From the NCBI GenBank assembly GCA_035505375.1, contig DATJQV010000085.1:1-32701 (forward strand): a DNA stretch of 32,701 nt, in the 5' to 3' direction. The notes beneath the pieces were generated by a model, which saw only the letters and a program-made list of their open reading frames with translations, did no database searches and was not told the DNA's origin. Every line of letters starts with the position of its first letter. The stretch's first letter is position 1. Of this stretch, positions 1 through 32,701 are shown piece by piece. A program made the position numbers and the translations under genes. The stretch comes from a bacterium (GTDB lineage Bacteria; Hydrothermota; Tepidihabitantia; Tepidihabitantales; Tepidihabitantaceae).

Positions 1-237
1 CATAATCGCGGACTCGACAGAACCGCGGTCCGACAGGGAGAACCCGAAACCGCCATCCCATGTGATGGCCGCGACTCACCGCAAATCGCACAAAGGACCC
101 GAGTCACGACTGGCAATCCACAGTTCACGTTCCTCCCTTCCCTCTGCAGCTTACTCCCTTGCGCTTCTCTCTTCATCAACCGTCCTTCCTGCTTTTCTCT
201 CTGGCGCTCGGTCCCAACTGAAAGAGAATACGCTGAG
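1..237. other. Gene-free leader upstream of the export operon
   Basis: I see no convincing gene here. From about 130 to 205 the plus strand is strongly pyrimidine-rich (runs of ctcc, cttc and tctc). A TTGCGC hexamer lies near 159, but no good -10 box follows at the usual spacing, so I do not call a promoter. The first gene starts at 238 with only a weak purine-rich stretch (gaaagagaa) ahead of it. Confidence 0.5.
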
Positions 238-1119
238 ATGACAAGACCACTGACTGGCGATACCGTTACGAGTGCTCCGGCCAATCACTGGGATCTGGTG
301 ATCCGCCCTCACCGTAACTGGCTCGACCTCAAACTCGGAGAACTCTGGCGCTACCGCGACCTCGTCATGCTCTTCGTCCGCCGCGACTTCGTGTCGCAGT
401 ACAAGCAGACCATCCTCGGCCCGCTCTGGTATCTGATTCAGCCACTACTGACGACCATTACCTTCACCGTGGTCTTCGGCAACATAGCCAAGCTTCCTAC
501 CGACGGCCTGCCGCAATTCCTGTTCTACATGGCCGGGACCACCGTCTGGACCTACTTCGCAACCTGCCTGACCAAGACCTCCGAAACCTTTGTCCAGAAC
601 TCGCAACTCTTCGGCAAAGTGTATTTCCCCCGCCTTGCCGTCCCGGTCTCAATCCTCATTTCCAACCTCATCGCCTTCGCCATCCAGTTCGTCTTCTTTC
701 TTGCCTTCATGGGCTACTTCGCGCTGAAAGGTTCGCACATTCACCCCAACTGGTGGATCCTGGCTACTCCGCTCTTCGTGCTGATGATGGCGGGCCTCGG
801 CCTCGGCTTCGGCATCATCGTTTCGGCCCTGACCACCAGGTACCGGGACCTCCGTTTTCTGGTCCAGTTCGGTGTCCAGCTCCTGATGTACGCTACCCCG
901 GTCGTGTACTCGATTTCGTCCGTCCCCGCCCGTTTTCGGCCGCTCATCAAGGCGAACCCCATGACCTCGGTCATTGAGGCGTTCCGCTACGCTTTCCTTG
1001 GCGGCGGCACCCCCAGCATCGGCCTGTTGGCCTACAGCTTCGCCTTCATGATTGTCATTGTGGCCCTTGGCGCTATCATCTTCAACCATGTCGAAGCGAC
1101 ATTCATGGATACAGTATGA
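238..1119 (+). CDS. wzm: ABC-2 type polysaccharide/polyol-phosphate export permease (Wzm-like)
   Basis: Inner-membrane subunit of an ABC exporter that moves lipid-linked O-antigen or capsule chains across the cytoplasmic membrane. The 293-residue length is normal for the family. A cytoplasmic N-terminus (about 1-60) with the RRDFVSQYKQT element precedes six likely membrane segments (about 62-80, 92-110, 135-160, 175-198, 210-226, 262-282). Family landmarks visible are KVYFPR at 127-132, LTTRYRDLR at 198-206 and the NPMTSVIEAFR segment at 240-250. Its ATPase partner lies downstream at 2323, but the two are separated by about 1.2 kb of repeats and an unrelated small gene, which is unusual because such pairs normally abut. 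The ATG at 238 gives the expected N-terminus. Confidence 0.93.
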   Translation: MTRPLTGDTVTSAPANHWDLVIRPHRNWLDLKLGELWRYRDLVMLFVRRDFVSQYKQTILGPLWYLIQPLLTTITFTVVFGNIAKLPTDGLPQFLFYMAGTTVWTYFATCLTKTSETFVQNSQLFGKVYFPRLAVPVSILISNLIAFAIQFVFFLAFMGYFALKGSHIHPNWWILATPLFVLMMAGLGLGFGIIVSALTTRYRDLRFLVQFGVQLLMYATPVVYSISSVPARFRPLIKANPMTSVIEAFRYAFLGGGTPSIGLLAYSFAFMIVIVALGAIIFNHVEATFMDTV

Positions 1120-1127
1120 GGGCTAGA

Positions 1128-1203
1128 CAAAGGTCAAGGTTTAGGTTGAGGTTAGGCATGAGACCAACGCCAAGGATTGGGTTAAGGCTAGGGCTAAGGC
1201 ACA
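1128..1203 (+). repeat. Degenerate hexamer tract, G-rich on the plus strand
   Basis: Imperfect six-base units such as aaggtc, aaggtt, taggtt and gaggtt, then ggttaa, ggctag, ggctaa. This is the reverse complement of the CTCAAC/CTCAGC-type units found on the other side of the four-helix-bundle gene (from 1636). The last units supply an AGG that could act as a ribosome-binding site about 7 bases before the ATG at 1205. Confidence 0.7.
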
Positions 1204-1204
1204 G

Positions 1205-1630
1205 ATGAAGAACCTCAGACCGGAATCTCGACCTTCACCTGAACCTCAACCTGGCGCGAAGCCTCGCTTCGCGTCTTTCCGCAACATGCCTGTTTGGCAA
1301 TCGACTATGGCCGTCGCCGAGCAGGTCTTCTCGTTAACCGACAAGCTACCCCGCAAAGAAGACTACGGTTTCACTTCGCAGGTCCGTCGCGCTGCGCTCA
1401 GCATTTCGGACAATATCGCCGAAGCCTTCGGCCGCTCGCACACTCTCGACAAAGCGAACTTCTACCTTATGGCTCGTGGCTCGCTAACTGAAACGCAGAG
1501 CCACCTGGAGTACGGCGAGCGAGTAGGCTACCCGGCCGCGTGCGATGTTGCGGCGCTATCCGACAGACTCGACCAAGTCCATGCCGAGATCAATCGAGTG
1601 ATCTCGCCCCTCAGGAAATCCTCCAGATGA
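1205..1630 (+). CDS. Four-helix-bundle protein (S23 / 23S rRNA intervening-sequence family)
   Basis: A 141-residue protein with the family pattern: MPVWQSTMAVAEQVFSLTDKLP, then a YGFTSQVRRAALSISDNIAEAFGR-like helix pair and a tyrosine/alanine-rich helix with the GSLTETQSHL element. The family folds as a four-helix bundle that forms oligomers. It was first noted in insertions of 23S rRNA genes, and the retroelement accessory protein Avd is related. Its cellular role is not established. The first 24 or so residues are Pro/Arg-rich and partly encoded by a hexamer-repeat stretch (near 1239-1255), so the ancestral start may lie nearer the FRNMPVW segment. It is oddly placed between a transporter permease and its ATPase, flanked on both sides by repeats, which suggests it arrived as an insertion. 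Confidence 0.85.
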   Translation: MKNLRPESRPSPEPQPGAKPRFASFRNMPVWQSTMAVAEQVFSLTDKLPRKEDYGFTSQVRRAALSISDNIAEAFGRSHTLDKANFYLMARGSLTETQSHLEYGERVGYPAACDVAALSDRLDQVHAEINRVISPLRKSSR

Positions 1631-1635
1631 GCGTC

Positions 1636-1803
1636 CCCTTCTCAACCTCAACCTGTCCTGCTACCTTGGTCTCAACCTCTCGCTCCGCTCCTCTCTTGGT
1701 CTCAACCCTGGCCTCAGCCTTAACCTCTTTTCTTTCAACCTCAGCCTCAGCCTGTTCTGTTCTCTCACCCTCAACCTCGGCCTGGATGACCCCGGCTGCG
1801 ATA
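1636..1803 (+). repeat. Degenerate hexamer tract (CTCAAC/CTCAGC units), C-rich on the plus strand
   Basis: Six-base units such as ctcaac, ctcagc and cttaac recur with interruptions. The 16-base word cctcagccttaacctc lies at 1712-1727 and recurs at 2242-2257. With one mismatch it appears on the minus strand inside the aminotransferase gene at 29093-29108. Reading frames stay open through the tract only because the period is a multiple of three, giving Leu-Asn/Leu-Ser or Ser-Thr-rich strings that look non-functional. Confidence 0.8.
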
Positions 1804-2115
1804 TCTGCCACGGAAGCTCACCTGGGAATTGCGCCGGAGGTAACTCCGGCCGCAACCGCCGGGGCAAACCGAGGAGCAGACTCCGGAGCAACGAGCGGAC
1901 TAGCCTCCGGGCTAACTCGACCGGCTGGCTCCCCGGTTACGAGGGAAGTTCACCCGCAGATGAGTCCTGAAATTGCCCCGGGGTCTTCGGGTGGAACAAC
2001 GGCCGAGATTGCATCGGGAACGACATACGAAGCAACGCTGCCCGCAACTCCGAGAATCTCCCTCCAGGCTATACGTAAATCTATCCCTCAACCCATCCGA
2101 GGGGCAATCCCCCGG
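1804..2115 (+). repeat. 26-unit degenerate 12-bp tandem array
   Basis: Cut into 12-base units from 1804, the sequence shows a loose consensus close to gcaactccggga. Examples are gcaacgagcgga, gcagactccgga, attgccccgggg and gcaactccgaga. Translated in that phase it gives a four-residue periodicity (small/hydrophobic, Ala/Thr/Ser, Pro/Ser/Arg, Gly/Glu), such as ATSG, LASG, IAPG, IASG. Individual units are strongly diverged, so the order shows only when the phase is fixed. It lies inside an open frame at 1540-2196, but that frame starts antisense-like within the four-helix gene and looks like a by-product of the period. Whether this is DNA-level repetition or a remnant repeat protein cannot be decided by eye. 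Confidence 0.65.
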
Positions 2116-2137
2116 GTGGGGGTGTCATTTCCCAGCC

Positions 2138-2322
2138 TCAAGCCTAACGCCTCACGCCTCAAGCAGTTAGGCCGGAAAGACGGTTCGGACCAATGATACC
2201 AATCTGTCTCATTGCGGTTGGCCGCCGCATCTCAGGCCTAGCCTCAGCCTTAACCTCCCTCCTGCCCGTGACCTCAACCTTGACCTTCTCTTTCTCAACC
2301 CTGACCTTAACCTCAACCTACG
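2138..2322 (+). repeat. Second C-rich hexamer tract leading to the ATPase gene
   Basis: After a short stretch with cctcaagcctaacgcctcac (from about 2138) the CTCAAC/CTTAAC units resume from 2231 and run directly into the ATG at 2323. The word cctcagccttaacctc is repeated here at 2242-2257. Because the leader just before 2323 is repeat, the ATPase gene has no recognisable Shine-Dalgarno sequence. Confidence 0.7.
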
Positions 2323-3681
2323 ATGTCTGACACTGTCATCTCGGTCGAGCGCCTTTCCAAGGTCTATCGCCTCGGCCAAGTCGGCACCGGGACGCTGACC
2401 AACGACCTGAAGGTCTGGTGGGCGAAGGCACGAGGCAAGCCCAATCCGTTGCTGAGGATTGGCCAGACAGACCACGGCAACCGCGATGGCGAGACAATTT
2501 GGGCGCTCAAGGACGTGAACTTCGAGGTCAAGCAGGGCGAAGTCCTGGGCATCATTGGCCGCAACGGCGCTGGGAAAAGCACCCTGCTCAAGATACTCTC
2601 TCAGGTCACCGCTCCCACGCAGGGATGCGCCAGGGTCAAGGGCCGGGTGGCGAGCCTTTTGGAGGTGGGTACCGGCTTTCATCCTGAGCTGACCGGAAGG
2701 GAGAACACCTATCTGAATGGGGCCATCCTTGGGATGACGAAGGCCGAAACCGGCCGCAAACTCGACGAAATCGTCGCCTTCGCCGAGACCGAGAAGTTCA
2801 TGGATACGCCGGTCAAGCGCTACTCTAGCGGCATGCTTGTGCGCCTGGCCTTTGCCGTCGCAGCCCATCTCGAACCGGAGGTCCTGCTCGTGGATGAGGT
2901 GCTCGCCGTTGGAGACGCAGCGTTTCAAAAGAAGTGCCTGGGGAAGATGGGCGATGTGGCCAAAGGTGGCCGGACGGTCTTGTTCGTGAGCCACAACATG
3001 GTGGCGGTACAGAGCCTTTGCGGGGACGCGGTGTGGTTGGATCGTGGTTCGATCACTCGGAGGGGCAGATGCAGTCAAGTTGTCGCGGAATACCTGCAGT
3101 CCTCCGCCGGGTCGGGTTCATCCGAGCAGATCTGGGATGACCCTGCGACCGCGCCAGGCAACGAGGCTGTTCGACTGCGGCGAGTCGGCGTGTGCCTGGA
3201 GCGAGACCTGGCATCGGGCCTCATCACGATGGCGAGCCCGTTTCGAATAGAAGTGGACTGGTGGAACCGCGTGAAAGATGCGCGGCTGACCGTCGCGTTG
3301 CACGTCATCGATGAACAGGGGGCTACGGCCTTCACGACGGGCAGTTCACTTGACCCACAGTGGCGCGACCGGCCGCTGTCGGTCGGCCTTTATCGGAGCA
3401 CGGGGTACTTCCCCGGCAATCTGTTCAACAGCGGCAGGTATCGCGTCTTGCTTCTGGTCGTCAGAAACCTCAGCACCATCATCTATCGTCACGACGACGC
3501 CCTCTCCTTCGACGTCGTCGATCTGACCGAGAGAACGGAAGGGTGGCTTGGCCGGGAGCCGGGTGTGCTCCAACCTCTGTTGAGGTGGACAACGGAATAC
3601 GTGGCCGAGGAGTCCCCTTCGGCCGACGCCGTCGACGCCCTAGGAGTCGACAGAGAGATACCATGCCCTCAGCCGAAGTGA
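2323..3681 (+). CDS. wzt: Polysaccharide export ABC transporter ATPase with C-terminal Wzt-like domain
   Basis: Cytoplasmic ATPase partner of the permease at 238. In the 452-residue product Walker A is GRNGAGKST at 79-87, the signature YSSGM at 167-171, Walker B VLLVDE at 187-192, and the switch histidine in FVSHN at about 224. Residues about 265-430 form a beta-rich extension resembling the Wzt C-terminal domain, which in O-antigen systems recognises the modified non-reducing end of the chain before export. A transporter of this type is therefore likely selective for a capped or decorated glycan, which fits the many modifying enzymes downstream. The start at 2323 gives the usual SVERLSKVYRLG opening. 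No ribosome-binding site is evident because the leader is repeat DNA. Confidence 0.93.
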   Translation: MSDTVISVERLSKVYRLGQVGTGTLTNDLKVWWAKARGKPNPLLRIGQTDHGNRDGETIWALKDVNFEVKQGEVLGIIGRNGAGKSTLLKILSQVTAPTQGCARVKGRVASLLEVGTGFHPELTGRENTYLNGAILGMTKAETGRKLDEIVAFAETEKFMDTPVKRYSSGMLVRLAFAVAAHLEPEVLLVDEVLAVGDAAFQKKCLGKMGDVAKGGRTVLFVSHNMVAVQSLCGDAVWLDRGSITRRGRCSQVVAEYLQSSAGSGSSEQIWDDPATAPGNEAVRLRRVGVCLERDLASGLITMASPFRIEVDWWNRVKDARLTVALHVIDEQGATAFTTGSSLDPQWRDRPLSVGLYRSTGYFPGNLFNSGRYRVLLLVVRNLSTIIYRHDDALSFDVVDLTERTEGWLGREPGVLQPLLRWTTEYVAEESPSADAVDALGVDREIPCPQPK

Positions 3682-3712
3682 CTGGCCACATGCGCCGTGA
3701 TTCTGCCAAGCG

Positions 3713-3964
3713 ATGAAGACGATGGACTCGGATTTGGACTTCTACTGCTACCTGAAAGCCAATCTGCCCAGGGGCTACGCGATTGTCGCCGAGCCATCGG
3801 CCGAGTATTACTCAGAGTGGCGATTTTCCTACAGAGTACTGGAAGGAACTCGACAACTCTGGAACATCGGCGGCGACTTCCGGACCTTGCGAAAAGGGAC
3901 GCTGGTTCGCAGGGCCAGGAGTATCCTCAAGCGGACGGGGAGCAGACATGATAATTGGTACTAA
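3713..3964 (+). CDS. Small protein of unknown function
   Basis: I do not recognise this 83-residue ORF. It is acidic and aromatic at the N-terminus (DSDLDFYCYLK) and strongly basic at the C-terminus (RTLRKGTLVRRARSILKRTG), with no signal peptide or membrane segment. It fills the space between the ATPase and the next gene and overlaps that gene's start by 17 bases, an arrangement typical of coupled translation, which favours a real gene. Its basic tail resembles the last helix of larger sugar-modifying enzymes, so it could be a degraded C-terminus of one. ATGs at 3713 and 3722 are both possible starts. Confidence 0.5.
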   Translation: MKTMDSDLDFYCYLKANLPRGYAIVAEPSAEYYSEWRFSYRVLEGTRQLWNIGGDFRTLRKGTLVRRARSILKRTGSRHDNWY

Positions 3965-4883
3965 ACTGCCTCCGGAGCACACCGACGTTACATACTTCAA
4001 CCTGGGCAGGTCAGCGTTCGCCTATTTAGTCGGCTTTGTCGCTAGGCCCAAAAAGGTCTACCTGCCAACGTTCACCTGCTGGTCGCTGGTTTCGACCATG
4101 GTCAGGAGGTTTCCCAAGATAGAGATGGCCTTCTACACCGTGCGGAAGGATCTGACGCCCGAGTATCCCGTCGGCATAGAGAAGGACGAACTACTTGTGT
4201 TCATCCATTACTTTGGACAGGAAAACCGTTCGGTCCTGCCACCATCAAGTGGTTGCATTCTGGAGGATGTCTCGCACGCTCTGGCCTCCAAGATCGCGTT
4301 TCGCGGCGACTATGTCTTCGGCAGCCTACGGAAGATGCTGAAGGTGGGTGACGGCGGCTTCATTCAGGCATACCACAATCCGATTTACGAACCGAGCTCC
4401 AAGTTGGATACGTGGCTCAGGTATGAAGCCGCGGACTGGCGCGACATGCGAGAGGCAGAGAACATGATCGACCGAAAATGGGAAATGGCCGATATCTCAA
4501 GCCAGTCGTTGGCCGTGGCCTTGACCAGCAACCTGGATCTCGTGCGGCTGAAGAGGCAAAGGAACGAGAGGTTGTTGACGGAGAGTCTGCACGTGGGCAG
4601 ACCGCTGCTGGCATACCGGGACCATGAGGGGCCGTTGCTCCACAACCGCGTATTCGATTCCAAAGAAGAGCGGGATTCACTGAGGGCATTTCTGGCAGGC
4701 AAGGGTGTGTTCACCTCGATTCATTGGCCGACGCATGAACGAGTGAAAGAAAGCCGCGCGAACATTGATGATACGCTCTGGATAGCAGACCATATCCTAT
4801 GTTTTCCCGTTTCTCAGTATTACGGTGCCAATGACATGGAGTACGTTGCGACGTGCGTAGAGGAGTGGCATAGGCGCGGCTAG
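3948..4883 (+). CDS. Compact DegT/DnrJ-like PLP-dependent protein
   Basis: I start this gene at the ATG at 3948, which follows a strong GGGGAG ribosome-binding site by six bases. An in-frame ATG at 3783 would add 55 low-quality residues overlapping the previous ORF. The 311-residue product is a diverged relative of the DegT/DnrJ/EryC1/StrS aminotransferases. The YLPTFTCWS strand-loop lies at 38-46, ILEDVSHAL at 104-112 supplies the PLP-nitrogen aspartate (Asp107), and FGSLRKMLKVGDGG at 124-137 carries a lysine (Lys129) where the Schiff-base lysine is expected. It is 60 or more residues shorter than typical members. It probably acts on a nucleotide sugar, or on a different amino compound with its WbqC neighbour. 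The substrate is unknown. Confidence 0.75.
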   Translation: MIIGTKLPPEHTDVTYFNLGRSAFAYLVGFVARPKKVYLPTFTCWSLVSTMVRRFPKIEMAFYTVRKDLTPEYPVGIEKDELLVFIHYFGQENRSVLPPSSGCILEDVSHALASKIAFRGDYVFGSLRKMLKVGDGGFIQAYHNPIYEPSSKLDTWLRYEAADWRDMREAENMIDRKWEMADISSQSLAVALTSNLDLVRLKRQRNERLLTESLHVGRPLLAYRDHEGPLLHNRVFDSKEERDSLRAFLAGKGVFTSIHWPTHERVKESRANIDDTLWIADHILCFPVSQYYGANDMEYVATCVEEWHRRG

Positions 4884-4898
4884 GTTGGAGCAGATCGG

Positions 4899-5603
4899 AT
4901 GAGACTCGCTATCATGCAACCCTACCTCTTCCCGTACATCGGGTACTTCCAGTTGATCAACGCGGTCGACAAGTTCGTCGTCTGCGATGACGTTTCATTC
5001 ATCAAGCAGGGGTGGATTAACCGCAACCGCATTCTCTTTCGCGGCCGGGACTATATGTTCTCAGTGCCGTTGGCGGATGCCAGCAGCCACAGGAAGATAA
5101 AGGACACGATCATCCACCACGAGCAACACGTCGCGTTCAAGGAGAATCTGCCGAAGACGCTGCATCAGGCGTATGGGAAGGCGCCTTTCAACGGGGTCGT
5201 CCGTGAATTGGTGCTGCGAGTGCTCGACAGTGAGGGTGTGTCGATAAGCCGCTTGGCGGTCAACAGCCTCAAGTCGGTCTGTAGTTACTTGGGCTTGCAG
5301 ACGCCATTTGTAGATACATCAGCGGTCTACCAGAACGACCATTTGCGCGCGCAGGACAGAGTGCTGGATATCTGCAGAAGGGAAGGCGCCAGCGCCTATG
5401 TCAACGCGCCGGGTGGGACCAAGCTCTACCAGAAGGATGTCTTTGCAAACAGAGGCATAGAGTTGCTCTTCCTGCAGCCGAAGCCAATCAGTTACCGGCA
5501 ATACGACAATGAGTTCGTGCCCTGGTTGTCCATCATCGATGTGCTGATGTTCAATTCTGTGGAAAAAGTCAAGTTGATGCTTCGTGAGTATGACCTGCAG
5601 TAA
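4899..5603 (+). CDS. WbqC-like family protein
   Basis: The 234-residue product matches the WbqC family (PF08889) along its whole length, starting with the diagnostic RLAIMQPYLFPYIGYFQL and followed by DDVSFIKQGWINRNRI. Members occur in O-antigen and capsule clusters, usually beside aminotransferases and acyl- or amino-acid-transferring enzymes. Their chemistry is poorly defined, though a role in attaching acyl or amino-acid groups to amino sugars has been proposed. Here it directly follows a compact DegT-like gene with a 15-base gap and precedes a GNAT acetyltransferase, the same kind of context. The ATG at 4899 has a TTGGAG ribosome-binding site. Confidence 0.92.
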   Translation: MRLAIMQPYLFPYIGYFQLINAVDKFVVCDDVSFIKQGWINRNRILFRGRDYMFSVPLADASSHRKIKDTIIHHEQHVAFKENLPKTLHQAYGKAPFNGVVRELVLRVLDSEGVSISRLAVNSLKSVCSYLGLQTPFVDTSAVYQNDHLRAQDRVLDICRREGASAYVNAPGGTKLYQKDVFANRGIELLFLQPKPISYRQYDNEFVPWLSIIDVLMFNSVEKVKLMLREYDLQ

Positions 5604-5731
5604 GCAAGACGGGATGCTTCGGTGACTGACACGATTTGGCGCGCGGTGTCGAAGAGACGCCGGCGGCCCATTCGTGGCCATGGCCGAACCAGCAGTCCGC
5701 ATCGAGAAGCGAGCCAAGCAGGAGGTGGCGC

Positions 5732-6295
5732 GTGAACATACTGGGCAAGAAAGTGGTCTTGAGGGCGATAGAACCGGCGGATTTGACTCGGCTGAACGCT
5801 TGGGCAAACGACCCGGAGCTAGCGCACCTCGAGGGCAGTTGGCATTTTCCGAGTTCGATGGAGTTCCACAAGAGATGGTTAGAAGCCCTGCAGGAGGACC
5901 GGCTCAACCAGCGGTTTGCGATCAGCGCGCCGGATCTCGGGTTGATCGGATTGGCAAGCCTCATGAGTATCGACTGGAAGAACGGACACGCCCATCAGGG
6001 AACGGTGCTCGGGGCCAAGGACGCGCGGGACAAGGGCTACGGGACAGACACGGTAATGGCCATCATGCGGTACGCGTTCGAGGAACTGCGTCTTGAGCGG
6101 CTGGAAACGTTCATGATCGAATACAATGCCGTGTCCCTCCACGTCTACTGCCAGAAGTGCGGGTGGAAGGAGGAGGGCCGACGAAAGCGTAGGTACTTCC
6201 AGATCGGTCGGTACTGGGATCAGGTCTTGATCGGCATCACCCGGGAAGACTACCTTGCCCTAATCGCTGAGAACAAGTACTGGGACACGCCCTGA
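5732..6295 (+). CDS. GNAT family N-acetyltransferase (RimJ/RimL-like)
   Basis: I choose the GTG at 5732 because an AGGAGGTG ribosome-binding site lies just before it, and because the residues encoded upstream in the same frame (from 5636) are Ser/Arg-rich and unlike the family. The 187-residue product opens with the usual NILGKKVVLRAIEPADLTRL. It has the acetyl-CoA pyrophosphate-binding loop in the segment around 97-106 (DARDKGYGTD) and the asparagine-containing C-terminal part (YNAVSLHVYCQKCGWKEEGR). It probably acetylates the amino group of a nucleotide-linked amino sugar made by one of the neighbouring aminotransferases, as PseH- or WecD-type enzymes do. Substrate assignment is inference. 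Confidence 0.85.
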   Translation: MNILGKKVVLRAIEPADLTRLNAWANDPELAHLEGSWHFPSSMEFHKRWLEALQEDRLNQRFAISAPDLGLIGLASLMSIDWKNGHAHQGTVLGAKDARDKGYGTDTVMAIMRYAFEELRLERLETFMIEYNAVSLHVYCQKCGWKEEGRRKRRYFQIGRYWDQVLIGITREDYLALIAENKYWDTP

Positions 6296-6392
6296 GATCC
6301 ACTGCTATGGTAGGCTCAGACCGAGAAGTGGAAGACCGGAGCGCGATCCAGCCCGGCACGGCGGGCCCGGCCTTGGCGCGCGGAGTGATGCT

Positions 6393-7634
6393 GTGACAAC
6401 CGGGACCAAGTCTCGTCTGGCCGATCTGGCGATCTTCGGCGGCAGCGCTGCCTTTGAGGAGAAGCTACACGTTGGACGCCCCAACATCGGCGACCGACAA
6501 CGTCTGCTCGAACGTATAAACGAACTGCTTGACCGCGGGTGGCTGTCCAACAACGGCCCCTATGTGCACCAGTTTGAACAGCGCATTGCTGATTTCCTCG
6601 GCGTTAAGCACTGCATCGCCGTGTGCAATGCCACCGTCGCCCTGGAGATCGCCATCCGGGCTCTCGGGCTGAAAGACGAGGTCATTGTTCCCTCGTTCAC
6701 ATTCATCGCCACGGCCCATGCTCTTCAATGGCAGGGGATGACCCCTGTTTTCTGCGACATCGACCCCCGGACCCACAACATCGATGCCGCGTGCGTCGAG
6801 CGCATGATTACGCCACGGACGACCGGAATCATCGGTGTTCATGTATGGGGACGGCCGTGCGACGTTGAAGCGCTGACCGACGTTGCCCACCGGCATGGTC
6901 TCAAGCTGCTTTTTGATGCCGCTCACGCCTTCGGCTGTTCCCACGATGGCAGGATGGTCGGCAACTTCGGCAGTGCTGAGGTGTTCAGCTTCCACGCGAC
7001 CAAGTTCTTCAATACGTTCGAAGGCGGAGCGGTCGTAACCAATGATGACAGCCTCGCTGCGAAGATACGCCTGATGAAGAACTTCGGATTCGCCGGCTAC
7101 GACAACGTTGAGTACATCGGGACTAACGGGAAGATGCCCGAGATATCGGCGGCGATGGGCCTGACCGGACTTGAGAGCCTTAGTGAGTTCATCGCCGCCA
7201 ACCGCCGCAACTACCTGCAGTATCGGCGCGAGCTGGATGGCCTGCCCGGCATCACTCTTACGGCCTATGACGAAACCGAAAAGTGCAACTACCAGTATGT
7301 AGTCGTCGAAGTAGATAGCCAGGCCACTGGTATCAGTCGCGATGAGCTGATGAGGGTGCTGTGGGCCGAGAACGTCGTTGCGCGCCGGTATTTCTATCCC
7401 GGCTGTCACCGCATGGAGCCCTATCGCTCCTGCTTCCCTGAAGCCGGCCGCAGGCTACCCGCAACCGAAGCACTAACGTCGCGCGTGCTTTCGCTTCCCA
7501 ACGGCACCGCCATCACCCCCGAGGATGTTCGGCTGATCTGCGAGGTCATCCGCGTCGCCGCACTGAACGGCGCTCAGATAGAGCGCCGACTGCCGTCAGC
7601 AGCAGGCCAATGTCCTTCCTCGAGGAAACCGTGA
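6393..7634 (+). CDS. DegT/DnrJ/EryC1/StrS sugar aminotransferase
   Basis: PLP enzyme that transfers an amino group from glutamate to a keto-sugar nucleotide. The 413-residue product shows SFTFIATAHAL at 101-111, LLFDAAHAFG (Asp175, which pairs with the PLP ring nitrogen) and FSFHATKFFNTFEGG with the Schiff-base lysine at 204. It lies closest in pattern to dTDP-keto-hexose aminotransferases that make 3- or 4-amino-6-deoxysugars. The GTG at 6393 follows a GGAG motif at good spacing. The stop overlaps the next gene's preferred ATG by one base (TGATG). The last 25 residues are low-complexity and probably dispensable. Confidence 0.92.
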   Translation: MTTGTKSRLADLAIFGGSAAFEEKLHVGRPNIGDRQRLLERINELLDRGWLSNNGPYVHQFEQRIADFLGVKHCIAVCNATVALEIAIRALGLKDEVIVPSFTFIATAHALQWQGMTPVFCDIDPRTHNIDAACVERMITPRTTGIIGVHVWGRPCDVEALTDVAHRHGLKLLFDAAHAFGCSHDGRMVGNFGSAEVFSFHATKFFNTFEGGAVVTNDDSLAAKIRLMKNFGFAGYDNVEYIGTNGKMPEISAAMGLTGLESLSEFIAANRRNYLQYRRELDGLPGITLTAYDETEKCNYQYVVVEVDSQATGISRDELMRVLWAENVVARRYFYPGCHRMEPYRSCFPEAGRRLPATEALTSRVLSLPNGTAITPEDVRLICEVIRVAALNGAQIERRLPSAAGQCPSSRKP

Positions 7635-8662
7635 TGGCCCGTGTCGATCCGTCAACAGGCGCTTCCCTGCCCAGGGTCAGCGTCAGCATGATCACCTACA
7701 ACCACGAAAGATACATCGCGCAGGCTATCGACAGCGTGCTCGCCCAGAAAGTCGACTTCGACTACGAGGTAGTGATCGGCGAGGACTGCTCGACCGACCG
7801 AACACGGTCGATAGTCGAGAGCTACGCCCGCCAGCATCCAGACAAGATAAGGCTAGTGCTATCGGAAACGAACATCGGGGGAAACCGCAATGGCCTTCGC
7901 ACATACAGCGCCTGCCGAGGGGAGTATACGGCATTCCTCGAAGGCGACGACTACTGGACATCTCCCCACAAACTCCAAAGGCAGGTGGATTTTCTGGAGC
8001 AGAACCCGAAGTTCGCAATATGTGGACACTGGGTGATGAACGTCGATGAGGTGGGAAATCCCGCTCCGCGGCAATCGTGGACAGGTGAGAAGTGTCCTGA
8101 GGTGTTCGGGTTGGAGCAAGCGCTGGGCGGAACACCCCTACACCCGGGGTCCTGGGTGTTCCGAAGTAGATCTCTCCAATCCATCCCCCAAAATAGGCTG
8201 GATATGGTTGCCCGTATTCCTGCTGGCGACGACCCCCTGCTCCTGTTGCTCCTCACCCACGGGCAAGGCTATTGCTTCCGCGAGACGATGGGAGCCTATC
8301 GCCTTCATTCCGGAGGCAGGTGGTCAGCACTCTCCGAGTTGTTCAAGAGCCAGTCAATGCTCCAATACAAGTACTCACTTCCCCAGCTTCTGAGCGGCAC
8401 CTCAATCGGGGCTGCCAGTCAATTGGTCGCGCGGCAAATCAGAGGCGGCGAAGACAGAGTGGCGCGAGCCATCGCCTGGAGCCTGGACCCTGCGGCAGTG
8501 CTCGAATCGTTTCGGGCAATGAGGAGCAATGGGCTGGTCCCAGGCCGACGAATCCCGGCCATCCTGGTCCGGGTTCCACTCCATGTCACGGCCAGGCTTG
8601 TCAGGTATCCGCGCGCGCTTGCCGGCAGGGCACTTCGTGGCCTGGGGCTGCGTCGTGTCTGA
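7634..8662 (+). CDS. Glycosyltransferase family 2
   Basis: Inverting-type glycosyltransferase with a GT-A fold. The first third holds VSVSMITYNHERYI at about 15-28, the EDCSTD nucleotide-binding segment at 50-55 and FLEGDDYW at about 101-108, which contains the metal-binding acidic pair. The C-terminal half is less conserved and Arg-rich. I use the ATG at 7634, whose first base is the last base of the upstream stop. An ATG eight codons earlier (7610) is also possible and would overlap the aminotransferase gene. It probably adds one sugar to the lipid-linked repeat unit at the cytoplasmic face. Donor and acceptor cannot be predicted. Confidence 0.9.
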   Translation: MARVDPSTGASLPRVSVSMITYNHERYIAQAIDSVLAQKVDFDYEVVIGEDCSTDRTRSIVESYARQHPDKIRLVLSETNIGGNRNGLRTYSACRGEYTAFLEGDDYWTSPHKLQRQVDFLEQNPKFAICGHWVMNVDEVGNPAPRQSWTGEKCPEVFGLEQALGGTPLHPGSWVFRSRSLQSIPQNRLDMVARIPAGDDPLLLLLLTHGQGYCFRETMGAYRLHSGGRWSALSELFKSQSMLQYKYSLPQLLSGTSIGAASQLVARQIRGGEDRVARAIAWSLDPAAVLESFRAMRSNGLVPGRRIPAILVRVPLHVTARLVRYPRALAGRALRGLGLRRV

Positions 8663-8758
8663 CATGGGCCGCCACATCGCTTCCGACCGCCGCGTGTCAC
8701 TTAGGTCAGTCTGTCATGTTGATGTTCTGTGTGTCCGTAAACGAAGGGGGTAGTAATA

Positions 8759-9160
8759 ATGCCAGCTATCGAGACAATCTCTGACCAAGGTCAGACGTTG
8801 TGTATGATCGTCCGCGCCGCGCAGCTCCCCGAACGCACGACATTCCTGACGCCACCCGAGTTCAAGCAGCAGGTCGGGTTCGTCGTGTATCCGGCGGGCG
8901 GGAAAATCGTCCCTCACTTACACCTGCAGTTGGAACGCCACCTGGTAGGCACGTCCGAAGTGCTCATCATTGAGCGCGGCCGCTGCCTGCTGGACGTCTA
9001 CAACGACAGCAAGAAGCTTGTTGCCACTTGCGAGTTGCAGGTTGGCGACCTCATGTTAATGGTCGGAGGAGGACATGGCTTCCGGATGCTTGAGGACACA
9101 GTCTTTCTGGAAGTCAAACAGGGGCCCTATCTCAACGTGGTGGAGAAGGAGCGTTTCTGA
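8759..9160 (+). CDS. Cupin-fold protein, possible sugar-nucleotide modifying enzyme
   Basis: A 133-residue single-domain protein with cupin-like beta strands and clustered histidines (His53, His55, His61, and His106 in GGGHGF). The GGKIVPHLHLQ and VGDLMLMVGGGHGF segments correspond to the two cupin motifs. Small cupins in such clusters include sugar 3,4-ketoisomerases (FdtA/WxcM type) and uncharacterised sensors or isomerases. The EVLIIERGRCLLDVYND strand is typical of the uncharacterised type. The start at 8759 has a clear AAGGGGG ribosome-binding site. It is immediately followed, probably with coupled translation, by an aminotransferase, so the two may act in one pathway. Confidence 0.75.
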   Translation: MPAIETISDQGQTLCMIVRAAQLPERTTFLTPPEFKQQVGFVVYPAGGKIVPHLHLQLERHLVGTSEVLIIERGRCLLDVYNDSKKLVATCELQVGDLMLMVGGGHGFRMLEDTVFLEVKQGPYLNVVEKERF

Positions 9161-10293
9161 AGATTCAGGTCAACGAACCGTTGCTGGGCAGTCTCGAACT
9201 CGAATACGTCACCGAGTGCGTCCGGAGCGGTTGGGTGTCCTCGGCCGGGCGCTTCATCGAGGAGTTCGAAACGAAGTGGGCGGCCTATTGCGGCATGAAG
9301 CATGGCGTCGCAGTGAGCAACGGCACAACGGCTTTGCAGATTGCAGTGGCGTGCCTGGGTCTGAAGCCGGGCGACGAGGTAATCATTCCGACTTTCACCA
9401 TCATCTCCTGCGCGCTGGCCGTAATCTACAATGGCGGAGTGCCGGTCCTGGTCGACTCCGAGCCTCGCACCTGGTGCATGGACGTCAGTCAAGTGGAGGC
9501 CAAGATCACGCCGCGAACTCGTGCTATCATGCCGGTTCACATCTACGGCCATCCGGTTGACATGGACCCGATTCTCGACCTGAGCGAGAAACACGGCCTG
9601 GCGGTTATTGAGGACGCGGCCGAGGTGCACGGGGCCGAGTATCTGTCCGGCCGACACGGCGCAACCCCGGCCTGGAAGCGCTGCGGTGGATTGGGACACA
9701 TCAGTACCTTCAGCTTCTACGCCAACAAGCTCGTTACGACCGGCGAAGGCGGCATGGTTCTGACCAATGATGCCCGGTACGCAGAGAAGGCACGTTCACT
9801 TCGCAACCTGTGTTTCCAGTCTGGGCGGCGCTTCTACCACGAGGAACTGGGTTACAACTTCCGGCTGACGAACATGCAGGCCGCGTTGGGTGTGGCGCAG
9901 GTCGAACGGATGGATGAGATCGTGGCCCGCAAGCGCAGGATGGGCCAGAACTACAATCAGATGCTGGCCGACATCCCGCAACTCCGGTTGCCGGTTGAGG
10001 AACCTTGGGCTAAGAACGTGTATTGGATGTACGGCATAGTTCTGGCAGAGGAGTCGGGTGTCGACGCGGCAGAGTTTGCACGCCGGCTTACGGCAAAAGG
10101 GATGGAGACCCGGCCGTTCTTCCTTGGGATGCACGAGCAGCCCGTGCTCAAACAACGCGGCCTTTTCGTCGGGGAACACTATCCCGTGGCAGAGCGCCTC
10201 GCCCGCCAGGGACTCTACCTGCCTTCGGGCTTGGCGCTCACGGACGAGCAGATGGCGCGCGTGGGTGAGGCAGCGCACGAGGCGCTGAGGTGA
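9157..10293 (+). CDS. DegT/DnrJ/EryC1/StrS aminotransferase (perosamine-synthase-like), probable CTG start
   Basis: PLP-dependent aminotransferase with strong similarity in pattern to GDP-perosamine synthase-like enzymes. It has PTFTIISCALAVIYNGG, VIEDAAEVHGAEY (PLP-nitrogen Asp at about 153) and FSFYANKLVTTGEGG with the Schiff-base lysine at about 191. I place the start at a CTG at 9157. The frame upstream of the TTG at 9181 encodes KIQVNEP, matching the usual family opening (M-K-I-x-V-N-E-P-x-L-G). GAAGGAG lies five bases before the CTG, and CTGA overlaps the previous stop in the way ATGA overlaps do. A conservative annotation would start at TTG 9181 and lose that first strand. A short extra segment (about 8 residues near 167-174) precedes the lysine motif. 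Confidence 0.9.
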   Translation: MKIQVNEPLLGSLELEYVTECVRSGWVSSAGRFIEEFETKWAAYCGMKHGVAVSNGTTALQIAVACLGLKPGDEVIIPTFTIISCALAVIYNGGVPVLVDSEPRTWCMDVSQVEAKITPRTRAIMPVHIYGHPVDMDPILDLSEKHGLAVIEDAAEVHGAEYLSGRHGATPAWKRCGGLGHISTFSFYANKLVTTGEGGMVLTNDARYAEKARSLRNLCFQSGRRFYHEELGYNFRLTNMQAALGVAQVERMDEIVARKRRMGQNYNQMLADIPQLRLPVEEPWAKNVYWMYGIVLAEESGVDAAEFARRLTAKGMETRPFFLGMHEQPVLKQRGLFVGEHYPVAERLARQGLYLPSGLALTDEQMARVGEAAHEALR

Positions 10294-11666
10294 CCGAAAT
10301 CCGTCACGAGCCCATGTTGTCGGATCAGCCCGGCGTAGACATCGAGCCTCGCATCGGCATCTTCCAGGCCGAGTGGCCTTTGGCGGTTCATACGGTTAAC
10401 GCCGCCCGGGTGCTCGCCGAGTCCGGCTTCTGCGTCGACCTCTTCCTGTATCGCGTTCGAGAGGACCTAGTCGACGGCGCGTTTGATGGCGTCAAAGACG
10501 TACGCGTCATCCGCGTGGCCGGGGCGCCGGACCAGCGGGTCAGGCCTGCTGCAGTTAGGGGAACAGACGGCGCAGCCTCACGTCGCAAAGCCATCAAGAG
10601 AGCATTCTACAAATCGAGGCCACTGAAACTCCTGTGGGAGTTGTGCCGCGCAATCTATGTGAACACCTACGTCAAGCATTATCCTGTGTGGCTCGACCGG
10701 CAGAGGGGTCTTATGCCGGTGCCGGTGATTCGTGATACACTGCGAGCCATGAACGGCAATCGGTACCGAGCGCTCATCGGCATGGAGAAGGCCGGCTTGG
10801 TTTGGGCCGGCCTGGTGGGGGAGCGGATTCACGTTCCCTACATCTATCACAGTCTTGAACTCTACACGAGAGAGTTCTACGGCTCTTTGATGGCGATCAA
10901 GACGAAGCGCCTCAAATGGGCGGAAGAACGCTACCATAGGGGAAGCTATGCCACAATAGTCCAGGATGAGGGCAGAGGGAGGGTCCTCTTTGCTGACAAC
11001 CGCGTGAAACCGGAGCGAGTCCTGTACGTCCCGGTCTCTCTGATGGGACCAGCGCGTCATGCACGGTCTTCATTCTTGCAGGAACGCTTCCACTTGAACC
11101 GGGACCACAGGCTGATTCTCCAGTTCGGGTGGCTGCAGCATAGGAGACTCTGCGTCGAGTTGGCCCAACTCGCTCAGCGCTTTCCGGAGGACTGGACGCT
11201 GGTCATGCACGGCGAAGGCGCCTCGGCCGATTACCTGGAGCGGATTCGGGCAGCCGACACCGGGCATCGGGTGCGGCTGTCGCTGGATCTGACGCCGGCC
11301 TCGCAGGTGCCTGACGTCGTAAGCTCGGCCCGCGTTGGCCTCGCCCTCTACAGCGCCGCCAACTGGAACGACCGACTTACGGCGTACTCCTCTGAGAGAG
11401 TGGCGTTGTACCTACAGTGCGGCCTCCCAGTCATAGCTTTCGATTACCCCGGATTCGATATCTTGGAATCGAGGCGTTGCGGCGCTGTGATAAAGTCGCT
11501 TGACGAACTGCGGGCTGCCATAGAGCGTGTACTTGCCTCTTGGGATGAGTTCAGCTACAACGCCCGCGCGTTGTTCGCGGAGCGCTACGAGTTCGGGTCC
11601 AACTACCAGAAGGTAGTTGAGATGCTGGGGACCCTCCCCACCCCGGGAAAGTCAAGCAGGCGTTAG
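10290..11666 (+). CDS. Glycosyltransferase, GT4-like (GT-B fold)
   Basis: A 458-residue protein whose start (GTG) overlaps the previous stop as GTGA. The N-terminal half (RIGIFQAEWPLAVHTVNAARVLAESGF) looks like the acceptor domain of a GT-B enzyme. The C-terminal half contains the donor-site pattern SSERVALYLQCGLPVIAFDYPG, in which the usual EGxPxxxxEAMACGLPVV element is shortened to a serine-glutamate version. A basic region near residues 100-120 may touch the membrane. It probably retains configuration and transfers a hexose or amino sugar to the lipid-linked intermediate. It is more diverged than the GT4 genes that follow. Confidence 0.78.
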   Translation: MTEIRHEPMLSDQPGVDIEPRIGIFQAEWPLAVHTVNAARVLAESGFCVDLFLYRVREDLVDGAFDGVKDVRVIRVAGAPDQRVRPAAVRGTDGAASRRKAIKRAFYKSRPLKLLWELCRAIYVNTYVKHYPVWLDRQRGLMPVPVIRDTLRAMNGNRYRALIGMEKAGLVWAGLVGERIHVPYIYHSLELYTREFYGSLMAIKTKRLKWAEERYHRGSYATIVQDEGRGRVLFADNRVKPERVLYVPVSLMGPARHARSSFLQERFHLNRDHRLILQFGWLQHRRLCVELAQLAQRFPEDWTLVMHGEGASADYLERIRAADTGHRVRLSLDLTPASQVPDVVSSARVGLALYSAANWNDRLTAYSSERVALYLQCGLPVIAFDYPGFDILESRRCGAVIKSLDELRAAIERVLASWDEFSYNARALFAERYEFGSNYQKVVEMLGTLPTPGKSSRR

Positions 11667-11692
11667 CCGCTGATGCTTGGGAGCGCTTCTCT

Positions 11693-12820
11693 GTGAACGC
11701 CGCGCTGCCGAGGATTCTCCTGGTAAACAACACGTCCAGTCTGTCGGCAGGGACGACCAGGAGTCTTCTCCTGATACTAAGGTACCTGCGCCACAAGTAC
11801 TCATTTAGCGTTGCGGCCGTCCCCGATTCCGATGGACTGCCGGGGGCACTCCTTGAACTGGAAGTCCCGTTCCACCGATTGGGTTTCCTTCCGTTCGCGT
11901 CTTTTCGCCGGCTGACTGGGCTGATGGGAAAGCAGAAGTACGACCTTGTCTACGCCAACAACCTCGGGACCGTGACACGCGATAGCTTCTGGGCGGCCAG
12001 GCTCACGGGTAGACCATTCATATGGCACATAAGAGAGCCTCTCATCTACAGGCGGTTTTGTTGGACTGTCAAGTACTCTGACGCAGTAGCCGCGAACTCG
12101 CAATCCACTGCCGAAAGGGTAACCTCCATGGCGGGCTACCGGTCCCCCGTAGTCATCCCGAATGGGGTTGACCTTGCCGAGTTCGGAACGGACCGCGTGA
12201 AGGCCAGAGAAACGCTTCTGAAAGAGCTGGGCTGGCCGGCTGATTCGTGCGTGATCCTGAATCTTGGTATGCTATGCCAGCGCAAGAACCAGCTGGACGC
12301 AATTGCCGTGACTCGCCTTGTCACCGAGCGGTGTCCCGAGGCACGCCTCGTGTGTCTGGGCGCACCGCAGGAGGCCGGGTACCCGGAGAGGTTGTGGGAG
12401 CGGATTCATCATTGCGGCCTCAGGGGGAAGGTGCGTCTGCTGGGCGCCAAGCCGAATCCTCCGTACTATCTGAACGCGTCGGACCTTCTTCTCCACACCT
12501 CCGTGGACGAACCGCAGGGCAGAGTCGTGCTGGAGGCGATGGCGGCGGAGCTTCCAGTCGTAGCCTACAGTGTCGGAGGGATTCCAGAGGCAGTCGTCGA
12601 AGGCGAGACGGGCCTCCTCGCTCCGGTCGGGGATACTGCCGCCGCGGCTGAGGCAGCATGTCGCCTGATTGAGAACCCTGAACTCCGACACAGAATGGGC
12701 AAAGCGGGGCGCGCGCGCGTAGTCCAGCACTTCACCGCCGAGGAGACGGCCCGCAAGGTAGACGGCGTCATCCAATCCGTTCTCGCCAAGCAAGTACGTT
12801 TCCGGACCGAAGGTCCATGA
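11693..12820 (+). CDS. Glycosyltransferase family 4
   Basis: A GT-B retaining glycosyltransferase of 375 residues starting at GTG 11693. The N-terminal domain includes RILLVNNTSSLSAGTTRSLL, the acceptor-side nucleophilic-loop region. The C-terminal domain carries CVILNLGMLCQRKNQ and the donor-sugar motif TSVDEPQGRVVLEAMAAELP followed by VVAYSVGGIPEAV and an EGETGLL segment, the hallmark of group 1 glycosyltransferases. It acts in the cytoplasm at the inner membrane. The gap to the previous gene is only 26 bases and to the next about 40, so it belongs to the same operon. Confidence 0.93.
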   Translation: MNAALPRILLVNNTSSLSAGTTRSLLLILRYLRHKYSFSVAAVPDSDGLPGALLELEVPFHRLGFLPFASFRRLTGLMGKQKYDLVYANNLGTVTRDSFWAARLTGRPFIWHIREPLIYRRFCWTVKYSDAVAANSQSTAERVTSMAGYRSPVVIPNGVDLAEFGTDRVKARETLLKELGWPADSCVILNLGMLCQRKNQLDAIAVTRLVTERCPEARLVCLGAPQEAGYPERLWERIHHCGLRGKVRLLGAKPNPPYYLNASDLLLHTSVDEPQGRVVLEAMAAELPVVAYSVGGIPEAVVEGETGLLAPVGDTAAAAEAACRLIENPELRHRMGKAGRARVVQHFTAEETARKVDGVIQSVLAKQVRFRTEGP

Positions 12821-12859
12821 CCGTCTCGGACACCACAACCGAAGGGGATACGCATAGTA

Positions 12860-14155
12860 ATGGCGCAGAGGCCTGACGGGCGCAACCAGACAGGCGCAGC
12901 GAGCGCGACACACAGCACAAAGAAGATTCGTGTCGTGCATACGGTACCCTCGTGGTTCGGGCAACTGTTCAGCGGGCACACCCACTATGTCTTCGGGTTG
13001 CTAAGTGGGTGGAGAGACCGGGACGTCTCGCTTGACCTCTGGGGGACAAGTGTGCGGCCACTGAATATCGGTAGCGGAAACCTGGACTACGAGACAACAG
13101 CGCAGCTATGGGCTCACGAGAATGTGAGGCACGGCCGCTTCAGGAGATGGATGACGTACGCCAGTAGACTTACGTACCTTGTCGCACATGCCCGTAGTCT
13201 TGATATTGTGCATTTCCATAACCTGGGATGGGACGCACTTCTCAGTCCGTTGCTCCTGCACGTGTATGGCAGGAAAGCGGTTTTCACAATGAGCCTCCAA
13301 GGACAAGACAACCCAAGCGCAATCGCGAAGTCGAGAGGTGGCCGTTGGGCAGTCAAGCTAATGCGCCACTTCGACGGGATAATTGCGCTATCACCGCTGC
13401 TTGCGGACGACAGTCTGGCCTGCGGGCTAAGGAACGTCATTCTGCTTCCGAATTTCATGGGATTGCCGCAACTTGAGCGTGGACGTGACATGTCGGCGAG
13501 AGAGAAGCTGCGCCGAGAGCTCTCAATTCCCGGCGACGCCACGGTACTCCTGTTTGTAGGCGCCGTGATCAGGCGCAAGGGAGTTGACCTGCTCGCTGAG
13601 AGCTTCGCTCGCTTGGCGCCGCGACATCGTGATCTCTGGCTGGTCGTTGCCGGTCCGATGAGTCGGGCAGATTTCCCTGGATTAGACGAAGAAACCGTTC
13701 GTGCGTTAAAGGAGAGGATAGACCGCGCAGGCGTTGCCTCGCGGGTAGTTTGGTCCGGCATGCTGCGGGACAAGAACGCAGTTGCCAGTCATTACTCTGC
13801 TGCCGACATCTTCGTGTTCCCGACGCGTGCGGAAGGTATGCCAAACGTCCTCATCGAAGCCGTTACCATGGGACTACCGGTTGTTGCGACCAATCTGCCA
13901 GGCATCACCGACTTCGTGGTCGCGGACGGTGAGACCGGCTTCCTTTTTCCACCAGAGGACGTTGACGCACTGACTCAGACCACCGAGAGACTCATACTGG
14001 ATCCGACCCTTCGCGCGAAGATGGGCCAGGCTGCGCGCGCGCGTTCGAAGCGATTCGGGTTCGAAGAGCATTGCCGGCAACTCAAGACCTTCTACCTTGG
14101 AGTAGCTGGTAACCCACGACGCATCGAGTCCTTCGAGGAGCCGGATGGCCGCTGA
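12860..14155 (+). CDS. Glycosyltransferase family 4
   Basis: A 431-residue GT-B enzyme. After about 22 disordered residues it shows KIRVVHTVPSWFGQLFSGHTHYV (acceptor domain start), VLLFVGAVIRRKGVDLLAESF (start of the donor domain) and the FPTRAEGMPNVLIEAVTMG donor motif with both glutamates, followed by GLPVVATNLPGITDFV. The ATG at 12860 is preceded by AAGGGGA at slightly long spacing. The last 11 bases overlap the ligase gene that follows, indicating coupled expression. The protein probably adds a residue late in chain assembly, but that is guessed from position only. Confidence 0.93.
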   Translation: MAQRPDGRNQTGAASATHSTKKIRVVHTVPSWFGQLFSGHTHYVFGLLSGWRDRDVSLDLWGTSVRPLNIGSGNLDYETTAQLWAHENVRHGRFRRWMTYASRLTYLVAHARSLDIVHFHNLGWDALLSPLLLHVYGRKAVFTMSLQGQDNPSAIAKSRGGRWAVKLMRHFDGIIALSPLLADDSLACGLRNVILLPNFMGLPQLERGRDMSAREKLRRELSIPGDATVLLFVGAVIRRKGVDLLAESFARLAPRHRDLWLVVAGPMSRADFPGLDEETVRALKERIDRAGVASRVVWSGMLRDKNAVASHYSAADIFVFPTRAEGMPNVLIEAVTMGLPVVATNLPGITDFVVADGETGFLFPPEDVDALTQTTERLILDPTLRAKMGQAARARSKRFGFEEHCRQLKTFYLGVAGNPRRIESFEEPDGR

Positions 14156-15413
14156 GAATGTTCACATGAACGGGTCTGCATTGGCAGCCGAGGCATCTTA
14201 CCCGCCGCCCCGCCGGACGATCTCGAGGCTGTTTGAGGTCTTGCTGCTTCTCCTCTTTGCAGGTCTGACGCTCAATGACAAGATGTTTCCATGGATGGCG
14301 CCGGTGGATCGGTGGTTGGGCATCGTGCTGGTCCTGACGGCGCTGTTTTCCATGTTTCGAGCCCGGGAACCTCTGAAGACCGAAGTCCTCCTGTTCGTGC
14401 TGTTTGTGGCCTGGTCGACAGTGACCGGCTTCCTCGTTGCCAGCAACCAGTCCGCAGTCACGTACTATGTGCGGTTGATGGCCCAGGAGGCTGCTTTGTT
14501 TCTGGCGATTACTGAATACACGAGGGACACCCGTGGAGGTTCATTCGTCTTCGGCCTGCTTCTCTTGGGAGCGCTCGGCGTTCTCGCGTACCAAGTGGCG
14601 ACCGGCGGCACAATCGGGGTCGTGGAAGGTACTGGCTTCCGGGCAACCTCGGTGTACAAGAATCCCAACTCGCTGGGCATCGCATGCATTTTCGGGCTCT
14701 TTGGAGTCGCGTATTTTCTACGCGCCCCGAACTCGCCAAGGCTCCGTCTCTGGCCGGCCCTCGCCATTCCCGTTTTGCTCTTCTTCCAGATTACCACCGG
14801 AGCACGCCTCACATTCGTGGCCTTCGGGGTGTTCGTGCTCCTCTGGCTGGCCCTCTGCCTCCGCACACTCCCGCACGGCCTGCGCGCGTTGATCTGGGTC
14901 GTCCTGCTGCTCTTTACTGCCTTTGTTCTCTACCGTGGGCCCAATTCGATGCTCAAAGGCACCGTTGTGGGCCACAGACTGCAAAATACAGTGGCTACGC
15001 CTGAAGCCGATCCGCGCTGGAAGCTCTACAACTTGGGCTGGGAGGCGTTTACCAAGTCTCCGTTGTTTGGGGTCGGCCTGGGCAACTTCGCTGTTGTCTA
15101 TGGACAATACACCCATTCCGATTACATGGAGACGCTCTCGACCACCGGATTCGTCGGTTTCATCCTCTACTTTGCAATCTACCTGACTCTGTGGCGGCGA
15201 TTGAGCAGATGCCAGAGAGGAATCCTGGATGCCACGACCGAATACCGGATCAATTCATATAAGGCAATGATACTGACCATGCTTTTCCTTGCCGTAGGGG
15301 CGCCAAACGTGTTTCAGCCGCAAACGTGGCTCCTGTTGGGTGCAATCACAGGCCATTCCTGTGTCGTTGAACGCTCTCTCGCGCTTCAACCGGAGGAAGA
15401 GACCGCTCAGTGA
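14145..15413 (+). CDS. O-antigen ligase/polymerase family membrane protein (WaaL/Wzy-like)
   Basis: Multi-spanning inner-membrane protein of 422 residues with about ten hydrophobic segments. The Wzy_C-type periplasmic signature is visible at about 288-340: RWKLYNLGWEAFTKSPLFG, then GVGLGNF and HSDYMETLSTTGFVGF. Such enzymes either polymerise undecaprenyl-linked repeat units or ligate glycans to a lipid or protein acceptor on the periplasmic side, and sequence alone rarely separates the two. Its presence together with an ABC exporter is notable: ABC-exported O-antigens are polymerised in the cytoplasm, so a ligase role is the simpler reading, unless a second Wzy-type glycan is also made here. 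Confidence 0.9.
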   Translation: MAAENVHMNGSALAAEASYPPPRRTISRLFEVLLLLLFAGLTLNDKMFPWMAPVDRWLGIVLVLTALFSMFRAREPLKTEVLLFVLFVAWSTVTGFLVASNQSAVTYYVRLMAQEAALFLAITEYTRDTRGGSFVFGLLLLGALGVLAYQVATGGTIGVVEGTGFRATSVYKNPNSLGIACIFGLFGVAYFLRAPNSPRLRLWPALAIPVLLFFQITTGARLTFVAFGVFVLLWLALCLRTLPHGLRALIWVVLLLFTAFVLYRGPNSMLKGTVVGHRLQNTVATPEADPRWKLYNLGWEAFTKSPLFGVGLGNFAVVYGQYTHSDYMETLSTTGFVGFILYFAIYLTLWRRLSRCQRGILDATTEYRINSYKAMILTMLFLAVGAPNVFQPQTWLLLGAITGHSCVVERSLALQPEEETAQ

Positions 15414-17497
15414 ACACACGGGTGCCCGAGGGAGTCGCGCGCGAGGCCCTCCGAGCCGCCGCGTTGAGGCTGATTCCTCATTCCATCCTTGATGCCATGA
15501 AGCGCCGGCAGGAGCAGCTGTCGATCCACTATAGACATCGCCGCTCGGTCGAGGCACTGGCAGTAGCTGCGAAGGCCATCTCGGCTCACTGTCTCGAAGG
15601 CATTCGAACCATCGAGGAGTGGAACACCCAACGTCCAGCACTGAAGCGGCAGATATGCTACATGCTGGGGATAGAACCTCTCCACGAACGCACGCCGCTC
15701 TGCGCAACTGTTACGGGCACGATGGAACGCGAGGGATATCGCATCGAGAAGCTGGTCTACCAGAGCAAGCCGAGTCTGTTCGTGACTGGCAACTTCTACC
15801 TACCCACTGGAGCTGGAGGAGGTCTTCCCTGTGTCGTCTATCTGTGCGGTCACATGCCACACCCGTCCGGCGCCAAGACGCAATGCCAGGACCGATACCT
15901 GTGGTATCCGAGGCATGGGTTTGCCTGTCTTGTGCTCGACCCGCTGGAGTTCGGCGAGGTCCCGGGCATCCACCACGGCGCCAGCGACCTGAACATGTGG
16001 CACTGGCTGTCACTGGGGTACACTCCTGCCGGCGTAGAAGTCTGGAACGCGATGAGGGCACTCGACTGGCTGGGGACTCGACCCGAGGTCGATCCTCAAC
16101 GGATCGGCGTCACCGGTATATCGGGTGGCGGCGTGATGACCTGGTTCCTCGCTGCGCTGGACGACCGGGTAAGGGTCGCTATCCCGTCCTGCTCAACCTA
16201 CACCATCGGTACGCAGGTGGCCGGCCGGCTTGTTCCGAGGCAGTGCGACTGCACATTCTACCCAAACGTCTTCCGCCAGGATTTCCCGGTGGTCGCGGCA
16301 CTGATCGCCCCTCGCCCCCTGCTGATCACGAGTGGTCGCCGAGATGGCATCTTTCCCCCGGCGGGCTATCAAGAGGTCTTTCGGCGAGCAAAGAAGATAT
16401 ATGACCTGCACGAGAAATCCGGGACGGGCAGCACGCGGATTCGAGAGGTGGACGACAACTGCGGGCACACCGATTCCCCCCGGCTCCTCGGCGAATCCCG
16501 GCGTTGGATGCAGCGGTGGCTGTCGGATCCGCAATACGCGACTTCGGACCGCGAGACCGCCGGTCCCTCGGCCTGCGAGCCACCTGAGAACCTGAAATGC
16601 CTGACCGCGATTCCTCGCGACGCCGCCAACTTCTACATCCACGACCGGTTTGTTCGAACCGCCCGGGGCGAGGTTCCCGACACTGCTGCGGACTGGGAAT
16701 CCAGGCGTTCAGCGATCCTGTCCGAGCTTAAGGAACGGGTGTTCGGATGGTTCCCGCGCGAACCGATTCCGTTTCGCGCGAGAACGCTACGCAATCGCGG
16801 CGCGTACGTCTCAGCCTTTGCAGCCTTTGCTGAGCGTGAGATTCACACTGAGCGCAACGTCCCCGTGCGTCTACTCGAATTCAAGCCAAAGCCCCCTCTA
16901 AAGTCCTCGGCCTTGCTGGTTATAGTGAAGCGGGCCAGAGATTCTGTCTATTTCCCCGACATCGACGAACTGCTGCCCTTGTTTGACGACACGAGTGTGC
17001 TCGTGCTGAACCCACGCTTCACTGACCATCCGCTGACGCCCCCTGAATTCGCCGAGGTCGAACGAACCGCTGCGCTCGCGGGCCGGACGACGGCATCAAT
17101 GCAGATCTGGGACACCGTGCGCATGGTTCGCTGGGCGCTGGCCGAGGGCCAGTTCGCGGAGTCACCGGTCTGCGTCTATGGTCGAGGCGAGGCCGGCATC
17201 GTTGCACTCTATGCGGCTCTCATGGAGGAACGCATTGTCCATGTGATACTCAGGGACCCTCCGTCGAGTCACTGGCAGGGACCTGCACTACTATCGATTC
17301 TGCGGCATACGGACATCCCGGAGATAACGGGTTGTCTGGCGCCCCGCACACTTACGTTTCTAACGTCCCCTCCGGAGGCATTCGGCCTGACGCGCGACCT
17401 TTACCGACGCTGCGGCGCCGAGAACCGAATCGCTTGCGCGACCAGTCTCGCCGCCGCGGTTCGGGCGATCCCCTGGAGACCCTTGGGAGTGGATTGA
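15410..17497 (+). CDS. Double alpha/beta-hydrolase (acetyl-xylan-esterase-like) with an apparently inactive second domain
   Basis: A 695-residue protein starting at a GTG that overlaps the upstream stop (GTGA). The first half (about 1-385) is an acetyl-xylan-esterase/dienelactone-hydrolase-like domain with a complete triad in order: Ser238 in GISGGG, Asp312 in SGRRDGIFPP and His353 in NCGHTDSP. The second half (about 400-695) repeats the fold, but at the nucleophile elbow the motif reads YGRGEAG, with Glu594 where serine belongs, so it is probably non-catalytic. No signal peptide is obvious, so it may act in the cytoplasm. A likely task is removing O-acetyl groups from a sugar intermediate, but the substrate is unknown. 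Confidence 0.82.
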   Translation: MNTRVPEGVAREALRAAALRLIPHSILDAMKRRQEQLSIHYRHRRSVEALAVAAKAISAHCLEGIRTIEEWNTQRPALKRQICYMLGIEPLHERTPLCATVTGTMEREGYRIEKLVYQSKPSLFVTGNFYLPTGAGGGLPCVVYLCGHMPHPSGAKTQCQDRYLWYPRHGFACLVLDPLEFGEVPGIHHGASDLNMWHWLSLGYTPAGVEVWNAMRALDWLGTRPEVDPQRIGVTGISGGGVMTWFLAALDDRVRVAIPSCSTYTIGTQVAGRLVPRQCDCTFYPNVFRQDFPVVAALIAPRPLLITSGRRDGIFPPAGYQEVFRRAKKIYDLHEKSGTGSTRIREVDDNCGHTDSPRLLGESRRWMQRWLSDPQYATSDRETAGPSACEPPENLKCLTAIPRDAANFYIHDRFVRTARGEVPDTAADWESRRSAILSELKERVFGWFPREPIPFRARTLRNRGAYVSAFAAFAEREIHTERNVPVRLLEFKPKPPLKSSALLVIVKRARDSVYFPDIDELLPLFDDTSVLVLNPRFTDHPLTPPEFAEVERTAALAGRTTASMQIWDTVRMVRWALAEGQFAESPVCVYGRGEAGIVALYAALMEERIVHVILRDPPSSHWQGPALLSILRHTDIPEITGCLAPRTLTFLTSPPEAFGLTRDLYRRCGAENRIACATSLAAAVRAIPWRPLGVD

Positions 17498-17552
17498 GCG
17501 GTAGAACCCGGCCCCGGTGCGTCATCGACATCGGGCGACTCAACTTCGCCTG

Positions 17553-17581
17553 TTGCGCGCCGCCGCCAGGCGTGATACTAT
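17553..17581 (+). promoter_or_regulatory. Possible sigma-70-type promoter upstream of the tandem acyltransferase genes
   Basis: TTGCGC at 17553-17558, a 17-base spacer, then TACTAT at 17576-17581. It lies in the only sizeable gap (178 bp) in this part of the operon, 95 bases before the ATG at 17676. A 28-codon ORF starting at ATG 17593 ends with its stop overlapping that ATG (ATGA), so a leader peptide is possible. Confidence 0.35.
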
Positions 17582-17675
17582 ACGGCGAACCGATGAAACC
17601 GCGCGCTTCAGTTCAGTCCTTCCGGTCGAGAGACGGAGCAACGGAGGGTCGCCAGCACGGAACGTCACTTCCTCG

Positions 17676-18563
17676 ATGAGTGAGACCAGAGCCATCACAG
17701 AAGAGGAATTCGCTCTCCAGCAGAGGGAGCTTGGGCGAAGTGTCCACCAGCATGACGGCGTGTGGTGGGACATGGTGAAGCCGTTCTACTGCAAACCGGT
17801 CTTTGACTTCCGTCAGATCGAGCCCGGCCGCGCCCGCCCGGCAGTAATTCGTTCCTGGATATCTTACAGCCACGCGGTGCCGGAGCCGGAGATGGCAAGC
17901 AGGTCGATTGACATGATGGTTCTGTCGGGCGAACGACTGCGCAACTTCGGCATCAAGTCGCTCAAGGATGCCAAACGGGCACGTGTCAGGAAGGGACTTT
18001 CGCTGGTGGAGATCCGCCGCCTCAATGATCTGGAATCGCTGATGGACCAGGTCCGGGACGTGAACATCTCCCAGGCGGACCGACAATGGCCGTCGGGCGG
18101 AACCGGTTTGCCGAGTTCCTACTACTCCCGACACTACGATGTGTGGAGGAGGCAGCAACTTGTGGAATTCTCATCTCCGGGCCGTGAGTGGTGGGGAGGG
18201 TTCCGGGAAGGTCAACTGATATGCTACATGACCTTAGTCCACATCGAGCAGGTCGCGATCATCAGGAACGTGAAGAGCCGCACCGACGCGCTTTCGCTCT
18301 GTCCCAATGATGCAATGTACTTCACGGTGCTCGGGACCATTCGAGACAGGCAGGATTGCGAAATGCTGGTGAACGGCTCTTCGTTCACCCCTAGCCTGGA
18401 CGCGTTTAAGGAGCGCTTCGGCTTCCAGAAGACTCCTCTTCACATCTACACGCAACACTATCGAGTCTACACCCGGGCGAGACGTCTGTTTGAGAGGGCC
18501 GCCGGCATCCGTCGGGCGTTCAGACGTGAGGGAGTGCCGGCAAGCGAGGTGACGGGGCAGTGA
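17676..18563 (+). CDS. Acyltransferase-like protein (GNAT/FemAB-type fold), first of a tandem pair
   Basis: I start at ATG 17676. An in-frame extension back to 17517 is Arg-rich and not shared with the paralogue. The 295-residue product is clearly homologous to the next gene's product, with the same signature blocks: H-x-HDGVWW near residue 27-33, a YSH(A/V)VPE segment, VxxVNISQADRQ versus VVISQAARQ, PSSYYSRHY versus PSYYATHF, and FKERFGFQ near the C-terminus. The central WWGGFREGQLICYMTLVHIE block resembles the core strands of GNAT/FemAB acyltransferases. I infer transfer of an acyl or amino-acyl group to an amino sugar. No catalytic residue can be named from sequence. Confidence 0.72.
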   Translation: MSETRAITEEEFALQQRELGRSVHQHDGVWWDMVKPFYCKPVFDFRQIEPGRARPAVIRSWISYSHAVPEPEMASRSIDMMVLSGERLRNFGIKSLKDAKRARVRKGLSLVEIRRLNDLESLMDQVRDVNISQADRQWPSGGTGLPSSYYSRHYDVWRRQQLVEFSSPGREWWGGFREGQLICYMTLVHIEQVAIIRNVKSRTDALSLCPNDAMYFTVLGTIRDRQDCEMLVNGSSFTPSLDAFKERFGFQKTPLHIYTQHYRVYTRARRLFERAAGIRRAFRREGVPASEVTGQ

Positions 18564-19465
18564 GTCTGACTGAGCTTGAGTACGTCAAACAGCAGATATC
18601 CCTCGGGCGACGACTGCACCTTCACGACGGAGTCTGGTGGAAGCGTGTAGCCCCTCTGTACCACACGCCGGCCTATCGGTTCAAGAAGATAGCTCCCGGT
18701 TCGGCGAGGCCTGCAATGTCAAAGGGTGGCCTGATGTACAGCCACGTCGTTCCAGAGAGCACGACGGCTAACCGAATGCTGACATGCTACGCAATCACGA
18801 GGCCGTGGTTGTCACAGTACGATGTAGGGATCCTGAACGCGAAGCGAAGGAACTGCGTCAAGAGGGGCCTTTTGCGTTGCGGGATCAGACGACTAGAGGC
18901 GGAAGAGACAGACCGACACAAGGAAGACATTAGGGAGGTGGTGATTTCGCAGGCGGCACGGCAACAGCGCGACGGATTCGGCACGCCGCCGAGCTACTAC
19001 GCCACCCATTTTGAGGAGTGGTGGCAGGCTGCGGTCAGGCTGTTCACACTGCCTGGACGAGACCTCTGGGGTGCATTCGTCGCTGGCAAACTGGTTGCGT
19101 ACGTCTTCATAGAGCAGGTTGAAGAGGTCGCGAATTTCGTGGCGGTGAAGGCCAACAGTGAGTACAAGGTGTCCTGTCCGGTGGATGCGCTATACCATAC
19201 TGTCATTTGTGCCCTAAGAGATGATCCACGCTGCGCCATGATTGTGAGTGGCGGTCCGAGCAAGGCAGGTTTGGCTACATTCAAGGAACAATACCAGTTC
19301 AAGCTAACCGAGATACCAATCTACACCCGCGGTGCGGGCCTCTATGGACTTGCCACTAGACTCATGGGTGCCGCGACTGCCGCGAAGCAACGATTCGCGA
19401 AGCGGAGGGCATCGCCGGAGCCTGCCGAAGCACCTGAACCGACTCTTCCGGAAAGCAATGACTGA
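18560..19465 (+). CDS. Acyltransferase-like protein, second of the tandem pair
   Basis: Paralogue of the preceding gene, 301 residues, with a GTG start overlapping the upstream stop (GTGA). Shared blocks include HLHDGVWWKRVAPLYHTPAY, YSHVVPES, NAKRRNCVKRGL (aligned with DAKRARVRKGL), PSYYATHFEEWW and LATFKEQYQFKL. The core LWGAFVAGKLVAYVFIEQVEE is GNAT/FemAB-like. The last 30 residues are Pro/Glu/Ala-rich and probably unstructured. Two diverged copies side by side suggest either different acceptor specificities or a heteromer. I do not recognise a named family. Confidence 0.72.
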   Translation: MSLTELEYVKQQISLGRRLHLHDGVWWKRVAPLYHTPAYRFKKIAPGSARPAMSKGGLMYSHVVPESTTANRMLTCYAITRPWLSQYDVGILNAKRRNCVKRGLLRCGIRRLEAEETDRHKEDIREVVISQAARQQRDGFGTPPSYYATHFEEWWQAAVRLFTLPGRDLWGAFVAGKLVAYVFIEQVEEVANFVAVKANSEYKVSCPVDALYHTVICALRDDPRCAMIVSGGPSKAGLATFKEQYQFKLTEIPIYTRGAGLYGLATRLMGAATAAKQRFAKRRASPEPAEAPEPTLPESND

Positions 19466-19675
19466 CCCTGCTCTGCGACGCCAGGCTCTTACTTGGTTTG
19501 GTCGGGGCAGTCCCGAACACGGCGGCTCGACGACGACGTCAGGCCGCTGCATTGCAGCGACACGTACGCAATCAGGGGTCCCTGTCCTTCGGACCGACCT
19601 CTCCGATGAATCGAGTTCTCTTTGGCCCCACTTTGCCCTGACCCCGCTGACGCCAGGACTGAGTGCCCCACGTAC
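19466..19675 (+). other. Intergenic spacer without a supported gene
   Basis: About 210 bases between the tandem acyltransferase genes and the next glycosyltransferase. Open frames run through it, but none has coding-like composition, and I see neither a clear promoter nor a terminator. The spacing could still mark an internal transcription start. Confidence 0.4.
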
Positions 19676-20851
19676 ATGCGTCTGACCGTCGTCACCAGCA
19701 ACTACCCGTCGCGATCCAGGCCTTCCTGTGGGACCTTCGTTCGGGAAGCGGTGCGGGCGTTCTCCCGGCAGGGCGCCGAGTGCAGAGTCATCTGCCCTAC
19801 GAGCTTCGCCGATTTGAGATACGGGGCACTGGATGGCTTCAGGACGATCGACCAGACTGAAGACCACTCTACCGTGGAAACCCTCCGTCCGCGTCACCTC
19901 ACCTTCTCATCCAAATCGGTGTTGGGTTTCAACACCGGCGTCATGTCCGACGCATGCTTCGAAGGAGCTGCGGCGCGAGTGGCCGCCGGGCTCGTCGACC
20001 GCACGGACGTCCTATACGGGCATTTCCTGTATCCCAGCGGAAGAACGGTCGCCCGGCTGGGCAAGAAGTATGGTCTGCCGGTCTTTGTTGCTCACGGCGA
20101 CGGCGTTCTGAACGAGATGTACTCGGGCCACGCAGCGGAGGACTTCAGGGACGTCACGGGCGCGATTGCAGTATCCCGTCCGAACCGGAAGTTCTGCGAG
20201 AACGTGCTCCATCTGCCCCCGGAAAGAGTAGGATTGTTCCCGAACGGCGTCGACCTCCGCAAGTTCCGGCCGCTCGACAAAGTCGAAATGCGCCTGCGAC
20301 TCGGTCTGCCGGCCGACGGGCGATTGGTGGCATTCGTGGGCCACTTCCTGCACATCAAGGGACCAGACCGGGTAATCGAAGCCGTAGAGCGACTCGAGAA
20401 CGTACAGGTGCTGGTGATTGGCTCTGGCCCAATGAAGTTGTCGAGTTCTCGGATCGCCTTCCTGGGCGAGGTCGATCATCAAGCGCTGCCCGAGTACCTC
20501 TGCGCCGCCGACGTCTTCGTACTGCCCACGCTCGAAGAAGGATGCTGCAACTCACTGCTCGAAGCCATGGCCTGCGGGCTGCCGGTTGTGTCCTCAACCG
20601 GCGAGTTCAACGACGACATCCTTAATGAGAGCGTGTCGATACGGGTCGACCCGCTGGACGTTTCGGCAATCAGCGGCGCCGTCGAGAAAGTGCTGGACGA
20701 CGAGTCGCTGAAGCTGCGTATGTCCTCGAACTGCCGTGTTCATTCGCAGAAGTTCTCGGTCGACAACCGGGCCCGGGCAATACTGGATTGGATTGAGTCG
20801 CTGGTCGGAAGGCCCGACACGCTGGAGAACGCAGGCCGGAGGCGGCAATGA
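19676..20851 (+). CDS. Glycosyltransferase family 4
   Basis: I start at ATG 19676, giving 391 residues and the normal opening MRLTVVTSNYPSRSRPSCGTFV. An in-frame ATG 18 codons earlier adds non-family residues. The GT-B signature is complete: VLYGHFLYPSG and VAHGDGVLNEMY in the acceptor domain, VGLFPNGVDLRKFRP at the linker, LVAFVGHFLHIKGPDRVIEA opening the donor domain and LPTLEEGCCNSLLEAMACGL with both glutamates. The G-T-F-V and Y-P opening resembles enzymes such as TuaC and other capsule or teichuronic-type transferases. It ends with an ATGA overlap with the next gene. Confidence 0.93.
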   Translation: MRLTVVTSNYPSRSRPSCGTFVREAVRAFSRQGAECRVICPTSFADLRYGALDGFRTIDQTEDHSTVETLRPRHLTFSSKSVLGFNTGVMSDACFEGAAARVAAGLVDRTDVLYGHFLYPSGRTVARLGKKYGLPVFVAHGDGVLNEMYSGHAAEDFRDVTGAIAVSRPNRKFCENVLHLPPERVGLFPNGVDLRKFRPLDKVEMRLRLGLPADGRLVAFVGHFLHIKGPDRVIEAVERLENVQVLVIGSGPMKLSSSRIAFLGEVDHQALPEYLCAADVFVLPTLEEGCCNSLLEAMACGLPVVSSTGEFNDDILNESVSIRVDPLDVSAISGAVEKVLDDESLKLRMSSNCRVHSQKFSVDNRARAILDWIESLVGRPDTLENAGRRRQ

Positions 20852-22047
20852 GAGTTTGTGTCCTCTCGGTCAGCCGTGATTGCATGGATGACCGCCTGTT
20901 CCATAAGGAGACCCGGAGCATTGCGCGACGGCACAAGGTAACACTGGTGGCACCGGCCATTCGGGGTGACACGCCCTCCGTCCCGGACATGGAGTACCGC
21001 CCCATTCCAACTCAACGTGGGATTGTCGGTCGTTTCTTGTCGGTACCGGCTGCCCTCCGCGCCACGCTCGGGGCGCGGCCTGACGTTGTACATTTCCATG
21101 ACTATGAGTTGGTATTTGCCATACCCTTACTGAAAGCTCTGACGCACGCGAAAGTGATCTACGACGTCTGGGAGGCGAACTACGAAATGATGGTGGAGTC
21201 AAGGAAGCTGCCGCGCTGGATCGCGAGGCTCGTCGCGGTTGCATTCCGGACGATCGAGCGACGTCTGTGCCGGTATTGTGATTTGGTAGTGACGGCCGAT
21301 TGCGAAATAGCCAAGGTGTACCGTGACGTCGCCCATGTCGTCGTCGTGAAGAACTACCCGATCATTGCGACATGCACTCCCAACCCAGAGAGGGTGCTAT
21401 CACTGAAGAAGATGTACGATGGCCGGCGCTGCATCGTTTACGTCGGGTCGATGGCCGAGGAGAGGGGGCTATACCTGATGCTCGAGATAGTCGCACTGCT
21501 CAGAGAGGACGTGCCGAACGTAGCCCTGTTGCTCGTTGGGCAACTGGACGACTCGCAGCGGGCCCGAGTCGCGCGCACCATCCGCGAGAAGGCGCTTGAA
21601 CTCAACGTAGATGCAGTCGGCTGGGTTCCCTTCGGAGACGTGGTGAACTACATCGCCATTTCGGAGATCGGCCTCATCCCTTTCCTGAGGACTGCCAAGT
21701 TCATGAAGAATATCCCCCAGAAGCAGTTTGAGTACATGTTCTGCGGGATTCCAGTGGTCGGGACGGACCTGCCTCCGATATCCCAGTATGTCAGAGAAGC
21801 GGGCTGCGGACTGCTGGTCTCCGAACCGAGACCAGAGGATTTCGCGAAGACACTGGTCAATCTTCTTGAAAACGACGCTGAACGGAGGATCATGGGTCTG
21901 CGCGGAAAGCAAGCGGTGGCAGAGAAGTGGAACTGGGATAAAGCGGAACAGCGGCTTCTTGCTGCGTATGATGAAATGGGCGCCCAGAGCCGACGACGGC
22001 CGGACGCGCCCCGTCAGCGCGCAGACGCGCGGTCTGTCTCCCGCTGA
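20848..22047 (+). CDS. Glycosyltransferase family 4
   Basis: A 399-residue GT-B enzyme. Its ATG overlaps the upstream stop (ATGA) and follows a GGAGGC ribosome-binding site. Visible are VVHFHDYELVFAIPLLK and IYDVWEANYEMM in the N-terminal domain (the D-x-H-E-like acceptor region of such enzymes), CIVYVGSMAEERGLYLMLE at the start of the donor domain, and KFMKNIPQKQFEYMFCGIPVVG as a variant donor motif, in which the second glutamate of the E-x7-E pattern is present as FEYM. The C-terminal 20 residues are Arg-rich and disordered. It probably acts next to the previous glycosyltransferase in chain growth. Confidence 0.92.
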   Translation: MRVCVLSVSRDCMDDRLFHKETRSIARRHKVTLVAPAIRGDTPSVPDMEYRPIPTQRGIVGRFLSVPAALRATLGARPDVVHFHDYELVFAIPLLKALTHAKVIYDVWEANYEMMVESRKLPRWIARLVAVAFRTIERRLCRYCDLVVTADCEIAKVYRDVAHVVVVKNYPIIATCTPNPERVLSLKKMYDGRRCIVYVGSMAEERGLYLMLEIVALLREDVPNVALLLVGQLDDSQRARVARTIREKALELNVDAVGWVPFGDVVNYIAISEIGLIPFLRTAKFMKNIPQKQFEYMFCGIPVVGTDLPPISQYVREAGCGLLVSEPRPEDFAKTLVNLLENDAERRIMGLRGKQAVAEKWNWDKAEQRLLAAYDEMGAQSRRRPDAPRQRADARSVSR

Positions 22048-22049
22048 CC

Positions 22050-23030
22050 ATGGCCAGACACGGATTCGAAGTTCGGTGCCTTCCCGACTGTGATTTGGAT
22101 TGCTACGACCGCCTAGCCAGAGAGCACGGCTGCGTGTTCAACACCGTGGATTGGACAGACCTGTTCGGCGATTCGCTCACCCGCTACGGAATCTATGATG
22201 CCGGACGTACTCTAAGGGGCGGCTTCTGCCTTTTCCGGGAGCGAAGGCTGGGGCTGGCGGTGCTGAGGAACCCACCGTGCACGCCTTCTATTGGTCCGTT
22301 CTTCGAGTGCCGTGCCCAGCATCCCGTGGCACGGTTGGAGGAGTGGCGCGATGTGCTCACGGTTCTTGCCGATTTCCTCGAGCATTTGCATCCGACCGTG
22401 GTCTCGCTGTCTCTGGCGCAGGCTATTACCGACTGCCTGCCGTTCTTCTGGCGCAGCTACAAAGTGATACCTCATTACACGTATCTGCTCCCACTCGACC
22501 AACACGAAGAGGCTATCCTCGCGGCGATGTCCGTCGGGCGCCGGAACGACATCCAAAAGGCTGTACGAGACGGGCTGAACGCCGAGCGGACGGATGACTA
22601 CTCTACTATCGCTGCCCTGGTGGAGACTACCTTTGCCCGGCAGGGGAAGGATGCGAATGGCGAGTACATGAAACGAATTCTTTTTTCTTTCGCGTGCCCT
22701 GACAACAGCTACGCTTTTGTTGCTCAATCGGATGGTGTGCCGATTGCCGGAGCGTTCGTCGTTCACGATGCCAGGACCGCTTACTATCTGCTGGGGGGGT
22801 ATCATTCCGAGAGCAAACACCACGGAGCCGGTGCCTTAGCGGTGTACGAGGCGATTCGTCACGCCAAGGAGCTGGGTCTCGAGGCCTTCGACTTCGAGGG
22901 TTCCGTCATCCCTGCCATCGAGAGGTACTTCCGCGGGTTCGGAGGGAAGCTGACGCCTTACTACAGGGTCAACAGAGCTTGGCTGCCGCTGGAGATGGCT
23001 CTGAAATTCTTCAAGAGGAACCTGTTCTAG
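22050..23030 (+). CDS. FemAB-like GNAT-fold acyl/aminoacyl transferase
   Basis: A 326-residue protein of the peptidoglycan-bridge/FemAB-like GNAT group. It shows SVGRRNDIQKAVRDGL (basic block typical of the first domain end), DGVPIAGAFVVHDARTAYYLLGGYHSE (core strands) and the closing FDFEGSVIPAIERYFRGFG, a family hallmark. Members transfer amino acids or acyl groups to amino groups of cell-wall or polysaccharide precursors. In exosortase-associated exopolysaccharide loci a FemAB-like gene sits beside a polysaccharide deacetylase, and the same pair occurs here with no gap, suggesting that one enzyme frees an amine and the other acylates it. No exosortase is visible in the window. Confidence 0.85.
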   Translation: MARHGFEVRCLPDCDLDCYDRLAREHGCVFNTVDWTDLFGDSLTRYGIYDAGRTLRGGFCLFRERRLGLAVLRNPPCTPSIGPFFECRAQHPVARLEEWRDVLTVLADFLEHLHPTVVSLSLAQAITDCLPFFWRSYKVIPHYTYLLPLDQHEEAILAAMSVGRRNDIQKAVRDGLNAERTDDYSTIAALVETTFARQGKDANGEYMKRILFSFACPDNSYAFVAQSDGVPIAGAFVVHDARTAYYLLGGYHSESKHHGAGALAVYEAIRHAKELGLEAFDFEGSVIPAIERYFRGFGGKLTPYYRVNRAWLPLEMALKFFKRNLF

Positions 23031-23873
23031 ATGAAGGTCATAGTATCCCACGACGTGGATCATCTGTCTCCTCGGGAGCACGTCAGGGACCTGGTCGTAC
23101 CGAAGTTCGTGGTCCGATTCGGTTTGGAGTGGTTACTGGGTCGCACCAGGTGGAGCGAAGTCACGCTGGCTATTCAATCCCTGTGGCGCGGGTCTTGGCA
23201 ACACCTCAAGGAGCTTATGGACTTTGACGAAACACACGGTGTGCCCTCGACCTTCTTTGTGGGTGTGGCGAACGGCCGTAAGTTGTGCTACTCGCTTGCG
23301 GATGCCAGCTACTGGATTGCGTGCATCAGAAGACGAGGATTTGACGTAGGGGTTCACGGCATTGAGTACAGGTCGGCAGAGAGTGCCCGAAGAGAGTTGG
23401 AGCTGTTCAGGAAGATCGCCGGTCAGGGCACTGTCGGGGTCAGAATGCACAACATCGGCTACTCTCCATCGTCTGTCTTGCTCTCCGGCGCCGATGTCGC
23501 GACCCTCAGGGATGTTGGGTACTCGTACAGCTCGACGACCTTCTCCGAAACCGGCCCTTGTTCGCTTGGTGCTTTCTGGGAATTCCCGATTCACCTCATG
23601 GACGGCCACGTATTTCAGGTTGGTAGACCTTGGAAGACCAGGACTCTGGCGCAGGCTAAGCGGTTTACAGTTGAATACCTTGCGGACGCCGCGGTCAGAG
23701 GCGTCAGTCACTTCTCAATGCTCTTTCACGATGTCTACTTCGCTGACTACTATCGGGACTACCAGGAATGGTACATGTGGCTCATTGAGCACCTGAGGAC
23801 AGAGGGATATACGTTATGCAGCTACCGAGATGCACTGATGGAGTTGGACGCCAACGCCAGGAAACCTTGCTAG
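23031..23873 (+). CDS. Polysaccharide deacetylase-like (NodB-homology) protein
   Basis: The ATG abuts the preceding stop. The 280-residue product begins with the NodB-type first motif, VSHDVDHL (Asp8 and Asp10), and continues with PSTFFVGV and a second motif that reads GVHGIEYRS (His109). The usual second histidine of the H-S/T-x3-H zinc site is not present in that position. The R-P-P/Y region is replaced by GVRMHNIGYS, and the last motif appears as MLFHDVYF (His233). The metal site is therefore altered compared with standard deacetylases, although His109, His140 and His233 could still bind a metal. There is no signal peptide, so it would act in the cytoplasm on an N-acetylated precursor. Confidence 0.82.
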   Translation: MKVIVSHDVDHLSPREHVRDLVVPKFVVRFGLEWLLGRTRWSEVTLAIQSLWRGSWQHLKELMDFDETHGVPSTFFVGVANGRKLCYSLADASYWIACIRRRGFDVGVHGIEYRSAESARRELELFRKIAGQGTVGVRMHNIGYSPSSVLLSGADVATLRDVGYSYSSTTFSETGPCSLGAFWEFPIHLMDGHVFQVGRPWKTRTLAQAKRFTVEYLADAAVRGVSHFSMLFHDVYFADYYRDYQEWYMWLIEHLRTEGYTLCSYRDALMELDANARKPC

Positions 23874-24994
23874 CCCTCGATCCGAAGGGCGACGCGTGCC
23901 GACTAAGTCTGCTCGTCGCGATGAGGAACGAATCCGGCACCATCAAGGCGTGCTTGAAGTCACTGGTTGTCCAGGACTCGGCCAAGTCCGAGTTCGAGGT
24001 GCTGGTCTTTGATGGCGAGTCCACGGACGATTCGTGGTGCATCGCCGAAGGAGTGCTCGCAGGACATGGCAATTGCCGAGTGCTGCGCAACCCGGAAAGG
24101 ACTCAGTCCGCCGCATGGAATCGCGGGATCCGAGAGTCGCACGGGGAGATGATAGGGATTATCAGCGGGCACACTACGCTGGCGCATGACTATGTGAGAA
24201 GAGTGGTTGAGACGTTTGAGCGCACGGGCGCTGACATGGTCGGCGGCCCGGCCATTGCGAGCGCATCTGGGCTCGCGGCCGAGAGCATCGCCGCCGCGAT
24301 GACGAGTCGCTTCGGTGTCGGAGACGCCACGTTCCGCTACGCCACCAAGGAGCAGTATGTGGATACCGTGTTTCAGGGCGTGTGCAGGCGCAAGGTCTTT
24401 GAGAGGATCGGCGGATTCGACGAGGAGCTGGTGCGTGACCAGGACGACGAGTTCAGCTACCGGCTGCTGGAGCACGGCGGGAAGATACTCTGCAATCCGG
24501 AGATCCGCTGCACGTACTTCTCGAGGAGTTCGCTGGGAGGGCTCTGGAAGCAGTACAATCAGTATGGATTCTACAAAGTGCGGGTGCTGCAGAAGCACCC
24601 GAAGCAGATGCGGCCGCGGCAGTTCGTGCCGCCACTGTTCGTTCTCAGCCTAATCACAGTTCTTGGTTTGTGGTTTTTGGTTTCTTGGGGATGGGCTGCG
24701 TTCGCCCTAGTCAGCGGCAGTTATGTGCTGGCGAATCTCGTCGCGTCGGTCCTGACCGCATCGAAGAAGGGCTGGAAGCACCTGCCGCTGCTGCCGGTCG
24801 TCTATGCCATTCTGCATCTGAGCTATGGTCTTGGTTTCCTGCTCGGGCTCTACCGGTTCTGGAACCGCTGGGGAGACAAGGTCGGGAAGGTACCATCGTT
24901 CGCAAAGCGTCACTTGGACAATTCAGAAGTCAGAAACCAGAGATCAGAATGCAGAGATTTCGACGGCCGGAGACCAGAGACAAGAAACCTGTAA
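23816..24994 (+). CDS. Glycosyltransferase family 2 with C-terminal membrane segments (ExoA-like)
   Basis: The 392-residue product has a GT-A domain (RLSLLVAMRNESGTIKACLKSL at about 29-50, FDGESTDDS at 65-73, RDQDDEFSYRLLEHGG at 207-222) followed by two or three hydrophobic segments (about 272-312 and 325-345), as in succinoglycan-type ExoA enzymes. It overlaps the deacetylase gene by 58 bases. ATG 23816 has an AGAGGGA ribosome-binding site, while TTG 23867 would remove a non-family N-terminus. Two parts are built of period-7 repeat DNA: the first membrane segment (24664-24690) and the terminal 25 residues (24923-24991). Those tail residues are polar and probably acquired. Confidence 0.9.
   Translation: MQLPRCTDGVGRQRQETLLALDPKGDACRLSLLVAMRNESGTIKACLKSLVVQDSAKSEFEVLVFDGESTDDSWCIAEGVLAGHGNCRVLRNPERTQSAAWNRGIRESHGEMIGIISGHTTLAHDYVRRVVETFERTGADMVGGPAIASASGLAAESIAAAMTSRFGVGDATFRYATKEQYVDTVFQGVCRRKVFERIGGFDEELVRDQDDEFSYRLLEHGGKILCNPEIRCTYFSRSSLGGLWKQYNQYGFYKVRVLQKHPKQMRPRQFVPPLFVLSLITVLGLWFLVSWGWAAFALVSGSYVLANLVASVLTASKKGWKHLPLLPVVYAILHLSYGLGFLLGLYRFWNRWGDKVGKVPSFAKRHLDNSEVRNQRSECRDFDGRRPETRNL
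24664..24690 (+). repeat. Period-7 repeat within a membrane-segment codon tract
   Basis: Three successive seven-base units tggtttg, tggtttt, tggtttc and a partial fourth. Their reverse complement (gaaacca) resembles the heptamers at 24923. The reading frame stays open and encodes a Leu/Trp/Phe-rich stretch in the first hydrophobic segment of the glycosyltransferase at 23816. Confidence 0.6.
24923..24991 (+). repeat. Degenerate heptamer tract (tcagaag-type units)
   Basis: Five contiguous seven-base units occupy 24923-24957: tcagaag, tcagaaa, ccagaga, tcagaat, gcagaga. A looser second stretch (ggagaccagagacaagaaac) ends near 24989. The tract encodes the last residues of the glycosyltransferase at 23816 and leads into the convergent intergenic region. 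Confidence 0.75.
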
Positions 24995-25004
24995 CTGCGA
25001 ACCC

Positions 25005-25220
25005 TTTTCATTTGAACGGGAATTCACAGAAAGGCTGACAGCATTCTGGAGTGGACGTGCGACGCGGGAGGCGATACTGCGAGCGCTCGGCTTGACGGAC
25101 GACGACGAGGTTGGCGTTCCGCACCTTTCCTTTGTCGTCACCACCGAGGTCTTGCGCTACTCCGGTGCGTGGGTTGCCTTCTACGGGCCGTCACGCTTCA
25201 ATAGCTGCGCGCTTGCTTGA
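25005..25220 (+). pseudogene. Remnant of a DegT-family aminotransferase (N-terminal fragment)
   Basis: The plus-strand frame reads about 70 residues resembling the N-terminal part of a DegT/DnrJ aminotransferase: TAFWSGRATREAILRALGL, then TDDDEVGVPHLSFVVTTEV and LRYSGAWVAFYG. These align with the usual FWxGRxALYxILRALGLxPGDEV and VxYxGAxPVFVD landmarks. The frame closes at 25218 and nothing downstream continues the fold, so the catalytic lysine region is absent. It lies just after the heptamer tract, at the point where the plus and minus operons converge. This is consistent with deletion or repeat-mediated rearrangement of a former aminotransferase gene. Confidence 0.6.
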
Positions 25221-25623
25221 CGCGCGTACCGCCGTAGGCACCATCATTCCGAGGCCGCGTGCGGATTGTGGGAAGAACAGTCTGAGTGTGAATTGTGAAG
25301 CTCGTTACACGCAGCGCAACGCCCGTCAGACACCGCGACATGTCCTCACGCCAATACGTCTCACTGATAACCACACCGCCATCAGGCATGTAGCGGGGCA
25401 AGCAAGGCCACGCGAACGGTGGGCACGCGGAGGCGAGAGTGCACTCCATCGCTTGCTCGCTGGTTGAGGTCCGGCAAATCGTAGTTGCTGCGCGACCACA
25501 ACCGCGAGCAAGGCGACTTCCGCTGGCTGGCAGACAACTCACCTCCGATTGCCGGTTGCCAAGCGATCTGCAATCCTCCACCAACAAGAGCCGGCACGCA
25601 CGGCTCTCGTCGGTTTCTCACCG
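25221..25623. other. Convergent intergenic region without a recognised gene
   Basis: Several open frames cross this stretch on both strands, but none resembles a protein family I recognise and their composition is Arg/Cys/Thr-rich. Apart from the hairpin at 25587-25607 I see nothing definite. It separates the ends of the plus-strand and minus-strand blocks. Confidence 0.4.
25587..25607. terminator. Hairpin that could serve as a bidirectional terminator
   Basis: Perfect seven-base inverted repeat, agagccg / cggctct, with a seven-base loop (gcacgca), placed between converging operons 17 bases beyond the end of the minus-strand kinase gene. Neither side has a strong T-run (minus side reads tgttggtgg, plus side cgtcggtttct), so termination efficiency is doubtful. 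Confidence 0.35.
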
Positions 25624-27861
25624 TTAGCTTCTTGTTTCCGAGTTCGTCTGTTCCGTCTTGACCGGCTGTGCCGCATCCGCTGGGTGACCGGCGTAGCGAT
25701 TATGGTACTTGTAGTAGTAATAGTAGTGGCGGCCGTGACGGCCCGAGCGCTTCACGTCGTTAACCACGATGCCGGACAGATGCGCACCACCGTCGACCAA
25801 AGCCACGCGGGTGTCTTCAAGCGCATCGAGTGCGGTCCGGCCGGAGCGGACAACCAGGAGAGTGGTATCGGCCAAAGCACCGATAATCAGGGTGTCGGCC
25901 GCAACCATGACCGGCGGCGTGTCGATCACGACATAGTCGTACTCATCCTCAAGCCGTTTCAGGAGAGCGCGCGTGGCGCTAAGCGTAAGCAGGTCGGACG
26001 GGCTTGGCGGTGTCGCGCCGCAGGGCAGACAGAACAATCCATCAAGCCCGGTCGCGAAGACAGCCGGAGCCGGGTCGCCGCTCGCGACGACGTCGGAAAG
26101 CCCCGGTTCCTTCGGGCGCTTGAAAAATGTGTGGAGCGCCGGCTGGCGCATGTCGGCATCCACCAGGAGGACACGGGAGCCGGCTTGAGCAAGCACGGCG
26201 GCAAGGTTGACAGCGATGGTTGACTTGCCCTCGCTCGGTCCGGGCGAGGTCACGGCAATCGAGCGGATGGGGCGCTCGGCATTGGCAAAGCCGAGGCCGC
26301 TGCGCAGCATGCGGAACGTCTCGTTTCCGGAGGATTCGCTATCGGAGTGGGTAACGAGGTGAGAAGTCACGTCTTCACCGTGCCTACGTCGATGCCGACC
26401 GACGCGCGAGAGCCGCGGGATGCTGCCGACCACCGAATACCCCCGCTGCTCCAGCTCCCGCGGTCCATGTATCGAAGTATCAAGGTGCTCTGCCACCCAT
26501 ACCGAACCAAGAGCCAAGGCTAGGGCAAGCAGGACGCCGAGTGAGAGGCTGCTTCGGACGTTCGGTTGGGTCTGGAACGCGCCCTGCGCGCGGTCGATCG
26601 TCTTCACCGTCGGTGCCGTTCCGGCCTCCTGGATTCGTTCCTCCTCATAGCGCTCGGAAAGCAGCGAGTGGACTTTGCGTTCGGTCTCCACATCGCGGGA
26701 CAGACGTGCCAGCTGTCGTTCGGTCTCCGGCAACCTTTCGAGGGAGGCGTCATAGCGTGAGAGTACGCTGGCTAAGGCCTGCTTGCGGGCTTTGGCCGCG
26801 GTCAGCCCGGCGCTGAGGGTCACGGCCGCCTCGAGCTGGGCGCTGAGCTGCCCCACCGGTCGGCCCGATTCCTGCTGATTCATGTATGTCCTCACTGCGC
26901 TTTTGAGCTGAGCGCGCGTGCTGTCAATCTGGCGGTCCAGATTACGGACCCGGTCAGAAGCCTGGCCGAAGCCGCTGATCATCAGGTTGGCCCGCTCGAC
27001 CTCGAGCTGATTGATGCTGGCTTGCAGGCTAGCAACCAGCGGCGACGCTGCACCTCCCATCCGGTCCACCGTTCCTTGCCCGGCTTGGTTAATCTGCTCC
27101 TGCACCTGCGCGAGCTGGGTTTGATCTGCCTCTATCTCTGCGTCTGCCTGCTGGTAAGCGGCGGCGATCTCAGACTGGCGGGCAACGAGGTCTTGGGTTT
27201 CGGCGTCGAGGTTGGCCATACGATGCGATGTCTTGAACTGCTCCAGGCTTTGCTCGAAAGAATCCAGTCTAGGTACGGCCACCGCCAGTTGGTCTTGGAT
27301 GAACTGTCGGGTCGCCGACACTTCAGCCCGGCTCTGCTCGAGGTCATACTGTTGATAGACGTCCAAGTAGGCGTTGGCGGCCGCGACGGCCGATGCTCTT
27401 GTCGGACCGCTCGCCACCAGTTCGATGACGTCGGTCTGGCGTACCTGCAAGGGCAAGACCCAGGCCGATAGCAGGATCGACTCTGGCACTAGTGCCGCGA
27501 CTTTTTCCGCCATGCTCCGGCTGCGCAAGAGCTCTAGGCAGTTGTCGACGTAGTTGGTCCTGAACACGGGATAGTCGGCGGCGTCACTAGCGAAAACGCT
27601 GGTCTGGCTGGCCTGCGGGGTAATCATGAAGGTCGCCCGCGCCTGATAGATCGGCCGCCTGTGAGCGGTTAAAAGCACGTTTAGCCCTAGGACTGCACAG
27701 AATACGGCCAACGCCAGCCACTTCCGTTGGGCGACCTTCCCTAGGTAGTCGTAGAAGATCGACCACGTGTCTGAAGCTATCGGCATGCCCGGCTGCCGCC
27801 CACCCCTCAAGCCGGATGCCGGAGTCGCGGCTCTGTCTCTGTGTTCAGTCCCCGGACTCAT
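25624..27861 (-). CDS. Wzc-type polysaccharide co-polymerase with C-terminal tyrosine autokinase
   Basis: Inner-membrane BY-kinase controlling chain length and export. I start at ATG 27861, whose first base is the last base of the upstream stop (TAATG), giving 745 residues. Upstream in-frame sequence overlaps the previous gene. Order: first membrane helix about 47-65, periplasmic coiled-coil-rich Wzz region about 70-430, second helix about 439-458 with a Wzz-like HLDTSIHGPRELE end, then the kinase. Walker A is in PGPSEGKST (about 540-548), Walker A' VDADMRQP (about 567-574) and Walker B VVIDTPP (about 644-650). The C-terminal tyrosine cluster (HYYYYYKYHNRY at about 712-723) is the autophosphorylation tail. 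Confidence 0.94.
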   Translation of the reverse strand: MSPGTEHRDRAATPASGLRGGRQPGMPIASDTWSIFYDYLGKVAQRKWLALAVFCAVLGLNVLLTAHRRPIYQARATFMITPQASQTSVFASDAADYPVFRTNYVDNCLELLRSRSMAEKVAALVPESILLSAWVLPLQVRQTDVIELVASGPTRASAVAAANAYLDVYQQYDLEQSRAEVSATRQFIQDQLAVAVPRLDSFEQSLEQFKTSHRMANLDAETQDLVARQSEIAAAYQQADAEIEADQTQLAQVQEQINQAGQGTVDRMGGAASPLVASLQASINQLEVERANLMISGFGQASDRVRNLDRQIDSTRAQLKSAVRTYMNQQESGRPVGQLSAQLEAAVTLSAGLTAAKARKQALASVLSRYDASLERLPETERQLARLSRDVETERKVHSLLSERYEEERIQEAGTAPTVKTIDRAQGAFQTQPNVRSSLSLGVLLALALALGSVWVAEHLDTSIHGPRELEQRGYSVVGSIPRLSRVGRHRRRHGEDVTSHLVTHSDSESSGNETFRMLRSGLGFANAERPIRSIAVTSPGPSEGKSTIAVNLAAVLAQAGSRVLLVDADMRQPALHTFFKRPKEPGLSDVVASGDPAPAVFATGLDGLFCLPCGATPPSPSDLLTLSATRALLKRLEDEYDYVVIDTPPVMVAADTLIIGALADTTLLVVRSGRTALDALEDTRVALVDGGAHLSGIVVNDVKRSGRHGRHYYYYYKYHNRYAGHPADAAQPVKTEQTNSETRS

Positions 27862-28349
27862 TACCTGATCCCACTCCAAGTCAGCGTCGTGAAGACGAAA
27901 CCCACGAGGGTCGCGACCTCGGAAACGGTTGCGAGGCCTCGGACGATGGAAGAGCACGTCGAGGTCGACACGCTGATCACGTCTCCGGGAGCAAGCGGAA
28001 TGACCTGGCCGGGGTCCAGCATCGCCCGCAGGTTAACTCTCATCCGTTTCTGAGCGACAGCTTGAAAAAGTACCACCCGAGTCAGGTCTGCGTTGTCGGT
28101 CGGAACTCCCGCCGCTGAGACCAACCCGAAGATGTCCGGGGCGGAGACGGCGTCGGGAGAGCGCACCTGGCCCCAGACGCAGTGCTTGTAGCCCGGTTCT
28201 TGGGACCCGGCGGGTTGATCCACGACACTGCCGGCTAGGGCTAGCAGCGCAATCATGACTAGCCCCAGAAACGACAGAGAACACCGAGTCGTGCCAGAGA
28301 ACGATCCCGCCACCCACCCTTTGTCGTCTCGGTGCCATTCGTAATTCAT
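27861..28349 (-). CDS. Short SLBB-domain polysaccharide export protein
   Basis: I choose the ATG at 28349. It gives a basic start (about 162 residues in total) followed by a hydrophobic signal segment (LSFLGLVMIALLALAG) and a mature protein with one SLBB-like domain (CVWGQVRSPDAVSAPDIFGLVSAAG through LAPGDVISVSTS). Wza-type export proteins normally begin with a Poly_export domain, have several SLBB domains and end in an outer-membrane helix. Here the first is missing and only one SLBB domain is clear, with a hydrophobic C-terminal stretch (VSEVATLVGFVFTTLTW) that could be a membrane helix. The last base of its TAA is the first base of the kinase ATG. The leader is made of period-7 repeats (28350-28378). 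Confidence 0.8.
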   Translation of the reverse strand: MNYEWHRDDKGWVAGSFSGTTRCSLSFLGLVMIALLALAGSVVDQPAGSQEPGYKHCVWGQVRSPDAVSAPDIFGLVSAAGVPTDNADLTRVVLFQAVAQKRMRVNLRAMLDPGQVIPLAPGDVISVSTSTCSSIVRGLATVSEVATLVGFVFTTLTWSGIR

Positions 28350-28378
28350 CCACATTCTGCGTTCTCGCCTCTGCATTC
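28350..28378 (-). repeat. Period-7 tract immediately upstream of the SLBB gene
   Basis: On the minus strand the units gaatgca, gaggcga, gaacgca, gaatgtg run up to the ATG at 28349. They resemble the tcagaat/gcagaga units at 24944-24957. The tract fills about half of the 55-base gap to the upstream aminotransferase gene and therefore supplies the translation-start leader. Confidence 0.6.
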
Positions 28379-28404
28379 CAGCATCTGAACTACCGGCTTC
28401 AAGA

Positions 28405-29673
28405 CTATCCCGCCATCGCCGCACGCGGCCCACTTCTCGCAGCCAAGCAGGCCCGCCTGACAATCTCGCAGATACGCATGAGGTCCTTCTCGGTCAGCGC
28501 CGACCCGCTCGGCAGACAGACCCCGTTCTCAAACAGACGCGCCGCCACGCCTCCGCCCCGGACTCGGCATCCCTTGAACACCGGCTGCAGGTGCATCGGC
28601 TTCCAGAGCGGCCGCGCCTCAATGTTCTCTGCCTCCAGCGCCTGCATGAGACCGCGGACCAGAGACCCTGGGCCGGTCTCGCCTGTCTCCTGTCTCCCGC
28701 CTCGCGTCTCCCGCCCTTCCAGCGTCAGGCAGGTGAGCCATCGCGTGCCTCTTCCGTACTGAGCCTCGGGCATGAACTCGATGCCTGGCAGGTCGCCCAG
28801 AGAGCGCTGGTAGAACTCGAAGTTCCGCCTGCGGGCGGTGACGCGCTCGGACAGAACCGGAAGCTGTCCTCTTCCGATCGCGGCCAAGACGTTGCTCATC
28901 CGGTAGTTGAAACCAATCTCGGAGTGCTGATAGTGTAGCGCCTTGTCCCGGGCCTGCGTGGCTAGGAACCGCGCCTCATCGGTGATTGCCTGGTCGTGGG
29001 ACGCCAACATTCCACCGCCGCCCGTGGTAATGACCTTGTTTCCGTTGAACGAGAACGCCGACACCTTGCCGAAGCTGCCGGCGGAGCGGGCGGAGGTTAA
29101 GGCCGAGGTCGAGGTCGACGCCGGCGACTCTGACTGGCGGCTCCCGGTATTGTCCCCATGGCCCCAGTACACAGCTCCCAAGGCCTCAGCCGCATCCTCA
29201 ACCACCGGCACATCGTACTCCGAGCACGCGGCCAGTATCTGGTCGTAATCTGCACACTGGCCGTACAGGTCGACCACAACCACCGCTCGAGGCAGTTTGC
29301 CCCGCTTCGCGCAGGCGGCAAGCTCCTCGCGCAGAAGCCCAGGGTCCATGTTCCAACTGCTGTTGTCAGAGTCAATGAACACAGGGACACCGCCTTCGTA
29401 GGTTATCACGTTGGCACTGGCCGCAAAAGTCAGCGTCGGACAGATTACTTCCTCGCCATACCGCAATCCAAGGATGCGAAGCGCAAGATGCAGCGCCGCG
29501 GTACCGGAGGAAAGTGCCACAGCGTGGGGAATCCCCACTATCTGTGTGAACTCACGCTCAAAGGCATCCAAGTGCGGCCCCGCTGGCGCTAGCCAATTCG
29601 TGTCAAATGCATCTTGGATCAACTCCAGTTCCCGTCCTGACATGTGCGGCGGAGACAGGAGGATTCGCTTCAT
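28405..29673 (-). CDS. DegT/DnrJ/EryC1/StrS aminotransferase with low-complexity insertions
   Basis: PLP sugar aminotransferase of 422 residues, most similar in pattern to UDP-bacillosamine/PglE-like enzymes. It has PTLTFAASANVITYEGG, VVEDAAEALGA (Asp160), FSFNGNKVITTGGGG (Schiff-base Lys213), and a late ENIEARPLWKPMHLQPVF and FENGVCLPSGS. About 26 residues at 171-197 (Ser/Thr/Gln-rich) have no counterpart in the family, and their DNA (29083-29160) contains the hexamer-repeat word seen at 1712 and 2242. A second odd segment at 319-337 (Gly/Arg/Glu/Thr-rich) is encoded by period-7 DNA (28675-28715). The insertions fall in surface loops before the lysine motif and in the C-terminal domain, so activity may be kept. 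Confidence 0.9.
   Translation of the reverse strand: MKRILLSPPHMSGRELELIQDAFDTNWLAPAGPHLDAFEREFTQIVGIPHAVALSSGTAALHLALRILGLRYGEEVICPTLTFAASANVITYEGGVPVFIDSDNSSWNMDPGLLREELAACAKRGKLPRAVVVVDLYGQCADYDQILAACSEYDVPVVEDAAEALGAVYWGHGDNTGSRQSESPASTSTSALTSARSAGSFGKVSAFSFNGNKVITTGGGGMLASHDQAITDEARFLATQARDKALHYQHSEIGFNYRMSNVLAAIGRGQLPVLSERVTARRRNFEFYQRSLGDLPGIEFMPEAQYGRGTRWLTCLTLEGRETRGGRQETGETGPGSLVRGLMQALEAENIEARPLWKPMHLQPVFKGCRVRGGGVAARLFENGVCLPSGSALTEKDLMRICEIVRRACLAARSGPRAAMAG
28675..28715 (-). repeat. Period-7 tract inside the aminotransferase gene
   Basis: On the coding (minus) strand the units ggagacg, cgaggcg, ggagaca, ggagaca, ggcgaga follow each other without gaps. Three units equal seven codons, so the reading frame rotates through the tract, giving Arg-Glu-Thr / Gly-Arg-Gln-Glu-Thr strings. 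The sequence resembles the ggagaccagagacaag stretch at 24969. Confidence 0.65.
29083..29160 (-). repeat. Hexamer-repeat insertion inside the aminotransferase gene
   Basis: The minus strand reads cgacctcgacctcggccttaacctc-like units. The 16-base word at 29093-29108 equals the word at 1712-1727 and 2242-2257 except for one A-to-G change. The insertion is in frame and accounts for the non-family residues at 171-197 of the aminotransferase. Confidence 0.65.
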
Positions 29674-29739
29674 AATGGTGCTGCCGCTTCTCTGCCCTGT
29701 GTGTACGGATCCACGCGCAGTTTGCTCTTCACTGCGGAC

Positions 29740-29768
29740 AGTCTAGCGGAGAGTAAGCCCGTGCGCAA
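29740..29768 (-). promoter_or_regulatory. Possible sigma-70-type promoter for the aminotransferase/SLBB/kinase genes
   Basis: Reading the minus strand, TTGCGC at 29768-29763, a 17-base spacer and TAGACT at 29745-29740, 67 bases before the ATG at 29673. It has the same -35 hexamer and the same spacing as the candidate at 17553. A six-base-pair hairpin (cgcctc/gaggcg, 29779-29796) lies just upstream and lacks a T-run. Confidence 0.35.
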
Positions 29769-29932
29769 TAGTCCTGAACGCCTCCCGTGAGAGGCGGATG
29801 GGGCATGACAAAGCCGCGAATGACGTAAGTCGGAGCACGGTTCGCAGGCGCAACCGGCCGGTGGGGCGAGCCAGCGGGTCAGCGCGCAGCCGCCGTGTCC
29901 GCCCAACCGTTGCGCCGACTCGGGCATGGGTT

Positions 29933-30529
29933 TCACCGGACGGCGATCCGAAAAAGGGTTCTCAGTATGGTCACGAAATCGGTCCAGAGGTTGGCTCGCG
30001 CGGCGTACGCGAGGTTGATCCCGATCTTGTCGGGCATGATGAGGTTCACGTAGTCCGAATCCGGCGTGGCTGATGCCCCGAGCAGATCGTTCTCCAGGGC
30101 GTACTTGATTGAAGCAGGGTCGGTAATCCCCGGCTGCAGGTTGAGGACTGCGCGTTGCGCGGGCGTGTAGAGCCTGACATACTTCGGCACCTCCGGCCTC
30201 GGCCCGACCAGGCTCATTTCGCCCCGCAGGACGTTCAGCAGTTGCGGCAGCTCATCCAGCTTGGCTCTGCGCAGGTGGGCCCCCAGGCCGGTTATCCGAG
30301 CGTCCATGCCGATGGTAAGCTCCGGGCCGGTGAGCCAGGCATCCTCCCGCATGGTGCGGAACTTGAGCAGCGAGAACAGCCGGCCGTTCCGGCCCACGCG
30401 CTGGCTGCGGAACAGAATCGGCCCCGGAGAGCCGAGTTTGACCGCGAGACCGACGACGACGAGGAGCGGACTCAGGACCAGCAGCCCGACCGCGGCGAAG
30501 AAGATGTCGGCGACCCGCTTCGCAATCAC
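29933..30529 (-). CDS. Monotopic phosphoglycosyl transferase (PglC/WbaP catalytic-domain type)
   Basis: Initiating sugar-1-phosphate transferase that loads undecaprenyl phosphate at the inner membrane. The compact 198-residue form contains only the catalytic core: re-entrant hydrophobic helix at about 6-30 (VADIFFAAVGLLVLSPLL), KFRTM at 56-60, the catalytic Asp-Glu pair at 92-93 in KLDELPQLLNVLRGEMS, GPRPE at 109-113 and PGITDPAS at 133-140. The GTG start at 30529 shares its first base with the upstream stop (TAGTG). Such small enzymes often use bacillosamine-like or other N-acetylated amino-sugar donors, which fits the aminotransferases beside it. Confidence 0.94.
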   Translation of the reverse strand: MIAKRVADIFFAAVGLLVLSPLLVVVGLAVKLGSPGPILFRSQRVGRNGRLFSLLKFRTMREDAWLTGPELTIGMDARITGLGAHLRRAKLDELPQLLNVLRGEMSLVGPRPEVPKYVRLYTPAQRAVLNLQPGITDPASIKYALENDLLGASATPDSDYVNLIMPDKIGINLAYAARANLWTDFVTILRTLFRIAVR

Positions 30530-31698
30530 TAACTGCGGTAGCGTTTGACTGTGGCGACTACGGCGTCAATTACGTTCTGAACGTCGTCTTCGGTCATCTT
30601 CGAGTAGACCGGGAGCGAAACCTCGCGCTGGTATTCGCGGTAGGCAATCGGGAAATCCTCCGGCTTGTACCCGTAGGTATCCCGGTAGTAAGGGTGGACA
30701 TGCAGCGGGATAAAATGCACGCTGGTACCGATGTTGAGGCGTTTGAGCTCCTGTATGAACCGGGCCCGGTCGATTGAGAGACAGTCCAGATTCAGGCGCA
30801 GTAGGTAGAGGTGCCAAGAGTGCTGGCCATCGTATTCTGCCTGCGGCGCCGGCTCCACTTCTGGCATGGCCCGAAAGGCCGCCGTGTATCGTTGGGCAAT
30901 CTGCGCGCGCCGATCGCGCATTCGATTCGTCTTCCGCAACTGAGCAAGGCCCATCGCTGCGGCGACGTCGGTCAGGTTGTACTTGAACCCGGGCGCGACA
31001 ATCTCGTAGTACCAAGAGCCCATTTGGGAGTACCGATTCCAGGCGTCGTGGCCGATGCCGTGTAGACTCATGATCCGACAGCGCTCTGCCCACGACTCGT
31101 TGTCCGTGCAGATCATCCCTCCTTCACCCGTAGTCAGTGGCTTGGTCGCGTAGAAACTGAAACAGGTGAAATCAGAGAGGGCCCCGACCATTCGCCCTTT
31201 GTACTTCGTGGGAAAAGCGTGGGCAGCGTCCTCTATCACTATCAGGCCGTGGCGTGCCGCGATGGTTCGGATTTCGTCCATCTCCGCCGCCAGTCCGGCA
31301 ATATGCACCGGTATAATTACGCGCGTGTGCGGAGTGATTGCGGCCTCGATCTTGTCAGCGTCAATGCACAAGGTGTTCGGGTCGACGTCCACGAGCACCG
31401 GCCGGGCACCGAAGTAGCGGACCACGTCGGCTGTCGCGGCGAAGGTGTAGGTGCTCGTAACAACCTCGTCGCCGCTTGCGAGGCCGATTGCCTCCAGCGC
31501 CAGGTGCATTGCCGCCGTGCATGAATTGACCCCGACGGCATATTTCGCCTCCGTGAAGGCGGCGAACTCGCTTTCCAGCCTGGCTACCCTGGGCCCGGTC
31601 GTGAGCCAGCCGGACCGAATCACGGCTGTGACTTCCGCAATCTCCGCCTCGCCTACGTCGGGCAACGCGAACGGCAGGAAAGTTGCGCGGACAGGCAT
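30529..31698 (-). CDS. DegT/DnrJ/EryC1/StrS aminotransferase (ArnB/WbpE-like)
   Basis: PLP sugar aminotransferase. I begin at ATG 31698, giving the standard opening FLPFALPDVGEAEIAEVTAVIRSGWLTTGP and 389 residues. An ATG at 31803 would add 35 unrelated residues right after the stop of the decayed gene upstream. Landmarks are TSTYTFAATADVV, VIEDAAHAFP (Asp157) and FSFYATKPLTTGEGG (Schiff-base Lys186). The C-terminal SVHFIPLHVHPYYRDTYGY and LPVYSKMTEDDV resemble ArnB- or WbpE-type enzymes that aminate UDP-keto-pyranoses. It is coupled to the phosphoglycosyl transferase, so its product may feed the first sugar of the glycan. Confidence 0.93.
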   Translation of the reverse strand: MPVRATFLPFALPDVGEAEIAEVTAVIRSGWLTTGPRVARLESEFAAFTEAKYAVGVNSCTAAMHLALEAIGLASGDEVVTSTYTFAATADVVRYFGARPVLVDVDPNTLCIDADKIEAAITPHTRVIIPVHIAGLAAEMDEIRTIAARHGLIVIEDAAHAFPTKYKGRMVGALSDFTCFSFYATKPLTTGEGGMICTDNESWAERCRIMSLHGIGHDAWNRYSQMGSWYYEIVAPGFKYNLTDVAAAMGLAQLRKTNRMRDRRAQIAQRYTAAFRAMPEVEPAPQAEYDGQHSWHLYLLRLNLDCLSIDRARFIQELKRLNIGTSVHFIPLHVHPYYRDTYGYKPEDFPIAYREYQREVSLPVYSKMTEDDVQNVIDAVVATVKRYRS

Positions 31699-31804
31699 CT
31701 CAGTCCCGAGAGCAACTCCTCCACTTCTAGGGATGGTAGATGGCGGTCGCACTTGACGTTCCTTCGCCGCCAGCGGGTTGCGTGTCAGACCTTGGCCAGC
31801 CATG

Positions 31805-32699
31805 CTAGTACGGATCGATCCCTATGAAGCGGAGCCGCAGGCGCATAGGAGTCTCCACGATTACCGCAATCTGGTCCCTCTTGCTCGCGTACCAGCCCTT
31901 ACCATGCGCCAGCGCGTCATCGTACATCTGCTTGGCCAGTGGACATCAATTGCACCACGGCATCCCATAGTACTGGCCCTCAGGGCCCAAGTGGCCTCTT
32001 AGACATCCTATGCTGTCGCGCCTAGCAGCTTGTGGTTGAACGAACAGTTGATGTTGCACCACGCGGTGTCCCGCAGGTGAGCAGGTAGGTCGGTGGTCGA
32101 TTGACGACCACAGTCGGACCCGATATGTGTCGCCCGGCCTCATGTTGACCAAGAGCTGGACACACCAGCCGCCAGGATCGCCGTTCCACACGTCGAATCC
32201 GTACAGTGCCTTCTAGAGCAGAGCCTTCCGGTAACTGGTCGCACTATGGTGTTCCTGCCGAGATAGTGGGTTGCCATCGTGCCCGCGTCATTCGGCAGTG
32301 TCACTTCTTGTGAGCGCTCTTCAACGCACACTTGATGTACCTGGCCCCTTGATTGCTCCAGGGGAAGCCTCTGCCGCCAGAGGGGGAGCGCGGTCTGGCT
32401 TAGCAGTTCTCTTGCAGGCTTGTCCACCCTCAACCCCTTGGTCCAGGTTGGCCGGCAACCGTGTACATCGCGATGTGGATCGTGTCACCGAGGTCCCAGC
32501 CGGTCTCGTTCGTAATCAAGTACACGCAAGCCGGCACACGTGGGAGCGACCTGCCGCCAAACGTCAGCATCTGCGGGATGGGCTGATTGTACCTATTGGG
32601 AATACTGTGGAGTGAAGGTGCGGTGTGGACGCGTGCCTCATCCAGCCACCGGTTCCCCACCTTTGCGCACTCGACATAAAGCGTGCCCGGGGAGTTCCA
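31805..32699 (-). pseudogene. Decayed minus-strand gene, running off the window edge
   Basis: Protein-like pieces follow one another on the minus strand but are interrupted. From the window edge an open frame (32699-32430) contains SPGTLYVECAKVGNRWLDEA and VYLITNETGWDLGDTIHIAM. After a frame change come KALYGFDVWNGDPGGWCVQL and VNMRPGDTYRVRLWSSID, with an in-frame TAG at 32215. An in-frame TGA at 31948 then precedes CPLAKQMYDDALAHGKGWYA and a closing IVETPMRLRLRFIGIDPY (stop at 31807-31805). At least one frameshift and two stops suggest a dead gene. I do not recognise the family. It shares no obvious feature with polysaccharide synthesis and probably marks the edge of the locus. Confidence 0.45.
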
Positions 32700-32701
32700 G
32701 C

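Follow-up and report, generated by a model that had tools for sequence, protein, structure and literature searches.

The stretch of DNA analysed here (the window, 32,701 nt) comes from the genome referred to below as G000, of a genus of uncultured bacteria placed in candidate division WOR-3 (now Caldifarciminota). It carries a sugar aminotransferase gene with two in-frame inserts, and short tandem repeats within and between several other genes, as follows:

28405–29673, minus strand: DegT/DnrJ/EryC1/StrS sugar aminotransferase (PglE-like), 422 aa, with two in-frame inserts (PF01041, PglE relatives, AlphaFold).
29086–29157, minus strand: first in-frame insert, loop S3, net +24 aa, residues ~173–196 (alignment; pLDDT).
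29094–29114, minus strand: hexamer run CCTCGACCTCGGCCTTAACCT within the first insert, a stretch identical to the intergenic word (word search).
~28666–28719, minus strand: second in-frame insert, loop S4, net +13 aa, residues ~319–336, EGRETRGGRQETGETGPG (alignment; pLDDT).
28679–28713, minus strand: heptamer array within the second insert, unit of the ACGGGAG class, TRF consensus CCTGTCT (TRF).
1640–1784, plus strand: hexamer-repeat region 3′ of a 23S-IVP four-helix-bundle gene, with words at 1712–1727, 1739–1753 and 1769–1783.
2134–2164, plus strand: intergenic heptamer array GCCTCAA / GCCTCAC.
2230–2320, plus strand: hexamer-repeat region directly 5′ of an ABC-transporter ATPase gene (2323–3681), with words at 2242–2257, 2272–2286 and 2305–2319.
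24930–24958, plus strand: array of degenerate heptamers (CAGAAAC / CAGAGAT) that encodes the C-terminal tail of a GT2 glycosyltransferase (23816–24994; TRF, GT2 domain).

Judged from its sequence, the aminotransferase is a normal member of the DegT family, with the fold and motifs of PglE and GDP-perosamine synthase, both of which lack the two inserts. The profile search matches PF01041 over the whole length of the protein (E 1.1e-85), the nearest solved structures are those of PglE (1o61 / 4ztc), to which the AlphaFold model aligns with a TM-score of 0.92 by target length, and K213 lies in the invariant FNGNK block, which places the protein within DegT/DnrJ/EryC1/StrS. Compared with PglE, a relative from the same family (G010) and 15 homologues from other phyla, it has two extra stretches, of +24 and +13 aa. 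The first is flanked by the conserved motifs GAVY and AGSFG, just N-terminal to the invariant NGNK motif and upstream of Lys213; the two flanking motifs are 28 residues apart in the window protein and 4 in the insert-free G010 protein, and the net gain is thus 24 aa. A preliminary description of this DNA had proposed that residues 171–197 are a repeat-encoded block foreign to the family just before the active-site lysine motif, and alignment with homologues bears this out, no counterpart being found in PglE (1o61, 4ztc), perosamine synthases or the 15 homologues of other phyla. The boundaries are closer to ~173–196, and clean hexamers make up just the 3′ half or so of the insert (29094–29114). 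The second insert, absent from that description, arises from a heptamer array. The AlphaFold model, built on an alignment of 34 sequences, is otherwise confident (mean pLDDT 87.6), and the only internal segments below a pLDDT of 50 are residues 175–192 and 322–333; both inserts are thereby predicted to be disordered.

The word CCTCRGCCTTAACCTC has three matches in the window at 0 mismatches, at 1712–1727(+), 2242–2257(+) and 29093–29108(−), where 0.06 are expected by chance, and none of the shuffled windows reached three. The first two are non-coding and lie within hexamer-repeat regions, as had been reported; the coding copy had been taken to differ at one base, but it is exact, since the A/G position is already the R of CCTCRGCCTTAACCTC. 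Allowing one mismatch at most, a search of the 3.6 Mb of its own genome finds the word at 15 sites and the reversed control at 1, the opposite of a word that is no commoner than composition predicts, and the word does turn up in other coding genes: further copies sit in long open reading frames (ORFs), for example L002 (896 aa) and L014 (731 aa), the rest being in short ORFs or none. L002 (G000:C56) is a membrane protein in which two hexamer arrays form an inverted pair, the word (1501–1516) making up one of the arms; the pair is read in frame, encoding RIRLRSRSR and then LTSALTSTST. A looser hexamer pattern, AACCTYRRCCTYRRCCT, has 25–129 sites per genome in the genus (all six species); G017 has 7 and the other 34 genomes searched 0–3 each, and the control never exceeds 1.

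In-frame inserts are also found in the DegT orthologues of G001–G004, G007 and G017, where they occupy as many as four loops in common and consist of different units (GGACGAA, GGAGACG, CAGAATG, CGGTCAT, AAGGCT and CAACCT); alignment reveals none in G010, G025 or 15 homologues from other phyla. G000 has another DegT gene (C81), 75% identical to the window copy (C85), with a heptamer insert at the site where the window copy has a hexamer insert. G007, whose closed genome is one contig of 3.26 Mb, has inserts as well, and this speaks against an assembly artefact.

Nor are such inserts confined to DegT. Arrays occur as in-frame inserts in DegT, MutS, NadA, SelA, the tRNA CCA-adding enzyme and ribokinase, in six species of the genus as well as a few relatives from the same family. 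Measured against solved structures, the insertions that coincide with arrays amount to 14 aa in NadA, 10 aa in SelA, ~79 aa in the ribokinase-type PfkB protein and 16 and 8 aa in the CCA-adding enzyme, and the filling of the NadA and CCA-adding enzyme loops differs from species to species within the genus. MutS is 930–994 aa long in the genus; array-poor relatives with a full-length protein have 846–867 aa, and G007, G008 and G015 fall in the range 900–936 aa. Its arrays sit in the same loop regions from species to species and differ in unit, following residues 185, 385, 610, 724 and 819–825 of the G013 protein. GyrA shows no enlargement and AlaRS just a slight one, and insert tolerance thus varies among proteins. 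A sample of 48 reciprocal pairs yielded 51 inserts in G000 versus 17 in G013, and no G000 insert could be scored clearly as a tandem array; small indels separating the two genera are therefore for the most part unrelated to arrays or too decayed to be recognised, and the survey gives no per-protein rate of array-derived inserts. We note also that six ORFs of the own genome (L135–L154; C81, C83) encode related C-terminal domains resembling secretion tails, with different 6/7-base arrays at three equivalent positions.

The MutS core is under strong purifying selection, with dN/dS of about 0.13 (0.125–0.154 at dS 0.50–0.72 between species pairs). In the insert columns dN is 0.35–0.85 and dS is above the core dS in all four pairs, in one only slightly, values that are only indicative because insert alignments between species are uncertain; the sequences thus compared point to insert content in MutS changing faster than the surrounding gene.

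Arrays of period 7 number 20.6 per 100 kb in G000 (from 432 kb of sampled DNA), 3.4 in G007, 0.25 in the family relative G013 and 1.5 in other phyla (a figure taken from loci); those of period 6 are much rarer at equal threshold, and Markov-shuffled versions of C81, C83 and C85 have no period-7 arrays at thresholds of 15 or above. The arrays are near-restricted to the WOR-3 genus and some family relatives. An internal period-7 array is present in 30/248 ORFs of at least 200 aa in G000 (12.1%), 5/215 in G007 (2.3%) and 0/495 in G013 (0%), and as ORFs were called mechanically some of those counted will be spurious; the verified inserts rest on homology and not on these calls. About 60% of the period-7 arrays lie within predicted ORFs, which span ~87% of the DNA, and arrays are therefore depleted in ORFs. 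Period 7 dominates there too, with units that are degenerate and morph along the array. Units are shared between loci, with 60 identical pairs against 5.3 expected (the largest of 300 samples was 16), and CAGAANN and AACCTY units are common to the genus at many places. Unit mismatches are concentrated in particular phases (631 versus 529 ± 15), a bias that duplication inheriting unit mutations could explain, and we claim no function for this core-plus-variable structure. Enrichment of 12-mers was set aside as a repeat signal, being dominated by paralogous gene families.

Three known kinds of repeat bear comparison with these arrays. Heptanucleotide STRR-type repeats are found in heterocystous cyanobacteria and, as TAACTGA, in Beggiatoaceae (PMC4679880), and heptamers GGGAATC and GGGGA(C/T)T in Xanthomonas and Nostoc (PMC4692102); 7-base STRR-type repeats lie mainly outside genes, being under-represented in coding sequence or terminating it, and heptamers have been noted as a favoured unit length in many genomes (PMC4679880, PMC4692102). 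The present arrays are similar in being many dispersed 7-base tandem arrays with a species-specific vocabulary, abundant between genes and, at the G000 density of 20.6 per 100 kb, well above chance, but they differ in having dozens of units rather than one or a few, and many are in-frame inserts in conserved enzymes: more than half of the arrays are in predicted ORFs, with inserts verified by homology. Rickettsia palindromic elements are palindromic families of ~150 bp, with a conserved peptide, that lie in frame in unrelated metabolic genes (PMC10969869). Here too repetitive DNA is tolerated in frame in unrelated conserved genes; however, the inserts are 6/7-base arrays without fixed length, ends or peptide, there being no general hairpin excess, no flanks shared beyond neighbouring arrays and paralogous genes and no common insert peptide. 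The tandem repeats of Borgs are perfect, have in-ORF units divisible by three and form disordered protein segments (PMC9879509). Both they and the present arrays evolve fast in intergenic DNA and ORFs while preserving frame and giving disordered segments (in our case for DegT alone, by prediction), whereas the units described here are degenerate, mosaic and mostly of 7 bases, in ORFs as elsewhere, and lie in chromosomal housekeeping enzymes of a bacterium. The arrays thus share one feature with each of the three and fail a defining feature of each. In the open-licence literature searched, we found no description of such in-gene arrays in WOR-3.

We think it probable that degenerate 6/7-base arrays arise or spread genome-wide, and that purifying selection keeps the in-frame, stop-free copies that lie in tolerant loops. 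The DegT insert would be a fragment of one such degenerate array with a unit of 6 or 7 bases, and arrays, as mosaics of several units that are densest between genes, would arise or be copied all over the genomes of the genus. An array landing in a gene would be kept only if the reading frame survives the full length added (7 not being divisible by three, the frame is kept by the total insert and not by each unit), if the mRNA strand is free of stops in the phases used, and if the site is a flexible surface loop; repeated arrivals and losses in a few tolerant loops would leave orthologues and paralogues with different repeats at the same positions. This selection filter of frame, absence of stops and loop tolerance is well supported. 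As to production, we infer slippage in steps that are preferably of 7 bases and more rarely of 6, together with short-homology template switching that would redistribute the units, the inserts being presumably nearly neutral for the most part; slippage plus redistribution is favoured because units recur across loci and no conventional element is seen. Loss of mismatch repair was considered as a cause and rejected, as MutS domain I is present in 30/31 genomes, including all six of the genus; mismatch repair is kept, as far as MutS shows, and the simplest cause of slippage is therefore absent. The preliminary description had envisaged a single hexamer repeat that spreads and is tolerated when its length keeps the frame. 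Its frequency above chance stands, while the single repeat gives way to a repertoire of 6/7-base arrays, mostly of 7; recurrence of unit classes beyond chance fits with spreading, the copying itself being what we would deduce from it; and tolerance in frame holds for this insert without being specific to the gene or the word, since ~12% of the sampled ORFs of at least 200 aa have arrays and the same loops are used in six species.

The likeness between coding and intergenic repeats could instead be compositional, the inserts being ordinary lineage-specific low-complexity loops born by slippage locally in each gene. Low-complexity linkers are common and the array units do morph along their length, but we regard this as doubtful, because units recur across loci at about 10 times expectation, the 15 near-exact sites of CCTCRGCCTTAACCTC against 1 in the control are more than compositional likeness would give, and period 7 is dominant even in coding DNA, where slippage within genes should disfavour it. 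A mobile element of the Rickettsia palindromic type, with the arrays as its decayed arms, is more improbable still. Several inserts do pair a forward array with its own reverse complement, often in DegT loop S4 and also at the hexamer word in L002, the S4 inserts lean towards stable folds (z ~ −0.6 to −3.0), and inverted copies of the same unit lie near 9/89 arrays with at least 12/14 matches, versus 1 at random places. However, there is no general hairpin signal, the mean folding z of 22 DegT inserts being −0.51 against −0.43 for control segments, and we have rejected the hairpin model as a general rule, keeping it as a lead for loop S4 only; flank similarity extends only to neighbouring arrays or paralogous genes, with no shared element ends, and the inserts vary in length, unit and order.

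Equally hard to credit is a loop-diversification system in which dedicated machinery, such as a reverse transcriptase or repair polymerase, writes or swaps the arrays. It would account for the refilling of the same loops with different units, both in orthologues and in the paralogous secretion-tail domains of one genome, and for a unit vocabulary common to the genus, and RVT_1 enzymes are encoded in G000 (C76:3082–3699), G002–G004 and G007. Against it, MutS and NadA are housekeeping proteins and unlikely targets for useful diversification, intergenic DNA is filled by arrays as well, and the profile search gave no RVT_1 match in the array-rich G001 and G005, on which ground a reverse transcriptase was rejected as the common cause. 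We also consider unlikely a process peculiar to the genus that copies in intrinsic steps of 7 bases (and 6) and continually writes and replaces arrays in tolerant surface loops of many conserved enzymes; if real, it would keep supplying the proteome of a bacterium with disordered loop sequence.

Under the preferred reading of genome-wide arrays filtered by selection, conserved enzymes of this lineage, MutS of mismatch repair and the tRNA CCA-adding enzyme among them, receive short repeats from non-coding DNA. Junk-like sequence appears to reshape the surfaces of proteins while leaving the genes unbroken, which offers non-coding DNA a way to become new segments of protein. As the repeat contents change within the same loops between close species, they offer a natural map of insertion-tolerant loops, and the genus provides a test case for why bacterial repeats favour 7-base units. 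There is a warning too: in array-rich genomes, proteins with such inserts may come out split or shortened from gene callers and family models.

Repeats also adjoin gene ends in the window. The gene for the 23S rRNA-intervening-sequence four-helix-bundle protein (PF05635, 1205–1630) directly precedes the first intergenic hexamer region, and its 5′ end has hexamer-like sequence as well (1226–1267). The C-terminal tail of the GT2 glycosyltransferase, SEVRNQRSECRDFDGRRPETRNL, is encoded by degenerate heptamers of the CAGAAAC type, which TRF reports at period 14 with the unit TCAGAAACCAGAGA; this suggests that arrays may extend the ends of genes in addition to filling their loops.
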